Shown here: in pieces, positions 1 to 64,000 of the stretch | Layout: every line of letters starts with the position of its first letter | Position numbering within the stretch: the stretch's first letter is position 1 | NCBI GenBank assembly: GCA_903929765.1 | Contig: CAIYVX010000013.1 | Span: forward strand, 62,001 to 126,000 | Length of the DNA stretch: 64,000 nt | Direction of reading: 5' to 3' | Source: an uncultured Planctomycetia bacterium | GTDB taxonomy: Bacteria > Planctomycetota > Phycisphaerae > FEN-1346 > JAACEH01 | The notes under the pieces: generated by a model | What the model was told of the DNA's origin: nothing | What the model saw: the letters and a program-made list of their open reading frames with translations, nothing else | The model's database searches: none | Program-made: the position numbers and the translations under genes

Positions 1-262
1 AGGCTGTCTCGGGAACCCCGCAGTAACAGAGCCAGCCTTCCTCTTGCGGTCTTTTCGGCTCGTCAGCCTCGCGCAACAGCCCGCCAAAGATGGCCTTGGG
101 GTGCTGTAAAATCATCGGCACGGTGTAGGCGGCTTCTTTAAGTTGACCCTGGCTGCGATCCCGGCATGCGAGAAGCTTCCGCTGGTCGAACATTACGACC
201 ATAGGCTTGCCGTCTTGCGGGTTGACGGCCTCCACGGCGAGGGCCTTTCGGCGTGTGGTCAT
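1..262 (-). CDS. Partial hypothetical protein running off the left edge (MTTRRKALAVEAVNPQDGKPMVVMFDQRKLL...)
   Basis: Manual minus-strand translation from ATG at 262-260 is open to base 1; missed by the ORF track because it is truncated. Confidence 0.55.
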   Translation of the reverse strand, partial: MTTRRKALAVEAVNPQDGKPMVVMFDQRKLLACRDRSQGQLKEAAYTVPMILQHPKAIFGGLLREADEPKRPQEEGWLCYCGVPETA

Positions 263-416
263 TTTGCCCATGGACGGTAGAATATCGTTAGCGATGATAG
301 GTGGTCAACGGAATTATCGCAGGGCGGGGCGTTTGGTTGACTGACGCTGATGGCGGGAGTAGGATAACCGGAGGATGCACGGTGACTGTTGATGATTTCG
401 AGAAGCAGGAGAGACC

Positions 417-680
417 ATGAGTTCCGGAGTTGAGCCGCAGGAAGTTTTCGTCGAGTTGCTCGACGAAGGGGTAACTTGTTTTCGCCCGACGAGGGCCGAC
501 CCTCTTGGTGATGACAAGTACCGACTGTTGGCGCCGCCCGATTACGATCCCGAGAATGAGTACTGGGCTTTTCCACCAGACAGTGTCGTCCGGTGTCGGA
601 AGGAAAAGCTGAGTGGTGGCGAAGTGCTCGTGGCTCGTGAGCTAGTGGAACAAACTTCACATAGAGAAGGAGGGCCTTGA
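417..680 (+). CDS. Small hypothetical protein (87 aa)
   Basis: ATG ORF with ordinary amino-acid composition. Confidence 0.4.
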   Translation: MSSGVEPQEVFVELLDEGVTCFRPTRADPLGDDKYRLLAPPDYDPENEYWAFPPDSVVRCRKEKLSGGEVLVARELVEQTSHREGGP

Positions 681-808
681 AAGCCAGTTCAGCCAATGTG
701 CCGCAAGTGGTGGCCAACGAAGCGGCCTTTGCGGCGCTGGCGGAGCGGTACCAGGAAGGCGTGGACGCCGCCTGGCGGGAGTCGGCGGACCGAGTAGGCC
801 TGGAGTGA
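677..808 (+). pseudogene. Short ORF whose first ~22 codons duplicate the mfd 5' end (LKASSANVPQVVANEAAFAALA...)
   Basis: Near-identical to 1854-1917 including the AAGGAGGGCC RBS; then diverges and stops at 808. Confidence 0.6.
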
Positions 809-812
809 GAGT

Positions 813-1805
813 ATGGCCCTGTCGCAGAAAGAGAACGCGCTGGAGATCATCCGTTTCGGCCATCCGGAGCGAGTTGTCGCGGGACTGCCGATTCATTATT
901 TGGCCTACCTGGGAGCCAACCATGAAGGCTTTGACGGAGAGGGCGGCGACTGCATGCCGGTGGGTTCGGTCTGGAGTGACATCTGGGGCGTGGTCTGGCG
1001 GAGCGAACAGGAGGGCGTCATGGGCTTTCCCCAGGCCCATCCGCTGCCGGAACCGGGCGCCCGGCGAGACTACCGCTGGCCCGATCCTGACGACGAACGG
1101 ATTTGCCGGAGGATTTATGACCAGCGCCGGGCCTTCGCCGGCGGCGACGTGTTTCTGGCTGGCAGCCACCGCAGCACGCTGTGGGAGACGGCGTACAGGG
1201 TGATCGGCATGGAAAACCTGATGATGTACTTCTACACCGAACCGGAGTTTGTCCGCGACGTGCTGAGGCGGATCATGGATTTTCAACTGGGTGTGGCCCG
1301 GCACTACCTGGAGTGCGGGATGGAAATGGCCTTTTGTAGCGACGATCTGGGGACGCAGCGCGGCCCGCTGCTCGGTCCAAAAATCATGCGTGAGTTTTTG
1401 ATGCCGGAGTACCGGCGGCTGTTTGAATTGTTCCGGTCGCGCGGCGTGCTGATCGAGTTCCACTCGTGCGGCTGCGTGGAAGAAGTGGTGGGCGACCTGA
1501 TGGAACTCGGGATCAATGTCCTCAATCCGGTGCAGGCGACCGCGAACAACGTGGCAAACGTGCGGCGTCTGACCCAGGGACGGATGGCTCTGGCCGGGGG
1601 CGTGAGTACGACCGTCATCATGGATGGTCCGGTCGAGCGGATCGTTCTGGAAACCCGGCGGGCCATGTGGCAACTGGGGCGCGAGGGCGGCTACTTCTGT
1701 CGGCCCGACCAGTCCATGCCGTTTCCGCCGGCGCATCTGCGGGCGCATCAACAAGCGGTTGAGGACTATGGGCGATATCCGCTTACGGACGTGGGACGGT
1801 CATAG
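813..1805 (+). CDS. Uroporphyrinogen decarboxylase (URO-D) family protein, methyltransferase-like
   Basis: Protein sequence resembles URO-D/MtaA-like family (EFHSCGCVEEVVGDLMELGINVLNPVQ). Confidence 0.75.
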   Translation: MALSQKENALEIIRFGHPERVVAGLPIHYLAYLGANHEGFDGEGGDCMPVGSVWSDIWGVVWRSEQEGVMGFPQAHPLPEPGARRDYRWPDPDDERICRRIYDQRRAFAGGDVFLAGSHRSTLWETAYRVIGMENLMMYFYTEPEFVRDVLRRIMDFQLGVARHYLECGMEMAFCSDDLGTQRGPLLGPKIMREFLMPEYRRLFELFRSRGVLIEFHSCGCVEEVVGDLMELGINVLNPVQATANNVANVRRLTQGRMALAGGVSTTVIMDGPVERIVLETRRAMWQLGREGGYFCRPDQSMPFPPAHLRAHQQAVEDYGRYPLTDVGRS

Positions 1806-1853
1806 TCCCGGCGTTGAACAGGGGTCCGGTCGATTCCAGCAAGAAGGAGGGCC

Positions 1854-4800
1854 TTGAAAGCCAGTTCAGCCAATGTGCCGCAGGTGGTGGCCAATGAAGC
1901 GGCCTTTGCAGCGATGGCGGCGGCCCTGGAAAATCAGGGGGCGGCCATCGCCGAAGGTCTGTGGGGAAGCTCCGCGCGCGCTTTGGTCGCCGCCCTGGTC
2001 CAGCGGCAGCCGCGACCGGTGATTTTGTATTGTCTGGCCCACATCGACGACGCCGAAACGACTTGCGATGAGATCGCGGCGTTCACGGGTCTGCCCTGCA
2101 CAATCTTCCCGGCCTGGGAAAGCCTGCCGCGCGAGTCGGACGTTGGGGATGAGATTCTCGCCGGGCGGATACGCGTACTGAAGATGTTGAAGAATTTGAA
2201 GGTCGCTGGCGATGCGAACGGCAACGACCGGACAGGGCAGAGCCCTGTTCCTACGAAAAACAACCGGGCAGCGCGGCGGGCGCTGGCTCAAGGAAAGTCC
2301 CTGCCCAGCACGGGCGCGGCCTCCGACGACACAACACACACTTTGGCTTCGGCTTCGCCGAAGCTTCAAAGTGTGGCACCCGGAGTTTCGCCATTGATTA
2401 TTGTCGCGCCGGTGCAGGCGCTCCTGCAGCCGGTGCCAAGCCCGCGCCATCTCGACGACAATACCGTGGTGGTCAAGGTTGGCGAGGAGCAGGATCCCGA
2501 AAAGCTGCGGGCCTGGCTCGTGGAGCGCGGCTTTGTGGCGGCGGATCTGGTGAGCAGTCGCGGCGAGTACAGTCTGCGCGGGGGAATCATCGACGTCTTT
2601 CCGCCGGCGGGGGCGATGCCGTGCCGCATCGAATTTTTCGGCGACACGGTGGAGAGCATTCGGACCTTCGACACGGCGACGCAGAAGAGCGTGGCCGAGG
2701 TCCAGGAGGTGGCCATCACGTTCCTGCCGCCGGGCCAGACGGCCCCGACGGCGACGTGCAACTTATTGAATTATCTTCCTGAAGCCACGCTGACCGTCTG
2801 GCACGAACCGCTGGAAATCGCCGAGATGGGGCGGAGTTTCGTCACGCGGCTCTCCAGCCCCGTAGGCGTCTATGAGTACGCCGGCCTGGTGCGCCAGCGG
2901 CAGGGCTTCGCCCGGCTCGACCTCTGGAGCTTCGCGGCCGGCTCGGGCGAGGCGGCCCGGTTCTCCTTCCGCGTGGAATCGTTGCCGCCGTTCAGCGGCA
3001 AGGTCGAGCGGATCAAGGACGAACTGGCGGCCCTGGCCGGCGACGGGGCGGTCTGGATTTTTTCGGAGAACGAGGGTGAGCGGCAACGCTTCGACGAGTT
3101 GGTGGCCACGCTGCCGGAAGAGTTGCGGGATCGGGTGAGTACCTCGGCGGGCCTCCTCGCGGCGGGGTTCCGCTTGGCGGAGCAAAAGCTGGCCCTGGTC
3201 GGCAACCACGAGATTTTCCAGCGGTACAAACTGCGGCGCACCGGCGGCCAGCGGCCCGATTCGCGGCCGATCGATTCGTTCCTGGAGTTGAAGAAGGGCG
3301 ACCTGGTGGTCCACCTGGCCCACGGCATCGCCCGATACCTGGGCGTGGAGACGCTGAAGGACGGCGGGAAGACCGAAGATTACCTGGCCCTGGAGTTCCG
3401 CGAGCGGGCGAAGATGTATGTGCCGGCCTCGCACGTGCATCTGGTGCAGAAATATATTGGCGGGTTTCACGGTCAGGTGGTCCTGGCCAAGTTGGGCGGC
3501 AAGCTCTGGGCGGCGCAGAAGGAGAAGGTCAAGGAGGCGGTGGCCGACCTGGCCCTGGAGCTTTTGGACACCCAGGCGGCGCGGGCCAGCAAGGCCGGGT
3601 ACCAGTACCCTTCCGACACGCTCTGGGTGACGGAGATGGAGGCGGCGTTCCCGTACCAGGAGACCGACGATCAGCTCGCGGCCATGGAAGAGATCAAGAA
3701 GGACATGCAGTCGTCGCGGGCTATGGACCGCCTGGTTTGCGGCGACGTGGGCTACGGCAAGACCGAGCTGGCCATCCGGGCCGTCTTCAAGGCGGCCGAG
3801 GCCGGGAAGCAGTCGGCCGTGCTGGTACCAACCACGATATTGGCGGAGCAACATTACAATACTTTTCGGGAGCGGCTCGCGGACTATCCCCTGGGGGTCG
3901 AGCAACTCAGCCGCTTTCTGACGGCGCGACAGCAGCGGGACGTGATCGAGCGGGTGGGCAAGGGGTCGGTGGACGTGGTCATCGGGACGCATCGGCTGCT
4001 CTCGGCGGACGTCGAGTTCGCCGACCTGGGGCTGGTGGTCATCGACGAGGAACAGCGGTTCGGCGTCGAGCACAAGGAGCGGCTCAAGCGGTTCCGCAAA
4101 ACCGTGGACGTGCTGACGCTGACGGCCACGCCGATTCCGCGCACGCTGCACATGAGCCTCCTGGGCATTCGGGACATTTCCAGCCTGACCACGCCGCCGC
4201 AGGACCGCCACGCCATCCGCACCGAGGTCTGCCGGTGGGAAGACGAGCGGATTCGCCAGGCGATCTTGCGCGAACTGGCCCGCGACGGCCAGGTCTTTTT
4301 CGTTCACAATCGCATTTACAACCTTCAGGAGATCACGGCCCGCCTGGCGGCCCTGGTGCCCGAGGCCCGATTCGTCTGGGCTCACGGCCAGTTGCCGGGC
4401 GACGAACTGGAAGACCGCATGCACGAGTTCATCGCGCGGCGGGCCGACGTGCTGGTCAGCACGACGATCATCGAGAGCGGGCTGGACATTCCGACGGCGA
4501 ACACGATGTTTATAAATATGGCTGATATGTTCGGCCTGGCCGACCTGCACCAGTTGCGCGGGCGAATCGGACGCTACAAGCATCGTGGCTATTGCTACCT
4601 GCTGCTGCCCAGCGACCGTCCCGTCAAGCCGGAGGCGGTCAAACGCCTCAAGGCCATCGAGGAGTTCAGCGACCTGGGGGCGGGGTTCCAGATCGCCATG
4701 CGCGACCTGGAAATTCGCGGCGCGGGGAACATTCTGGGGGCGCAGCAAAGCGGCCACATCGCCACGGTGGGGTACGAATTGTTCTGCCAGCTTTTGGAGG

Positions 4801-5288
4801 AGGCGATTCGCCGGGCCAAGGGGGTCGAGACGCCGGAAGAGTTCGAGACCGTGGTCGAACTGGGCGTCAGCGCGTTCCTGCCGAAGGACTACGCCCCGAG
4901 CGACCGGCAGCGGATGACCGTTTATCGGATGATCAACCGCGCCGCCACCATCGAACGGCTGACCGAAGTGCGGGCCGACGTGATCGACATGCTCGGACCG
5001 CTGCCGGGGCCGGCGGAACTTCTGTTTGACTTGCAGGAAATCCGGATTCACGCCCGGCGGTGGAAGATCGGCGGGATCAAGCTGTTGGCCAATGACGTGG
5101 TCTTTACGCTCGGCCAGTTTCAGCACGTCGGGCCGCTCTTTCAGCAGGCCCCGGGCAAGGTCCGAGTCGTCAACGACACGACGGTCTATCTGCGGATGCG
5201 GCCGGAGATGACCGAGCCGCTGCGACTGGTAATCTTGATGAAGAAGATGCTGGCCACGGAGTCGGGCGGCGCGCTCACCCGGCCTTGA
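1854..5288 (+). CDS. mfd: Transcription-repair coupling factor Mfd (TTG start)
   Basis: UvrB-like N-terminus, CarD-like domain (KKGDLVVHLAHGIARY), RecG-like helicase motifs (GDVGYGKTELAIRA, DEEQRFGV), TRCF C-terminus; AGGAGG RBS. Confidence 0.97.
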   Translation: MKASSANVPQVVANEAAFAAMAAALENQGAAIAEGLWGSSARALVAALVQRQPRPVILYCLAHIDDAETTCDEIAAFTGLPCTIFPAWESLPRESDVGDEILAGRIRVLKMLKNLKVAGDANGNDRTGQSPVPTKNNRAARRALAQGKSLPSTGAASDDTTHTLASASPKLQSVAPGVSPLIIVAPVQALLQPVPSPRHLDDNTVVVKVGEEQDPEKLRAWLVERGFVAADLVSSRGEYSLRGGIIDVFPPAGAMPCRIEFFGDTVESIRTFDTATQKSVAEVQEVAITFLPPGQTAPTATCNLLNYLPEATLTVWHEPLEIAEMGRSFVTRLSSPVGVYEYAGLVRQRQGFARLDLWSFAAGSGEAARFSFRVESLPPFSGKVERIKDELAALAGDGAVWIFSENEGERQRFDELVATLPEELRDRVSTSAGLLAAGFRLAEQKLALVGNHEIFQRYKLRRTGGQRPDSRPIDSFLELKKGDLVVHLAHGIARYLGVETLKDGGKTEDYLALEFRERAKMYVPASHVHLVQKYIGGFHGQVVLAKLGGKLWAAQKEKVKEAVADLALELLDTQAARASKAGYQYPSDTLWVTEMEAAFPYQETDDQLAAMEEIKKDMQSSRAMDRLVCGDVGYGKTELAIRAVFKAAEAGKQSAVLVPTTILAEQHYNTFRERLADYPLGVEQLSRFLTARQQRDVIERVGKGSVDVVIGTHRLLSADVEFADLGLVVIDEEQRFGVEHKERLKRFRKTVDVLTLTATPIPRTLHMSLLGIRDISSLTTPPQDRHAIRTEVCRWEDERIRQAILRELARDGQVFFVHNRIYNLQEITARLAALVPEARFVWAHGQLPGDELEDRMHEFIARRADVLVSTTIIESGLDIPTANTMFINMADMFGLADLHQLRGRIGRYKHRGYCYLLLPSDRPVKPEAVKRLKAIEEFSDLGAGFQIAMRDLEIRGAGNILGAQQSGHIATVGYELFCQLLEEAIRRAKGVETPEEFETVVELGVSAFLPKDYAPSDRQRMTVYRMINRAATIERLTEVRADVIDMLGPLPGPAELLFDLQEIRIHARRWKIGGIKLLANDVVFTLGQFQHVGPLFQQAPGKVRVVNDTTVYLRMRPEMTEPLRLVILMKKMLATESGGALTRP
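2230..2254. repeat. Hairpin repeat GGACAGGGCAGAGCCCTGTTCCTAC (family F), inside mfd
   Basis: Inverted repeat; second copy at 27143-27167. Confidence 0.75.
2337..2384. repeat. Long hairpin repeat CACACTTTGGCTTCGGC-TTC-GCCGAAGCTTCAAAGTGTGGCACCCGGA (family A), in frame inside mfd
   Basis: Inverted repeat; shared with 34833-34882 and 45330-45378. Confidence 0.85.
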
Positions 5289-6138
5289 CCGATTTTTTGG
5301 AGCGGGTTTCCTGAAGCTGGACGCGGGCCGCGCGGCCTTCGAGGAAGCCGAGGGAAAGTTCGATGCACTCGGCGGCCTCGGCCGGAGTCATGGCCCCGAC
5401 GGCCACCAGGTCCTGCGGGCGGATGGTGGACCAGGCGAAGGCCAGACCCTGGAACGGCGGCAGGCGCCCGGCGGCCATGGGTTTGATGGTCAGGACGGGC
5501 TTGGCTGCCCCGTGAATGATTTTGTGGGTCCAATCGACTTCGAGCTGCATCAGGAAGCCGATGGCGTTGTAGATGGAGAGATAGGTTTCGACGTCGAGCT
5601 TGGATTCGTCGGCGTAAACTATTGTCTCGGGCATGTGGGTGCTCAGGCCGGGAATCATCTTCCGTTCGCGGATCAGGCGGCAGAGGTAGTCCATGTGGCG
5701 GATTTTACGCGTGCAGCGGTCGAGGAGGGCGTCGGTGGTGGCCTGGTGCGGCAGGATGAAGTCGGCCCCGGCGGCGGCTTCGACGTCGAGGATCCGGGCG
5801 ACCTCGCCCAGGTCGAGACCTTTGGCGGGCGTCTCGGGCGTGAGGGGGAAGGCTGGGGTGGAGACGCGGATAATTTTGCGGCTGGTGCGCTGCTCGGTTT
5901 CGAGGACGGCTTCGCGGATGGGCGAGGTGGTCAGTTGGCCGATGATGGTGTCGACGCCGGCGCGAACGTAGGTCTCGAGGACCGCGACGAGCTTGGCGCG
6001 ATGGGCGGCGATCTCGGTCCTGATGTAATCGTCTTTGGCCTTGGTGCAGTGGCTCCAGCCGAGGAGCCAGTTGGTCCCGATGACCAGTCGCGAGACGGAC
6101 AGTCCGCCGACGGTAGTGCGGGGAAAAAGATCTGGCAT
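5275..6138 (-). CDS. Conserved hypothetical, probable TIM-barrel/aldolase-like protein
   Basis: 288-codon ORF with secondary-structure pattern of TIM barrels; family name not certain. Confidence 0.6.
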   Translation of the reverse strand: MPDLFPRTTVGGLSVSRLVIGTNWLLGWSHCTKAKDDYIRTEIAAHRAKLVAVLETYVRAGVDTIIGQLTTSPIREAVLETEQRTSRKIIRVSTPAFPLTPETPAKGLDLGEVARILDVEAAAGADFILPHQATTDALLDRCTRKIRHMDYLCRLIRERKMIPGLSTHMPETIVYADESKLDVETYLSIYNAIGFLMQLEVDWTHKIIHGAAKPVLTIKPMAAGRLPPFQGLAFAWSTIRPQDLVAVGAMTPAEAAECIELSLGFLEGRAARVQLQETRSKKSVKAG

Positions 6139-6230
6139 TGGGTTAATCCTTTATTTGCCGCGAGGCGGCGCGGGCCGACGGAGTAATAATACATTACAAT
6201 GGCGGGCGGGTCAAACGGAGCAGCCAATAT

Positions 6231-6256
6231 GTAGGTCGGGTCAACAGACCCGACAA
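6231..6256. repeat. Hairpin GTAGGTCGGGTCAACAGACCCGAC (family D) upstream of nadA
   Basis: Inverted repeat; related copies at 10465, 25988, 41028, 48152, 53330. Confidence 0.65.
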
Positions 6257-6271
6257 GAAAAAGAGGGTATT

Positions 6272-7180
6272 GTGGCGACGGGAATCCAAGAGCGAATCGG
6301 CGAACTTAAGCGCGAGCGGCGGGCCATTATCCTGGCCCACAATTATCAGTCGCCCGAAATTCAAGACATCGCCGACGTGGTGGGGGATTCGCTGGCCCTG
6401 GCCCAGCAGGCGGCCAAGGTCGAGGCGGACGTGATCGTGCTGTGCGGCGTGTGGTTCATGGCCGAGACGGCGAAGCTGGTGAATCCGGGGCGGACGGTGC
6501 TCGCCCCGGACCCCAACGCCGGCTGCCCGATGGCGAACATGATTACGGCGGCGCAACTGGCCGAGGCGCGGCTAAAAAATCCCGATGCCGCCGTGGTCTG
6601 CTACGTCAACTCCAGCGCCGCCGTCAAAGCCCTGTCGGACATCTGTTGCACCAGTTCCAATGCCGCCCGCGTCGTGGCCTCGATCCCCGCCGGGCGTCCG
6701 ATCCTCTTCGTCCCGGATCAGAGCCTGGGCGATTTCGTAGCGCGGCAACTGGGCCGCAAACTGATTCTCTGGCCCGGCTTCTGCCCGACGCACCATCGCA
6801 TCCTGCCGGAGGACATCGTGCGGCAACGGGCGGCGCATCCGGGGGCAGTGGTCGCGGTCCACCCGGAGTGTACGGAAGAAGTGAGGCGCGAGGCGGATTT
6901 TGTGGGATCGACGGCGCAGATTCTGCGGTTCGTGCGGGAATCGGCGGCGCAGACGTTTATCATCGGCACCGAAATGGGTATCTGTCACGCCCTGCGAAAA
7001 GAGAATCCGGGGAAAGAGATTGTGCATGTGTCGCGCGCGGCGGATTGCCCGAACATGAAGTTGAACACGCTGGAAAAAGTGCTGTGGAGTTTGGAAGAGA
7101 TGAAGTACGAAGTCGCCGTGCCTGAAGAAGTTGCCGCCCCGGCGCGGCGGGCGCTGGAGCGGATGTTGGCGTTGGGATGA
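6272..7180 (+). CDS. nadA: Quinolinate synthase NadA (GTG start)
   Basis: RAIILAHNYQSPEIQDIADVVGDSL, conserved Cys positions, GTEMGICHALRKENPGKE; upstream AAGAGGG. Confidence 0.95.
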   Translation: MATGIQERIGELKRERRAIILAHNYQSPEIQDIADVVGDSLALAQQAAKVEADVIVLCGVWFMAETAKLVNPGRTVLAPDPNAGCPMANMITAAQLAEARLKNPDAAVVCYVNSSAAVKALSDICCTSSNAARVVASIPAGRPILFVPDQSLGDFVARQLGRKLILWPGFCPTHHRILPEDIVRQRAAHPGAVVAVHPECTEEVRREADFVGSTAQILRFVRESAAQTFIIGTEMGICHALRKENPGKEIVHVSRAADCPNMKLNTLEKVLWSLEEMKYEVAVPEEVAAPARRALERMLALG

Positions 7181-7258
7181 ACAGAAAGTAAAAAAAAGGA
7201 AAAAGCAACGGTGGTAGCGAGAATGGGTGTGTGTGTGGTACTTCATGCCGCCCGCTGT

Positions 7259-7819
7259 TCAGTGTTGCGCGGCGTTCCAGTCCTCGCGGAGAATGGCATA
7301 ACACATCAAGTCTTCGAACCGGTCCCACTTGAGCATGGCCTGCCGCAAACAGCCTTCGTAGGTCATTCCGAGCTTCTGCATGACGCGGCCGGACGCCGGA
7401 TTACGAACGAAATGTTGGGCGGAGATGCGGTTCAGGTTGAATGTCTCGAACCCACAACCAATCAGCGCCCGCGCAGCCTCGGTCATGTAGCCCTGGTTCC
7501 ACCAGGGCTTGCCCAGCCAGTAGCCGAGTTCGGCCCGCCGGTGTGCTTGGTTGATCCCCAGGCTTATGGCGCCGATGAGTTCGTCGGCGGGGCGCAGCGT
7601 AATGGCGAGGGCGGCCAGCGTGCCCTGCTCAAACTTCTCGGTGTGCGTGGCGATCCATGTCTCTGCGGCGCCTTCCGGGTAGGGGTGCGGCAAGTTCATT
7701 GTGGTCGAGGCAAGGTCGTGGTCGCCAGCCAGGAGTTTCACGGTCGGTGCATCGGCCAGGGTGAAGGGCCGCAGAATCAATCGCGCGGTTTCGAGAGTGG
7801 GCAGCATGGGATTGCTCAA
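7259..7819 (-). CDS. GNAT family N-acetyltransferase (RimJ/RimL-like)
   Basis: TARLILRPFTLAD...GYWLGKPWWNQGYMTEAARALI motif. Confidence 0.85.
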   Translation of the reverse strand: MSNPMLPTLETARLILRPFTLADAPTVKLLAGDHDLASTTMNLPHPYPEGAAETWIATHTEKFEQGTLAALAITLRPADELIGAISLGINQAHRRAELGYWLGKPWWNQGYMTEAARALIGCGFETFNLNRISAQHFVRNPASGRVMQKLGMTYEGCLRQAMLKWDRFEDLMCYAILREDWNAAQH

Positions 7820-7996
7820 TTTTCCGGATGAGTTTGGCCCGCGACCGCCGCGGGATCATGTTCGATGATTGTCTCGCGCTTCAATGATTGTGCAAGAGAT
7901 TTCTGGAAGCCGCGTAGCGGCGTTTGATCGTTACCACGGGCTTGCGCCCGAGGCTATTATCATTCGCCGCTCCGCGGCTGAAAAACAAAAGCAACC

Positions 7997-9226
7997 TTAG
8001 TTTTCGGCGTAGGAGACGATGGGCAGCGGCAGGGGCATGTGGGAAACGGGTTGGAGGGCGGCGCGGGTGGCGTCGTAGTTGGCGGTGAAGTTGATGGTGC
8101 TGTAGGCGGAGAAGGTGGCGGGGCCGGTGAAGAGGAGCGGGCCGGTGTGGGTCCAGAGGGCCTGGGGGAGAGAAGTGTCGGTGACTTCGGAGCCGTCGTC
8201 GTTGACCATGCGGATGGTTCTGGCGACGGTGATGGGGCCGGCGGTGGTGAGGGTGGCGTTGCGGTTGAGGAGGAGATCGCCGCCGACGACCAGGGCGGGG
8301 AAGCCGAGGGGGGCGGTGATGGCGACGGTGCCGGAAAGGGTTAGGTTGCCGGAGGTGACGAAGCCGCCGCCGGTGATGGTGGCATTGGAAAGGGTGAAGT
8401 TGGTGGTGGAGTAGAAGAGGTTGTCGGGGTTGTTGGGCATGCCCAGCGGCGGCGCGCCGGTGAGCAGCGCGCCGGCGAGCAGTACGGCGGTGTTGGTGGC
8501 GCCGCCGAAGGAATAGGTGGGGGTGTATTGGCCGTAGGTGACGGGCGGGATGAAAAGGGTTGAGCAAGACGTGGTGGAAGCGCCGGAGACGGTGCCGAAA
8601 TTGGTGATGGAGCCGACGGCGGCGAGGTTGCCCTGGACCGCGGCCCCGGCGGCGACGATGGCGTTCTGGTCGCAGAAGACGGAGCCGTGGATCGTGGCGT
8701 TGGTGGGGAGGTAGAGGCCGGCGGTGCTGGTGATGAGGTTGGGTAGCGAGATGGCGGGTTGGAGGAAGACGGCGGTGATGGTTCGGGTTGCCCCGGTGGT
8801 GCCGGTGGGGTCGCCGCCGGGGGCGAGGGCGCGGCCGGTGGAGGTGATGAGGTAAGCAGGAGCGCCGGTGGCGGAGAGGGTCGAGGTGGCGGTGACGGTG
8901 TAGTAAACGTCGCGGAGCGCGACGGGCGAGTCGGAGGGGGGGGGCATAGCGACGTAGCTGCCGGTGCCGGGCCAGGTCTGGCCCCAGGAGAGGCCGGCTT
9001 CCCAGGGATGGTCGAGGTAGCGGCGGGCGACTTCGACGCCGCTCTGGGCCCCCTGGAGGGCGGTGGCGTAATCGACGAAGTTGCTGCCGGACAGGGAGCT
9101 GGATGTGGCGGCAGTGATGGCGGCCAGGCCGACGACGAAGATGGCGGCGACGATGATGAGGACGAGGATCAGGGCCACGCCGCGCGGGCGCAGCCGCTCA
9201 GGATTGCGGGGCGAAGCCGTAGGCAT
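7997..9226 (-). CDS. PilX-like pilus-assembly/prepilin-related protein with long C-terminal repetitive domain
   Basis: N-terminus RGVALILVLIIVAAIFVVGLAAITAA; operon with two prepilin-type genes. Confidence 0.65.
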   Translation of the reverse strand: MPTASPRNPERLRPRGVALILVLIIVAAIFVVGLAAITAATSSSLSGSNFVDYATALQGAQSGVEVARRYLDHPWEAGLSWGQTWPGTGSYVAMPPPSDSPVALRDVYYTVTATSTLSATGAPAYLITSTGRALAPGGDPTGTTGATRTITAVFLQPAISLPNLITSTAGLYLPTNATIHGSVFCDQNAIVAAGAAVQGNLAAVGSITNFGTVSGASTTSCSTLFIPPVTYGQYTPTYSFGGATNTAVLLAGALLTGAPPLGMPNNPDNLFYSTTNFTLSNATITGGGFVTSGNLTLSGTVAITAPLGFPALVVGGDLLLNRNATLTTAGPITVARTIRMVNDDGSEVTDTSLPQALWTHTGPLLFTGPATFSAYSTINFTANYDATRAALQPVSHMPLPLPIVSYAEN

Positions 9227-9863
9227 AAGTCGGTGCCCTCATGGTCGCGGAACCGTAAAGGTTTAGGTTGACGGGGTGGCCGGTCGAGTTGACGATGTTT
9301 TCGGGCGAGGAGAGTTGGAGGAAAAATTCGACGGTGTCGGCCCCTCCGGCGGGATGGTTGGCGGCGAAGGTGACAGCATCGAGGTTGTGGCAGACGACCT
9401 GGTTGGAGACGACCAGTCCCCCGGCGGAGGCCAGGTAAGAGCCGCTGTCGAAGTTGGCGAAAGAGGCGGCGAAGGCGGCGGGGCTGGGCGGGCCGAAGTT
9501 CGCGGCAGCGGCGGAGTAGGTGAGGCGGCGCAGGGTGCGGTCGGAAGCTTGGAAATAGTAGAAGGCGAATTGGGTGAGGTCGATGGCGCCGCTGTTTTTC
9601 GTGTCGCCGAACCAGACCGCCAGGCTGCCGGCGGGGGTGAGGGCGACGGCCTGGGCGGCGCGGACGTCGCGTCGTAGCGGCATGAGGCCGAAGCGGCCCT
9701 GGGTGGCCAGTTGGACGGCGGCCTCGCCGGAGTAATGGTAGGCGGTGAGGGTCCAGGTCATCATGGCGGCTCCGGCGACGATGACGGCGGTGATGGTCAG
9801 GGCGAGGAGGAGTTCGACCAGGGTAAAGGCGCGGCCGCGAAATTGTCGGCTAATGGTCTTCAT
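9198..9863 (-). CDS. Prepilin-type N-terminal cleavage/methylation protein (PilW-like)
   Basis: RAFTLVELLLALTITAVIVAGAA. Confidence 0.8.
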   Translation of the reverse strand: MKTISRQFRGRAFTLVELLLALTITAVIVAGAAMMTWTLTAYHYSGEAAVQLATQGRFGLMPLRRDVRAAQAVALTPAGSLAVWFGDTKNSGAIDLTQFAFYYFQASDRTLRRLTYSAAAANFGPPSPAAFAASFANFDSGSYLASAGGLVVSNQVVCHNLDAVTFAANHPAGGADTVEFFLQLSSPENIVNSTGHPVNLNLYGSATMRAPTYAYGFAPQS

Positions 9864-10362
9864 GTTTGCTGACGAAGCGCCTGAGGGTGACGAGTTCCTG
9901 GTCGCCGTCGAAGACGCGGACGGTGAGCATCATAAGTTCCGGCGCGGCGGCGGGGTTCATGCCGGGCAGGTAGACGTATTGGAGGTTGAAGCGGCGCGAG
10001 AGGTTGGGCAGATATGCCGCGGCGGGCTGGGCCGGGCCGTAGCGGAGGCCGAACTGGGCGGGAGTTTCGGTAAAGCCGTGGTAGTCGGTCCGTTCCAGGT
10101 AAAGGTTCCGGGCGGTTTCGCCGGGAGCGGGGCCGAGGGCGGGCGGGTTGGAGGCGCTTAGGGTCCAGGCGGTCTGGGCGAGACATTCTTCGACGCCCTG
10201 TTCGGCCAGGAGCGCCGCCTGGGTCAGCTTGGCGGCGCGTTCCTGTTGCCTGGCGGCGGCGCCGAAGGGCGTGAGGATGGCGGCGACGGCCAGGGCCAGG
10301 ACGACGCCGGCGACCAGGGCCTCGGCCAGGGTGAATGCGGGAAGGTGACGACGCGTGATCAT
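9850..10362 (-). CDS. Prepilin-type protein (PilV/pseudopilin-like)
   Basis: PAFTLAEALVAGVVLALAVAAIL; overlaps the next gene. Confidence 0.75.
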   Translation of the reverse strand: MITRRHLPAFTLAEALVAGVVLALAVAAILTPFGAAARQQERAAKLTQAALLAEQGVEECLAQTAWTLSASNPPALGPAPGETARNLYLERTDYHGFTETPAQFGLRYGPAQPAAAYLPNLSRRFNLQYVYLPGMNPAAAPELMMLTVRVFDGDQELVTLRRFVSKHEDH

Positions 10363-10520
10363 GGGCGTTCCGGTTTGGCGCGCAGGCAGAGCGCCGCCAA
10401 TAGTTCTTTATCGACCGAAACGGGGCTGGGAGTTGACGGGGCGGGGGGCGATTGCGAAGATGATGTCGGGTCTGTTGAACCGACCTACATGACATCAGGT
10501 ACGGGAGAAGGGAAAAAGCG

Positions 10521-11285
10521 ATGGCGAAATGTCCGCATTGTCAGGTGGATTTGAAGCTGGAGGGAGCGCATATCCTGAACGTCCTGGCCTGCCCCGGGTG
10601 CCATGGCGAACTGGTGCCGGAGGATTCGTTCAACGCCGTGCGGCGCCACGCCGACCCGAATTGGACGGCGGACGACAAGAAGCGGTTTTTCGAGCAAGCC
10701 GCGGTTTCGTCCGAAGCCGAGCGGATTCGTTGCCCCGAATGCCGGGGCCGCATGGAGAAGGAAGTGGCCGGCCCCCAGGGCGCGGTGAACATCCATCACT
10801 GCCACTCGTGCCGGTTGTACTGGTTTGGCGCCGGTGAGGTGGAAAAGCTCCAGATCAGTTATGCCGATGCGATGATGAACCTGACGCCGGAAGCTCTGGC
10901 GAAGATGGAGCAGTTGGCGCGCGTGGGCCTGGCCCTGGAAGTGCGCAAGGAACACCTGGGAGGATACGGTGACGAGATGAGGATGCTGGAGTTGCCGACG
11001 CGGCCCTGGAACAAGGTGCCCATCAGTTCTGCCCGGGGTGTTAGCGTGCTGCCGATTCTGAGTGCGGTCCTGGCGGTGTTTCACAACGTCTGGGCCATGG
11101 ATCGGCAGGTAAAGGAGGCAGAGGCGGCGGGGGAACGGGTCCTGGCGGGGTTGCCGGCCGATCCGCCGGATGAAGTGTGGTCGCTGTTTGAGGCCATGAC
11201 CGGAACGTGGGCCGGGCGTCTGGCGCTCGCGGGGATTATCGTGGTGATTGTGTTGGGGGCGTGGCTGTTGTTGCGGCGGTGGTGA
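10521..11285 (+). CDS. Zinc-ribbon (zf-TFIIB-like) membrane protein
   Basis: CPHCxxDL, CPGCHGELVP, CPECRGRMEKEV and a C-terminal TM helix. Confidence 0.65.
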   Translation: MAKCPHCQVDLKLEGAHILNVLACPGCHGELVPEDSFNAVRRHADPNWTADDKKRFFEQAAVSSEAERIRCPECRGRMEKEVAGPQGAVNIHHCHSCRLYWFGAGEVEKLQISYADAMMNLTPEALAKMEQLARVGLALEVRKEHLGGYGDEMRMLELPTRPWNKVPISSARGVSVLPILSAVLAVFHNVWAMDRQVKEAEAAGERVLAGLPADPPDEVWSLFEAMTGTWAGRLALAGIIVVIVLGAWLLLRRW

Positions 11286-11351
11286 GTCCGGGGTTGGGTG
11301 GCATGGCGGTCGTCGTTTGCTGCCATGTTCACGCTGGAAATGTCCAACCTT

Positions 11352-12350
11352 TTATTTTGCGGCCGGCGCGGCAGCACTGGAAGCGCTGGTGGCGCTGGTG
11401 GCGGCGCGGGGCGGGATTTTAGCGCCGGTTTTGATGGCCTTGTCGACCTGGGTTTTCAGGTCGGCTATTTTTTTGGACAGGTCGTCGTCGACCTTGTAGA
11501 AGGCGATGAGCTTGAGGGCTTTCTGGGCTTCCGGGAGCTTGCCGGCATCGACGAGATCGTAGGCGGCGTCAAATTCGGCCTGGAGGGCGGTCTGGAGTTT
11601 GGCGCGGGCCTCCTTGATCTGCTCGGAATAGAACCATTGGTCGTTGCGTTCGGTCGCGGCCTGTTTTTTCTTCTCATCCTCGGCCTGTTTGGCGGCTTGT
11701 TTTTCCTCGGAAGTGTTGCCGCCGACGGAACCGGATGACCCTCCGACGAGGTGAAACCTGCCGCTGGTGCGGCCGGGCAGCCAGGGGACGGAGTCCTTGA
11801 GTTTGGCACTGATTTTTTTGTCGGTGTCATCGATTTTGGCGATCATGGCGTAAAGTTCGGCGTACTGACGATGGGCGATTTTGGCGTCGGTGGTTTTGAG
11901 TTGGTCGTCGGTGGTTTTTTCCCACTTGGTGACTTGCCAGGCGTTGTTGGCCTGATCGGCCATCTGGCGGGGATCGACGGGCTGGTCGTCAGTCTGGACG
12001 CCGAGAACCCGTCCGCCGCCATCGACCAGGATGATTCCATTCCACATGTTGGTATTGATCCCACCCTTGATTTTCCAAAAGGCGGCATCTTCCGATTCCC
12101 AATAGATTCGCACGGCCAGCGTATCCTGATACTGGGGAAAGTTTTCGTATGTGCTGGCTCGGGTGTTCCAGCCCATGCCTGCGGCGGATTTCTTCAGGTA
12201 GAGAATGCAGATGGGCATGCCGCGCTGCTTGGCGGTGTCCATGAGTTTGTCGAGATCGGTGCAGGTGGGCCAGTCGGCGCGGACGACGGAGGCGGCGGCC
12301 AGGACGACCAGGAGGGCCAGGGTAGAGACGGTCAAGCGGCGAAAGGTCAT
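11352..12350 (-). CDS. Secreted hypothetical protein, possible thioredoxin-like N-terminal region
   Basis: Signal peptide MTFRRLTVSTLALLVVLAAASVVRA from ATG at 12350. Confidence 0.55.
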   Translation of the reverse strand: MTFRRLTVSTLALLVVLAAASVVRADWPTCTDLDKLMDTAKQRGMPICILYLKKSAAGMGWNTRASTYENFPQYQDTLAVRIYWESEDAAFWKIKGGINTNMWNGIILVDGGGRVLGVQTDDQPVDPRQMADQANNAWQVTKWEKTTDDQLKTTDAKIAHRQYAELYAMIAKIDDTDKKISAKLKDSVPWLPGRTSGRFHLVGGSSGSVGGNTSEEKQAAKQAEDEKKKQAATERNDQWFYSEQIKEARAKLQTALQAEFDAAYDLVDAGKLPEAQKALKLIAFYKVDDDLSKKIADLKTQVDKAIKTGAKIPPRAATSATSASSAAAPAAK

Positions 12351-12564
12351 GGCAAATCTCCCAAAGAAATTGAAATTGTCTCGACAGCGGGTACAGATAT
12401 GCAAAATGATTTTAACTTTTCGGTGAAACGAAACAAGCAAAATCCGGCCGCCAGCCGAAGCAAGCCTGGCGGCCGCGCAAGCGGTCTGGGCCGCCTGCGG
12501 CTGGGTGTCTGAATGTAAGACGCATGAGGGGGAAGAGATTTTCCGAAATTTTGTAAATTATTGT

Positions 12565-13836
12565 TTAGTCGAGCGGAAACGCGCGGCAGAGTTCGCGGAT
12601 TTCGCCCACAGCGACGATGAGCTTGTGGTCGTCGGGGCCGGAGGCGGTCAGGATGGTGTCGACCAGGCGGGCGGTCTGGCGCATCTGGGGTTCCTTGAAA
12701 CCGCGCGTGGTCAGTGCGGGCGAGCCGATGCGGATGCCGGAGCACTGGGCGGCCGGGAGCTTGTCGAAGGGGATCAGGTTTTTGTTGATGATGACGCCGG
12801 AGGCTTCGAGGGCTTTTTCGGCCCGGTCGCCGGTCAAACCCTTGGGCGTGAGATCGACGAGGAAAAGGTGGTTGTCGGTGCCGCCGGCGACGAGGCGGTA
12901 GCCGAGGACGCGCATTTCGTCGGCCATGGCCGCGGCGTTGTCGACGATCTGTTTCTGGTAGCCGCAGAAATCGGGCAGGAGGGCTTCGCCGAAGGCGGCG
13001 GCCTTGCCGGCGATGACGTGTTCGAGCGGTCCGCCCTGCATGCCGGGGAAGACGGCGGAGTCGATGGCCTTGGCCCATTCTTTTTTGCAGAAGATGCCTC
13101 CGCCGCGCGGCCCGCGGAGGGTTTTGTGCGTGGTGGTGGTGACGAACTCGCAGACGGGGACGGGATCGGGGTGGAGCTTGGCGGCGACGAGTCCGGCGAT
13201 GTGGGCCATGTCGGTCATCAGCAGCGCCCCGACCTCGTGGGCGATTTCGGCGAATTTGTCGAAGTGCAACAGGCGGGGATAGGCGCTGGCCCCGACGACG
13301 ATGAGCTTGGGTTTGTGTTCGCGGGCCAGGCGGCGCACGTCGTCAAAGTCGATCTGCTCGGTCTTGGGGCTGACGCCGTAGTGGACGACTTTGTAGAGTT
13401 TGCCGGAGAAGTTGAGTTTGTAGCCGTGGGTGAGGTGTCCGCCGGTGTTGAGGCTCATGGCCAGCATGGTGTCGCCGGGCTGAAGGCAGGCGAAGTAGAC
13501 GGCCATGTTGGCCTGGCTGCCGGCGTGAGGCTGGACGTTGACGTGCTCGGCGCCGAAGAGTTGTTTGGCCCGGTCGATGGCGAGTTGCTCGACTTTGTCG
13601 ACGATCTGGCAGCCGCCGTAGTAGCGGCGACCGGGGTAGCCTTCGGCGTATTTGTTCGTGAGGAGCGAGCCGGTGGCTTCCATGACGGCGCGCGAGACGT
13701 GGTTTTCGGAGGCGATCAGTTCGAGGGTGTTCTGCTGCCGCTGCCATTCGAGGTCGAGCAGTTCGGCCAGGTAGGGATCGGTCTTGCGGAGGGTTTCGTA
13801 GGTGGCGGAAGAACGGTCGTTTAAGGGCGAGGCCAT
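12565..13836 (-). CDS. glyA: Serine hydroxymethyltransferase
   Basis: [29 protein letters not shown]..., [17 protein letters not shown] motif. Confidence 0.97.
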
Positions 13837-13846
13837 GGAATCTCCT

Positions 13847-14389
13847 TTACCAGGTCAGAAAGGAATTGAGAATCGGATCGACTTCGGACATGTGACGGTC
13901 GGCGTCGTCGGCGGGAACGACGGCGGTGATGACGATCTGGCGGCCGTGGAGCAGGAAGGCGAATTGTTTGAAGCGGCAGGGGCGGCCTTCGGGTCCGTCG
14001 GTCGGGCGGCCTAAGTCGGCTTCGATCAGGTAGGCCGGGAGGCCGGAAGCGTGTTGGGTGAGGAGGGCCTGGCGTTCCGAGTAGGCGTTCTGGCGGGAGA
14101 GTTGTTCGCGGGCGGACTTGAAGAAGGCGGCGAGGTCGAGGCCCTTGGGTGCGGATTCGACCAGGACGGAGATCATGAGACGGACTGGCGGCTTTTTGCC
14201 GTCGGCAGGGAGGACGCGGAGATAAGTTTCGCGGTCGTTGCCGGTGGAAGAGGCGATCCAGCCTTCGGGCAGGTTGAGGGCGAAGCCGGCGATTTCGTTG
14301 CGGTGGTTGCGGAGGTTGGCGGCGGCGGGGGCTTTGTGGCCGCAGCCGGAGAGAGAACAGAGAAGAATGATGAAGAGAAAAAGACGCAT
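13847..14389 (-). CDS. Lipoprotein, PsbP/DcrB-like fold (tentative)
   Basis: Lipobox [16 protein letters not shown]. Confidence 0.6.
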
Positions 14390-14397
14390 GGGAACCT

Positions 14398-14997
14398 TTA
14401 CCAATGTCTCCGGCCCGTTGGTTTCATGGTTATGAAAGAATCAAGAATCGGGTCGAACTCGGCCATCCAGTGGTCGCAATTTTCGATTGGGACTAGAATT
14501 CTGACAAGTAACTCACGCCCGTTATCCAGGAACCCGATTAGTTTGAGACGGTGAGGTCCGTCGGGGTGCGGACCTTCACTAGAAGCGCCATTGTACCAGT
14601 CCAGCGCATCGACGTTAACGTCGGCCTCGATCAAGTATGTCTGTTGGCCGGATTTGTGCTTGATTATCCGAGCCTGCCGCTCTTGATAGCCGGGCATGCG
14701 GCTGTACATCTGGCAGGTCCTTTTCATTAGACCTTCGAGATCGAAGCCCTTTGTCTCGGAGTCGGCCCTGACGTTTAATTCAAATCTTTTGGACGACATT
14801 TTTCCCACGTCTGGGAGGTTTCCGGCATAATCGCAATCTCCGGAATCGTCCTCCCGGCCTCCTATCCAACCATCGGGCAGGTTGAAAGCAAATCCGAGTT
14901 CTTTGACAGTGGTGTTGCGTATTTTGTCTGCGGAGGACTGTTTTTGTCCACATCCGGCGAGTGAGGCGAGAAGGATTAAGATTATGGCAAGACGCAT
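14398..14997 (-). CDS. Lipoprotein paralog, PsbP/DcrB-like (tentative)
   Basis: Lipobox LAGC; FAFNLPDGWIGG; C-terminus parallels the previous gene. Confidence 0.6.
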   Translation of the reverse strand: MRLAIILILLASLAGCGQKQSSADKIRNTTVKELGFAFNLPDGWIGGREDDSGDCDYAGNLPDVGKMSSKRFELNVRADSETKGFDLEGLMKRTCQMYSRMPGYQERQARIIKHKSGQQTYLIEADVNVDALDWYNGASSEGPHPDGPHRLKLIGFLDNGRELLVRILVPIENCDHWMAEFDPILDSFITMKPTGRRHW

Positions 14998-15003
14998 GTG
15001 TAT

Positions 15004-15594
15004 TTACCAAACAGAGAAGGATTTTTCGATGGCGGCAACGTCGGCGGCGGCAGAGGCGCGATCGGCGACGGGGACGGTGATGATCAAGGCCCAGACCTGG
15101 CGGCCCCGGGCGACGATGAGGATGCGCTGGTCGAACTGGACGGGGCCTTCCCAGGCGTCGCGGTGGAAGAGGCGGGCGGGCAAGCCGGAGACGGTGGCGG
15201 ATTCGACGGTGGGCTGAACGGGATGATCCTGGAGTTGGAAGCGGAGGTCGGAGGTGAAGAGGTCGAGGAGCTTGGGGGCGAAGGCGTCGAGGTTGACGTC
15301 GGCGTCTTCGGTGCGGGTGAAGACATCGACGGCGGAGGCGGCGCGGGTCTGGCGGCCGGTCAACTCGGCGGCCAGGGAACTGGCCGGCTCGGCTTGCGGC
15401 TGGCGCGGGGCCAGGGCTTCGAAGGCGACGTTGCCGCGCAGGGCCTGGATGGACCAGGCGGCGGGGACGTCGAGGGCGAAGCGGAGGCCGTTGTGGCGGA
15501 AATGGGCGCGGCTGGCGGCTTGGGAAGTTTCGGTGGCGGCGCTGCAGCCGGAGAGGACGAGGAGGAGGATTGAGAAAATTGTGCGGATTATCAT
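15004..15594 (-). CDS. Lipoprotein paralog
   Basis: Lipobox LSGC; FALDVPAAWSI. Confidence 0.6.
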   Translation of the reverse strand: MIIRTIFSILLLVLSGCSAATETSQAASRAHFRHNGLRFALDVPAAWSIQALRGNVAFEALAPRQPQAEPASSLAAELTGRQTRAASAVDVFTRTEDADVNLDAFAPKLLDLFTSDLRFQLQDHPVQPTVESATVSGLPARLFHRDAWEGPVQFDQRILIVARGRQVWALIITVPVADRASAAADVAAIEKSFSVW

Positions 15595-15672
15595 TTTTTT
15601 AACGGAGACCGGAAGAAGAGCCTTTTATTTTTGGCGGCTGTCAAGCAGCCGCCCTACATAACGACGACGGCC

Positions 15673-16302
15673 TCATTTTTCCGCGCCGGGCTTGGCTTTG
15701 ACGTTCAGAGCCGAGGCCATGCGTTCGGCCGTGGCCCGGATTGTAGCGAAATCGGCGGGTGGCGCGTAGGCCTCAACTGCCCAGTTCGGTGGAACGACGA
15801 GGCGATAACTGTGCAGGCCTTGCGGGCCGAGGCCGAGATCCTGAGAGAGGATGGCGCCGTGGAGACTTTGCGGGCTGAGGGAGTTTTTCTGGGTATAGTC
15901 GCGCCACTGGATGGCGCCGGCGCCGGGCTTTCCTCCCAGGATTGGTGCGGTCCCGGCGACGCTGCGGCCAGGGGGTTCGGGGGAGATGGAGCCGTATTGG
16001 AGAGTGATGCGTGTGCTGCGCGGTCCGGGCTTGGCGTCGGGGGAGAAGACGGTGAGGAGGCCGGCGCGGGAGGTTTCGCGCGAGACGGACCAGAGAGCGG
16101 GATAGTGGAGGACGACGGTGGAGTTGGGGACGGAGTAGGATTGTTCTGGGAGGAGGCCGCAGCCGGGGAGAGCGGAGATGGAAAGAATAATAACGATTAA
16201 CGTGAGGGTGGCATGGTTCACGCGCAGCGTGACCATGTGAGGTGCCGGTAAACGTGGCCACGCAAGCGTGGGCCACGCCACCCTATATCGTTGGTTTAGC
16301 AT
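15673..16302 (-). CDS. Lipoprotein paralog (start uncertain; ~16236 or 16221)
   Basis: Lipobox LPGC; VVLHYPALWSVSR. Confidence 0.5.
   Translation of the reverse strand: MLNQRYRVAWPTLAWPRLPAPHMVTLRVNHATLTLIVIILSISALPGCGLLPEQSYSVPNSTVVLHYPALWSVSRETSRAGLLTVFSPDAKPGPRSTRITLQYGSISPEPPGRSVAGTAPILGGKPGAGAIQWRDYTQKNSLSPQSLHGAILSQDLGLGPQGLHSYRLVVPPNWAVEAYAPPADFATIRATAERMASALNVKAKPGAEK
16252..16284. repeat. Hairpin GTGGCCACGCAAGCGTGGGCCACGCCACCC (family E)
   Basis: Inverted repeat; related at 45228, 48183, 52111. Confidence 0.65.
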
Positions 16303-16327
16303 GTGGACTATCCCTCAGCCAGCGAAG

Positions 16328-17447
16328 TTACTTTCCCGGCCTCGAACTTGCGCGGAGGCGGAGATAGGCGTCGATGAATTCCTGGATGCGGCCATCGAGA
16401 ACGTCCATGACCTTGCCGGTTTCGTGGTCGGTGCGGTGATCTTTGACCAGGGTGTAGGGCTGGAGGACATAGGAGCGGATCTGGCTACCCCAGGCGATTT
16501 CGCCCTTGGGGCCGTAAAGGCCGGCCATTTCCTTGTTCCGCTTTTCCTCTTCCAGGCGGAGGAGTTTGACCTTGAGCATGTTCATGGCGACGTGGCGGTT
16601 CTGGTGCTGGGAGCGTTCGTTCTGGCACTGGACGACGATGCCGGTGGGCAGGTGGGTGATGCGGACGGCGGAAGAGGTTTTGTTGACGTGCTGGCCGCCG
16701 GCGCCGCCGGCGCGGAAAAAGTCGAGCCGCAGATCCTCTTCATCGACCACGATGTCGACCTGGTCGGGAAGTTCGGGCAGGCAATCGACGGAAGCGAAAC
16801 TGGTGTGGCGGCGCGCGGCGGAGTCGAAGGGACTGATGCGGACCAGGCGGTGGACGCCGACCTCGGCCGAGAGGTAGCCGAAGGCGTAGTGGCCCTGGAC
16901 GAAGAGGGTGATGGAGGAGAAGCCGGCTTCCTCGCCGGGGACGGCGTCGACGATGTCGACCTTCCAGCCCTGGCGCTCGGCGTAGCGGGTGTACATGCGG
17001 TGAAGCATGTCGGCCCAGTCCTTGCTCTCGGCGCCGCCCTGGCCGGCGTGGATGGGCAGGTAACAGTTGCCGGCGTCGTACGGGCCGGAAAGGAGCGTGG
17101 TCAGCTCGAAGCGGGCGAATTCCTCAGCCAGGGCGGAGACTTCGCGGTCGGATTCTTCGAGGGCGGATTGGTCGGCTTCCTCGCGGGCCAGGGCCAGCAG
17201 GGTGTGGGCGTCGTCGGTGCGGGCCACCAGGGAGGTGATGGGGTCGATGGAGGAGTTGAGTTCCTTCAGGCGGGCGACGGTCTGCTGTGCGGTTTCCTGG
17301 AAGTCCCAGAAACCGTGGACGGACATTTTTTCTTCGATGGTCTTTCGTTCGGCGATTTTGGCGGGGAGGTCAAAGAGAGTCCTTGAGCAGTTGTAGTTTC
17401 TGCGTCAAGGCCTCAAGCTGGTTTTCGATTTCTGCGGCAGTGAGCAC
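16328..17447 (-). CDS. prfB: Peptide chain release factor 2, with programmed +1 frameshift near codon 26
   Basis: GGAGGQHVNKT motif; zero-frame ORF GTG 17447 to TGA 17370, then +1 frame DLPAKIAERKTIEEKMSVHGFWD... Confidence 0.95.
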
Positions 17448-17640
17448 GGGCGTCCTGCTTTCTGTCGGCGGCGACGGTAAGGAGAGCGACGGGGGCATTA
17501 TAGCGGCGCGGCGGGCGAAGTGTCAACGGTGGGAGGCATACTGAAAAAGCTTGCAGAATCTTTTGGGTCGAAGGATAATGACATGACAGAGGCCGGCGGT
17601 GGTCGCGGGCCTGGAAAAAAAATGCAAAGGAGACTTACAA

Positions 17641-17714
17641 TGGGCAAAGGCAACAACGCAACGCGCAAGGAAGTCAAGAAGCCGAAGAAGAACAAGGACG
17701 CCAAGAAGAAGTAG
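17641..17714 (+). CDS. Lys-rich microprotein MGKGNNATRKEVKKPKKNKDAKKK (24 aa)
   Basis: AAGGAGACTTACA-ATG RBS; followed by an intrinsic terminator. Confidence 0.65.
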
Positions 17715-17752
17715 GGCGGCGGTCTTAACCCAGCGCTGAAGACTGAATCGCG

Positions 17753-17805
17753 AATGGGCGTTTGATTTTCCCACGACGACGCTCGGGGAAATCGAACGCC
17801 CATTT
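17753..17805 (+). terminator. Rho-independent terminator (AATGGGCGTTTGATTTTCCC...GGGGAAATCGAACGCCCATTTT)
   Basis: Long stem plus T-run. Confidence 0.75.
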
Positions 17806-17908
17806 TGTTGCGCTCGGCTGACGGCGGGGTTAATTAAGGGCGACGGCCAGGTGGTCGTCCTGAGCGGCGACGGAGAGGGCGGGGGCGGCGGTCGCACGCT
17901 TGCGGGGG

Positions 17909-18592
17909 CTACTTGTTTTTGGGCCAGTGACTTCGGAGCTTGGCGACCCAGGGATCGATGCCATGATTGTAAACTGGAGCAAAGCGGTCAAGCTTTCTGC
18001 TCATTTCTTCCAATTCCGGCGAGATCCACCCAATCGTCTCAAGCAGGGTTTCGTGCTGGTCCGGCAGATCCTTCCAATGGATGATTCTTTCGTAGTGGAA
18101 GATGCGGTTGCGGAGGCGACGAATCCTGTCCCAGCGTTGGTCTTGGAAAGGCTGGCGTCTTTGGGACTTGAGGCAACGTGAGCCGACGGCCTTCAGGATG
18201 ACCGCGCCCAAGCCGGTTCTCAGGTGCGCTTTGTTGAAAAAAGCAGTCCACAAACCGAAATTTAATTCCGAGACGATATGGCCGGGAGTAAGCGGTTTGT
18301 TGAATTTTTTTAAATTTCTTTCTGCTTCTTCCAGTTGCTTGTGTCCTAACAAGGTCAACGGGGCCAGGTTGTACCAGGTGTCGGTGCTGTAGTGTTGCGA
18401 AAAAGCACGATGGGCGGAGTTTCTGAGGGCAACCTCTACCATTTGTAGTGGAGAGTAGAGGGTTTCGCAGACGGCGGCGTTCCAGAGATAGCGTCCCAGC
18501 GTCGTGGCCTCATCTACCCCGTCCTGGCCATAAGCATCAAGGCGTTCCTTAGAGACGGCGGTGGAAATTTTCGAGTAAAAATCAGAATTCAC
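17909..18592 (-). CDS. Abi-like / HEPN-type protein (abortive infection-like)
   Basis: Abi-like architecture; RNRIFHYE (Rx4-6H HEPN motif); GTG start. Confidence 0.7.
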   Translation of the reverse strand: MNSDFYSKISTAVSKERLDAYGQDGVDEATTLGRYLWNAAVCETLYSPLQMVEVALRNSAHRAFSQHYSTDTWYNLAPLTLLGHKQLEEAERNLKKFNKPLTPGHIVSELNFGLWTAFFNKAHLRTGLGAVILKAVGSRCLKSQRRQPFQDQRWDRIRRLRNRIFHYERIIHWKDLPDQHETLLETIGWISPELEEMSRKLDRFAPVYNHGIDPWVAKLRSHWPKNK

Positions 18593-18787
18593 GTTGCTTT
18601 TGCCCTGAAAATAGCCAATAATGGTAGCGTAGACCTCGGAGCTCCTTCCCCCGTCCTAGCGACGGTGCAGGAACCGAGGTTCTCTTTTTGCGCGGATGGC
18701 GGTACGGCGTCGCGCGATTATTTCTCTCCTATCCAGATTGAAAGAATATCAATACGAACTCATTCAGGCAAGAGGAAATGGCCTAGG

Positions 18788-19621
18788 TTAGTTCAAGGCC
18801 ACGGCGAGGTGTTCGTCCTGGGCGGCGACGGAGAGGGCGGGGGCGGCGGAGCCGAGGGGGGCGAGGACGCGGGCGAGTTCGGCCAGGGCCAGGGCGGGGG
18901 CGTTGCATTCCTGGCTGAGGTGGGCCAGGACGAGGTGGCGAAGCGACCCCGGCGGACGGTCGGCCAGGACCTGGGCGACGACGGCGGCGGTCTGGAGGTT
19001 CGAGAGGTGGCCCAGGTCGCCGGAGATGCGGTCGATGAGGCTCGCCGGGCGGCCGCTGGCGGCTAGAAGTTGCGGGTCGTGGTTAGATTCGAGGACGAGG
19101 ACGTCGGTCGCGGAAAAAATGCGGCAGACTTCGGGCGGGACGTGGCCGAGGTCGGTGGCGGCGGCGATGCGGAGCGGGGCGGCGCCGTTGCCCGAGCCGA
19201 GTGTGAGGTGAAAGCCGAGGGTCAGGCCTTCGGCGTCGTGGGGGAGTTCAAAGGGGCGGACGTCGATGCCGTCGATGTGCAGGCCGCGCGGCGAGAGCGG
19301 GCGAACGAGGCCGGCGCGGTCGAGGCGGGCGAAGATGGTGCGAAAGCGGCGGCGCAGGACGGCGAGATTTTCGGCGGCGGAGACGAGCGGAACCTGGTTG
19401 TAGTGGCAGAACTTGAGCGAGGAGTCGGCGACGTGGTCGGAGTGGGTGTGGGTGACGAGCAGGGCGGTGATATCGGCGGGGTCTATTGTTTGGGCGGCGA
19501 GGTCGGCGGCGAGGCGGCGCTGGGAGAAGCCCATGTCGATGAGGATTCTGGCGCGGGAATTGGCGACAAGGAGGCTGTTGCCGCGACTGCCGGAACCGAG
19601 AATGACGAGACGGCAAGACAC
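18788..19621 (-). CDS. MBL-fold metallo-hydrolase (YycJ/WalJ-like)
   Basis: ILGSGSRGNSLLV, THTHSDHV motif; GTG start at 19621 inferred. Confidence 0.85.
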   Translation of the reverse strand: MSCRLVILGSGSRGNSLLVANSRARILIDMGFSQRRLAADLAAQTIDPADITALLVTHTHSDHVADSSLKFCHYNQVPLVSAAENLAVLRRRFRTIFARLDRAGLVRPLSPRGLHIDGIDVRPFELPHDAEGLTLGFHLTLGSGNGAAPLRIAAATDLGHVPPEVCRIFSATDVLVLESNHDPQLLAASGRPASLIDRISGDLGHLSNLQTAAVVAQVLADRPPGSLRHLVLAHLSQECNAPALALAELARVLAPLGSAAPALSVAAQDEHLAVALN

Positions 19622-19788
19622 GGGGAGATTATACGGGACTGCGGTGGGGGAAGCAAGTTGGCGGGCGGTGGGGAAAGATGGACAGCCGAGCGCGGGCGTT
19701 CCACATAGAACCTTGCGGAATTGCGACGGCATGACATAATGCGGAGGCGCGGGGCATGAGGCTAAGCGGGTACGAGGGCTGGAAGACA

Positions 19789-20598
19789 ATGGCAAAAGCG
19801 AATGGCGAGTTTCCCGAACTTAATGCCGAGAACATCCGCATCTGGAATACTAACGCCGAGTGGTGGGATGACCGCATCGGGGATGGGAATGATTTTCAAA
19901 TCATTCTGATCGAGCCGGCCGTCCACCGACTGCTGGACGCCCAGCGCGGCGAGATGATCCTGGATGTCGCCTGCGGGGCCGGGAGGTTCTCACGGCAACT
20001 GGCCGAGCGCGGAGCCAGGGTCGTGGCGGTGGATCATAGCGAACGATTCATCGAGCGGTCGCGGCGGCGGACCAGCCCGGGGGCCGGGATTGACTACCGG
20101 GTGGTCGATGCCACGGACGGGGCGGCGCTGGCGGTACTGGGCGAGGGACGATTCGACAAGGCCGTGTCAAACATGGCTTTGCAGGACATGCCGCGGATTG
20201 AGCCGCTGATGTTGGCCCTGTTCCGGTTGCTCAAGCCCGGCGGCAGGTTCGTGTTCTCGATCATCCACCCAGCGTTCCAGGCGACGGAGAGCGTGCGTTT
20301 TGCCGAGTGCTACGATGACGAGGCCGGCCGCATGGCGCACCGCACCGGGATGAAGATCAGCCAATACCTGACGCCGCGAGCGCGGAAAGGCGAGGGCATT
20401 GTCGGTCAACCGGAGGCGCAGTATTACTTTCATCGGCCACTACGGGTGCTGCTGGGGGCCGCCTTCGAGGCGGGCTTCGTGATGAACGGCGTGGAAGAAC
20501 CGGCGTTTCCGCCGGAAGGGGCCGCGCCCGGGCGGCTGCGCTGGGACGACATGCCGGAGATTCCGCCGGTGCTGGTAGTGCGGTTGCTCAGGCCTTGA
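19789..20598 (+). CDS. Class I SAM-dependent methyltransferase
   Basis: ILDVACGAGRFSRQLAERGARVVAVD. Confidence 0.9.
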   Translation: MAKANGEFPELNAENIRIWNTNAEWWDDRIGDGNDFQIILIEPAVHRLLDAQRGEMILDVACGAGRFSRQLAERGARVVAVDHSERFIERSRRRTSPGAGIDYRVVDATDGAALAVLGEGRFDKAVSNMALQDMPRIEPLMLALFRLLKPGGRFVFSIIHPAFQATESVRFAECYDDEAGRMAHRTGMKISQYLTPRARKGEGIVGQPEAQYYFHRPLRVLLGAAFEAGFVMNGVEEPAFPPEGAAPGRLRWDDMPEIPPVLVVRLLRP

Positions 20599-20606
20599 GT
20601 GATAAT

Positions 20607-21476
20607 CTATTGGCGTTTTCGGCGGAGGGCGAGGGCGGCGAGGCCGAGGCCGAGGAGCGAGAGGGTGGCGGGTTCGGGGACGTCGGGGCCTTCGGCGAAG
20701 GCGGTGGCCAGGAGGACGTCCTGTCCGCCGAAGGTGAAGTCGCTGGCGAAATGGAGGGCGGTCTGGCCGTCGACGTCCATGGTGTTGAGGACGGCGCTGA
20801 AGAAGCCGCTGGTGGGAGCATTGGGGTCCTGATAGTAAATCGTATACTGGCCGTTGTCGCAGGTGATGTTGGCCAGATTGATGGCGTGACCGGCGCCGGT
20901 CGTGATGTCGTCGCCATTTCTGGTGTATTCGTAGATGCTGAGTTCGACGTAGTCGTTGGCGTTGGCCGCGGCGCTCAAGAAACCGACGGTGGGGAAAAGG
21001 TTCTGGAGGTTATTGCCGAAGGTCAAGGAGGCGGAGGTTTCGTCGTTAAGAGACAGGGGGGCCTGGCCGGAATAAGCGGTGCGTCCGGGGGCGAAGGCTT
21101 CGGTCCAGGCGACCATGCCCTGCCAGAAGTCTCCGAAGGTCTTGCCGTCCTGAGTGGCGATGGAGTAGTAGCCGGGGTTGAAAGTGTTGTTGGGGGCGGT
21201 CCAGCCGTCGACGGCCCAGGCCTCCATGGCGGCCTTCTGGGACGAGAGATTGCCGGTGGGCAGGGCCGTGCCGCCGTAGACCGAGGGAAAAGCGTTCTGA
21301 AGATAAACCATGCCGTTGATAAAGGAGGCGGCGACGCAAATGCCGCCGGCGCCCGGGCCGGTGTAACATTCGTTGCTGACGGTGCCGAACTGATAATCGC
21401 AGGGCGCAGCCTGGGCGAGTTGGGCCGGGGCCAGGGCGAGCAGGAACAGGGCGGCGGAAAGAGGACGGAGGCGCAT
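20607..21476 (-). CDS. PEP-CTERM sorting domain protein
   Basis: Signal peptide; C-terminal VPEPATLSLLGLGLAALALRRKRQ. Confidence 0.9.
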   Translation of the reverse strand: MRLRPLSAALFLLALAPAQLAQAAPCDYQFGTVSNECYTGPGAGGICVAASFINGMVYLQNAFPSVYGGTALPTGNLSSQKAAMEAWAVDGWTAPNNTFNPGYYSIATQDGKTFGDFWQGMVAWTEAFAPGRTAYSGQAPLSLNDETSASLTFGNNLQNLFPTVGFLSAAANANDYVELSIYEYTRNGDDITTGAGHAINLANITCDNGQYTIYYQDPNAPTSGFFSAVLNTMDVDGQTALHFASDFTFGGQDVLLATAFAEGPDVPEPATLSLLGLGLAALALRRKRQ

Positions 21477-21504
21477 TTGTTCTCCTGATCCTCCCCCGTG
21501 ATAT

Positions 21505-21634
21505 CAAAAAAAAACGGGGACGGCGACCGCCGCGTCAGACATCAACGCCGGCAATCACCGTCCCCGGACACAATACTTCGTGCAAGCCCCTGAACTCCGA
21601 GATTAAATGTACTTCACAAATTGCCGAGAGGCAA
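21505..21634 (-). promoter_or_regulatory. Promoter (TTGCCT-N17-TACATT) and terminator-like leader hairpin with T9 run, upstream of PEP-CTERM gene 1
   Basis: CCGGGGACGGTGA...GTCGCCGTCCCCGTTTTTTTTT located about 28 nt before the ATG; conserved in the second copy. Confidence 0.65.
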
Positions 21635-21755
21635 GTCGAAATCAGGTTTATTCGAAATTTCGAGCGGTTCTCCGCCGCTCTCTTGACCCTTGCGAGCCAT
21701 CTTCTCCCGCCCTTCGACGAAGCTCAGGGTAAAAGGTAGAGGGATGAAGAGACGG

Positions 21756-22661
21756 CTATTTGTGTTTGCGGCGGAGGGCGAGAGCGGCGAGGCCGAGAGT
21801 GAGGAGCGAGAGGGTGGCGGGTTCGGGGACGGGGGTTTCGACGATGGCGCCGGCGAGGTAGACGTTCTGGCCCTGGTAGGTGGCGCCGGCGGGGGCGACG
21901 AAGTTGAGGGCGGTTTGGCCGTCGATGGTCATGGTGCCCAGGACGGCGCTGAAGAAGCCGCCGTTGGGATTGTTGGGGTCGAAGAAGGACATGGTATACA
22001 GGCCGTTGGCGCAGGTAAGGTTGACCAGATCGATGGCGTGGCCGGAGTGTTCCACGAGTACTCCGTCGTTATAGCCGTATTGATAGATGCCCATTTCGAT
22101 GAAGGCGTTGGCCGCGACGGCGGCGCTGAGGAACGTGGTGGTGGGGAAGAGGTCCTGGACGTTGCCGTTGTCGACCCAGGAGGCGGAACTTTCGCCGCCG
22201 CGGGTTAAGCCGGCCTGGGCGGAGTAGGCGGTCCGTCCGGGGGCGAAGGCTTCGGTCCAGGCGACGGCGTTCTGCCACCAGTCGCCGAAGTTGTTGCCGT
22301 CCGGGATGCACGTGGTGTAGTAGCCCTGGTGGAAAGTGCCTCCGGGAGGGGTCCAGCCGTCAACGGCCCAGGCTTCCATGGCGGTCCGCTGGGACGAGAG
22401 ATTGCCGGTGGGCAGGGCCGTGCCGCCGTAGAGCGAGGGAAAGGCGTGCTGGAGGTAAACGCAGCCGTCGATAAAGGAAGCGGCGACGCAAATGCCGCCG
22501 GCCCCCGGGCCTTTGTAACTTTCGTTGCCGACGGTGCCGAACTGATAATCGCAGGGCGCAGCCTGGGCGAACTGGGCCAGGGCCAGGGCGAGCAGGAACA
22601 GGGCGGCGGATAAGAGGACGGAGGCGCATTTTGTTCTCCCGGTCCTTCCCCGTGGCGTCAA
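21756..22661 (-). CDS. PEP-CTERM paralog; conserved ATG at 22629 is out of frame (+1 nt)
   Basis: Closely related to 20607-21476; C-terminal VPEPATLSLLTLGLAALALRRKHK. Confidence 0.75.
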   Translation of the reverse strand: MTPRGRTGRTKCASVLLSAALFLLALALAQFAQAAPCDYQFGTVGNESYKGPGAGGICVAASFIDGCVYLQHAFPSLYGGTALPTGNLSSQRTAMEAWAVDGWTPPGGTFHQGYYTTCIPDGNNFGDWWQNAVAWTEAFAPGRTAYSAQAGLTRGGESSASWVDNGNVQDLFPTTTFLSAAVAANAFIEMGIYQYGYNDGVLVEHSGHAIDLVNLTCANGLYTMSFFDPNNPNGGFFSAVLGTMTIDGQTALNFVAPAGATYQGQNVYLAGAIVETPVPEPATLSLLTLGLAALALRRKHK

Positions 22662-22786
22662 AAAAAACGGGGACGGCGACCGCCGCGTCGGACATCAACG
22701 CCGGCCGTCACCGTCCCCGGACACAATACGTCGTGCAAGCCCCTGAACTCTGAGGAAAATGTACTTCATAAAATGGGGAGAAGCAA
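22660..22786 (-). promoter_or_regulatory. Second copy of promoter (TTGCTT-N17-TACATT) and terminator-like leader hairpin
   Basis: Aligned to 21505-21634. Confidence 0.6.
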
Positions 22787-22992
22787 GGCGAAATCCAAAA
22801 TATTATTATCGGGACGAAATCAATGTTGGTTTTGGCGTGGTGGCGAGGATTCCTCTTTGTTGTGTCCAGAGTTTAACGCTGGAGGCGGAGCGGATAAAAG
22901 GAAATTGTGCGTGGGCAGGGGCGTTGGTGTATAATAGTCGGTATAATGGCAGGCAGGGAGCGTTCTCAACAGGCGTTCAGGAGGAACGGACG

Positions 22993-24285
22993 ATGAAACG
23001 GCAGATCTGGCGGCTGGCGGTCGGGGCGGCGCTGGTGGCGGCGTGGTCGGCGGCGGCCTCGGGCGACATCATTTACCTGAGCGGCGGTACCACGGTCGAA
23101 GGCGAACTGGTGCAAAACCGGGGCACGGAGATCGTGGTCAAGATCGGCAGTGGTCCCGGGACGATGACGATTCCGGCGGCGCAGGTGGAAAAGATTGTGG
23201 CGGCGCCGAGTCCGCTGGAACAGTACCGGACGAAAGCGGCGGCGGTGGAGCAGACGGCGGCGGCGCACGTGGAGTTGGCCAAGTGGTGCGCATCGAAGCA
23301 TCTGACAACCGAGACGCAGGCGGAATACGAGCGGGCGCTGGCGCTGGACGGGGAGAACGGGGCGGCGCGGGCGGCGCTGGGATTTGTGAAGCGCGACGGC
23401 GTGTGGCTGACGCGGCAGTCGGCGGCGAAGGCGCCGGAAGGCCAGCCGGTGCGCGATGAGAAGTTCGTGGCGCGGCAGAAGGATTGGCAGAAGAAATTCG
23501 AAAAACTGGACCGCGAGGCGCTGTCGGGTTGGTTTATGGACGATGCGGCGCAGGCGGCGCGGAAGGAGATTGCGGCGATACGTGATCCGGCGGCGGTGGG
23601 ACCGCTGGCGACGGTGTTTCTGGATCAGAAGGACGTGAACAAGCGGGTGATGGCGGCGGAGGCGTTGGGGACGATCGGTGGGGACGAGGCGGGGCTGGAC
23701 CTGTATAAGGTCTGGCTGCACGACGATGACCACGACGTGCTGGCGGCAGCGAGAAAAGCGCTGGCGGGGATGCAGAGTACGAAATTGTCGGCGGCGATGA
23801 AGGCGGCGCTGAGCGGGTCGGACGGGCAGGCGCTGGTTCGGACGGCGGAGTTGCTGGCGGACGCGGGTCCGTCGGCGAGCGGCACGTCGGATTCGGTGCT
23901 GCGACTGATCAATTCGCTGGTGACGCAGGAGACGCGGACGATCCGTCATGAGACGACACAGTCGCAACGGTCGTGGATCATGGACGGGACGCAGCAGGCG
24001 TACGTGTCGAGTCTGACGCCGGTGGTGGCCCAGGGGGCGGTGGGGTTTGCCCCGACGATTGGGGTGCTCCAGACGGGGTCGGTGCTGGACGTCAAGGCGA
24101 CGGTGGAGCCGTGGAACGAACATGTGACGCAGACGGTGCCGCACCCGGAAGTGCTGGATTCGCTGCGGCGGCTGACGGGGCAGGATTTCTCGTACGACAT
24201 CGGGGCGTGGCGGACGTGGTATTGGGCACATGTGGCGCAGCAGGCGGCGAAGGCGGCGCCGAGCGACGGTACTGGTGGAAATTAA
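22993..24285 (+). CDS. Secreted hypothetical protein with HEAT-like repeats
   Basis: Signal peptide; GDIIYLSGGTTVEGELVQNRGTEIVVKIG; HEAT-like segments. Confidence 0.6.
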   Translation: MKRQIWRLAVGAALVAAWSAAASGDIIYLSGGTTVEGELVQNRGTEIVVKIGSGPGTMTIPAAQVEKIVAAPSPLEQYRTKAAAVEQTAAAHVELAKWCASKHLTTETQAEYERALALDGENGAARAALGFVKRDGVWLTRQSAAKAPEGQPVRDEKFVARQKDWQKKFEKLDREALSGWFMDDAAQAARKEIAAIRDPAAVGPLATVFLDQKDVNKRVMAAEALGTIGGDEAGLDLYKVWLHDDDHDVLAAARKALAGMQSTKLSAAMKAALSGSDGQALVRTAELLADAGPSASGTSDSVLRLINSLVTQETRTIRHETTQSQRSWIMDGTQQAYVSSLTPVVAQGAVGFAPTIGVLQTGSVLDVKATVEPWNEHVTQTVPHPEVLDSLRRLTGQDFSYDIGAWRTWYWAHVAQQAAKAAPSDGTGGN

Positions 24286-24395
24286 AAATTTAAAATTAAA
24301 ACTGCAAAATTGAAAAGCAAAAATAGAAAAGACAGAGAAGTCTGGGGCGGGTGCTTCGGCATCCGCCCGATTTTTTTGGCCATCTTGAACGACGG

Positions 24396-24452
24396 CACAG
24401 GGGCAAGATGCCCCTGCGACTCACGGGCGGGACGCCCGTGCCACGGGGAAAC
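24396..24452. repeat. Two adjacent hairpins GGGGCAAGATGCCCC and ACGGGCGGGACGCCCGTGCCAC (family C)
   Basis: Inverted repeats; same pair at 31701-31751. Confidence 0.7.
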
Positions 24453-24458
24453 GGCGCC

Positions 24459-25928
24459 CTACTCGAAGAACCGCAGGAGCAGGTCGGCGATGAGTTTGTG
24501 GCCGCGCGGGCCGGGATGGTTGATGCAGTTGTGGAGCTGGCTTTCGGGCGGGAGGCCGCGCGTGGCCTGGTTCTGCCATTCGGTGTAGACGTCGGCGAAA
24601 CCGGCTTTCTCGGCGTTGGCGACGTCGAGCATGGCTTGGCGATAGTCGGGGACGCGGCGGGCGATCTGGCCCTTTTGGGCCAGCGGGTTCGGGGGATAGG
24701 GGAAAATGAGGATCACGGCAGCGCCGGCGGCGCGGGCTTGGCGGACCATGGCGGTGAGGTTGGTCTTGTAGTTCTCGACGGAGACGTTAGGCTTGCCGCC
24801 CAGAGGACCGCCGGCGTCGTTGAGTGCGAATTCGATGAAGACGAGGTCGGGGTTGGCGGGCAGGACTGATGTGTTCAAGGTGATCAGACCATATTTGGTG
24901 GTGGTGCTGCCCTGGAAACCGGTCAGTGGGGTGATCGCGGCTTTGGGGAACTGCTTGCGCAGGGCGACGATGAGGCGGCTGGGGAAGCCGAGATTTTTGT
25001 CGGTCCAGAGGTCGGTCCACCATTCGCCGGCCTCGGCGCCGACGGAGAGGCTGTCACCGAGGAAGGCGATTTTGACGGCTTCGCCGGCGGCGAGTTTCTT
25101 TTTGAGGGCGGCGACGGCGTCGGGGTTGACGGGGGCGACGGGCGGGGCGGGGTGAATGGGGTAGACGTCGGCCTGGAAAACGGGCGGTGCGGTCGGGCCG
25201 GTGGCAGAAGAGCCGGTATCGACTGGCGAGTGCAGGAGCGGGACGTAACGCCAGGGGGTGAGGTAGACGCCGGCGACTGGTGCGCAGCCTGGGTCGGGGT
25301 CGGGGAGATCGGGGCAGACGAGGACGGACTGGCCCGGCTTGAGGGTGACTTTTCCGGCGGCGTCGACCTGGGCGAGGTCAAGGCGTTGGAGGATGTATTC
25401 ATAGGAGACGCGGACTTCGGCTTTGCCAAGCTCGCCGAGACGGCCGCCGAGGCTGGCGATCTGGCCCCATTCGGGGTTGTACTTGTAATCAACGTTCTTA
25501 AGGAAGGTTTTCGCACCGTTGCTGGAGGCGACCGTGACCGACTGCGGAATGAACTGCCAGAAGAGTCCGCCGAGGATAAGTGTGCCGGCTTCGTCTTTGT
25601 GCGGAGAGAGGTCGATCGTGCAGATCGGATCATTCCCGGAACCTTGATGCGGCCAGGGCGTCCAGGGTTCGAACCAGTCGGCGTAGTTGGTCGCGGGAAC
25701 TTGTGCGGTGAGGGCGTCGGAGCGGCGCTCGGGCGGGTTGACGGGGAGTTTGGTTTCGGCGAAGCGGACGACGGCGCCGGAGGGGAGTGTGGCGGAGCCG
25801 GAAGGGATGGAGGCGGTAACGAAGTAGGGTCGAGCATTTGAGCCGGTGAACTGTGGAACAGGTGGAGAAGCAAAGGCGAGGGAGGCGGGGATAGCGAGGG
25901 AAAGAAGCAGGGCAGCAAGGGATTTCAT
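24459..25928 (-). CDS. Secreted SGNH/GDSL hydrolase
   Basis: IAFLGDSLSVGAEAGEWW block; signal peptide MKSLAALLLSLAIPASLAFA. Confidence 0.8.
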   Translation of the reverse strand: MKSLAALLLSLAIPASLAFASPPVPQFTGSNARPYFVTASIPSGSATLPSGAVVRFAETKLPVNPPERRSDALTAQVPATNYADWFEPWTPWPHQGSGNDPICTIDLSPHKDEAGTLILGGLFWQFIPQSVTVASSNGAKTFLKNVDYKYNPEWGQIASLGGRLGELGKAEVRVSYEYILQRLDLAQVDAAGKVTLKPGQSVLVCPDLPDPDPGCAPVAGVYLTPWRYVPLLHSPVDTGSSATGPTAPPVFQADVYPIHPAPPVAPVNPDAVAALKKKLAAGEAVKIAFLGDSLSVGAEAGEWWTDLWTDKNLGFPSRLIVALRKQFPKAAITPLTGFQGSTTTKYGLITLNTSVLPANPDLVFIEFALNDAGGPLGGKPNVSVENYKTNLTAMVRQARAAGAAVILIFPYPPNPLAQKGQIARRVPDYRQAMLDVANAEKAGFADVYTEWQNQATRGLPPESQLHNCINHPGPRGHKLIADLLLRFFE

Positions 25929-26017
25929 GGGGCGGACCTTTCTGTGGAAGAAAACAGCAACGGCAACGCCAAGCGGAACACGGCATTTTACCATGTTGGG
26001 CCAGGGCCCAACCTTCA

Positions 26018-26623
26018 TTAACTTGGACTATCACCGGGAGCGGCGCGTTTGCGATAGGGGCGTTTGGGCTTGCGCAGGGTGGCGATGAGTTGCTCCAGTT
26101 CGGCGGTGCGTTCCTTGACGCGGGCTTCGAGGTGGTCGCGGAGATCGCGGATTTCCAGTTCGGCGCGTTTGAGTGCGGAGATGTCGGTGAAGACGCCGGC
26201 AAACTGGCCCGGGGCGGGGGAATAAATGGTGCCCTCGAAGACGCGTTCGCCCAGGACGGAAGGTTTTGTGTAATGGACCGGGCGTCCGGTCCGGGCGACT
26301 TCGGCGAAGAGACGGAGCCATTTGGGGTTCTCGTCGGGGAGGACTTCGTTCCGCGTTTTGCCAAGGAGTTCGGCGCGGGTGAGACCGACGAGTCGCTCAA
26401 AGGCGGGGTTGAGTTCCAGGTAGCGGTAATCGCAGGGTTGGCCGCGGTCATCGCAAATGAGTTCGTGCGCGGCGAGGCCTTCGTCCATGGCCTCGGTGAG
26501 TCGGCGGTAGCGCAGGTCGGCGGCTTGGAGGTCCTGTTGAGCGGCGGCGAGGCGAAGTTCGAGATCGTCGAGGCGGCGCAACAATTCGCCCTCTCGACGG
26601 TTCGGCATCTCTTCAGTTGGCAT
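26018..26623 (-). CDS. PAS-domain protein lacking a kinase domain
   Basis: PAS fold sequence YRYLELNPAFERLVGLTRAELLGKTRNEVLP, then a coiled coil and basic tail. Confidence 0.75.
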   Translation of the reverse strand: MPTEEMPNRREGELLRRLDDLELRLAAAQQDLQAADLRYRRLTEAMDEGLAAHELICDDRGQPCDYRYLELNPAFERLVGLTRAELLGKTRNEVLPDENPKWLRLFAEVARTGRPVHYTKPSVLGERVFEGTIYSPAPGQFAGVFTDISALKRAELEIRDLRDHLEARVKERTAELEQLIATLRKPKRPYRKRAAPGDSPS

Positions 26624-26681
26624 GGCCGGCCTCGGTAAAGTGAGGCAATCTATGGTCAACCCTGACGGGTTTGGCAGTAAA

Positions 26682-26758
26682 TGGTGGGCGATAATGGGCT
26701 CGAACCATCGACCTCCTGCTTGTCGAGCAGGCGCTCTAACCAACTGAGCTAATCGCCC
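26682..26758 (-). tRNA. tRNA-Val (anticodon GAC), CCA encoded
   Basis: Cloverleaf GGGCGAT-TA-GCTCAGTTGGTTAGAGC-G-CCTGC TCGACAA GCAGG-AGGTC-GATGG TTCGAGC CCATT-ATCGCCC-A-CCA. Confidence 0.9.
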
Positions 26759-26883
26759 TACGGAAGGGTGATAATAGGGTTTTTTGAGGGAAAGTCAAGG
26801 GCTAACAGCAGTCCTCAGACTTCAGTCCTCAGTCTTCAGGCGCAGCAGAAACAGAAAAAGGAGAAACAGAAGAAGAAAAAACA

Positions 26884-26910
26884 GCATCCCCCAGCAGTGC
26901 TGGGGGCTTA
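26884..26910. repeat. Hairpin CATCCCCCAGCAGTGCTGGGGGCT (family G)
   Basis: Second copy at 63890-63912. Confidence 0.65.
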
Positions 26911-26935
26911 ATAAGCAACAAAAACAAAGAGGGGC

Positions 26936-27832
26936 TTGTCAGATTCGGCTCGGGTGATTATGCTTTTGGCTATGCCCTTCGGACGAGCGGTTCACGGCAT
27001 CATCGGATTGTTCCTGCCTCGGGTGTGCATATCGTGCGGGAAGTTTATCGGCGGAATCGAACAACAGACACCCTCACCCTACCCTCTCCCGTCAAGGGCG
27101 AGGGGTGAAGAAGCAACGGCAACAGAAACAGAAACAACAACCGGACAGGGCAGAGCCCTGTCCCTACGAGAAGCAACAACAACCGGAACGGCGCTGTGTG
27201 CGGAGTGCCGAGATGGGATTGAGCGGGTGGCGCGGGAGCGGGCGTGTGGGCGGTGCGGGCATGGCCTGGGGCCACATGCGGCGTGTCCGGCGTGTGCGGA
27301 GGAAGAGCCGCCGTTTGAGGCGACGGTTCGTGTGGGGACATATCACGGGCCGCTGGGCGAGTTGGTGCGGCGCGTCAAGTACAAGGGCGTGCGCTATCCC
27401 GTGCCACTAATGGCGGAGTTGCTCTTGGCGCGGCTCCGGGAGAGCGGGGCGGCGGGGGAGATCGACGTGGCGACGGCGGTTCCGCTGCACTGGTGGCGGT
27501 ATTACCGGCGTGGGTTCAATCAGGCGGCGGTGCTGGGCCGGGAGTTGCGGCGTCGGGGGCTGGAGGCGCCGCTGGAACGGCTTTTGGCGCGGGTGCGTGA
27601 TACTCCGCCGCAGGTGGGGTTGAGCCGGACGGAGCGTCAGGAAAATGTGCGTGGAGCGTTCCGGGTGATGCGGGCGGAGGCGGTGAAGGGGCGGCGCGTG
27701 TTGCTGCTGGACGACGTGATGACGACGGGGGCGACGGCGGGGGCGTGCGCGCGGGAGTTAATTAAGGCGGGGGCGGCGCGGGTGACGGTGGGAGTGGTGG
27801 TAGTGGCGGGGGGAGAGGGAAATTTAAAATGA
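26936..27832 (+). CDS. comF: ComF family phosphoribosyltransferase (start uncertain)
   Basis: Zn-binding Cys pairs, RRGFNQAAVLGREL, VLLLDDVMTTGATA PRPP motif. Confidence 0.88.
   Translation: MSDSARVIMLLAMPFGRAVHGIIGLFLPRVCISCGKFIGGIEQQTPSPYPLPSRARGEEATATETETTTGQGRALSLREATTTGTALCAECRDGIERVARERACGRCGHGLGPHAACPACAEEEPPFEATVRVGTYHGPLGELVRRVKYKGVRYPVPLMAELLLARLRESGAAGEIDVATAVPLHWWRYYRRGFNQAAVLGRELRRRGLEAPLERLLARVRDTPPQVGLSRTERQENVRGAFRVMRAEAVKGRRVLLLDDVMTTGATAGACARELIKAGAARVTVGVVVVAGGEGNLK
27143..27167. repeat. Hairpin GGACAGGGCAGAGCCCTGTCCCTAC (family F), inside comF
   Basis: Matches 2230-2254 in mfd. Confidence 0.75.
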
Positions 27833-28067
27833 AAAATGAAAAATTAAAAAGGGAGAAGAAACGACAAAAGCAACAACGGCCAGGAGCGACCGGAGTGTGG
27901 TCGATTTCAGGACATTGACAGGGTGGGTGAGGCTGCTATACTCATGTTTGTGGCGAGGTCCGCGGGGGCCAAAAGCCAGGGGGGCGGCGCTAGTCCGCCG
28001 AAAGAGAGCAAACAGGCAGACGCGTGGTTTGGGTTGAATCCAACTCCAGCCGGCGTAAGGAGAGGCG

Positions 28068-28415
28068 ATGCAAGTAGTCATTACCGGGCGGCACATGTCG
28101 GTTACCGACGCGATGAAGAACTATGCCGAGGAGAAATCGCGGAAGTTGCTGAAGTATTTCAACCGGATCAGCGAGATTCGGATGATCCTGGATTTCGAGG
28201 GAGGCAAGCCCTCGTGCGAGGGGATTGTCATGGTCGAGCACGCCGACGATCTGGTGGCGAGCAAGACGGATAACGACATGTACGCGGCGATCGACCTGGT
28301 GTCGGCGAAACTGGAAAATCAGATTCGCAAGCACAAGGAGTTCATCAGCCAGCGGCACAAGGGTCGGCTGGGCGCGGGTAAGGCGGGGGCGGAAGTGGAG
28401 AAGGCGGAGGAGTAG
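28068..28415 (+). CDS. hpf: Ribosome hibernation-promoting factor (HPF/RaiA)
   Basis: MQVVITGRHMSVTDAMKNYAEEKSRKLLKYF... Confidence 0.9.
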   Translation: MQVVITGRHMSVTDAMKNYAEEKSRKLLKYFNRISEIRMILDFEGGKPSCEGIVMVEHADDLVASKTDNDMYAAIDLVSAKLENQIRKHKEFISQRHKGRLGAGKAGAEVEKAEE

Positions 28416-28523
28416 GCGGGGCGAGGAAAGAAATTAAAAATTAGAAATATAAATGAAAAACTGAAGAAGCGAGAAATCACGGGCAGGAAGCCTGTGCCAG
28501 GAGACACGAAAACGGAGGCCGCA

Positions 28524-28997
28524 ATGAAGTTTCAGGATTTCATCTGTCGCAAGGCGTTAATAGCGAATCTTGAGGCGACGACGACGCGCGGGGTGCTGGA
28601 GGAAATGGTGGCGGCGCTGGTCAAGGCCGGGAAACTGAGCGAGTCGATGCACAAGGGCGTGTTGGACACGCTGACCTCGCGCGAGAAGAAGGCGACGACG
28701 GGTTTCGGCAACGGCGTGGCGATTCCACACGTGAAGCACAAGGCGGTGACGGAGTTGATCGGCGTGGTGGCCCGGTCGAGCGCGGGGGTGGACTTTGCGG
28801 CGCTGGACGGGAAGCCAGTGTACATATTTTTTCTGCTGCTGAGTCCGCCGGACAAGCCAGCGGAACACCTGAAGGCGATGGAAAACATCTTCCGCAACGC
28901 GCAGAAGGAACATTGGCGGCGGTTTTTGCAGCAGGCGGATTCGGCCGAGGCGATCTGGGAGCTGCTGGTGGAGGCGGATGAAGAGGCGATTGTCTAA
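28524..28997 (+). CDS. PTS EIIA-like (PtsN/fructose-type) protein
   Basis: TGFGNGVAIPHVKHKAV active-site His context. Confidence 0.88.
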   Translation: MKFQDFICRKALIANLEATTTRGVLEEMVAALVKAGKLSESMHKGVLDTLTSREKKATTGFGNGVAIPHVKHKAVTELIGVVARSSAGVDFAALDGKPVYIFFLLLSPPDKPAEHLKAMENIFRNAQKEHWRRFLQQADSAEAIWELLVEADEEAIV

Positions 28998-29028
28998 AGC
29001 ACCAGCGAAGAGGCAACGGGGCCGTGGG

Positions 29029-29295
29029 ATGCAGGAACGAGAGGTGACCATCATCAATCGCCAGGGCATGCACGCCCGCCCGGCGATGCAGATCGTGGAG
29101 ATCTCGAACCGTTTCAAGAGCGGGATAAAAATTCGTAAAGGGTCGATGGTCGTTGATGCCAAGAGCATCATGCAGGTCATGACCCTTGAGGCCGTCCAGG
29201 GCACCGTCCTCGTGTTTGAGGCCGAGGGCGCGGATGCCGGCGAGGCGCTAAACGCCTTAGCCCAGGTGGTGGCCGAGAAGTTTCAGGAAGATTAA
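29029..29295 (+). CDS. ptsH: Phosphocarrier protein HPr
   Basis: GMHARPAMQIVE and regulatory Ser motif KGSMVVDAKSIMQVMTLEA. Confidence 0.95.
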   Translation: MQEREVTIINRQGMHARPAMQIVEISNRFKSGIKIRKGSMVVDAKSIMQVMTLEAVQGTVLVFEAEGADAGEALNALAQVVAEKFQED

Positions 29296-29413
29296 TAGAG
29301 GCCGCATATTTTTTGTGCGGTCACTGGCGTATTTTCACGGCGGGCAAGACCCGCCGTGGCACAACCATCGGGAAGGTGTCACAGACTTATCTGTGACCGC
29401 ATAGGATTGCCGC

Positions 29414-31180
29414 ATGAAAATTCTGAAGGGAATCGCGGTCAGCCCCGGCGTGGCTGTCTCTCCGGCTATCGTGCTGGATAGCGAGGAGCTGGTCATTTCG
29501 CGGCGCATCATCGCGCCGGCGGAGGTCGAGGCGGAAGTTGCACGGCTGCACGCGGCAGTGGAAAAGTCGGTGCAGGAACTGACCGACCTGCGCGAAAAAG
29601 TGTCACAGACGGTCGGGGAACAACTCGGCGCGATCTTCGATGTCCACCAGTCGATCCTCAACAGCGCCCCGCTGCGCGAGGAAATCCTGAATCTAATCAG
29701 CCACGAACACTACGGACCGGAGTACGCGGTGAGCACGGTGCTGCGCGGGTACGGGAAGAAGTTTCTGGCGATGAAGGACGAGTACCTGGCGGACCGGGTG
29801 CAGGACGTGCATGACATTGAGCGGCGCGTGCTCAGGCATTTGATCGGGGAGCGTCGGCAGCAGTTGGTGAACCTCCAGTCGCCGCACATTCTGGTGGCGC
29901 ACGATCTGACGCCGAGCCAGACGGCCTCGCTGGACCGGAGCAAGATTCTGGGTTTTGCGACGGACGTGGGCGGTCGGACGAGCCACACGGCGATTGTGGC
30001 CCGAGCGATGAACATTCCGGCCATCGTCGGGCTGGAGACGATGACGGCAGAGATTTCCGGCGGCGACCAGGTGCTGATTGACGGCGACCGCGGCCTGGCG
30101 ATCATCAATCCCGACGCGGAGACGCTGGAAAAATACCGGCTCTACGTTCAGGAAGCCAAGCGGACGGAAGTGGACCTGACAAGCCTGCGGGACCTGCCGG
30201 CCATTACCCGCGACGGTCACGAAATCACGCTCTACGGGAACATCGAATTCCCCAACGAGGTGACGGCTTGCCTGGAGCATGGGGCGGCGGGAATCGGGCT
30301 CTATCGGACGGAGTTCCTCTACCTGGACCGCGACGAGGAGCCGACCGAGGAAGACCATTACGAGGCCTACGCCTCGGCGCTGGAGTTGCTCCAGGGGCGG
30401 CCGATGACGATTCGGACCTGCGACCTGGGGGCGGACAAATTTACCCATGTCACCGGGGAGGCGCTGGAACGCAACCCGTTTCTGGGGCTGCGGTCGATCC
30501 GGTACAGCTTGCGGCACGTCGATGTGTTCAAGACGCAACTGCGGGCGATTCTGCGGGCGAGCGTGCTGGGATCGGTGCAGATTCTGTTTCCGCTGGTGAC
30601 GAACGTTCGGGAATTGCGCCACGCGAAGATGATTTTGAACGACGTGCGCGAGGATCTGGCGGAAGAGGGCGTGGCGTTCGACAAGAACATCAAGGTGGGG
30701 GTGATGATCGAGGTGCCTTCGGCGGCGTTTATGCCGCGGCAATTCGCGCGGGAATGCGATTTTTTCAGCATCGGGACCAACGACCTGGTGCAATACACTC
30801 TGGCGGTGGACCGGCTGAACGAGCGTGTGGCGGACATGTTCACGCCGGCGCATCCGGCGGTGATCGGGCTGATGGCCAACGTGGTGAATGCGGCCAAGGC
30901 GGAGCATATCGAGGTGGCCGTGTGCGGGGAGATGGGCGGCGATCCGCTCTATACGCTGCTCTTGGTGGGCCTGGGGGTGGACGTGATCAGCACGGCGCCG
31001 ACGGCGATCCCGGAGGTGAAGCGGATGATCCGTTCGACGTCGATGCGTCAGGCGCGGCGCGTGGCGAAAAAGATTCTGACGCTGGAAAGCGATCGGGAGA
31101 TTCTGGCGTATCTGACGGAAGTGAGTCGGACGATTCTGTCGGAGGCGTTCGGGCCGGAGGAAGAGGAAGAAGAGAGGTAA
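29414..31180 (+). CDS. ptsI: Phosphoenolpyruvate-protein phosphotransferase (Enzyme I)
   Basis: GGRTSHTAIVARAMNIPAIVG, FSIGTNDLVQYTLAVDR, CGEMGGDP. Confidence 0.97.
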   Translation: MKILKGIAVSPGVAVSPAIVLDSEELVISRRIIAPAEVEAEVARLHAAVEKSVQELTDLREKVSQTVGEQLGAIFDVHQSILNSAPLREEILNLISHEHYGPEYAVSTVLRGYGKKFLAMKDEYLADRVQDVHDIERRVLRHLIGERRQQLVNLQSPHILVAHDLTPSQTASLDRSKILGFATDVGGRTSHTAIVARAMNIPAIVGLETMTAEISGGDQVLIDGDRGLAIINPDAETLEKYRLYVQEAKRTEVDLTSLRDLPAITRDGHEITLYGNIEFPNEVTACLEHGAAGIGLYRTEFLYLDRDEEPTEEDHYEAYASALELLQGRPMTIRTCDLGADKFTHVTGEALERNPFLGLRSIRYSLRHVDVFKTQLRAILRASVLGSVQILFPLVTNVRELRHAKMILNDVREDLAEEGVAFDKNIKVGVMIEVPSAAFMPRQFARECDFFSIGTNDLVQYTLAVDRLNERVADMFTPAHPAVIGLMANVVNAAKAEHIEVAVCGEMGGDPLYTLLLVGLGVDVISTAPTAIPEVKRMIRSTSMRQARRVAKKILTLESDREILAYLTEVSRTILSEAFGPEEEEEER

Positions 31181-31263
31181 AAAGTTAAAGGTAAAAAGTA
31201 AAAAGTTAGAAGAAGCGTGAAGAAAAAGAAGAAGAAACGGCATCCGCCGGCGAAAGGAGGCGT

Positions 31264-31551
31264 GTGTTGGCTGATAATGAACCTGGAACCGCCCGGACGC
31301 TGACCTGGTGGAAGAAATATGAGAAATATTGGCTGTTTATCGCCATTATGGGTGGTTTGATTGTGTTTTTAGGTTCGGTGATCACTGGCGACCTGAGTGG
31401 ACAGATTGCCGGAAGTTTTGTGGCCTGCGTGTTCTTGATCGTCGCGTGCCATAACAAAATAAAAGAGCACACCGAGACTTTGGCCAGTCTTCGTAAGCAA
31501 ATTGACCAGTTGCAATCCACGGCGGACAAGCTGTCCAAAGGGGAGGGGTGA
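31264..31551 (+). CDS. Small membrane protein with C-terminal coiled coil
   Basis: Two TM segments; DQLQSTADKL tail. Confidence 0.5.
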   Translation: MLADNEPGTARTLTWWKKYEKYWLFIAIMGGLIVFLGSVITGDLSGQIAGSFVACVFLIVACHNKIKEHTETLASLRKQIDQLQSTADKLSKGEG

Positions 31552-31565
31552 AGAAGAAGAGAAGA

Positions 31566-31751
31566 ACCCTCACCCGGCCGCTAAAGCGGCCACCCTCCCC
31601 CAGGGGGGTGAAAAACAGAAGAAGAAGAAGAAGAAGCCAAACAACACGGGCGACTCATGAGTCGCCCCTACAAAAGAAGAAGCAAAAGAAACAACAACCC
31701 AGGGGCAAGATGCCCCTGGGACTCACGGGCGGGACGCCCGTGGCACTGGAA
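31566..31751. repeat. Cluster of hairpin repeats (families B, H and C) separated by purine-rich spacers
   Basis: ACCCTCACCCGGCCGCTAAAGCGGCCACC..., GGGCGACTCATGAGTCGCCC, GGGGCAAGATGCCCC, ACGGGCGGGACGCCCGTGG. Confidence 0.7.
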
Positions 31752-31806
31752 AAGAGAAAGGTTCGGGCGGTCCGGGCGCAACGGGCGAACGGAGGCCTGA
31801 GAGGAT

Positions 31807-32436
31807 ATGTTCAGACAGAGAATTCGTCTGCGTTACAGCATAGGAGGTGACAAGAGGTTCCTGTCGCATCACGACCTGATGCGGGTGTGGCTGCGTGCGC
31901 TGCGTCGGGCGGAGTTGCCGCTGCGGCTGAGCGAGGGCTTTCACGTGCGGCCGAAGGTGTCGTTTGCTTTGGCCAAGAGTGTGGGCATTGCCTCGGAGTC
32001 GGAATGGTTCGAGTTCGAGTTGGCCGACTGGGTGAATCCCGAGGCGGTCTATCGGGCGCTGGCCCCGCGATTGCCGGAGGGCATCGCCATCGTGGAACTG
32101 TCGGTCGTTTCGCCCGGAGATCGGGCGGTGGCGACACGAGCGGTTTACGCGGCGGAACTCCAGCAGTTGCCGGAGGACATCGACGAGCGGATCGCGGGAT
32201 TGTTGGCGCGGGCCGAGATCGTGGTGTCGCGAGGCGATCCGGAGTCGCCGCGGCGCGTGGACATCCGGCCGCTGTTGGAGTCGGTTCGGCGCGAGGACTC
32301 GCGGCTGGTCATCGCGGCGCGGTGCAAGAACGAAGGCACGCTGAAGCCGGAGGAAGTTCTGCGGGAGTTGGGCCTGGGGGGCGAGGAGATCGCTCGCGGC
32401 CTGATTACGCGGACGGAGTTGGCGCTGGCGTCGTGA
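31807..32436 (+). CDS. TIGR03936/DUF2344 family radical-SAM-associated protein
   Basis: RIRLRYSIGGDKRFLSHHDLMRVWLRALRRAELPLRLSEGFHVRPKVSFA. Confidence 0.85.
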   Translation: MFRQRIRLRYSIGGDKRFLSHHDLMRVWLRALRRAELPLRLSEGFHVRPKVSFALAKSVGIASESEWFEFELADWVNPEAVYRALAPRLPEGIAIVELSVVSPGDRAVATRAVYAAELQQLPEDIDERIAGLLARAEIVVSRGDPESPRRVDIRPLLESVRREDSRLVIAARCKNEGTLKPEEVLRELGLGGEEIARGLITRTELALAS

Positions 32437-32585
32437 AGCCACAAAAGATACACACGGGCAAGATGCCCGTGTTACTGTAAACCAGGAACCTCGAATCAAC
32501 TTCCCTTGCAACGACGAAGAGACCTGTCGCAGGGCGCCAGCGCGGCCAGAAGCGGCCGGCGAAGGGCGCCAAGAAAGGCTACAAG

Positions 32586-34787
32586 ATGAAAGAAATGTTT
32601 ATCAATGCCGTGGACACGGAAGAGTGTCGCATCGCGATCATCGAGGACAACGAGCTTCAGGAACTTTACATCGAGCGGGCGTCGCTGGAACATCACGTCG
32701 GTAACGTTTACAAGGGCCGCGTGACCAACGTCGAGCCGAGCATCCAGGCGGCGTTCATCGATTACGGGCTGCCGAAGAACGGTTTTCTGCACGTCAGCGA
32801 CATTATTCCAAATTACATTCCGGAAAGCTTGCGGCGCGGCGGGCCGATGAAGCCGCCGATTCAGCAGATTCTGAAGCGCGGGCAGGAGGTCATCGTGCAG
32901 GTGACCAAGGAAGGGATCGGGACGAAGGGGCCGACGCTGACGACCTACCTGTCGATTGCCGGGCGGTACCTGGTGCTGATGCCGGGGCTGAACCGGGTGG
33001 GCGTGAGCCGCAAGATCGAGGACGAGTCGGAGCGCAGCGGCCTGCGGGAAATGCTGGAGAGCCTGGAGCGGCCGAAAAATCTGGGGATCATCATCCGCAC
33101 GGCGGGTTTGGACCAGACCAAGCGGGAGTTGCAGCGGGATTTGAATTATTTGCAGCGGGTCTGGAAGATGATTCTGGAGAAGATTCAGAGTTCGAAGTGC
33201 CCGGCGGAGATTTTTGTCGAGTCGGACCTGGTGTCGCGGACGATCCGGGACATATTTACAAACGACATTGAGACGATCCATGTGGACGATCCGGAAGTGG
33301 CGAAGCAGGCGACGAATTTTCTCCAGATCGCCATGCCGCGCTACGCCAACCGGGTGAAGCTGTACGAGGAGCGGATACCGCTGTTTCACCGCTACGGTCT
33401 GGAAGACGCGATTGCCAAGGTTTATAGCCGCACGGTGCCGCTGCCGTCGGGCGGATACCTGGTGATCGATCAGGCCGAGGCGCTGGTGGCCATTGACGTG
33501 AACTCGGGGAAGTTTCGGACGGAGAAGAACGCGGAGGACGCGGCATATAAGCTGAACCTGGAGGCGGCGCGGGAGATCGCCCGTCAGTTGCGGCTGCGGG
33601 ACCTGGGCGGCGTGATCGTGATGGACTTCGTGGACATGCGGCTGGAGCGGCACCGGGCGGAAGTCGAGGAGTTGCTGCGGAAGGAGATGAAAAACGACCG
33701 GGCCCGGTCAAAGACGCTGAAGACGTCGAAGTTCGGGCTGATTGAGATGACGCGGCAGCGGATGCGGCCGAGCATCGAACGTTCGACCTACATGGAATGT
33801 CCGCACTGCCACGGGTCGGGGCTGATCAAGACGCCGGAGTCGATGAGCCTGGAGGTGCTGCGGCAACTGATGCTGGCGGTGAGCCAGGATGAGATTGTGC
33901 AGGTGGAGGTGACGGTGCATCCGAGCGTGGCGCAATACATTCACAACCGGAAGCGCAAGGCCCTGGTGCGGCTGGAGGAGCGGACGAACAAGCGGATCAT
34001 GGTCATGGCCGATCCGGCGGTCGGGCAGGAGGCGGCGGCGTTCCATTGCGAGGATGCGCGCGGGATTCAGGTGAAGTTCGATCCGCACGAGACGGCGCGG
34101 CGGATGGGAGAGAAGTTCCGGGCGAGTCATCCGGTGCGGCCGGCGACGGCGGCGGTGGAAGAACCAGTCGAAGCGGCCGAAGAGGCTGAGGAAGTGGCGG
34201 AGGTCGCGGAGAAAGTCGAATCGCGCGTCCTGCCGGCACGTCCGCCGCGCGATCGTCGCGGGCGGCGTCGCGGGCGTGGGCGCGGGGAAGGGCGGGGCGA
34301 AGGGCGAGGCGAAGGTCGTCCGGCGGAGGCGCAGGAACACGAAAACGAACACGCCGAGTTGGAAATCGAATCGGCGGAGGTTTCGGGCGCCCGGGAACAG
34401 GATGAATTGCGTGATTCGTTGCGTGATGAGCTGGCCTCGGAGCGTCGGTCGTCGGGCGAAATCGGCGAAACAGATTATCCGGCGTCGGCGATACCGTCGC
34501 GGAGCGCCGGGCGGCGCGAAACCAGTGTGCCGCACGAAACGTTGCCGCCCGCGGCGGCAGTGACACAACCGCCGGCCCAGGCGGCGGGTCAGCCAGTACC
34601 GGCGGGCCAGCCGCAACCAGGTCAGCCGGCGGCACCGGGGAAGAAACGGCGTCGTCGGGGTCATCGCGGCGGGCGGAATCGGCGGCGGCGCGGACCGGGC
34701 GCGACGGGTTCGACGCCGGGAGCGGCGGGTGGAGCGGCGCCGGCGCCCGAGGCGCCGGGCGGCGATGAGATGGCGGATGGCGAGTAG
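32586..34787 (+). CDS. Ribonuclease E/G family protein
   Basis: NVYKGRVTNVEPSIQAAFIDYG S1 domain; GGVIVMDFVDM; CPHCHGSG Zn link; basic C-terminal tail. Confidence 0.95.
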   Translation: MKEMFINAVDTEECRIAIIEDNELQELYIERASLEHHVGNVYKGRVTNVEPSIQAAFIDYGLPKNGFLHVSDIIPNYIPESLRRGGPMKPPIQQILKRGQEVIVQVTKEGIGTKGPTLTTYLSIAGRYLVLMPGLNRVGVSRKIEDESERSGLREMLESLERPKNLGIIIRTAGLDQTKRELQRDLNYLQRVWKMILEKIQSSKCPAEIFVESDLVSRTIRDIFTNDIETIHVDDPEVAKQATNFLQIAMPRYANRVKLYEERIPLFHRYGLEDAIAKVYSRTVPLPSGGYLVIDQAEALVAIDVNSGKFRTEKNAEDAAYKLNLEAAREIARQLRLRDLGGVIVMDFVDMRLERHRAEVEELLRKEMKNDRARSKTLKTSKFGLIEMTRQRMRPSIERSTYMECPHCHGSGLIKTPESMSLEVLRQLMLAVSQDEIVQVEVTVHPSVAQYIHNRKRKALVRLEERTNKRIMVMADPAVGQEAAAFHCEDARGIQVKFDPHETARRMGEKFRASHPVRPATAAVEEPVEAAEEAEEVAEVAEKVESRVLPARPPRDRRGRRRGRGRGEGRGEGRGEGRPAEAQEHENEHAELEIESAEVSGAREQDELRDSLRDELASERRSSGEIGETDYPASAIPSRSAGRRETSVPHETLPPAAAVTQPPAQAAGQPVPAGQPQPGQPAAPGKKRRRRGHRGGRNRRRRGPGATGSTPGAAGGAAPAPEAPGGDEMADGE

Positions 34788-34832
34788 AACTTGTCTTGTC
34801 ATGCTAATATGTCAGTGACACGATGAAGAAGA

Positions 34833-34882
34833 ACACCCTTTGGCTCCGTCTAAAGTCGGAGCTTCAAAGTGTGGCACCCGGA
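34833..34882. repeat. Family A hairpin, upstream of the UDPGP gene
   Basis: CTTTGGCTCCGTCTAAAGTCGGAGCTTCAAAGTGTGGCACCCGGA. Confidence 0.85.
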
Positions 34883-34914
34883 AAAAGCAGGAGAAGAAGG
34901 AGGAATCCGGACTT

Positions 34915-36340
34915 GGTGAGCATTCTTGATTCGGAAGGCCGGTTGCGGGAACTGTGCGCGAGGCAGGGACAGGAACATGTGTTCCGGTTCTGGGACCAGT
35001 TGGACGACGCCCAGCGGGAGCAACTTCTGACGGAACTGGACTCGTTGGACTTTGAGGAAGTTTCGCGGCTGGTGGCGCAGCACATCAAGGGTCAGGGAGC
35101 GGAGATGCCGCTGCCGCACCTGGAACCGGCGCCGTTTGTGCGTCTGCCGCGCACGGCGGAAGAAGTCCAGGAACACCGCCAGGCCCGCCAGCGCGGCGAA
35201 GAGGTGATCCGGGCGGGTCAGGTGGCGGCGTTTCTGGTGGCCGGAGGTCAGGGGACGCGGTTGGGTTATGACGGTCCGAAGGGTTCTTTTCCCATCGGCG
35301 TGTTGAGCAGCAAGACGTTTTTCCAGTTGTTCGCGGAGCAGATTTTTGCCACGCGGCGGCGGTACGCCACGGACGTGCCGTGGTACATCATGACCAGCCG
35401 CGACAACGACGAAGTGACGCGGCGGTATTTTGCGACGCACAACAATTTCGGGTTGCCGGCGAAGGATATTATATTTTTGCAGCAGGGGCAGATGCCGGCG
35501 ATCGATCAGGAAGGCCGGCTGCTGATGGAATCGCCGCACGCGCTGGCGTTGGCGCCGGACGGTCACGGCGGGGCGATCCGGGCTTTGAAGCGGAGCGGGG
35601 CCCTGGCGGACATGGCGCGGCGGGGCGTGCGGTACATTTCACATTTTCAGGTTGATAACGTATTGATTCGGATTATCGACCCGGATTTTCTGGGGTTCCA
35701 CGTGTTTGCGGGGAGCCAGATGTCGAGCCGCATGGTGCGCAAGCGTTCGGCGGACGAGCGGGTGGGTGTGTTTTGCCTGGTGGACGGGCGGTTGCGGGTG
35801 ATCGAGTACAGCGACCTGCCGGAGGAGCTGGCCGAGGCCCGGCGGCCGGACGGGGAGTTGCAATTCAATGCCGGGAACATCGCGATACATATTTATGACG
35901 TGGCTTTTGTCGAGCAGTTGAACCAGCGCGATTACGAATTGCCGTTTCACCGGGCCTGGAAGAAGGTGCCGTTTGTGAACGAGCTGTCGCACCGCATCCG
36001 GCCGCGGCAGCCCAACGCGAACAAGTTTGAGATGTTCGTGTTCGACGCGCTGCCGGCGGCCCGCAAGACGCTGGTGATGGAGGTGGCCCGGGAGGACGAG
36101 TTCGGCCCGGTGAAGAGTCTGACGGGCGAGGATTCGGTGGAGACGGCGCAGCGGGACCAGATGCGTCTGGCGGCGCGGTGGTGCCGGGCGGCGGGGGTGG
36201 AGGCGGAAACCGACCCGGACGGCGTGCCGCGCTTCAAGATCGAAATATCGCCGCTCTTTGCCACATGCCAGGACGAGTTTATCGAGAAAATGAAGGCGGC
36301 GGGGTTGAAGGCGGTGAGCCGGGATACGTATTTTGAGTAG
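34915..36340 (+). CDS. UDPGP family nucleotidyltransferase (UDP-sugar pyrophosphorylase), start re-assigned
   Basis: FLVAGGQGTRLGYDGPKGSFPIG; AGGAGG at ~34898 before TTG/GTG at 34912/34915. Confidence 0.85.
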
Positions 36341-36341
36341 G

Positions 36342-37193
36342 TTAACGAGGGTTTTTGGCGGCAGCAACCCATTCCTTGACGAGTAGTGGGAGGCGCTCGA
36401 CCACCTCGCGTCCGAAGAGAACTTCGTCGACGTAACCCATATGAAGCATGTCGATGATGCGGCAAAGGTACGAACGTCCGCATTCCCACCAGGTGTAGTG
36501 GGCATCCACAATGAGGTAGTGCCTGACATGCACGCCCTCGTGTTCTCGTAATTCCTCAAGCTCCATGCCGTCGAGAAGCGTTTCGTATACCCCGTCGGCC
36601 ACGCGACTGCCGAACGTCGTGGTATAGTAATACTCCTTGATCTCCCAAATGGCCACCGGGTTCACGGCCTTTGGAAAAGCTCCGTCGATCCTTCGGGCCA
36701 GTGTCCTCAAAGGCGCACCATCGCGCGTCACGGTGGTCAGTTCTCGGGGATCGAAATCACAGCAAGAACCGCCGGAATTCGCTTCGATGAGCATATTGAC
36801 TATGGCCGTCAAATAGGCCGGTGCCCGCTTCTTGCCGGATTGTTTATTCATCGGCAACGGGCATTTGGGCTTGACCTGTCGTCGGATTTTCCGATAAAGC
36901 GACTCGGCCTGTTTGGCATTCATGAGCAGCGGCTCAACGTGGCTGTTGAGCAGGTCGGCTCGCGATTGGAAGTAGAGAAGAAGCAACTGACCAAACTTAG
37001 TCGGTTGGCCGGCGGCATCGGCGATGTGTCCAGCGTTGAGTCCGATATTTCCGAGGGCCGAAGAAGCCTCCAACAGAGTGGGAACTTTAATTCGCCCCGT
37101 CTTTCGCTCCGTGTAGCCGACTTGCTGGCTGATCGTCCGCACATTGGCCCAGAATTCTCTGTGCTGGCCAAGAAATCTTTTGTCCGGTCTCAT
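36342..37193 (-). CDS. Candidate type II restriction endonuclease, PD-(D/E)xK-like
   Basis: D..AFPKAVNPVAIWEIKEYYYTTTFGSR motif; overlaps the XRE regulator and lies beside a Dam-class methylase. Confidence 0.65.
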   Translation of the reverse strand: MRPDKRFLGQHREFWANVRTISQQVGYTERKTGRIKVPTLLEASSALGNIGLNAGHIADAAGQPTKFGQLLLLYFQSRADLLNSHVEPLLMNAKQAESLYRKIRRQVKPKCPLPMNKQSGKKRAPAYLTAIVNMLIEANSGGSCCDFDPRELTTVTRDGAPLRTLARRIDGAFPKAVNPVAIWEIKEYYYTTTFGSRVADGVYETLLDGMELEELREHEGVHVRHYLIVDAHYTWWECGRSYLCRIIDMLHMGYVDEVLFGREVVERLPLLVKEWVAAAKNPR

Positions 37194-37468
37194 TGCAGGG
37201 ATTCCTCGAACCTGCGGACGAACTCGGCCAGGGAAACGCCTACGGCCAGGCAGACTTGGCGAATCTCCACCATGTCCAACCGCCGCTCTCCCGATTCGTA
37301 TTTGCTGACGAAGGACTGCGGTACGCCGAGTCGCTGGGCCAGGTCAGCCTGTCGAAGCCCAGCCTCTGAGCGCATTTTACGGAGAAGTTCTTGCAGCTTG
37401 GTCTGGCAGAGGCTATAAGGGTCTTTTTCCACGGTCAGGATATTATCCGGGCTTGCTTTGTATCCCAA
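37190..37468 (-). CDS. XRE-family HTH, probable R-M controller (C) protein; start TTG 37468 or GTG 37432
   Basis: LRQADLAQRLGVPQSFVSKYESGERRLDMVEI helix-turn-helix. Confidence 0.8.
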   Translation of the reverse strand: MGYKASPDNILTVEKDPYSLCQTKLQELLRKMRSEAGLRQADLAQRLGVPQSFVSKYESGERRLDMVEIRQVCLAVGVSLAEFVRRFEESLQ

Positions 37469-37497
37469 AACAGGATATCATGGTTTTGAGGTGAAAG

Positions 37498-38397
37498 ATG
37501 TCCCGCAGTACTACAGTGGCCAATCATCAGGGCCGGTTATTCTCCAGTGTTGGGATCGCCAAGCCCTTCAAGTCACAACTCCTGAAATGGATCGGCAACA
37601 AGCAGCGCTTCGCCTGGGAGATTGTCTCCTATTTTCCGCAGAAGATCGGGACATACTACGAGCCGTTTTTGGGCAGCGGCGCTGTCCTCGGAACGTTGGC
37701 CCCGGAACGGGCGATCGGTTCTGATTGCTTTCGTCCGTTGATCGGCATTTGGCAAACTCTGAAAGAGGCTCCAGAGACGCTCAAGGCTTGGTACGCCGAA
37801 CGCTGGGATAACTTCACCAGTGGCTCCAGACTGCCGGCCTATGAGCGGATTCGTGATTCCTACAACGCCAACCCCAATGCTGCTGATTTGCTTTTTTTGT
37901 GCCGCACCTGTTACGGTGGCGTGGTCCGTTTTCGTAAAGCGGATGGGCACATCTCTACTCCGCTAGGGATTCACGACCCGATCAGCCCTGAATCTTTCGC
38001 GCGGCGGGTGGATGAGTGGCACCGCCGTACGCAGGGGACAGACTTTCGGCACCTGGACTATCGGGAAGCCATGAGCCTGGCCCGAGAAGGCGACTTGATT
38101 TACTGCGACCCACCATATAGCCACAGCCAAGCCATCCTATACGGCGCTCAGAGTTTCAGCCTCACGGATTTACTCACGGAGATCGGCGAGTGCAAGTCCA
38201 GAGGGGTTTTTGTCATCCTGAGCATCGACGGAACCAAACGCTCCGGCAATCATATTTGCGAATTACCAATTCCCGAGGGACTCTTCGAGCGGGAAGTATT
38301 GGTCAACTGCGGGCGTTCAATGCTCAAGCGTTTTCAGATGAACGGGCAAAGTCTGGAAGGCGAGATGGTGGCCGACCGGCTCTTGCTCACTTACTAA
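37498..38397 (+). CDS. D12/Dam-class DNA adenine methyltransferase
   Basis: KWIGNKQR, YEPFLGSGAVLG, YCDPPYSHS. Confidence 0.92.
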   Translation: MSRSTTVANHQGRLFSSVGIAKPFKSQLLKWIGNKQRFAWEIVSYFPQKIGTYYEPFLGSGAVLGTLAPERAIGSDCFRPLIGIWQTLKEAPETLKAWYAERWDNFTSGSRLPAYERIRDSYNANPNAADLLFLCRTCYGGVVRFRKADGHISTPLGIHDPISPESFARRVDEWHRRTQGTDFRHLDYREAMSLAREGDLIYCDPPYSHSQAILYGAQSFSLTDLLTEIGECKSRGVFVILSIDGTKRSGNHICELPIPEGLFEREVLVNCGRSMLKRFQMNGQSLEGEMVADRLLLTY

Positions 38398-39768
38398 TCA
38401 CTGCCCGGCGGACCAGTGGAGGCGGGCGGCGACGAGGCGGTCGAGGTCGTAGGTGCGGCGGGAGGTTTCGAGGAGTTGGGCGTAATCGACGGCATGGCGT
38501 CCGGTGAAAATTGGTTTGGTGTTGACCAGGACCTGGACGGGGCGGGTCCAGTCGAGCTTGTCGGCGGGGAGTTCGATTTCAAGTTCTTTCAGATCTTTCG
38601 CTAAAACAACCAGGGAGTTGTCGGCGGGGCGGAGGCGGACCTGCAGGTCGAAGGCGGCCTTGAGATAATAGTTTCTCACGGCTTGCGGGAACTCCTCCTT
38701 GCTGCTGATGTTCACGACGACCTGTTTGGAGAAATCAAAATCGGCGTGGGCGGCGGCGAGGGCCCGGACGGCCCAGGCGCGGCCCTGCCAGAGTTCATGG
38801 AAAATCAGGTGGCCCTGGTCGGGGAAGGGCTGGCGGCGGGCGGCGGCGACGAAGGCGCGGATTTTGTCGGCCTTTGGTTCGAAGGCGTGGCCCTGGCCGG
38901 GATATTCGAGGCCCTCAAACTTTTTGGCGCCTAGTTTTTTCATTTCGGCGACGACTTCGCGATCGGCGGTGAAGGTGCCGCGCGTCTGGCCTTCGAGGAT
39001 GTCTTTTTCGCCCCAGTGAACCTGGAGGGCGAGGTCGAGAACGTTGGGGAGGTAGATGGTGATGCCGGAGTTCTGGGCCTGGTTGAGGGGGAAGGCGGCC
39101 ATGGGGACGGCGCCGGCCCAGTCGCCCGGGGAAAAGAGGACCGAGTTCCAGGTGGTGTAGCCGCCCTTGGAGAAGCCCATGAGGATGGCGCGGTTGGAAT
39201 CGACGTTGGCCCGGTGGCGGGCGTCTTCGAGGACGGCGCGGGGATAGTCGGCGGTGATGCGGTTGGGGTGAAATTCCCCGTTGTCGGGCGAATCGGGGCA
39301 GGCGACGAGAAAATTGTCGACGTCCGGACCGAGGAGGTTTTCGACGAAGCCGACGAACTGTTCGCCGGAGCCGCCCAGACCGTGACAGGCGACGATGAGG
39401 GGCCAGGGCTGGCCGGCGGCGGATTTGTAGTTGGGTGGCACGCGGAGGGTGTAATTGATGGCGGGGACGACGCCGTCTGGTTTGGTCTGGAAGGTCTGGA
39501 CGCCGGGTTTGAGATCGGGAAACGTGGCGGCGCGGTGCAACATGGCGCGGAGTTCGTCCCAGGACTTTGGGGCGAGGGGTGCGAATTTGGCGGCGAGGGC
39601 GGCGCGAGCGGCAGGGTCGGGTTCGGCGAAGAAGTCGTGGAGGAGAGCGGCGGCAGAGTTGGTGAGGGCGGGTGTGGCGGAGGAGGCGGAGATTGGGTCG
39701 GCGAAGAGTGGGGCGGTGAGGAGTAGCGAGCAGAGAGCCGCGAGGAAAAGTCGTAAAGGAAGAGTCAT
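38398..39768 (-). CDS. Secreted alpha/beta hydrolase (esterase/peptidase-like)
   Basis: LIVACHGLGGSGEQF, ILMGFSKGGYTTW (GxSxG-like), signal peptide. Confidence 0.78.
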   Translation of the reverse strand: MTLPLRLFLAALCSLLLTAPLFADPISASSATPALTNSAAALLHDFFAEPDPAARAALAAKFAPLAPKSWDELRAMLHRAATFPDLKPGVQTFQTKPDGVVPAINYTLRVPPNYKSAAGQPWPLIVACHGLGGSGEQFVGFVENLLGPDVDNFLVACPDSPDNGEFHPNRITADYPRAVLEDARHRANVDSNRAILMGFSKGGYTTWNSVLFSPGDWAGAVPMAAFPLNQAQNSGITIYLPNVLDLALQVHWGEKDILEGQTRGTFTADREVVAEMKKLGAKKFEGLEYPGQGHAFEPKADKIRAFVAAARRQPFPDQGHLIFHELWQGRAWAVRALAAAHADFDFSKQVVVNISSKEEFPQAVRNYYLKAAFDLQVRLRPADNSLVVLAKDLKELEIELPADKLDWTRPVQVLVNTKPIFTGRHAVDYAQLLETSRRTYDLDRLVAARLHWSAGQ

Positions 39769-39921
39769 ATTTCACCACCTTCCAACGGAGTCAGGTTTTT
39801 GGTTCGCACGGTTGCGAGCGTGGCAAGAGCAACCGGTCATCGCACGGCGGGACAAGACCCGCCGTGGCACATTCATTCCGCAGAACATGGCGGCAAACAG
39901 CGGCCGCCAAGCCACGCGACA

Positions 39922-40965
39922 CTATTCTATCAGACAGGCGTCTCCGTAGGAGTAGAAACGGTAGCCGCGTGCGAGGGCGTCGCGGTAGGCGTGTAAAATC
40001 AGTTCTCGTCCGGCGAAGGCGGCGACGAGCATGAGCAGGGTGCTGCGCGGGAGGTGGAAGTTGGTGATGAGGGCGTCGACGACGCGGAAGTGGAAAGGGG
40101 GGTAGATGAAGATGGATGTTTCGCCGGAGAGGTCGCCGAGGCCGTCGGGGCGGACGAGGCTTTCGAGGACGCGGACGGTGGTGGTGCCGACGGCGACGAC
40201 GCGGCGGCCTTCGGCTTTGGCGCGGGCGACGGCTTCGGCGGTTGCGGCGGGAATGTGGAAGCGTTCGGCGTGCATTTCGTGATCTTCGACGCGCTCGACG
40301 GTGACGGGTTTGAAGGTGCCGAGGCCGACGTGGAGTGTGAGGAAGGCGGTGGCGATGTCGTGGCGGCGGAGGTCGTCGAGAAGTTGCGGGGTGAAGTGGA
40401 GGCCGGCGGTGGGGGCGGCAATGGCCCCGGGCTGGGCGGCGTAAACGGTCTGGTAACGGTCGGCGTCGGAGGTTTCGAGATCGGGGGCGGTCTGGCGGCG
40501 CTCGATGTATGGCGGTAGCGGGGGTCGGCCGGCGCGGGCGAGGAGGGTTTCGGCGGCGATGGGGGGTTCGGGGGCGACGAGCCAGAGTCCTTCGCCGCGT
40601 CGGGAGAGGAGGCGGAGGGCTTGTCCCTCGAAGCCTTCGACCTGGAGGCGTTCGTTTTCGCGAATGCGTCCTCGGCCGCGCAGAAGGAGTTCGAGGCGGC
40701 CGTCTTCGACGGAACGGACGTAGAGGGCGTCGATGCGGGAGCCGGTTTCGCGGCGCAGGACGAGGCGGGCGGGGAGGACGCGGGTGTCGTTGAGGACGAG
40801 GAGGTCGCCGGGCCGGAGGAGTTGGGGGAGTTCGATGAAGCGATGATCTTCGGCGCCGCCGGACCTGCGGTCGAGGCGGAGGAGGCGGCTCTGCTCACGG
40901 GCGGGGGACGGCTCCTGGGCAATGGCGTCGGAAGGGAGTTGGTAGTCGAAAAGAGCAGTGTCCAT
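39922..40965 (-). CDS. queA: tRNA preQ1(34) S-adenosylmethionine ribosyltransferase-isomerase
   Basis: FDYQLPSDAIAQEPSPAREQSRLL, AAPTAGLHFT, NFHLPRSTLLMLVAAFAG. Confidence 0.96.
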   Translation of the reverse strand: MDTALFDYQLPSDAIAQEPSPAREQSRLLRLDRRSGGAEDHRFIELPQLLRPGDLLVLNDTRVLPARLVLRRETGSRIDALYVRSVEDGRLELLLRGRGRIRENERLQVEGFEGQALRLLSRRGEGLWLVAPEPPIAAETLLARAGRPPLPPYIERRQTAPDLETSDADRYQTVYAAQPGAIAAPTAGLHFTPQLLDDLRRHDIATAFLTLHVGLGTFKPVTVERVEDHEMHAERFHIPAATAEAVARAKAEGRRVVAVGTTTVRVLESLVRPDGLGDLSGETSIFIYPPFHFRVVDALITNFHLPRSTLLMLVAAFAGRELILHAYRDALARGYRFYSYGDACLIE

Positions 40966-41057
40966 AAGAAGCTTTCAAAAAGAAACAAGGAAAAAAAGCG
41001 ACGACAATCGGAAAACGGCATTTTACCATGTCGGGCCTGTCGACCCAACCTACATGA

Positions 41058-43496
41058 TTACGGTCCCGATGGTTTAAGCTGTTGTCGGGCGGCGGACCAG
41101 TTGCGCCAGGCGAGGAGGGCCTGTTCGTTGTGGGCATGGTCGGCCTGGGGGCGGTAGAGGAAATCCTGTCCGGTGATTTTCATCAGGGCTTGGTTGGCGG
41201 CGCCGGTGAGTTCGAGATTGTTGATATCGAGGCGTTCGACGAGCGGGAGGATGAAGGATTCGTCGGGAGCGGCGGCCATGGCCCGGATGACTTCGACCTG
41301 GGTGGCGGTGGTGGTGTCGGTGAGGAGGCGGACGAGTTCGTCGCGTCCGGCGGTCGAGCCGAGTCGGGCCAGGGCGGCGCCGAAGGCGAGGCGTCCGGAG
41401 ATTTCGCGGGTGCGGAGGGCTTTTTCGAGGGCGGGCGCGGCGGAGTTGTCGCCGATTTCGCCCAAGGCCCAGGCGGCGGCATATTGCACGGCGGCGCGCT
41501 GGTCGTCGAGGGCGCGGATGAGATCGGGGACGGCTTTGCGGTCCTTGAGGCGGCCGAGGTAGAGGGCGGAGGATTGTCGGGCCTTGGCGTCGGGGAGCTT
41601 GAGTCCGGCGATGAGAGCGGGGGCCAGGTCGGGATCGCCCGCGGCGAGGAGTCGTTCGATGATCAGGCGGCGGACGATGGCGTCGGATTCGGCGGCGAGG
41701 GCGTCGTGGACGCGGCGGACGGCGGCAGCGGGCAGGCGGCGGTCTTTGGCGGCGCTGGAGAAGAGGATAGCGGCCTGGCGGCGCTGGGAGTCGTCGGGGA
41801 GGCGGAGGTTGCGGATGTCCATATAAAGCGGGTCGATGACGGGGAGGACTTCGTCGAGGATGGCGGCGACGACGGCTGGCGGGCGGTTGGCCAGGGCGGC
41901 TTCGAGGGCGGGGAGGGCGCGGTCTTTGAGGCGGACGAGGGCGGCGATGGCGAGTTGTCGGGTTTCGCCGCGCGGGAGGGCCAGGCCGTCGATGAGTTTT
42001 TCGATGTCGCGGTCGAGCTGGGATTGGGCGGAGGTAGATTGAGCGGTTATTGGCCTCAACCCCTCACCCGGCACTGACGTGCCACCCTCTCCCGAGGGAG
42101 AGGGGATTTTGTTCTGGTCGGCCCAGGCTTTGGCGCGGTCGAGGGCGGCTTGGTTTTTCCAGGCGGGTTGGTCGGGATCGAAATCGGGGAGCTTCTGTCC
42201 GGAGATTTCGACGAAGGAGTTGAGGGCGGCCTTGCGGATGGCGGCGGAGGAATCGGCGAGGAGATCGACGGCGATGGCGGCGCCGGCGGGTTGACCGATC
42301 TGGCCGACGGCGAGGGCGAGGGCCTGGCGGACGTTGGGGGCGTCGTCGCGGGTGCGGGCGGCGAGGACGGGGAGCGCGGCGGCGGACTTCAGGCGACCGA
42401 GGGCAGCGACGGCGGCTTCGCGGATCTGCCAGCGCGGAAGGTCGGTGGCCGATTCCAAGACGGAGATTTCAGCCAGTTTTTCGAGGGAAATGACGGCCTG
42501 GCGCTGGACGTCGATGTCCTTGTCCTTGAGGGCCCGGGCCAGGAGTCGCGCTGCGTCGGGCGGGGCGGTTTCAGCGATGAGGCGGGCGGCTTCGAGGCGA
42601 ACGTCGGGGTCGGCGTTGGCGAGGATGGCGTCGTAAGCGGGGGCGAGGAGGGCCGGGGCGGCAGTGGCCAGGGTGTGCATGGCGGCCAGGGTGATGCGCG
42701 GGTTGGGATGATCGAGTGCCGCCACGACGCCGCGCGGCATCTCGGGCAATTTCAGGGCCGGGACGGTTTCGAGGGCGGCGTGGAGGATCGCGGGGTCGTG
42801 ATCGTCGAGGGCTTTGAGGGCGAGGTCGCGGAGGGTGGGCTGTTCGCTGGAACCGGCGGCGCGGATAATGGCGGTCATAACCTGGCGGACGGGTTCGGCG
42901 GGCTTGGCGGCCTGATCGTAAAGGGCGACGAGTCGCGGCGCGTTGATGAGGCGAATATCGCGGTGATCCGCCATCAGGCGGACGAGAGCTTCTACGGCTT
43001 CGGCGCGAATGGGCGGGGGGAGCGAGTCGTCCTCGGCGGTTTCGTAAAGCACCCTCATGGCTGTCGGGAAGCCGAGGCGAGCCAGGGCAACGGCGGCGTT
43101 GCGGCGGATGACGGGGTCGGTGGTTTTGGCGGCGACGGCCTCGCGGAGTTGCGGCTCGGCCTCCTGTCTGATGGCGACGAGTTCGTCGATGGCGGCGCAG
43201 AGGTGGCGGTCGAATTCGCCTTTATAGAAGGAGCGTCGGCCGAGGCCGGGGTGCTTGGCTCTGATGGCGTCGGAATCTTCGCCGGGAGCGATATGTTCGC
43301 TGGCAAGTTGGGCGATTAGGCGGGCGACTTTATCTTTCGTGGGGATCGGCAGGTCTTTGACAGGGAGGGCTTTGACCGGAATCATTGGGGGTTGGGCGGC
43401 GAGGGGTTTGTCGGGGGCGAACCAGGTGCAGCCGGCGGCGCAAAGGGCGAGGAGGAGCGCGGCGAAAAGGAGGAAGGTTGATCGGCGAACGGGCAT
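41058..43496 (-). CDS. HEAT-repeat lipoprotein
   Basis: Lipobox CAAGC; many HEAT repeats. Confidence 0.8.
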   Translation of the reverse strand: MPVRRSTFLLFAALLLALCAAGCTWFAPDKPLAAQPPMIPVKALPVKDLPIPTKDKVARLIAQLASEHIAPGEDSDAIRAKHPGLGRRSFYKGEFDRHLCAAIDELVAIRQEAEPQLREAVAAKTTDPVIRRNAAVALARLGFPTAMRVLYETAEDDSLPPPIRAEAVEALVRLMADHRDIRLINAPRLVALYDQAAKPAEPVRQVMTAIIRAAGSSEQPTLRDLALKALDDHDPAILHAALETVPALKLPEMPRGVVAALDHPNPRITLAAMHTLATAAPALLAPAYDAILANADPDVRLEAARLIAETAPPDAARLLARALKDKDIDVQRQAVISLEKLAEISVLESATDLPRWQIREAAVAALGRLKSAAALPVLAARTRDDAPNVRQALALAVGQIGQPAGAAIAVDLLADSSAAIRKAALNSFVEISGQKLPDFDPDQPAWKNQAALDRAKAWADQNKIPSPSGEGGTSVPGEGLRPITAQSTSAQSQLDRDIEKLIDGLALPRGETRQLAIAALVRLKDRALPALEAALANRPPAVVAAILDEVLPVIDPLYMDIRNLRLPDDSQRRQAAILFSSAAKDRRLPAAAVRRVHDALAAESDAIVRRLIIERLLAAGDPDLAPALIAGLKLPDAKARQSSALYLGRLKDRKAVPDLIRALDDQRAAVQYAAAWALGEIGDNSAAPALEKALRTREISGRLAFGAALARLGSTAGRDELVRLLTDTTTATQVEVIRAMAAAPDESFILPLVERLDINNLELTGAANQALMKITGQDFLYRPQADHAHNEQALLAWRNWSAARQQLKPSGP
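42054..42107. repeat. Family B hairpin element inside the HEAT-repeat CDS
   Basis: CCTCAACCCCTCACCCGGCACTGACGTGCCACCCTCTCCCGAGGGAGAGGGG; matches 57744 and 61681. Confidence 0.75.
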
Positions 43497-43634
43497 GGCG
43501 AGGGGTATCGTAGCCGCTTTGGGCGGCGGTGTCGAGAGGCGGGATATTGCACACGGGACGGCGCGGGTCTACAATCTGGAATCTTGGAAGTTCAAACACG
43601 GGTTCAACGGCCCCAGGCGGGCGGGAGGCTGGTG

Positions 43635-44714
43635 ATGGAGAAGGAACGGCTGGGATTTTTACAGGAACTGATGGCGGCCTGGTGCCCTTCGGGTTTTGAG
43701 GAAGAGGCCCAGGAAGTGGTGCGGCAGCGGCTGGCGGGGAAGTGCGACGAGGTGCGGACCGACGTGCACGGGAACGTCCTGGCGGGCGTGAACACCGGGG
43801 CGGCGCTGCGGGTGATGCTGGCGGGGCACGTGGACGAGATCGGGCTGATGATTACGCACATCGACGAACACGGGTACGCCTATTTTCAGGCGATCGGCGG
43901 GTTCGACACGAACGTACTCACCGGGCAGCGAGTGATTGTTCATACGGCGGCGGGTCCGGTGTTGGGGGTGATCGGGCGGAAGCCGATTCACCTGCTGACC
44001 GATGAGGAACGCAAGGGCGCGCCGAAGATGGAAGACCTGTTCATCGACATCGGGGCGAAGAAGAAAAAAGATGCGGAAAAACATATCCGCGTGACCGATA
44101 CGGCGACGATTGATGCGGACTTTAAGTTTTTGCTGAACGACTTGGTGGCGGCGCGGGCGTTTGACGACCGGATCGGGGCGTTTGTGGTGACCGAGACGCT
44201 GATCGAGGTGGCGAAGCGGAAACCGAAGGTGGCCCTGTGGAGCGTTTCGACGGTGCAGGAAGAGGTGGGGCTGCGCGGGGCGCGGACGAGCGCCTACGGG
44301 ATCGATCCGCATGTGGGGATCGCGGTGGACGTGGGCTTTGCGGCTGATTATCCGGGCGTGGACAAGAAAAAAACGGGCGACACGAAGATCGGCGGCGGGC
44401 CGATCCTGGGGCGAGGGCCGAACATCAACGAGGCGGTTTTCGCGGGACTGGAACGGACGGCGAAGGCGAAGAAGATTCCGTGGCAGATTCAGGCGGAGCC
44501 GCGCGCGACAGGAACGGACGCCAACATGATTCAGCTTAATCGCTCGGGCGTGGCGGCGGCGCTGGTGAGCGTGCCGAACCGGTACATGCACTCGCCGAAC
44601 GAGGTGGTGAGTTTGAAAGACGCGGACAACGTGATCGAGTTGCTGACGGAATATATCATGACGCTGCGGCCGACGGATACTTTTGTGCCGATGGTGAAGC
44701 GGAAGAAGAAATAG
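43635..44714 (+). CDS. M42 family metallopeptidase
   Basis: LMAAWCPSGFEEE, MLAGHVDEIGLMI, STVQEEVGLRGA. Confidence 0.93.
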   Translation: MEKERLGFLQELMAAWCPSGFEEEAQEVVRQRLAGKCDEVRTDVHGNVLAGVNTGAALRVMLAGHVDEIGLMITHIDEHGYAYFQAIGGFDTNVLTGQRVIVHTAAGPVLGVIGRKPIHLLTDEERKGAPKMEDLFIDIGAKKKKDAEKHIRVTDTATIDADFKFLLNDLVAARAFDDRIGAFVVTETLIEVAKRKPKVALWSVSTVQEEVGLRGARTSAYGIDPHVGIAVDVGFAADYPGVDKKKTGDTKIGGGPILGRGPNINEAVFAGLERTAKAKKIPWQIQAEPRATGTDANMIQLNRSGVAAALVSVPNRYMHSPNEVVSLKDADNVIELLTEYIMTLRPTDTFVPMVKRKKK

Positions 44715-44729
44715 GCGGCGGGACCTCAA

Positions 44730-45188
44730 ATGAATTGGGATATCATCGTGGTGCTGGCCTTTGGTGGTTTCTGCGCCGCCGCGGCGATGTACTTCTGTTT
44801 CGTCTGGCTGAGTGCGACGCGTCCTGATTCCTGGCATCAGGTGACACTGCCCGAATACCCGCGCTCGGCTGAGGGCGCCGAGTCTTTTCGAGCTTTGCCG
44901 TTTGTCAGCGACCAGCCCTTGTGTAATATGACAGGCGGATGGGCGACGCTGATCATAACCAGCGACAAGCTAGCCCTCAGTACGCTATCCGGCAACTATG
45001 AATTCAAGCCCACGGAGGTCACGGTCGTGCTGTTCAAGACCTTCTTTCGCTCGGGCGTGCGCTTCGTGCATAAGCATCCGGGTTACATGTCCTACATTGC
45101 CCTTCATGGCTGGCAGACGGCCGAGGAGATTGGTCCGGCGCTCAAGGCTTACGGATACAACGTTGTTTCGGAAGCGAAGTGGAGGTAG
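44730..45188 (+). CDS. Hypothetical membrane-anchored protein
   Basis: ATG ORF, one N-terminal TM. Confidence 0.5.
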   Translation: MNWDIIVVLAFGGFCAAAAMYFCFVWLSATRPDSWHQVTLPEYPRSAEGAESFRALPFVSDQPLCNMTGGWATLIITSDKLALSTLSGNYEFKPTEVTVVLFKTFFRSGVRFVHKHPGYMSYIALHGWQTAEEIGPALKAYGYNVVSEAKWR

Positions 45189-45227
45189 TATTTCCCCTAG
45201 GCATATTTTCGTCTCGGCGACATAGCA

Positions 45228-45378
45228 TGGCCACGCAAGCGTGGACCATGCCACCCAACGGATTGGTGCGTGCGAACACGCACCCTACACACGGGCGACC
45301 TTTGTGATCGGAACGAGCGAGGTAAAGAACACACTTTGGCTCCGACTAAAGTCGGAGCTTCAAAGTGTGGCACCCGGA
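45228..45378. repeat. Three consecutive different hairpins (family E, a GTGCGTGCGAACACGCACCCTAC hairpin, family A)
   Basis: Inverted repeats with copies elsewhere. Confidence 0.75.
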
Positions 45379-45391
45379 TGGAGGAGTGAAC

Positions 45392-46234
45392 ATGGCGAAG
45401 AAAGCGAAAGTGCGTTTCGAGGAGATGTTGCCGCACGAGATTGCGGCGGCGCGGGCGAAGATGCCGGTGGCTTATCTGCCGCTCGGGGGGATGGAGTGGC
45501 ACGGGCGGCACAATTGCGTGGGGCTGGACGCGGTGAAGGCCCAGGCCATGTGCTGCCACTTCGCCGAGGCGGCGGGCGGGGTGGTTTTTCCGCCGCTCTA
45601 TTACGGCGACGAGCGGGAGAAGCACAACATGGAGGCCTACGATGGGGCGGGGATCATCGCGGGCGATTACGGGCTGAGCAAGCGGAACTTTGCGCCGGGC
45701 CACATGCGCGGTTCTCCTTACGAGGAGAACACGGTGCACGAGGCGCTGATGATTATTCATATCCTGCATGAGATCGTGAGCTACGGGTTCGAGGTGATCG
45801 CCATCGGGGCGGGGCACTATCCGCTGCTGCCGACGGCGCGGGCGGCGTGCCAACTGTTCTACAAGGATCGCGGGCAGATCGCCTGGGCGTATTGCGGGTT
45901 TGAACTGGTGCGGGACACGATTCCGAATTCGGGCGACCACGCGGGTCCGTGGGAGACGAGCCTGATGATGTACCTGCGGCCGGACCTGGTGGACCTGGAG
46001 AAGGCCGAGGGGCCGGAAGGTATGCCGGGGCTGCACGAGAAGGTGCGAGCCGAGGCGTCGGCGGAGTACGGGGCAAAGATTCTGGGGCTGATGACGGAGA
46101 AAGTGACGGAGGTGAACGCGCGGCTGCTGGCGGCGATTCGAAATCCGGAAGAGACGATGTTCGACGTGCCGGTGAAGAGCATCTGCCGCGGGGCGCGGGC
46201 GATTGCGAAGCTGCGGGAGGAAGAGGGTCAGTGA
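45392..46234 (+). CDS. Creatininase family protein
   Basis: VAYLPLGGMEWHGRHNCVGLDAVKA; IGAGHYPLL. Confidence 0.82.
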   Translation: MAKKAKVRFEEMLPHEIAAARAKMPVAYLPLGGMEWHGRHNCVGLDAVKAQAMCCHFAEAAGGVVFPPLYYGDEREKHNMEAYDGAGIIAGDYGLSKRNFAPGHMRGSPYEENTVHEALMIIHILHEIVSYGFEVIAIGAGHYPLLPTARAACQLFYKDRGQIAWAYCGFELVRDTIPNSGDHAGPWETSLMMYLRPDLVDLEKAEGPEGMPGLHEKVRAEASAEYGAKILGLMTEKVTEVNARLLAAIRNPEETMFDVPVKSICRGARAIAKLREEEGQ

Positions 46235-46450
46235 TGGGCGATACCGTCATTCGGCTGGAGGGCGTCAACGTTGAGTGTTGGGGTTCGGCGGCCGCCGATT
46301 GGCGAGGGCACTTGGCGTGGCTTTGGGGGGTGGCGTGGCAAAGGTTGTTCAGGAGCGGGCGAGCGGATAGGATTTGATGGCAGCACCGTTGCTTGTGTCG
46401 GTCCAGAGAGCGACCTACAGGGGAAGGCTTGGGAAAGAGGTTCAATACGT

Positions 46451-48103
46451 ATGAGCGAAATTATTCGTAATCCGATCCTGCCGGGGTTTCATCCGGATCC
46501 GTCGATTTGCCGCGTCGGGGCTGATTATTACCTCGCAAACTCGACGTTTCAGTGGTGGCCGGGGGTGGGAATTTCGCACTCGCGCGACCTGGTACGCTGG
46601 GAACTGGTCGGGTACGCCCTGACGCGGACCTCGCAACTGGACATGGCGCGGACGGTCGATTCCACGGGCATCTGGGCGCCGTGCCTCAGCTACAACGCGC
46701 GGGAAAAACTTTTCTATCTTATCTACACCAACACCAACCAACACCTCCTCCGCATGCCGTTCGAGGCGCCCAACTACCTGGTTACGGCGCGCGACGTGCG
46801 CGGCCCGTGGTCGGAGCCGGTCCTGCTGAATCGCAGCGGCTTCGATCCGTCCCTGTTCCACGATGAGGACGGGCGGGCCTGGCTGGTCAACATGGTCATG
46901 GACGACCGTCCGGGCCACAACTTCTTCTCCGGCATCCTGCTCCAGGAATATTCCAGGAAAGAGCGGCGGCTGGTCGGGCCGATTCGCAACATCTTCCGCG
47001 GCACCGCGCTGGGGTTCACCGAAGGGCCGCACCTGTTCAAGCGCGGGCGGTGGTATTACCTGATCGTGGCCGAGGGCGGCACCGGGTACGCGCACGCCAT
47101 GACGATGGCCCGGTCGCGGCGGCTCGGGGGGCCTTACGAAATCCATCCGCACAATCCGATCATGACGGCCTGGAACACCGACCTGCCACTGCAGAAGGCC
47201 GGGCACGGACAACTGGTCGAGACGGCCGAGGGCGAGTGGTACGGCGCGTTTCTGTGCGGCCGGCCGCGCCACGGACAGTTCTGCATCCTGGGGCGCGAGA
47301 CGGCCCTGGAGCGCGGCGCGTGGCGCGAGGACGAGTGGTTTTATTTTGATAGCCCAAACCCGCGGCTGGAGGTGCCCGGGCCCAAGCTGGCGGCGCCCGC
47401 GGTCGCGGTCCGCAAGGTCGCTCGAGGAGCAAAAAAGACAGCCCGGCCTTACCAATTCGGCCAGGCGGCGCAGCGGGACGATTTCGACGCCCGCACCCTG
47501 GGGCTGGAATGGAACACGCCGCGCGAACCACTGGGCGACAAGGCTTCGCTGGCCGCCCGGCCGGGATGGTTGCGGCTCTATGGGCAACCGCTGAATATCG
47601 AGAGCAACCGCGGGCAGGCCTTTGTCGCCCGGCGGATCGAGGATCATGGCTTCGAGGCGGCGACGCTCATGGAGTTCAAGCCGGCGTCGGACCTGGTGAT
47701 CGGCGGCCAGCAGGAAGCGGGACTCGTCTGTTTCTACAGCCACACCAACTATCTTTGGTTGCGGGTTACCCAGGACGAGACGCTTGGGCCGATTCTGGAA
47801 TTGATGCGGCGCTCGGGCCCGGAGCTTACTGTCGAAGGCCGCATTCCGGTCCGGGGCTGGAGGCGGTTCCACCTGCGGGTGACGGCCCGGAACGACCGCT
47901 ATCAGTTCGCCGCCGGCCGCGACGGAAAGAAGTGGATCGAAGTGGGGCCGGCCCAGGACGGTACGCTGCTCTCCGACGAATCGTCGGACCGGTTCGGGTT
48001 CAGCTTCACGGGGGCGTTCGTGGGGCTGGTCGCGCGTGACATGACCGGGGGACGACGGTCGGCGGATTTTGATTGGTTCGACTATCGGCGGGTTGGGGAG
48101 TAA
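46451..48103 (+). CDS. Glycoside hydrolase family 43 (beta-xylosidase-like)
   Basis: RNPILPGFHPDPSICRVGADYYLANSTFQWWPGVGISHSRDLV. Confidence 0.93.
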   Translation: MSEIIRNPILPGFHPDPSICRVGADYYLANSTFQWWPGVGISHSRDLVRWELVGYALTRTSQLDMARTVDSTGIWAPCLSYNAREKLFYLIYTNTNQHLLRMPFEAPNYLVTARDVRGPWSEPVLLNRSGFDPSLFHDEDGRAWLVNMVMDDRPGHNFFSGILLQEYSRKERRLVGPIRNIFRGTALGFTEGPHLFKRGRWYYLIVAEGGTGYAHAMTMARSRRLGGPYEIHPHNPIMTAWNTDLPLQKAGHGQLVETAEGEWYGAFLCGRPRHGQFCILGRETALERGAWREDEWFYFDSPNPRLEVPGPKLAAPAVAVRKVARGAKKTARPYQFGQAAQRDDFDARTLGLEWNTPREPLGDKASLAARPGWLRLYGQPLNIESNRGQAFVARRIEDHGFEAATLMEFKPASDLVIGGQQEAGLVCFYSHTNYLWLRVTQDETLGPILELMRRSGPELTVEGRIPVRGWRRFHLRVTARNDRYQFAAGRDGKKWIEVGPAQDGTLLSDESSDRFGFSFTGAFVGLVARDMTGGRRSADFDWFDYRRVGE

Positions 48104-48220
48104 ACTGGGCGGCGGAAACGGCAAATCCAAGCGGAAAACGGCATTTAATTTTGTCGGGCCAGGGCCAGACCGACCTTTCTGCATGACCACGCAAGAGTGG
48201 ACCATGCCACCCAATCATTA

Positions 48221-50110
48221 TTATTTGGCGGCGCGGCGCCAGCGGCGGAGGGCGGCTTGGAAGCGGGCGAGGGGCCAGGCGAGTTCACTCGGGCGGTTGC
48301 GGAGGAGCCAGAGGTGGCGGAAGAGGGGGAGGAGGGCGGCGGTGGAGTCGGCGGCGGCGCGGTAGTGGCGGCGGGCCTGTTCGGGGCGGCCCAGAAGGGC
48401 GAGGAGGCGGGCGGTGACGGCGGCGCCTTTGGCGAGGGTGAGTCGGGAGAGGGTGGAATATTCGGCGGCGGCGAGGGCGGCGGGGCCGTCGAGGCGGTTG
48501 GCGAGTTGGTCGGCGAGGCGGCAGGCTTCGAGGAGGCGGTCCTGGAACTGGAGTTGGCGGCCGAGGAGTTCTTTTGGGGTGGTTTTCAATAAATTGAAAT
48601 CGATATTACGTTCGTCGCCGAAGCCGGTGAAGATGCCGCCGCCGTAGGGTCGGTCGGGGACTTCGGCGAGGGTGATGATTTTTTCGGCTTCGCCGGAGCG
48701 GTCGCCGAGGACATGGAGCGGCCAGCGGCGGGCGATGGTGGATTCGTCGGCGCGGGCGTGTGACCAGGCGTGATCGGCGCCGGAGGCGAAGCCGGGCAAG
48801 GCGGTGGCGAGAAGGTTGTAATGTCCGCCGTCGCCCCATTCGGTGTTGAGGAGTCCGACGGCGCCGAAGCGGCGGCCAGAGGCGGCGAAGTCGCGGATGT
48901 TGGCGCGCATTACCGAGGTACGCGGCATAAATGATCCCCAGTTGTTGACGCCGGGGCAGACGACGAGGTCGTGGCCGGAGTCGCGGATGGCGCGGCTATG
49001 GTCGATGAGCCATTCCTGAGCGCGGTCCTGGACGTACCACCAATTCAAAAACATCACGTCGCGCGGGATGGCTCGGGCGGCGTCGGGGTGGTGCTTGAGG
49101 ATGTCGGCCCAGATCATGAGGCGCTTGCCGTGACGGCTGGTGAGGCGGTGGATCCCCTTGATGAAGTCGGCGAAGAGGCGGCCGGAGCCGACGCGAGCGG
49201 CGCGGGCGGCGCTCTTGCCCTGGCCGAGGTCCCAGACTTCGTCGCAACAGGCGTTGAAATAGCTGGAGGAGAATTGCGGGAGAAGTTCGTCGTACAATTC
49301 CGACAGCAATTTCAGGCTCGCCGGGTTGGTGGGGTCGAGGGAGCAGCCGGTGCGGGGATTGGAGCGCGAACCGGCGAGCGAGTTGGGCGTGGTGTTGGCC
49401 AGGTGGCGGTACGGTGGCTTGGAGAGGAGGCGTTCGAGGTGGCCGAAGCTGGCCTGGCTGGGGATGAAGTCGACGCCGTGATCGCGGCAAAAGGCGTCGA
49501 GTTCGAGAATGTCTTCGGCGGTGAGGGGGTCGGTGTCTTCCCAGATTTGCGGGTGGCGCTCGTAGCGGAAGGGGTATTCCATGTAGAGCGAGAAGGTGTT
49601 GACCTTGAGGTGGGCGAGGAGTTCGATGAGGTACTTCAGCGTTTCGACCGTCGGGATGCGGCCGCGCGAGATGTCGTGGTAAACGCCGCGCAGGGAAAGG
49701 TCGGGCCAGTCGGCGATTTCGAGTGCGGGGAGAATTTTGCCGAACTGGCGAACGAGTTGGCGAAGGGTCTGGAGGCCGTAATAGAGGCCGCGCGAGGTGC
49801 GGGCGAGGATTTCGACGCCGGCTGGTTTAATCGTGAGGCGATAAGCTTCGTCTCCGCCGCGAACGTTAGCGAAGCGGAGGGCGACGGCGTTTGGCGGGGC
49901 GATGTCGGCGTTGGCGGCGCGGCGGGCGCTGGCGGTTTCGAGTTTCATGGCGGCGAGGTCGGCGGCGAGTTGGCGGGCGGCGACGAGTTCCTGGCGGCCG
50001 ACGCCTGGCGGGAGGCTGAGCGGGAGGCCGGGCGGGAGGGCGAAGCGGCCGGGGCGGCGGCGGAGGCGTTGGGGTTGGGGGAGGAGGAGGATGGGGGTTC
50101 GGGAAGTCAT
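48221..50110 (-). CDS. Glycoside hydrolase family 20-like (beta-N-acetylhexosaminidase)
   Basis: ALEIADWPDLSLRGVYHDISRGRIPTVETLKYLIELLAHLKVNTFSLY. Confidence 0.8.
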   Translation of the reverse strand: MTSRTPILLLPQPQRLRRRPGRFALPPGLPLSLPPGVGRQELVAARQLAADLAAMKLETASARRAANADIAPPNAVALRFANVRGGDEAYRLTIKPAGVEILARTSRGLYYGLQTLRQLVRQFGKILPALEIADWPDLSLRGVYHDISRGRIPTVETLKYLIELLAHLKVNTFSLYMEYPFRYERHPQIWEDTDPLTAEDILELDAFCRDHGVDFIPSQASFGHLERLLSKPPYRHLANTTPNSLAGSRSNPRTGCSLDPTNPASLKLLSELYDELLPQFSSSYFNACCDEVWDLGQGKSAARAARVGSGRLFADFIKGIHRLTSRHGKRLMIWADILKHHPDAARAIPRDVMFLNWWYVQDRAQEWLIDHSRAIRDSGHDLVVCPGVNNWGSFMPRTSVMRANIRDFAASGRRFGAVGLLNTEWGDGGHYNLLATALPGFASGADHAWSHARADESTIARRWPLHVLGDRSGEAEKIITLAEVPDRPYGGGIFTGFGDERNIDFNLLKTTPKELLGRQLQFQDRLLEACRLADQLANRLDGPAALAAAEYSTLSRLTLAKGAAVTARLLALLGRPEQARRHYRAAADSTAALLPLFRHLWLLRNRPSELAWPLARFQAALRRWRRAAK

Positions 50111-50457
50111 AATCCGGGATTGTCTTGGTCGATGCTGACGGTGGTGAGGGCGGTGGTGACGTCGGCGGAGAAGACGAAGACGGAGTCGAGTCCGGTGACG
50201 AGGAAGACGCCCCAGGCCTGGTTGGTGACGCTGCAGAGCAGGAGTTCGCGGCGATTGCTGAGGACGGCCTTGCGCAGGCGCAGGAGCAGGGCGAGGTCGG
50301 AACTGCTGAGGTGGTCGACTTCCTTGAGGTCGGCGACGACGGAGAGCTGGCCGTCGTGGGCGATTTCGCCGAGCACCTCGTTGAGGTCTTCGCCGAACCC
50401 GGGGTCTTCGGTGGGGGTGACGAGGATGACGCGGTCGCTCCAGCGTTGGATGGCCAT
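50107..50457 (-). CDS. STAS-domain protein
   Basis: VADLKEVDHLSSSDLALLLRLRKAV. Confidence 0.7.
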   Translation of the reverse strand: MAIQRWSDRVILVTPTEDPGFGEDLNEVLGEIAHDGQLSVVADLKEVDHLSSSDLALLLRLRKAVLSNRRELLLCSVTNQAWGVFLVTGLDSVFVFSADVTTALTTVSIDQDNPGL

Positions 50458-50472
50458 GTTTATTTCCTTATT

Positions 50473-51426
50473 TCAACGGCTGCGAATGTAATGGTCGCGC
50501 GGCAAGTCGAGGGTGGCGAGGAGCGGCTGAAGCTGGGCGACCCAGCGCTGGTAATCGGTCCAATAGCCGGCGGTCGGGGCGACATCGGCGGCGCGGGCTT
50601 GCCAGTAACGGTTGAACTGGGCCATGCAGAGTTCGCGGAGATATTTGGCGAACATGCTGGCCAGGGCGGCAGGGAGCGAGGCCGAGTCGGCCCGTTCGCG
50701 CATTTCGAAGCGGAGGGTCTGGCCGGAAGCGGTCTGGAGGCGGTAGCGGCTGACGGCGGGGGATTCGACCAGGATGGTGACGGGGGCGAGAAAACTTTCG
50801 CCCAGCGGCGCGGCGTAGTAGGTGCGACCGCCGTGCTTGTCCATGACGATGTCGAGGTCAGAGCCTGGCGCGGCAGCGCGGACGCGGTCGAGGACTTCGA
50901 GGGCGAGGGACCAGAGGGCGTCGGCCTTGTTGTCGGTGGCGGTGACGAGGCGGTTGAAGCGCCAGGGCTGGGCCAGGGCGGCGGTGGCGCCGAGGAAGCG
51001 GACTCCGGCGGAGTCGAGGGTAGCTTGCCAGGAAGCGCGAAGATCGGCGATGCGGGCTGGTTCGGCGGCCAGGGGCAACGCCGGAAAGGCGGCGACGTGC
51101 CAGGGTTCGCCGTCGGCGAGGTGTTCGGCGGGAAGGCCGAGCCATTTTGTGAAAGCGAGGAAATCGGCGGGGAGGTCGAGCGGGCAGGCGGCGAGGAGAT
51201 TCTCTTCGAGACGTTGGAGGCGGCGTTGGCCCTGGTGAACTTTTTTGGAATCGTCGATCCAGAGTCGGCGGCCCTGGCGCGCGGAGTGGGCGACGCCGGA
51301 GGAGAGGGTTTCCCATAGATCGGTTGAAGCGATGGCGTCGGGAACATCGAACAAGGCAGCGACGACGACGAGCGGTCCGAGGACCGGACCGTAACCCGCT
51401 TCGTCGATGCCTACGAGAGTGGCCAT
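50473..51426 (-). CDS. RNase HII-like protein with enlarged architecture
   Basis: LVGIDEAGYGPVLGPLVVVAALF; about 317 aa. Confidence 0.75.
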   Translation of the reverse strand: MATLVGIDEAGYGPVLGPLVVVAALFDVPDAIASTDLWETLSSGVAHSARQGRRLWIDDSKKVHQGQRRLQRLEENLLAACPLDLPADFLAFTKWLGLPAEHLADGEPWHVAAFPALPLAAEPARIADLRASWQATLDSAGVRFLGATAALAQPWRFNRLVTATDNKADALWSLALEVLDRVRAAAPGSDLDIVMDKHGGRTYYAAPLGESFLAPVTILVESPAVSRYRLQTASGQTLRFEMRERADSASLPAALASMFAKYLRELCMAQFNRYWQARAADVAPTAGYWTDYQRWVAQLQPLLATLDLPRDHYIRSR

Positions 51427-51482
51427 GGGGGCATTTTAGCGTGGGACAAGGGCGGCGGCAAGGCGGGCTTGCGGCACGGCGA

Positions 51483-52025
51483 TCAGTCTGCAAAATGGTA
51501 ATGAATCTCGTGAACGGTCAACATCGCTTGAAAAAGGTGTTCTCCCCAATGAAACTCGTAATTGAACCGCCATTGCCATGCGGCTTCGGCCTGGGCGTCG
51601 GGTGTGCCGACGTTCCACAAAGCCAGACCATCGCGCAGTTCGCGATAGATACCCGCGAGGTCGTCGAAAAGCATGAAGGCTCTCGTCGCGTCTGGGCTAT
51701 AACTTTCCATATCGCTGCTGGCTATTCCATTATGCCATTCGATCAGTAGATTTTTCTCCGGGCTGACGGTCTCCTCGATGAGACGAGAGATTGCCGCGGC
51801 CTGATCGTGATTCATTTCTAGGGCAGCGAATTCCGAATGTTTCTCCTCGGCCATCTCGCTTCTCACGGGCAGAATAGCTCGGTGGATGCGCGGCAGGAGT
51901 GCTTCTAACTTTGTGTAGAGATTGTCCGGCCGACCTTCGCGAAAGCGGTCAATGAACTGGCAGTACTCGGCCGCAACGGCGGCAAAATCGGACAGAGCCT
52001 TGAAGTTGTCTTGGTCAATCGGCAT
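51483..52025 (-). CDS. Hypothetical protein
   Basis: ATG ORF with normal composition. Confidence 0.5.
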   Translation of the reverse strand: MPIDQDNFKALSDFAAVAAEYCQFIDRFREGRPDNLYTKLEALLPRIHRAILPVRSEMAEEKHSEFAALEMNHDQAAAISRLIEETVSPEKNLLIEWHNGIASSDMESYSPDATRAFMLFDDLAGIYRELRDGLALWNVGTPDAQAEAAWQWRFNYEFHWGEHLFQAMLTVHEIHYHFAD

Positions 52026-52187
52026 GCCACAATGATAACGTCACTGGCATTTCGGAGCAACCGCATAGAAAAGAAACAGCCACGGCCTCTGGGCCACATG
52101 TCTTTCCTTCATGGCCTGTCTTCGCCAGACCATGCCACCCACCATTAGGGGAGAGGGGCGGAGAAGAAACAGCAAGGAGCGCAGCAA

Positions 52188-52218
52188 ACGGCCTCGGAAG
52201 AAGTGTTCCGAGGCCGTC
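52188..52218 (-). terminator. Probable terminator hairpin GGCCTCGGAA-CACTTC-TTCCGAGGCC
   Basis: Stem-loop just downstream of the minus-strand PEP-CTERM gene. Confidence 0.5.
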
Positions 52219-52243
52219 GGGGGAAATATCTATTGTGCGGCGA

Positions 52244-52999
52244 TCAGACGCTCTTTTTGCGGCGGGCCAACAGGGCGGCCAAGCCGAGACCGAGGAGGCT
52301 CATGGTGGCGGGTTCGGGGGTGAGTGGCGGGGTGCCGATGCCGGAGGTTGGGACGACGCTGTCGAGGAAGAATCCGGCGGCGCCGACGCCTTCGCCGTTG
52401 GCCCATAGGACTTCGGTGGTGATGGAGTCTCCGGCGTTGGCCTGGACGGCCCAGGTTTCAAAAATGCCGGCTTGGAGTTGAGCGACGGAGATGGCGTGCC
52501 AGGCTTCGTCGGCGGCAGCGCTGGGGTCGAGGAGGCGGACCTGCAGGGCGGTGGCGGCGGGGTCGAGATTGCCGTTGTCGGCGCCGTAGGTGGCGTCATA
52601 GAAGAGAGTGGTGAAGTTGAAGTTCATGTTCTCCTTCATTACCAGATTGTAGCTGACGCCGGTGGTGCCGGAACCGCCGCCGTAGCCGTTGGGGTTGGTG
52701 GAATTTCCGCCGCCAGAGCCGGAACTGCCGCCGCCGGGGGTAGTGTTCTGGTAGGTAAAGGATTGGACGTAGTTGGGGTTGGAGCCACCGCCGGTGTTGG
52801 TGGGGGTGCTATTGTAATTCGGGCGACCCGAGGAGATGTCCCAGACGACGGACTGGCCGGCGCCGTAGAGGCCGGACCAGCCGCTGGGTCCGGTGGTGCC
52901 GTCCGCCTTGACAAAAGAGATTTGGGCGGCCAGGGCCGCACCAGACATGACCGCCAGAACGAGCGCGGCAAGACCAACGACGCAAAGCGTGCGCTTCAT
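52244..52999 (-). CDS. PEP-CTERM sorting domain protein, Gly/Asn/Ser-rich
   Basis: LTPEPATMSLLGLGLAALLARRKKSV; signal peptide from ATG at 52999. Confidence 0.85.
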   Translation of the reverse strand: MKRTLCVVGLAALVLAVMSGAALAAQISFVKADGTTGPSGWSGLYGAGQSVVWDISSGRPNYNSTPTNTGGGSNPNYVQSFTYQNTTPGGGSSGSGGGNSTNPNGYGGGSGTTGVSYNLVMKENMNFNFTTLFYDATYGADNGNLDPAATALQVRLLDPSAAADEAWHAISVAQLQAGIFETWAVQANAGDSITTEVLWANGEGVGAAGFFLDSVVPTSGIGTPPLTPEPATMSLLGLGLAALLARRKKSV

Positions 53000-53349
53000 A
53001 CACAAGCCCTCCCCTGTACAAAAACCTAAGACCGGCCACAGCCCCCGCCGTGGCCACATGCCGGGCGCGTTTCCCCCGAAACGCAACCCTTACCCCATAA
53101 CCAGACCCCGACCGCGAACGGCCGCGCAAAGCCGAAAGCGCGCGGCGAACGCATGACGAAGGGTGCGGCTATGGACAACGACTTAGGAATGGGGTGAACC
53201 CACTCCACACTCTGAAAGATAACATACAACAAAAAATGGCAAAAGGCAAGTCGGAGAGGCGGAATTTGCGTTTTTTCGGCGAAAAAAGTGAGTTATTGAG
53301 GGTGAGAAACGGGAGAAATGGGCAAATTGAGGTCGGACCAGGGCCCGAC

Positions 53350-54153
53350 CTACCCGTTTATTTTCGCCAAAGCGCGACCGAGAGCGCCGACGTCGTCGAA
53401 AATGAAGTCGGGTTGGACGGCGCTGGGGGCGAGGTCGGCCCGGGTGGTCTCGCCGCTGAGGACCAGGATGGCGGGCATGCCGTTGGAGACGGCCATTTGA
53501 ATGTCGGTGTAGAGTCGGTCGCCGACGAGGGCCATTTCGTGGGGCTGGACGGCGGCTCGCTCAAGAGCGAGGCGGAGCATCCAGGGGGAAGGTTTGCCGA
53601 AAACCTCGTCGGGGGTGCGGCCGGTGGCGGAGGTGAGGCAGGCGCACATGGCGCCGCAATCGGGCAGGAAGCCGCGCGGATCGGGGCAGACGCGGTCGGG
53701 GTGGGTGGCCAGGAAGCGGGCGCCGTGCTGGAGTTCGATGACGGCGGCACTGAGAGAGGCGTAGGTCAGGTTGGTGGCGTAGCCGACGAGGACGGCGTCG
53801 GCGTGGTCGGCGACAACTTCGCGGCCCCCCTGGCGGACTTCGTCGGCCAGGGCTTCGGTGCCCAGGACAAAGAGGCGGCGCAGCTCGGGGTGGTCGCGGA
53901 GGTAGAGGATGGCGCTTTGGCCGGAGGTGATGATTTCCTCTGGTGCGGCTTCGACGCCGAGGCGGCGGAGCTTTTCGGCGTAGGTCACGGCGTTGCGGCT
54001 GGAGTTGTTGGTCATGAAGATTCGCTTCAAACCGCGCTCGCGCAGCGTGGCGAGAAAACCGGGGGTCCAGGGAAAAAGCCGGTCGCCGAGGTAGAGCGTG
54101 CCGTCGAGGTCGAGCAGGACGGCCTTGAGGCGGGAGAGGGATTCGGGTTTCAT
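53350..54153 (-). CDS. HAD-IIA family hydrolase (NagD-like)
   Basis: VLLDLDGTLYLGDRLFPW, FMTNNSSRN, GKPSPWML, GDRLYTDIQ. Confidence 0.92.
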   Translation of the reverse strand: MKPESLSRLKAVLLDLDGTLYLGDRLFPWTPGFLATLRERGLKRIFMTNNSSRNAVTYAEKLRRLGVEAAPEEIITSGQSAILYLRDHPELRRLFVLGTEALADEVRQGGREVVADHADAVLVGYATNLTYASLSAAVIELQHGARFLATHPDRVCPDPRGFLPDCGAMCACLTSATGRTPDEVFGKPSPWMLRLALERAAVQPHEMALVGDRLYTDIQMAVSNGMPAILVLSGETTRADLAPSAVQPDFIFDDVGALGRALAKING

Positions 54154-54325
54154 TCGCAGCTCCGAAGAGAACGGCGGTATTGTCCGCGCGGAGCGGGGCG
54201 TGTCAACAGGTATTTCGATCTGCCGCGGACCTGCTGTGTCTTGAAAAGAGACAAAAAGCTTGCCCGAAACGTCCGGGCAGTGTAGATTGTAAAGGCGATT
54301 ATTTTTCTGTTCCTTTGATCAGTTA

Positions 54326-55258
54326 TTGTCGGAATACACCCCCATGGGACGAACGCCCTCTCCGGTTCGGCTGCAACAAATTCTCTTTGCCAGCGCGGCT
54401 CCTGTTACCTCAAAAGATACGGTCCTGTCTAAGCGACAGTCGGCGCCAAGAGCGCGACGGGGCAAGAATCGGATTGCCTTTGGCTGGTATGGCGGCAAGT
54501 TCAGCCATTTGGGGTGGCTTTTGCCCCTATTGGCCGAATGTCACCACTATTGCGAGCCTTTTGGTGGTTCTGCGGCGGTTTTGCTGAATCGCAGGCCTTC
54601 GCCGATTGAGACCTACAATGATCTGGATGGCGAGGTTGTGAATTTTTTCCGCGTTCTGCGGAGCGAAAAAGACAAACTGATCGAAGCCATTGGGCTGACT
54701 CCGTTTTCGCGGGAGGAGTTCTACCTCAGTTGCCAGCCGCCCGAAGGACCGATATCCAATCTTGAGCGGGCCCGACGTTTCTTCATTCGCGCTCGTCAGG
54801 TCCGTACGGGTTTGGCCCAGACGGCTTCTCTGGGTCGTTGGGCTAACTGCAAGAACACCAGTCGGGCTGGGATGAGCGGCGTTGTTTCGCGGTGGCTTGG
54901 CAGCGTCGATCAGTTGCCGGAGATAGCCGAGAGGTTTTTGAGGGTCCAGATCGAAAATCGGCCGGCCCTGGAAGTCATCAGGCTTTATGATGGGCCGGAG
55001 ACATTCTTTTATTGCGATCCGCCTTACCCACACGAGGCACGCGGCGATGCAAAGGCCTATGGCTTTGAGATGACCGAGGCGGAGCACCGCGAGTTTGCCG
55101 TGGTCCTTCACCGAATCAAGGGCCGGGCCGCGGTTTCCGGCTATCGTTGTGCCCTGTACGACGAACTTTTTGAAGACTGGAGGCGAGTCGAGGCCGCCAG
55201 CAAGCAGTGTCACTCCGTGAAGCAGACCCGCCAGGAAGTTCTGTGGCTCAATTACTGA
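54326..55258 (+). CDS. D12/Dam-class DNA adenine methyltransferase (start TTG 54326 or ATG 54344)
   Basis: FGWYGGKFSHL, YCEPFGGSAAVLL, YCDPPYPHE. Confidence 0.9.
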   Translation: MSEYTPMGRTPSPVRLQQILFASAAPVTSKDTVLSKRQSAPRARRGKNRIAFGWYGGKFSHLGWLLPLLAECHHYCEPFGGSAAVLLNRRPSPIETYNDLDGEVVNFFRVLRSEKDKLIEAIGLTPFSREEFYLSCQPPEGPISNLERARRFFIRARQVRTGLAQTASLGRWANCKNTSRAGMSGVVSRWLGSVDQLPEIAERFLRVQIENRPALEVIRLYDGPETFFYCDPPYPHEARGDAKAYGFEMTEAEHREFAVVLHRIKGRAAVSGYRCALYDELFEDWRRVEAASKQCHSVKQTRQEVLWLNY

Positions 55259-55265
55259 GGTCTCC

Positions 55266-56369
55266 ATGAATCGCCGAAAGGCCGACCCCTTGATTGACCG
55301 AGCACGGAAGGAACTTTCCAAGCGCTGGATCGCAGCCAGGAAGGCTGTCCCGGCCTCATCCGTGGGAAAGATTCCGGTCTGTATCGCTCAGGCCACCGAG
55401 CGGTGCATCAACTCGCCTACAAAATCCTATCGCTACGTTCTGCCGACGCAATTGTTGGCCAAGCTGGTCAAAAAATCCCTCGACTGCCACTCAATCCAGG
55501 CCGGATGCGGGTTGGAAGAAGCCTTTGACGCCCGGAGTTTGTGCGATCAGGTCGTCGTACCATTTGATCGGGCAAACCATGACGTCCTCGGCGGTTCGAC
55601 CGAACCTTACGCCAACAACCCACTACGAATTCCGGCCATTCTCCCCGCTGGGCGCAAGGCTCAGCGCAACCAGATGGGTTTCGACGATCTCCTTCTTGTA
55701 CTGGACTATGCACAAGGTGATTCATCCCGCGTTCCGGAACTTCTGGAGGCAGTTCTTGCTGCTATTGTTCGCCGCCTGGCTCTTGTACACATCACCTATC
55801 CTGTGCCAAACCGGGTGAGCCTCAAACAAACAACCGCCATCATTGACTGTTTTCTTGCCGACCGAACGGGAGGGTTGCGTCTTCAGGCGGTTGCGGTGGC
55901 GCTTTTTAAGTGCATCGGCGATACCTTTCGTCTCTATTGCGACGTTATCAGTAGCAACGTAAATGCTGCTGATGCGAGTACGGGCGGCTCAGCCGACCTT
56001 GAATGTCGTGATAAAGCGAAACGCATTGTCCTGGCGGTCGAGGTAAAGGACAGACAACTCACCGTCAGACATGTTCAAGACAAATTGCCGGCTGTTCGTG
56101 AGAAGGAAATAAGAGAAACCATTTTTCTCGTTCGTGGCGGAGTTGAGACAAACGAGCAGGCCGCAGTCGATGGGCTCATCGACCGCGAGTACAGCGCCGG
56201 ACAGAATCTGTACGTCGGCGAGTTTGGCGATTTTCTCCGAGTCTGCCTAACGCTTTTTGGGGAATCCCCGCGCCGGCTGTTTCTCCGTAAGATCGGCGAG
56301 GAACTTGACGCAGACAAGGCCGACCTGGCGCATCGACAAACTTGGCGCGATCTTCTGCAAGACATATAA
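55266..56369 (+). CDS. Candidate type II restriction endonuclease, SacI-family-like
   Basis: NAADASTGGSADLECRDKAKRIVLAVEVKDRQLT (D...ExK); adjacent to the methylase. Confidence 0.7.
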   Translation: MNRRKADPLIDRARKELSKRWIAARKAVPASSVGKIPVCIAQATERCINSPTKSYRYVLPTQLLAKLVKKSLDCHSIQAGCGLEEAFDARSLCDQVVVPFDRANHDVLGGSTEPYANNPLRIPAILPAGRKAQRNQMGFDDLLLVLDYAQGDSSRVPELLEAVLAAIVRRLALVHITYPVPNRVSLKQTTAIIDCFLADRTGGLRLQAVAVALFKCIGDTFRLYCDVISSNVNAADASTGGSADLECRDKAKRIVLAVEVKDRQLTVRHVQDKLPAVREKEIRETIFLVRGGVETNEQAAVDGLIDREYSAGQNLYVGEFGDFLRVCLTLFGESPRRLFLRKIGEELDADKADLAHRQTWRDLLQDI

Positions 56370-56396
56370 CCAAAACCTTTTGAAAGGAGTCTAGCG

Positions 56397-57605
56397 GTGG
56401 CGAAACTGGTGGGCAATGCGGTGATCGGCCAGAGCGGCGGACCGACGTGCGTGATTAATCAGAGCCTGGTGGGCGTGATCGAAGCGGCGAAAAAGTCGAA
56501 GGAGATTAAGAAGCTCCTCGGCGCCCGCCATGCGGTCAAGGGGATTCTGAAGGCCGATTTTATCGACCTGTTCAAGGAGCCAAAAGACGTGCTGGAACGC
56601 GTGGCTCAGACGCCGTCGTCAGCCCTGGGGTCGGTGCGGATGAAGCCAACGCACGAGGATTGCCTGAAGATTTTCGAGGTGTTCAAAAAGTTCGACATCC
56701 GTTATTTCTTTTACGTCGGCGGGAACGATTCGGCCGAGACGACGCACATCATCAACGAAATGGCCCGCGAGGAAGCCTACGAGTTCCGGGCGTTCCACAT
56801 TCCCAAAACCATCGACAACGACCTGAAGATCAACGACCATTGCCCGGGGTTCGGCAGTGCCGCCAAGTTCGTGGCCTCGGCGTTCATCGGGGACAACCTG
56901 GACAATCGGTCGCTGCCGGGAATCAAGATTAATATCGTCATGGGGCGGCACGCGGGGTTCCTGACGGCGGCGAGTATCCTGGGGCGGCGCTCGAAGGACG
57001 ACGGGCCGCATTTGGTTTATGTGCCGGAGGTCAGTTTCTCGGAAGAGCGGTTCGTGGCCGACGTGAAGGCGGTGGTGGAGAAGTACGGGCGGTGCGTGGT
57101 GGCGGCGAGCGAAGGGATTCATTTCGCCAATGGCCAGACGGTGGCGGAGAAGATGGCGAAAACAGCCGAAGTCGATACGCACGGGAACGTGCAATTGAGC
57201 GGCAGCGGAGCCCTGGGCGATTACCTGGCGGAGTTGGTGAAGCGCGGATACCAGGGGCAGAAGGTGCGGGTGCGGGCGGACACGTTCGGGTATTTGCAGC
57301 GGAGTTTTCCGGGGTTTTACAGCGAAGCGGACGCGCGGGAAGCGCGGCAAGTGGGCCGCGATGCGGTGAAGTACGCCACGAGCGGGGAATATCCGAGCGG
57401 CTCGGTGGCGATCAAGCGGGCGAGCAACAAGCCGTACCGGATCAGCACATTTGTGACGGCCCTGCGGAACGTGGCGAAGGAAACGACCTGCCTGCCGGCG
57501 AAGTTTATTGTGCCGGCGGGGAACAATATAAAGGATTCGTTCAAGGCGTATTGCGCGCCGCTGGTGGGCGAGTTGCCGGTGGCGGAACGGTTGAAGGGCT
57601 GGTAA
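56397..57605 (+). CDS. 6-phosphofructokinase, PPi-dependent-like (GTG start)
   Basis: GNAVIGQSGGPTCVINQSL, FFYVGGNDSAETT, PKTIDNDL. Confidence 0.9.
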   Translation: MAKLVGNAVIGQSGGPTCVINQSLVGVIEAAKKSKEIKKLLGARHAVKGILKADFIDLFKEPKDVLERVAQTPSSALGSVRMKPTHEDCLKIFEVFKKFDIRYFFYVGGNDSAETTHIINEMAREEAYEFRAFHIPKTIDNDLKINDHCPGFGSAAKFVASAFIGDNLDNRSLPGIKINIVMGRHAGFLTAASILGRRSKDDGPHLVYVPEVSFSEERFVADVKAVVEKYGRCVVAASEGIHFANGQTVAEKMAKTAEVDTHGNVQLSGSGALGDYLAELVKRGYQGQKVRVRADTFGYLQRSFPGFYSEADAREARQVGRDAVKYATSGEYPSGSVAIKRASNKPYRISTFVTALRNVAKETTCLPAKFIVPAGNNIKDSFKAYCAPLVGELPVAERLKGW

Positions 57606-57636
57606 AACGACCGTCGCTGCATTGGAAAAGAATCGC

Positions 57637-57667
57637 AAATGGCGGGTCACTGCGGCCCGCCATTTTC
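57637..57667 (+). terminator. Intrinsic terminator AAATGGCGGGTCACTGCGGCCCGCCATTTT
   Basis: Stem plus T-tract after the phosphofructokinase stop codon. Confidence 0.7.
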
Positions 57668-57743
57668 GTTTGCGGCAACGGGGAAATGCTGATATAAGAG
57701 ATAATGCCGAGGGAGAAGGAAAGGTCTAGTACGACGGTCCCTT

Positions 57744-57797
57744 GCCTCAACCCCTCACCCGGCCCTGATGGGCCACCCTCTCCTAAGGGAGAGGGGG
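57744..57797. repeat. Family B hairpin element
   Basis: CCTCAACCCCTCACCCGGCCCTGATGGGCCACCCTCTCCTAAGGGAGAGGG. Confidence 0.7.
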
Positions 57798-57822
57798 TGA
57801 AGCAGCGGATACATATCGGAGC

Positions 57823-59343
57823 GTGGCGGTGAATAGAATAATAGGGCCAACCTGTTGGCTGGCGGGCCTGTTGGCGGTGGCTGTGGTGGCGGCGGAGAGC
57901 CGGGCACAGCCACCGCCGCGTCCTGGCCACTTTGTGCCGCGCTGGTCGACGTTGAACCGTGCGCCGGACGGTCCGCTGCCGGCGCCCAGTTTGGAGCCGG
58001 CGGGGGGAGCCTATTCGGCGACGTGCAGTGGGGTGGTGACGCTCCAGTTTACGTCTTCCGGTGGCGGCGCGTGGCAAGGCACGGGGTTCCTGATCGGGTC
58101 GAAGGGCGTGGTGGTGACGAACTATCACCTGATCGAGGGGGCGACGGAAGGGGAGGCGTCGCTGGGCGCGGCGAAACGGAAAATTGAGGGCGTGCTGGGC
58201 TACGACAAGGGGCAGGATCTGGCCCTGCTGAAGACCAACGTGGAAGGCCTGGAGTTTGGGGCGCTGAATCTTGCGGCGGCGGTTCCGGCGGCCAAGACGG
58301 TGGTGACGGCGGTGGGCGGACCGCAGCGGTTCGCCGATGCGATCAACGAGGGGGAAATCGCGGCGGCGGAGTCCGGGGAAGAGGTTAAGAAACGTTCGCC
58401 GGAACTTTCGGGGGCGGCGTTGAGTTCGTCGAGCGAGTGGCTGGTGATTACGGCGGCGGTGACACCGGGCAACAGCGGAGGTCCGCTGGTGACGGCCGAG
58501 GGGGCGGTGGCGGGCGTGCTGACCTGGTCGCGGGCGACGGCGGGGCGGTTGAACCGGGCGGCGCCGGTGTCGGCCCTGCGGCGGTTGATGGCGGCGGCGG
58601 AGATCGAGGCGGCGCCGCTCAAGACCGTAGCGGCGCGCGAGTCGGCGGGCAAATCTTCGGTCGATGCTCCGGCGGCGGGCGAGTTTGAGACGGGCTGGAT
58701 CGGCCTTCATCACTACAGCCGGACCGAGGTGTCCGAGGAGATCAACCGGGCCGGCAAGGCGGCGCAGTGTCAGAAGTGCCTCGGCAAGGGGACGATAACG
58801 GGGACGCGTCTGGTGCCGCACAGGCACGGGCCGGCGGACGAAATTCCTGAGACGCAGACTTGTCCGGACTGCCGAGGCACGGGTCTCCGGTGGGGCGACA
58901 CGACGGAAGGCCTCCTGGCGGGGATGGTTCAGCGGGTCATGCTGGCGGAGCGCAAGGGTCTGGCGGCGGGGGACTATACGCGAATGATCAGCGCGGGGTC
59001 GGACGTGTTCCGGCCGGCGGCGCTGGATACCCGGCCGGACGGCCAAAAGGCCAACGAGTCGCTGGAGCGGGCGTTGGCGAATCTGCGGGTGGTGCGCGGG
59101 ACGCCGGTGGTGTTCTATGCGGCGGTCGGGTCGGTCGTGTCCGGCAGTTCCGGGGGACTGTACACGGTCCGGACCTTCGCGGTGGATCAGGGGATAATTG
59201 TTCATACGGAAGGTCAGGCACTGGCCAATGGCCGGTCGTACCTGGTGGGGGGAATCTGGGCCGGGAAAGTGACGATTCCGATATCGGGCGGTGGGGCCTG
59301 CGGGCCGGGGGTGGAGGCGCTGTGGGTGGAGCAGTTGCACTAA
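57823..59343 (+). CDS. Trypsin-like serine protease with CxxCxG zinc-finger-like region
   Basis: GTGFLIGSKGVVVTNYHLIEG, TPGNSGGPLV; CQKCLGKG...CPDCRGTG. Confidence 0.8.
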   Translation: MAVNRIIGPTCWLAGLLAVAVVAAESRAQPPPRPGHFVPRWSTLNRAPDGPLPAPSLEPAGGAYSATCSGVVTLQFTSSGGGAWQGTGFLIGSKGVVVTNYHLIEGATEGEASLGAAKRKIEGVLGYDKGQDLALLKTNVEGLEFGALNLAAAVPAAKTVVTAVGGPQRFADAINEGEIAAAESGEEVKKRSPELSGAALSSSSEWLVITAAVTPGNSGGPLVTAEGAVAGVLTWSRATAGRLNRAAPVSALRRLMAAAEIEAAPLKTVAARESAGKSSVDAPAAGEFETGWIGLHHYSRTEVSEEINRAGKAAQCQKCLGKGTITGTRLVPHRHGPADEIPETQTCPDCRGTGLRWGDTTEGLLAGMVQRVMLAERKGLAAGDYTRMISAGSDVFRPAALDTRPDGQKANESLERALANLRVVRGTPVVFYAAVGSVVSGSSGGLYTVRTFAVDQGIIVHTEGQALANGRSYLVGGIWAGKVTIPISGGGACGPGVEALWVEQLH

Positions 59344-59352
59344 AGAGGGGGC

Positions 59353-60234
59353 ATGGCCTTGAAGATGGTGGGCATCGGGGAGTTGCTGTGGGACATTTTT
59401 GCGGACGCGAAACACTTGGGCGGCGCGCCGTGTAATTTTGCCTGGCACGCGCGGCAGCTTGGTGCGGAGGCGTTGATCATCAGCCGAGTCGGACGCGATG
59501 TGCTCGGAGACGAGTTGCTGGAGGTGCTCCGGGGGGCGGGGGTCGAGGAGCGTCTGGTTCAACAGGACGAGATTCATCCGACGGGGACGGTTCAGGTGGC
59601 CCTGAAAGACGGCCAGCCTTCCTATACGATTACCGAAAATGTGGCGTGGGACTTCATCGAGGCGACAGCGGCGGCGCGGGCGGCGGTAGTGGCGGCGGAC
59701 GTGGTCTGCTTCGATTCGCTGTCACGGCGGGGCGCGCGTTCTTCGGCCACGACGGCGGCGCTTGTTTCTGCGGCGGGTCGGGCGAAAATTATTTTCGACG
59801 CGAATTTGCGGCAGAATTTTTACACGAAAGAGATGCTCGACGAGTCGCTACGGTTGGCGGACGTGGCGAAGTTGAACGGGGAGGAATTGCAGACGATCGG
59901 TCGGGTGCTGGCGCCCGGGGAAGCGCCGGCGGCGGGATTGCTGCGGCGGTACGGCCTGGAACTGGTGGTGGAAACGCGAGGGGCGGAGGGTTGCGTGCTG
60001 CACTCGGCTTCGGGGGTAATTCGCAGCCCGGGTTTCAAGGTCGAGGTGGCGGACGCGGTGGGAGCAGGCGATGCGTTCACGGCGGCGCTGGCCATCGGGC
60101 TGTGCCGTGGCGACGCGCTGGAGAAAATCGCGCGGGAGGCCAATGCGGTGGGGGCGTTGGTGGCTTCGCGGCGCGGGGCGGCGCCGAAATATACGCGGGA
60201 GGAACTGGCGGAATTTTCCAGGACGACCGGATAA
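59353..60234 (+). CDS. PfkB-family carbohydrate kinase
   Basis: MVGIGELLWDIF, GGAPCNFAWH, VADAVGAGDAFTAAL. Confidence 0.92.
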   Translation: MALKMVGIGELLWDIFADAKHLGGAPCNFAWHARQLGAEALIISRVGRDVLGDELLEVLRGAGVEERLVQQDEIHPTGTVQVALKDGQPSYTITENVAWDFIEATAAARAAVVAADVVCFDSLSRRGARSSATTAALVSAAGRAKIIFDANLRQNFYTKEMLDESLRLADVAKLNGEELQTIGRVLAPGEAPAAGLLRRYGLELVVETRGAEGCVLHSASGVIRSPGFKVEVADAVGAGDAFTAALAIGLCRGDALEKIAREANAVGALVASRRGAAPKYTREELAEFSRTTG

Positions 60235-60314
60235 ATACGTTGTGGTCTGCGGCGAATTCGCACGGTGGGCAAGACCCGCCGTGGCACATCCAGCACTGTT
60301 CATTCTGAGGCCAC

Positions 60315-61508
60315 TTAGCGGCTCAGGTATTCGCCCAGGCGGCCGAGGCCCTTTTCGATGTTGGCCATGCTGGTGGCGAAGCTGAGGCGGACGCAATCGT
60401 CGTTGCCAAAGCCGCAGCCGGGGACCAGGGCGACGTGAATGTCTTCGAGGATCTTTTCGCAGAAGGCGGCGCTGGTGGTCGGGCCTTTGGCTTTGGGTAA
60501 AACTTTCGAGATAGCGCCGCGAACGTTGGGGAAACAATAGAAGGCGCCGTTGGGTTTCTGGCACTTGACGCCGGGCATGGCGTTGAGCAATTCGACCATC
60601 CGCAGGCGGCGGCGATCAAATTCGAGGCGCATCTTTTCCACCGACGACTGGTCGCCGATCAAGGCTTCGAGGGCGGCCTTCTGGCACATGGTGGCGGGGT
60701 TGGAGGTCGAGTGGCTCTGGAGGTCGCCGACGGCCTTGATGATGTCGGCGGGGCCGGCCAGGTAGCCGATCCGCCAGCCGGTCATCGAATAGGTTTTGCT
60801 CACGGCGTTGAAGGTGACGGTGCGGTCCATCAGGCCGGGGCGCAGGGCGGCGAAGCTCTTGAATTCGGCTTTGTCGTAGAGTAGATGCTCGTAGATTTCG
60901 TCGCTGAAGACGACGGCGGTGGGATGTTCGAGGACGACATCGGCCAGGGCTTCCAACTCCTTGACGGAGTAGCTCGCCCCGGTGGGATTCGACGGATAGT
61001 TAAGAATAATAACTTTCGTTTTTTTGGTCAGGGCCTGGCGGAGTTGGTCGGGAGTGATCTTAAAACCGTGGTCCTCGCGGCCATCGACGAAAACGCTCTT
61101 GCCGCCGCAAACGGCGACCATGTCGGGATAGCTGACCCAATAGGGGGCGGGGATGATGACCTCGTCACCGGGATCCACGAGGGCCATCATCGCTCCGAAG
61201 AGGGCGTGCTTTCCGCCGCAGGCGATGATGACCTGGCTGGGATCATACTTTAGGCCGTTCTCGTTGAGGAACTTGGCGGCGACGGCTTTCTTCAATTCGG
61301 GCGAGCCGGTGGCGGGGGTGTACTTGGTGGCGCCGCTCTCGATGGCCTTGATGCCGGCGACCTTGATGTTCTCCGGCGTGTCGAAATCCGGTTCGCCGGC
61401 GCCGAAGCCGACGACATCGACGCCCTGGGCCTTCATCGCTTTGGCTTTGGCATCGACGGCCAGGGTGATGCTGGCCGTGAGACCGGCGGTGCGTTTACTG
61501 ATGCGCAT
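60315..61508 (-). CDS. Pyridoxal phosphate-dependent aminotransferase (class I/II)
   Basis: VVGFGAGEPDFDTPENIK; NYPSNPTGASY; SKTYSMTGWRIGY. Confidence 0.95.
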   Translation of the reverse strand: MRISKRTAGLTASITLAVDAKAKAMKAQGVDVVGFGAGEPDFDTPENIKVAGIKAIESGATKYTPATGSPELKKAVAAKFLNENGLKYDPSQVIIACGGKHALFGAMMALVDPGDEVIIPAPYWVSYPDMVAVCGGKSVFVDGREDHGFKITPDQLRQALTKKTKVIILNYPSNPTGASYSVKELEALADVVLEHPTAVVFSDEIYEHLLYDKAEFKSFAALRPGLMDRTVTFNAVSKTYSMTGWRIGYLAGPADIIKAVGDLQSHSTSNPATMCQKAALEALIGDQSSVEKMRLEFDRRRLRMVELLNAMPGVKCQKPNGAFYCFPNVRGAISKVLPKAKGPTTSAAFCEKILEDIHVALVPGCGFGNDDCVRLSFATSMANIEKGLGRLGEYLSR

Positions 61509-61680
61509 CTGACTGCTCCTTTATTTATCGTGCCTGCGGCACGAGCGGTCGGTATTCTAGCGAAAGGCGGCGAAATTGACTAGAGGGGAACAAATTGGTG
61601 AATTATCGGACCTGGAATGGCCGATATTGACGCTGAAAGGCCCGGTGGGTGTGTAGAATCTGCTCAACGCGGGTACTTGG

Positions 61681-61735
61681 CCTCAACCCCTCACCCGGCC
61701 GCTTCGCGGCCACCCTCTCCCAAGGGAGAGGGGTG
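61681..61735. repeat. Family B hairpin element
   Basis: CCTCAACCCCTCACCCGGCCGCTTCGCGGCCACCCTCTCCCAAGGGAGAGGGG. Confidence 0.7.
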
Positions 61736-61747
61736 AAAGAGCGACTT

Positions 61748-63520
61748 ATGGCCGGATTCGATACGACGTTGGACGTGCTGATGGCTTCGACCAATCGCGG
61801 CGCGGGGCGCGTGCTGGCGCATGTGCTGACGACGGGCGAGATGAGCTTGCGGCGGCGGACGGTGGAGCGGCTGGTGGGGAGCACCGACGAGCGGCGGCAG
61901 GCGCTGGTGGTCACGCACTTCAAGGATCTCGGCCACGAACTGGAAACTTATGTGCTGGAAAATGTCGGGCGGCTGGGGCCGGGACTGCGCGCGGCCATGG
62001 CGACGCGGCGACCGCTGGCGCAGGGGGCGGCGCTGGATATTATTGATCAGACACAGGACGTGAGCCTGGCGTACCTGGTGGGCGAAGCGGTGAACTCCTC
62101 CGACGAAGCGGTGCGCGGCCGGGCGGTGGAGTTGCTCTATCGCTGGGCGGTGGATGTGCGGCGCGCGGAGCGGGAGCAGCCGGCGGTGGCGCTGGTGGGG
62201 ACGGGGATGGCGCTGGTGCGGCGGCGGCAATTTGTGCTGGAAGGATTGCAAAAGGCGTTTGGGCTTCGGCTGGCGGTGGAGTCGCCGCGAATTTTGCGGG
62301 CGGCGGCGATGCTGGCGGACGAGTCGGCGGGTTGGTTCTGGGGGGCGCTGGACATCCGGCGCGACGCGCGGCGGCAGGCGCTGGTGAGTTCGCTGGCGGC
62401 GCGGCTGGAGCCGGAGATGTTCGCGTTCGTCGTGCAGGCTTTGGAGCGGCCGAGCACGGCGGCGGACGCGGCGGAGTTGGTGGACCGGGAATTCCCGCGG
62501 CGCGATTTGGAATTGCTGCTGGCGGAGTTCGGTCGTCGGGCGATGCCGGGGCCGGAGGCGGCGCGGCGGTTGCGGAGCGTGCGGTGGCTGAGCGCGGGTT
62601 CGACGGTATTGACGACGCTGTCCACTGCGGCGGTGTCGCAGGCCCTGGCGCTGGCGGTGCAGAGCGGGATGCCGGCGGGGCAGGTGGCGGTACTTTGCCG
62701 CACGGTGGCGACGGGGCATCCCGAGGCGGAGGCGCGGCGCGTGGCGGTGGAGGCGTTGGCCCACGCGGGCGAGTCGGCGGTGGCGGACTTGCGGCACGTG
62801 GCGAGCGGGGCGTCGGAGCAGACGGCGGCGCTGGCGGTGCTCTACCTGGCCAGGCGCGGGAAACTGTCTGCGCCAACAGATATAGAAATTTCCAATTTGC
62901 TGCGCGATTGGCACGCTCTCGACGAGACGGAGCGGCGCGAGATCGGTCGGTCGCTGACGCTGGCCTTGCGGAGCCAGCCGGAACCGTTGCGGCCGCATTT
63001 GCGGCGCGACGCGCCGGGGCGCAGCGCTGCGGTGAATTTGCTGCGCCTGGCCGAAGCGCCGGAGGCATTCACGGCGGAGCTGGCGGACCTGGCCGCGGAC
63101 GAGAGCGACCATCGGTTGCAGAGCGCGGCGGTGGCGGCGGTGGCCGAAAGCCGGGCGGCGGGGGTGGCGGAGATTTTGCGGCAGAGCCTGCGGTCGGCGG
63201 ACGGGCGGGTGCGGGCGAACGCGGTCGAGGCGTTCGACCGTCGTCACGCGGAGCCGGAGGTTTTTTTGCCCTTTGTGAACGATGCGAACAATCGGGTGCG
63301 GGCCAATGCGGCGCTGGCCCTGATCGAGCGGAATATTCCCGAGGGCCGCGAGACGCTGCGTTCGATGTTGAAGTCGGGCGAGGCGGAACGGCTGAGCGCG
63401 TTGTGGGTGTTTTCGCGGTCGCGGCCGAAGGGCTTTGCGGCGACGGCGGAATTGTTGTCGCGGCAGGATCCGAGCGGACTGGTGCGGCAGAAGGCGGCGG
63501 CGCTACTGGCGTCGGCGTAG
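61748..63520 (+). CDS. HEAT-repeat domain protein
   Basis: Repeated alpha-helical HEAT-like units; start MAGFDTTLDVLM. Confidence 0.7.
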   Translation: MAGFDTTLDVLMASTNRGAGRVLAHVLTTGEMSLRRRTVERLVGSTDERRQALVVTHFKDLGHELETYVLENVGRLGPGLRAAMATRRPLAQGAALDIIDQTQDVSLAYLVGEAVNSSDEAVRGRAVELLYRWAVDVRRAEREQPAVALVGTGMALVRRRQFVLEGLQKAFGLRLAVESPRILRAAAMLADESAGWFWGALDIRRDARRQALVSSLAARLEPEMFAFVVQALERPSTAADAAELVDREFPRRDLELLLAEFGRRAMPGPEAARRLRSVRWLSAGSTVLTTLSTAAVSQALALAVQSGMPAGQVAVLCRTVATGHPEAEARRVAVEALAHAGESAVADLRHVASGASEQTAALAVLYLARRGKLSAPTDIEISNLLRDWHALDETERREIGRSLTLALRSQPEPLRPHLRRDAPGRSAAVNLLRLAEAPEAFTAELADLAADESDHRLQSAAVAAVAESRAAGVAEILRQSLRSADGRVRANAVEAFDRRHAEPEVFLPFVNDANNRVRANAALALIERNIPEGRETLRSMLKSGEAERLSALWVFSRSRPKGFAATAELLSRQDPSGLVRQKAAALLASA

Positions 63521-63529
63521 GAGAATTCT

Positions 63530-63853
63530 GTGGGTCAGGGATACGACATCTGGATGCTCTGCGGGCTGGCGGCAGTGGTGGTGCTGGCGGTCACGGCGAT
63601 ATCGGCCAACCGCCGCCACGAGGGCCAGCGCGACGCCGACGAGGACGCGCTGTGGGACGAATTGCGGCAGGCCCACGATTTGTCGCGGAGCCAGGCGCGG
63701 GCCTTGCGGGATGCGGCGACGCGGGCGGGGCTGGAGCCGAAGAGCCTGATCTTCGTCGAACCGCACCTGGTGCAGCGTCTGGCGGAGTCGCCGGGCGAGG
63801 ACGGGCGGCCCAGAGCGGCGAAGTTGGAGTTGCGGCAGCGGCTGTTTTCGTAA
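63530..63853 (+). CDS. Hypothetical membrane-anchored protein
   Basis: N-terminal TM; RBS-like GTAGGAGAA upstream. Confidence 0.55.
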   Translation: MGQGYDIWMLCGLAAVVVLAVTAISANRRHEGQRDADEDALWDELRQAHDLSRSQARALRDAATRAGLEPKSLIFVEPHLVQRLAESPGEDGRPRAAKLELRQRLFS

Positions 63854-63938
63854 GAAAAAGTAACGGCAAAAGAAGAAGAAACAACAGCGTCCCCCAGCAG
63901 TGCTGGGGGCTTCAAAAGAAAAAGCAACGGCAAGAAAA

Positions 63939-63968
63939 AGGGCGGCTCCGAGTGGAGCCGCCCTTTTG
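63939..63968 (+). terminator. Intrinsic terminator AGGGCGGCTCCGAGTGGAGCCGCCCTTTT
   Basis: 10-bp stem with T-run. Confidence 0.75.
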
Positions 63969-64000
63969 ATTAGGCTATTGTTTTTGAGCGGCTCAGTTCA

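Follow-up and report, generated by a model that had tools for sequence, protein, structure and literature searches.

Two dispersed palindromic repeats lie in frame within a predicted surface loop of the transcription-repair coupling factor Mfd in a member of the Phycisphaerae

The window, meaning the whole 64-kb stretch of DNA that was analysed, contains an mfd gene with an expanded loop region (Table 1). The Pfam domains of the product (UvrB_inter, CarD_TRCF_RID, DEAD, Helicase_C and TRCF) are the set expected of Mfd. About 60 bp of the mfd start (1848-1915) are near-identical to an upstream copy at 667-735; a uroporphyrinogen decarboxylase-like gene (813-1805) separates the two copies, an arrangement that amounts to a partial duplication.

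Table 1. Positions of the mfd gene, its loop and the repeat elements in the window
Feature	Position	Strand	Evidence or remark
mfd, transcription-repair coupling factor, 1144 aa, TTG start, frame unbroken	1854..5288	+	ORF and Pfam domains
Expanded loop region, about residues 117-180, helix 99-122 to strand 181-186	2202..2395	+	Alignment, phmmer, AlphaFold (predicted structure)
T-free A-rich linker 5' of F (GCGAACGGCAACGACC)	2214..2229	+	
Family F palindrome, hairpin GGACAGGGC-AGA-GCCCTGTTC and tag CTAC	2230..2254	-	GTAG and hairpin (GTAG-type REP)
T-free linker 3' of F (GAAAAACAACCGG)	2255..2267	+	
Ancestral-loop remnant STGAASDD (sister genus: ATGAAHEG)	2307..2330	+	Alignment with sister-genus Mfd
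Family A palindrome, 17-bp stem, 3-nt loop, conserved 3' tail GCACCCGG	2337..2384	+	Hairpin part 2337-2375
Core of the window's second F copy, in frame in comF-like ORF (26936-27832)	27148..27159	+	

In the alignment, 76 residues separate the conserved anchors L112 and A189 of the window Mfd, whereas the equivalent spacing is 23 in the sister-genus Mfd (L037 of genome G001, a protein sequence also present in the Phycisphaerae MAG JAAYDY010000049) and 18 in the median for the class. The resulting excess of about 53-58 residues agrees with the in-frame extra of about 55-65 amino acids proposed in the initial annotation. The insert falls between residues 100 and 104 of E. coli Mfd (phmmer), and its translation includes the predicted peptides TGQSPVPTK and LQSVAPGVSPLIIVAPVQ. 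The initial annotation treated these residues as foreign to typical Mfd proteins, and the alignment bears this out, as they occur in none of the Mfd orthologs examined, including that of the sister genus and those of other members of the class. A search of Rfam found nothing matching near the insert.

The two hairpins that had been placed within this region, one of family F and one of family A, were correctly located, and as single-stranded DNA both fold better than shuffled sequences (z = -3.45 for F and z = -6.19 for A). In the Mfd copy of F, the arms occupy 2230-2238 and 2242-2250, followed by the CTAC tag (GTAG on the minus strand) at 2251-2254. Because a remnant of the ancestral loop, aligned with its sister-genus counterpart, lies between the hairpins, the insert is best read as two separate events of about 34 and 20 residues, one on either side of the old loop.

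Both elements belong to dispersed families, as judged by pattern and BLAST searches of the genome together with sampled stretches. When used as a BLAST query, the Mfd insert matches 45 other places in the genome, nearly all with E < 1e-6; the adjacent 211 bp of mfd, used as a control, gave one match besides itself at E < 0.001, probably uvrB. Near-identical copies of both hairpins had been noted at other places, which holds true of the genome, with its 44 F cores and about 30 copies of A, but less so of the 64-kb window, where there is a sole other F copy (most copies being elsewhere in the genome) and a search with the full-element pattern found no second A. Growth of the loop by local slippage, or by expansion of the low-complexity DNA within it, with a convergent likeness to the dispersed repeats, is extremely improbable. 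The linkers within it do consist of low-complexity, T-free, triplet-like sequence, but the hairpins match the dispersed families to about 82-95% over 40-60 bp, non-palindromic tails included, and neighbouring mfd DNA is without such matches.

The 12-nt core of F has 44 exact occurrences in the 3.83-Mb genome, against one for a reversed-pattern control. The F copies seen have GGACAGGGCAGAGCCCTGT(C/T)CCTAC in common, which on the opposite strand reads as GTAG and then the hairpin. This unpaired GTAG stands at the hairpin foot on the minus strand, as GTAG-GGACAGGGC-TCT-GCCCTGTCC in the F copies listed and as GTAG-GAACAGGGC in the Mfd copy. In PMC3733652, GTAG REPs are defined by a GTAG at the foot of a hairpin that has a stem of 5-13 bp and a loop of 2-20 nt. 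The 9-nt arms and 3-nt loop of F lie inside these limits, and its 44 exact cores agree with the dispersal of GTAG-type REPs (tens or more copies per genome). No RAYT gene flanked by F was found, the 8 Y1_Tnp genes of the genome all being without an F copy to a distance of about 1.5 kb. Since RAYT genes with other flanks were reported by Di Nocera et al. (PMC3733652), the missing association alone would not exclude F from the REP class.

The DNA on both sides of F is nearly devoid of T. For roughly 20 nt before F copies and 15 nt after them, T makes up about 0-5% of the sequence, while A rises to 52-67%. A stop codon is impossible in all six frames of T-free DNA, and the consensus sequences of F and A have no stop codon in any of the three sense frames. 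T-free A-rich low-complexity linkers made of mixtures of AAC, GGC, AGA and AAG are found genome-wide, each copy being different; examples in the window are at 25946-25985, 26837-26935, 31610-31710 and 63862-63946.

Family A is represented by 30 distinct copies in sampled loci of the genome. Its stems covary, three inner pairs being altered on both sides (10 cells versus 1.8 +/- 1.1 in shuffles), and none of 500 shuffles reaches 10 cells. From this joint change of the inner pairs it follows that the hairpin as such is kept, or that copying takes place in the hairpin form. The aligned A copies have neither a GTAG nor a CGTC tag at the hairpin foot, where GCACCCGG follows instead; A is here classed simply as a palindromic repeat.

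The use of this loop by repeats is not confined to one genome. Loop lengths were taken from the alignment between the anchors for 88 loops in the class, the compared genomes being mostly draft MAGs, and nine of the 88 loops are at least 35 residues long. In eight of these nine (this genome, G002, G003, G005, G006, G051, G114 and G117), the DNA of the loop recurs elsewhere in the genome concerned, and so does that of a 29-residue loop in G024. The loop repeats differ from lineage to lineage across these nine lineages, which comprise this genome and eight other genera. The ninth long loop, of 36 residues (L115 of G087), was rejected as repeat-derived, its insert being without any other copy. Under codon shuffling, the excess of hairpin stability has a mean z of -2.9 in loops of at least 35 residues (n = 9) and a mean z of -0.07 in loops of fewer than 24 residues (n = 71). 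The loop is also the main site of large lineage-specific insertions, with few elsewhere in the first 480 residues of 28 Mfds. Thus, the Mfd loop acts like a natural slot within a core gene in which selfish DNA can land. In another Mfd (L063 of G030), a 24-residue insert TGGSPVSSDDAEEHGRAARGTGKP near residue 445 of the window protein looks like another translated palindrome.

The frame is open across the loop in all nine repeat-derived lineages, with no stop inside it among the Mfd matches listed, which argues that the loops are translated. The hairpins could instead remain untranslated, either because the ribosome skips them (byp-like hopping) or because they are removed from the RNA. Intragenic hairpin elements that are bypassed do occur in yeast mitochondria. 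Skipping, however, would free the frame to drift, and nine of nine lineages would be in frame by chance with a probability of about (1/3)^9, making this a very improbable explanation of the open frames.

The loop is predicted to be disordered. An AlphaFold2 model of the window Mfd, built on 28 aligned sequences, has a mean pLDDT of 84 and a pTM of 0.82, and its closest structural matches are Mfd crystal structures. Residues 121-180 have a pLDDT of 29-56 in blocks of ten, as against more than 90 in the flanking core. The model is consistent with the surface loop in the UvrB-like module that the initial annotation anticipated and predicts that the insert forms a disordered loop between the helix at 99-122 and the strand at 181-186.

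Mfd is not the only conserved gene of this genome to carry F or A. Decorated genes were found as ORFs spanning a copy, which is not a census, and were counted only with a Pfam or PDB match in the same frame. Because T-free linkers open frames by chance, a long ORF across an F copy did not by itself count as a gene, and N-terminal copies in a fumarase (L013) and RmuC (L010) were left out because they may be upstream of the true start. F lies in frame in the linker that joins the N- and C-terminal domains of MutL, in LpxB (about 65 residues versus about 22 in the PDB homologue) and in a PMT-domain protein. In the comF-like gene of the window, the in-frame insert combines family F, read as GQGRALSLR, with a second repeat family (SPYPLPSRARGEE), and a Kdo/APH-type kinase gene carries an in-frame copy of A. 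The elements in these five genes are all sense-oriented. F is read as RTGQSPVPT in Mfd and as TGQGRALSLR in the other genes, that is, in two different frames. Selection on the F-encoded peptide is therefore unlikely; it is the DNA that spreads and not the peptide.

An adaptive role would have the insert modulate Mfd, whether in UvrA binding, auto-inhibition or removal of RNA polymerase, with decorated repair genes being kept for a change in mutation rate. In favour of such a role, this genome has repeats in two repair genes, those for Mfd and MutL, and the Mfd loop has been hit in nine lineages. According to PMC3733652, intragenic REPs are known in frame in several phyla, often in DNA replication and repair genes, and Di Nocera et al. 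speculated there that decorated repair genes may be retained through a changed mutation rate. However, LpxB, comF-like, PMT-type and kinase genes are decorated as well, the residues vary by lineage and reading frame in a loop that is predicted to be disordered, and most members of the class are without an enlarged Mfd loop. An adaptive role is accordingly judged unlikely.

The palindromes are strongly biased in orientation. With respect to the G-rich strand, 29 of 31 copies of F, 26 of 30 copies of A and 20 of 21 copies of a third family (GAGAGGGGTGAAG) have the same orientation; strand skew was computed without the 200 bp around each element, duplicates were removed from the A count, and some loci contain two families. 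The G-rich strand is usually the leading strand. If that is so here, the strand lock would fit elements entering a single strand at the replication fork, and it could partly be a reflection of gene direction. One-strand insertion at the fork is documented for IS608 and ISDra2 (PMC6006769).

Y1_Tnp has eight matches in the genome. One of them (L070; contig C59, 1370-2700) is a Y1 transposase gene with an HVHI motif and five CCCCAGCnnnGCTGGGG palindromes around it, members of a family with 123 genome copies (control, 0). The linkers at L070 are of the same kind as those of F and are inverted, lacking A on the left side of the gene and T on the right side. A further match (L072, contig C22) lies near three GTAG-GGCGGTTGC...GCAGCCGCC elements, which form a separate GTAG REP family. 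As no Y1_Tnp gene lies next to F, we only infer that F and A are mobilised by a Y1 transposase.

Palindromes in frame within genes are already known, and the additions made here are the recurrent Mfd slot, the T-free linkers and the strand lock. F resembles the GTAG REPs of PMC3733652 in its GTAG, in its hairpin with 9-nt arms and a 3-nt loop, in numbering tens of copies, in the presence of Y1 genes in the genome and in its in-frame copies in repair genes. It differs from them in its T-free linkers, which are not among the REP features described in the sections consulted, and family A differs in having no tag. In that paper, REPs within one functional category are mostly at different sites, with the exception of recB in two Xanthomonas species, whereas here one Mfd loop is used in nine genera by different families. 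The word mfd is absent from the text of Di Nocera et al. (PMC3733652), and the titles retrieved from the open-licence literature included none on palindromes in Mfd, which is weak evidence of absence. The RPEs of Rickettsia are likewise palindromic selfish DNA in frame in conserved protein genes, and are apparently neutral in the tested gmk case (Ogata et al. 2000, reviewed in PMC2229807). They are comparable to the in-frame palindromes of Mfd, MutL, LpxB and other genes described here but are 105-146 bp long, whereas in this member of the Phycisphaerae F is about 25 bp and A 48 bp. RAYT/TnpA-REP and IS200/IS605 systems (PMC6006769) have in common with the repeats of this genome a hairpin (with a tetranucleotide, in the case of F), Y1_Tnp genes in the genome and a strand-biased orientation, but neither F nor A is linked to a transposase here. 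The GTAG-bearing strand of F coincides with the C-rich strand, and this polarity does not clearly agree with that expected of IS608-like insertion.

The insert most probably represents two separate insertions of non-autonomous, hairpin-forming selfish DNA, tolerated by the loop and probably acquired through single-stranded DNA transposition. A GTAG-type REP (F) and a longer palindrome (A) would have entered the surface loop of the UvrB-like module independently. Each would have arrived in frame and sense-oriented, and in that orientation all three frames of both elements are free of stops. The approximately 53 extra residues would be translated as a disordered loop and would presumably be neutral. 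Such insertions may persist because the loop tolerates changes in length, while those out of frame or elsewhere in the gene would be purged. The repeats would most likely have spread by single-stranded DNA transposition, in which Y1 (HUH) transposases would use just one of the strands at the replication fork. Beyond what the initial annotation proposed, this account includes two events around an ancestral remnant, recurrent use of the loop in other lineages and insertions in other conserved genes.

The Mfd loop amounts to an experiment, repeated by nature, that shows where a core repair machine has loops able to accept a foreign peptide, and it is a clear case in which mobile DNA, and not slow drift, has made a loop of a protein family grow. 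Both the strand lock and the T-free linkers offer leads, open to testing, on the way in which REP-like elements insert. More tentatively, these repeats may possibly belong to a class of replication-strand-locked palindromic modules, each a hairpin between T-free linkers and stop-free by construction in its three sense frames, that could settle in spacers and coding sequence alike and would repeatedly enter the same permissive loops of core repair proteins such as Mfd and MutL. If this were true, part of the coding genome would be a normal habitat for selfish DNA.
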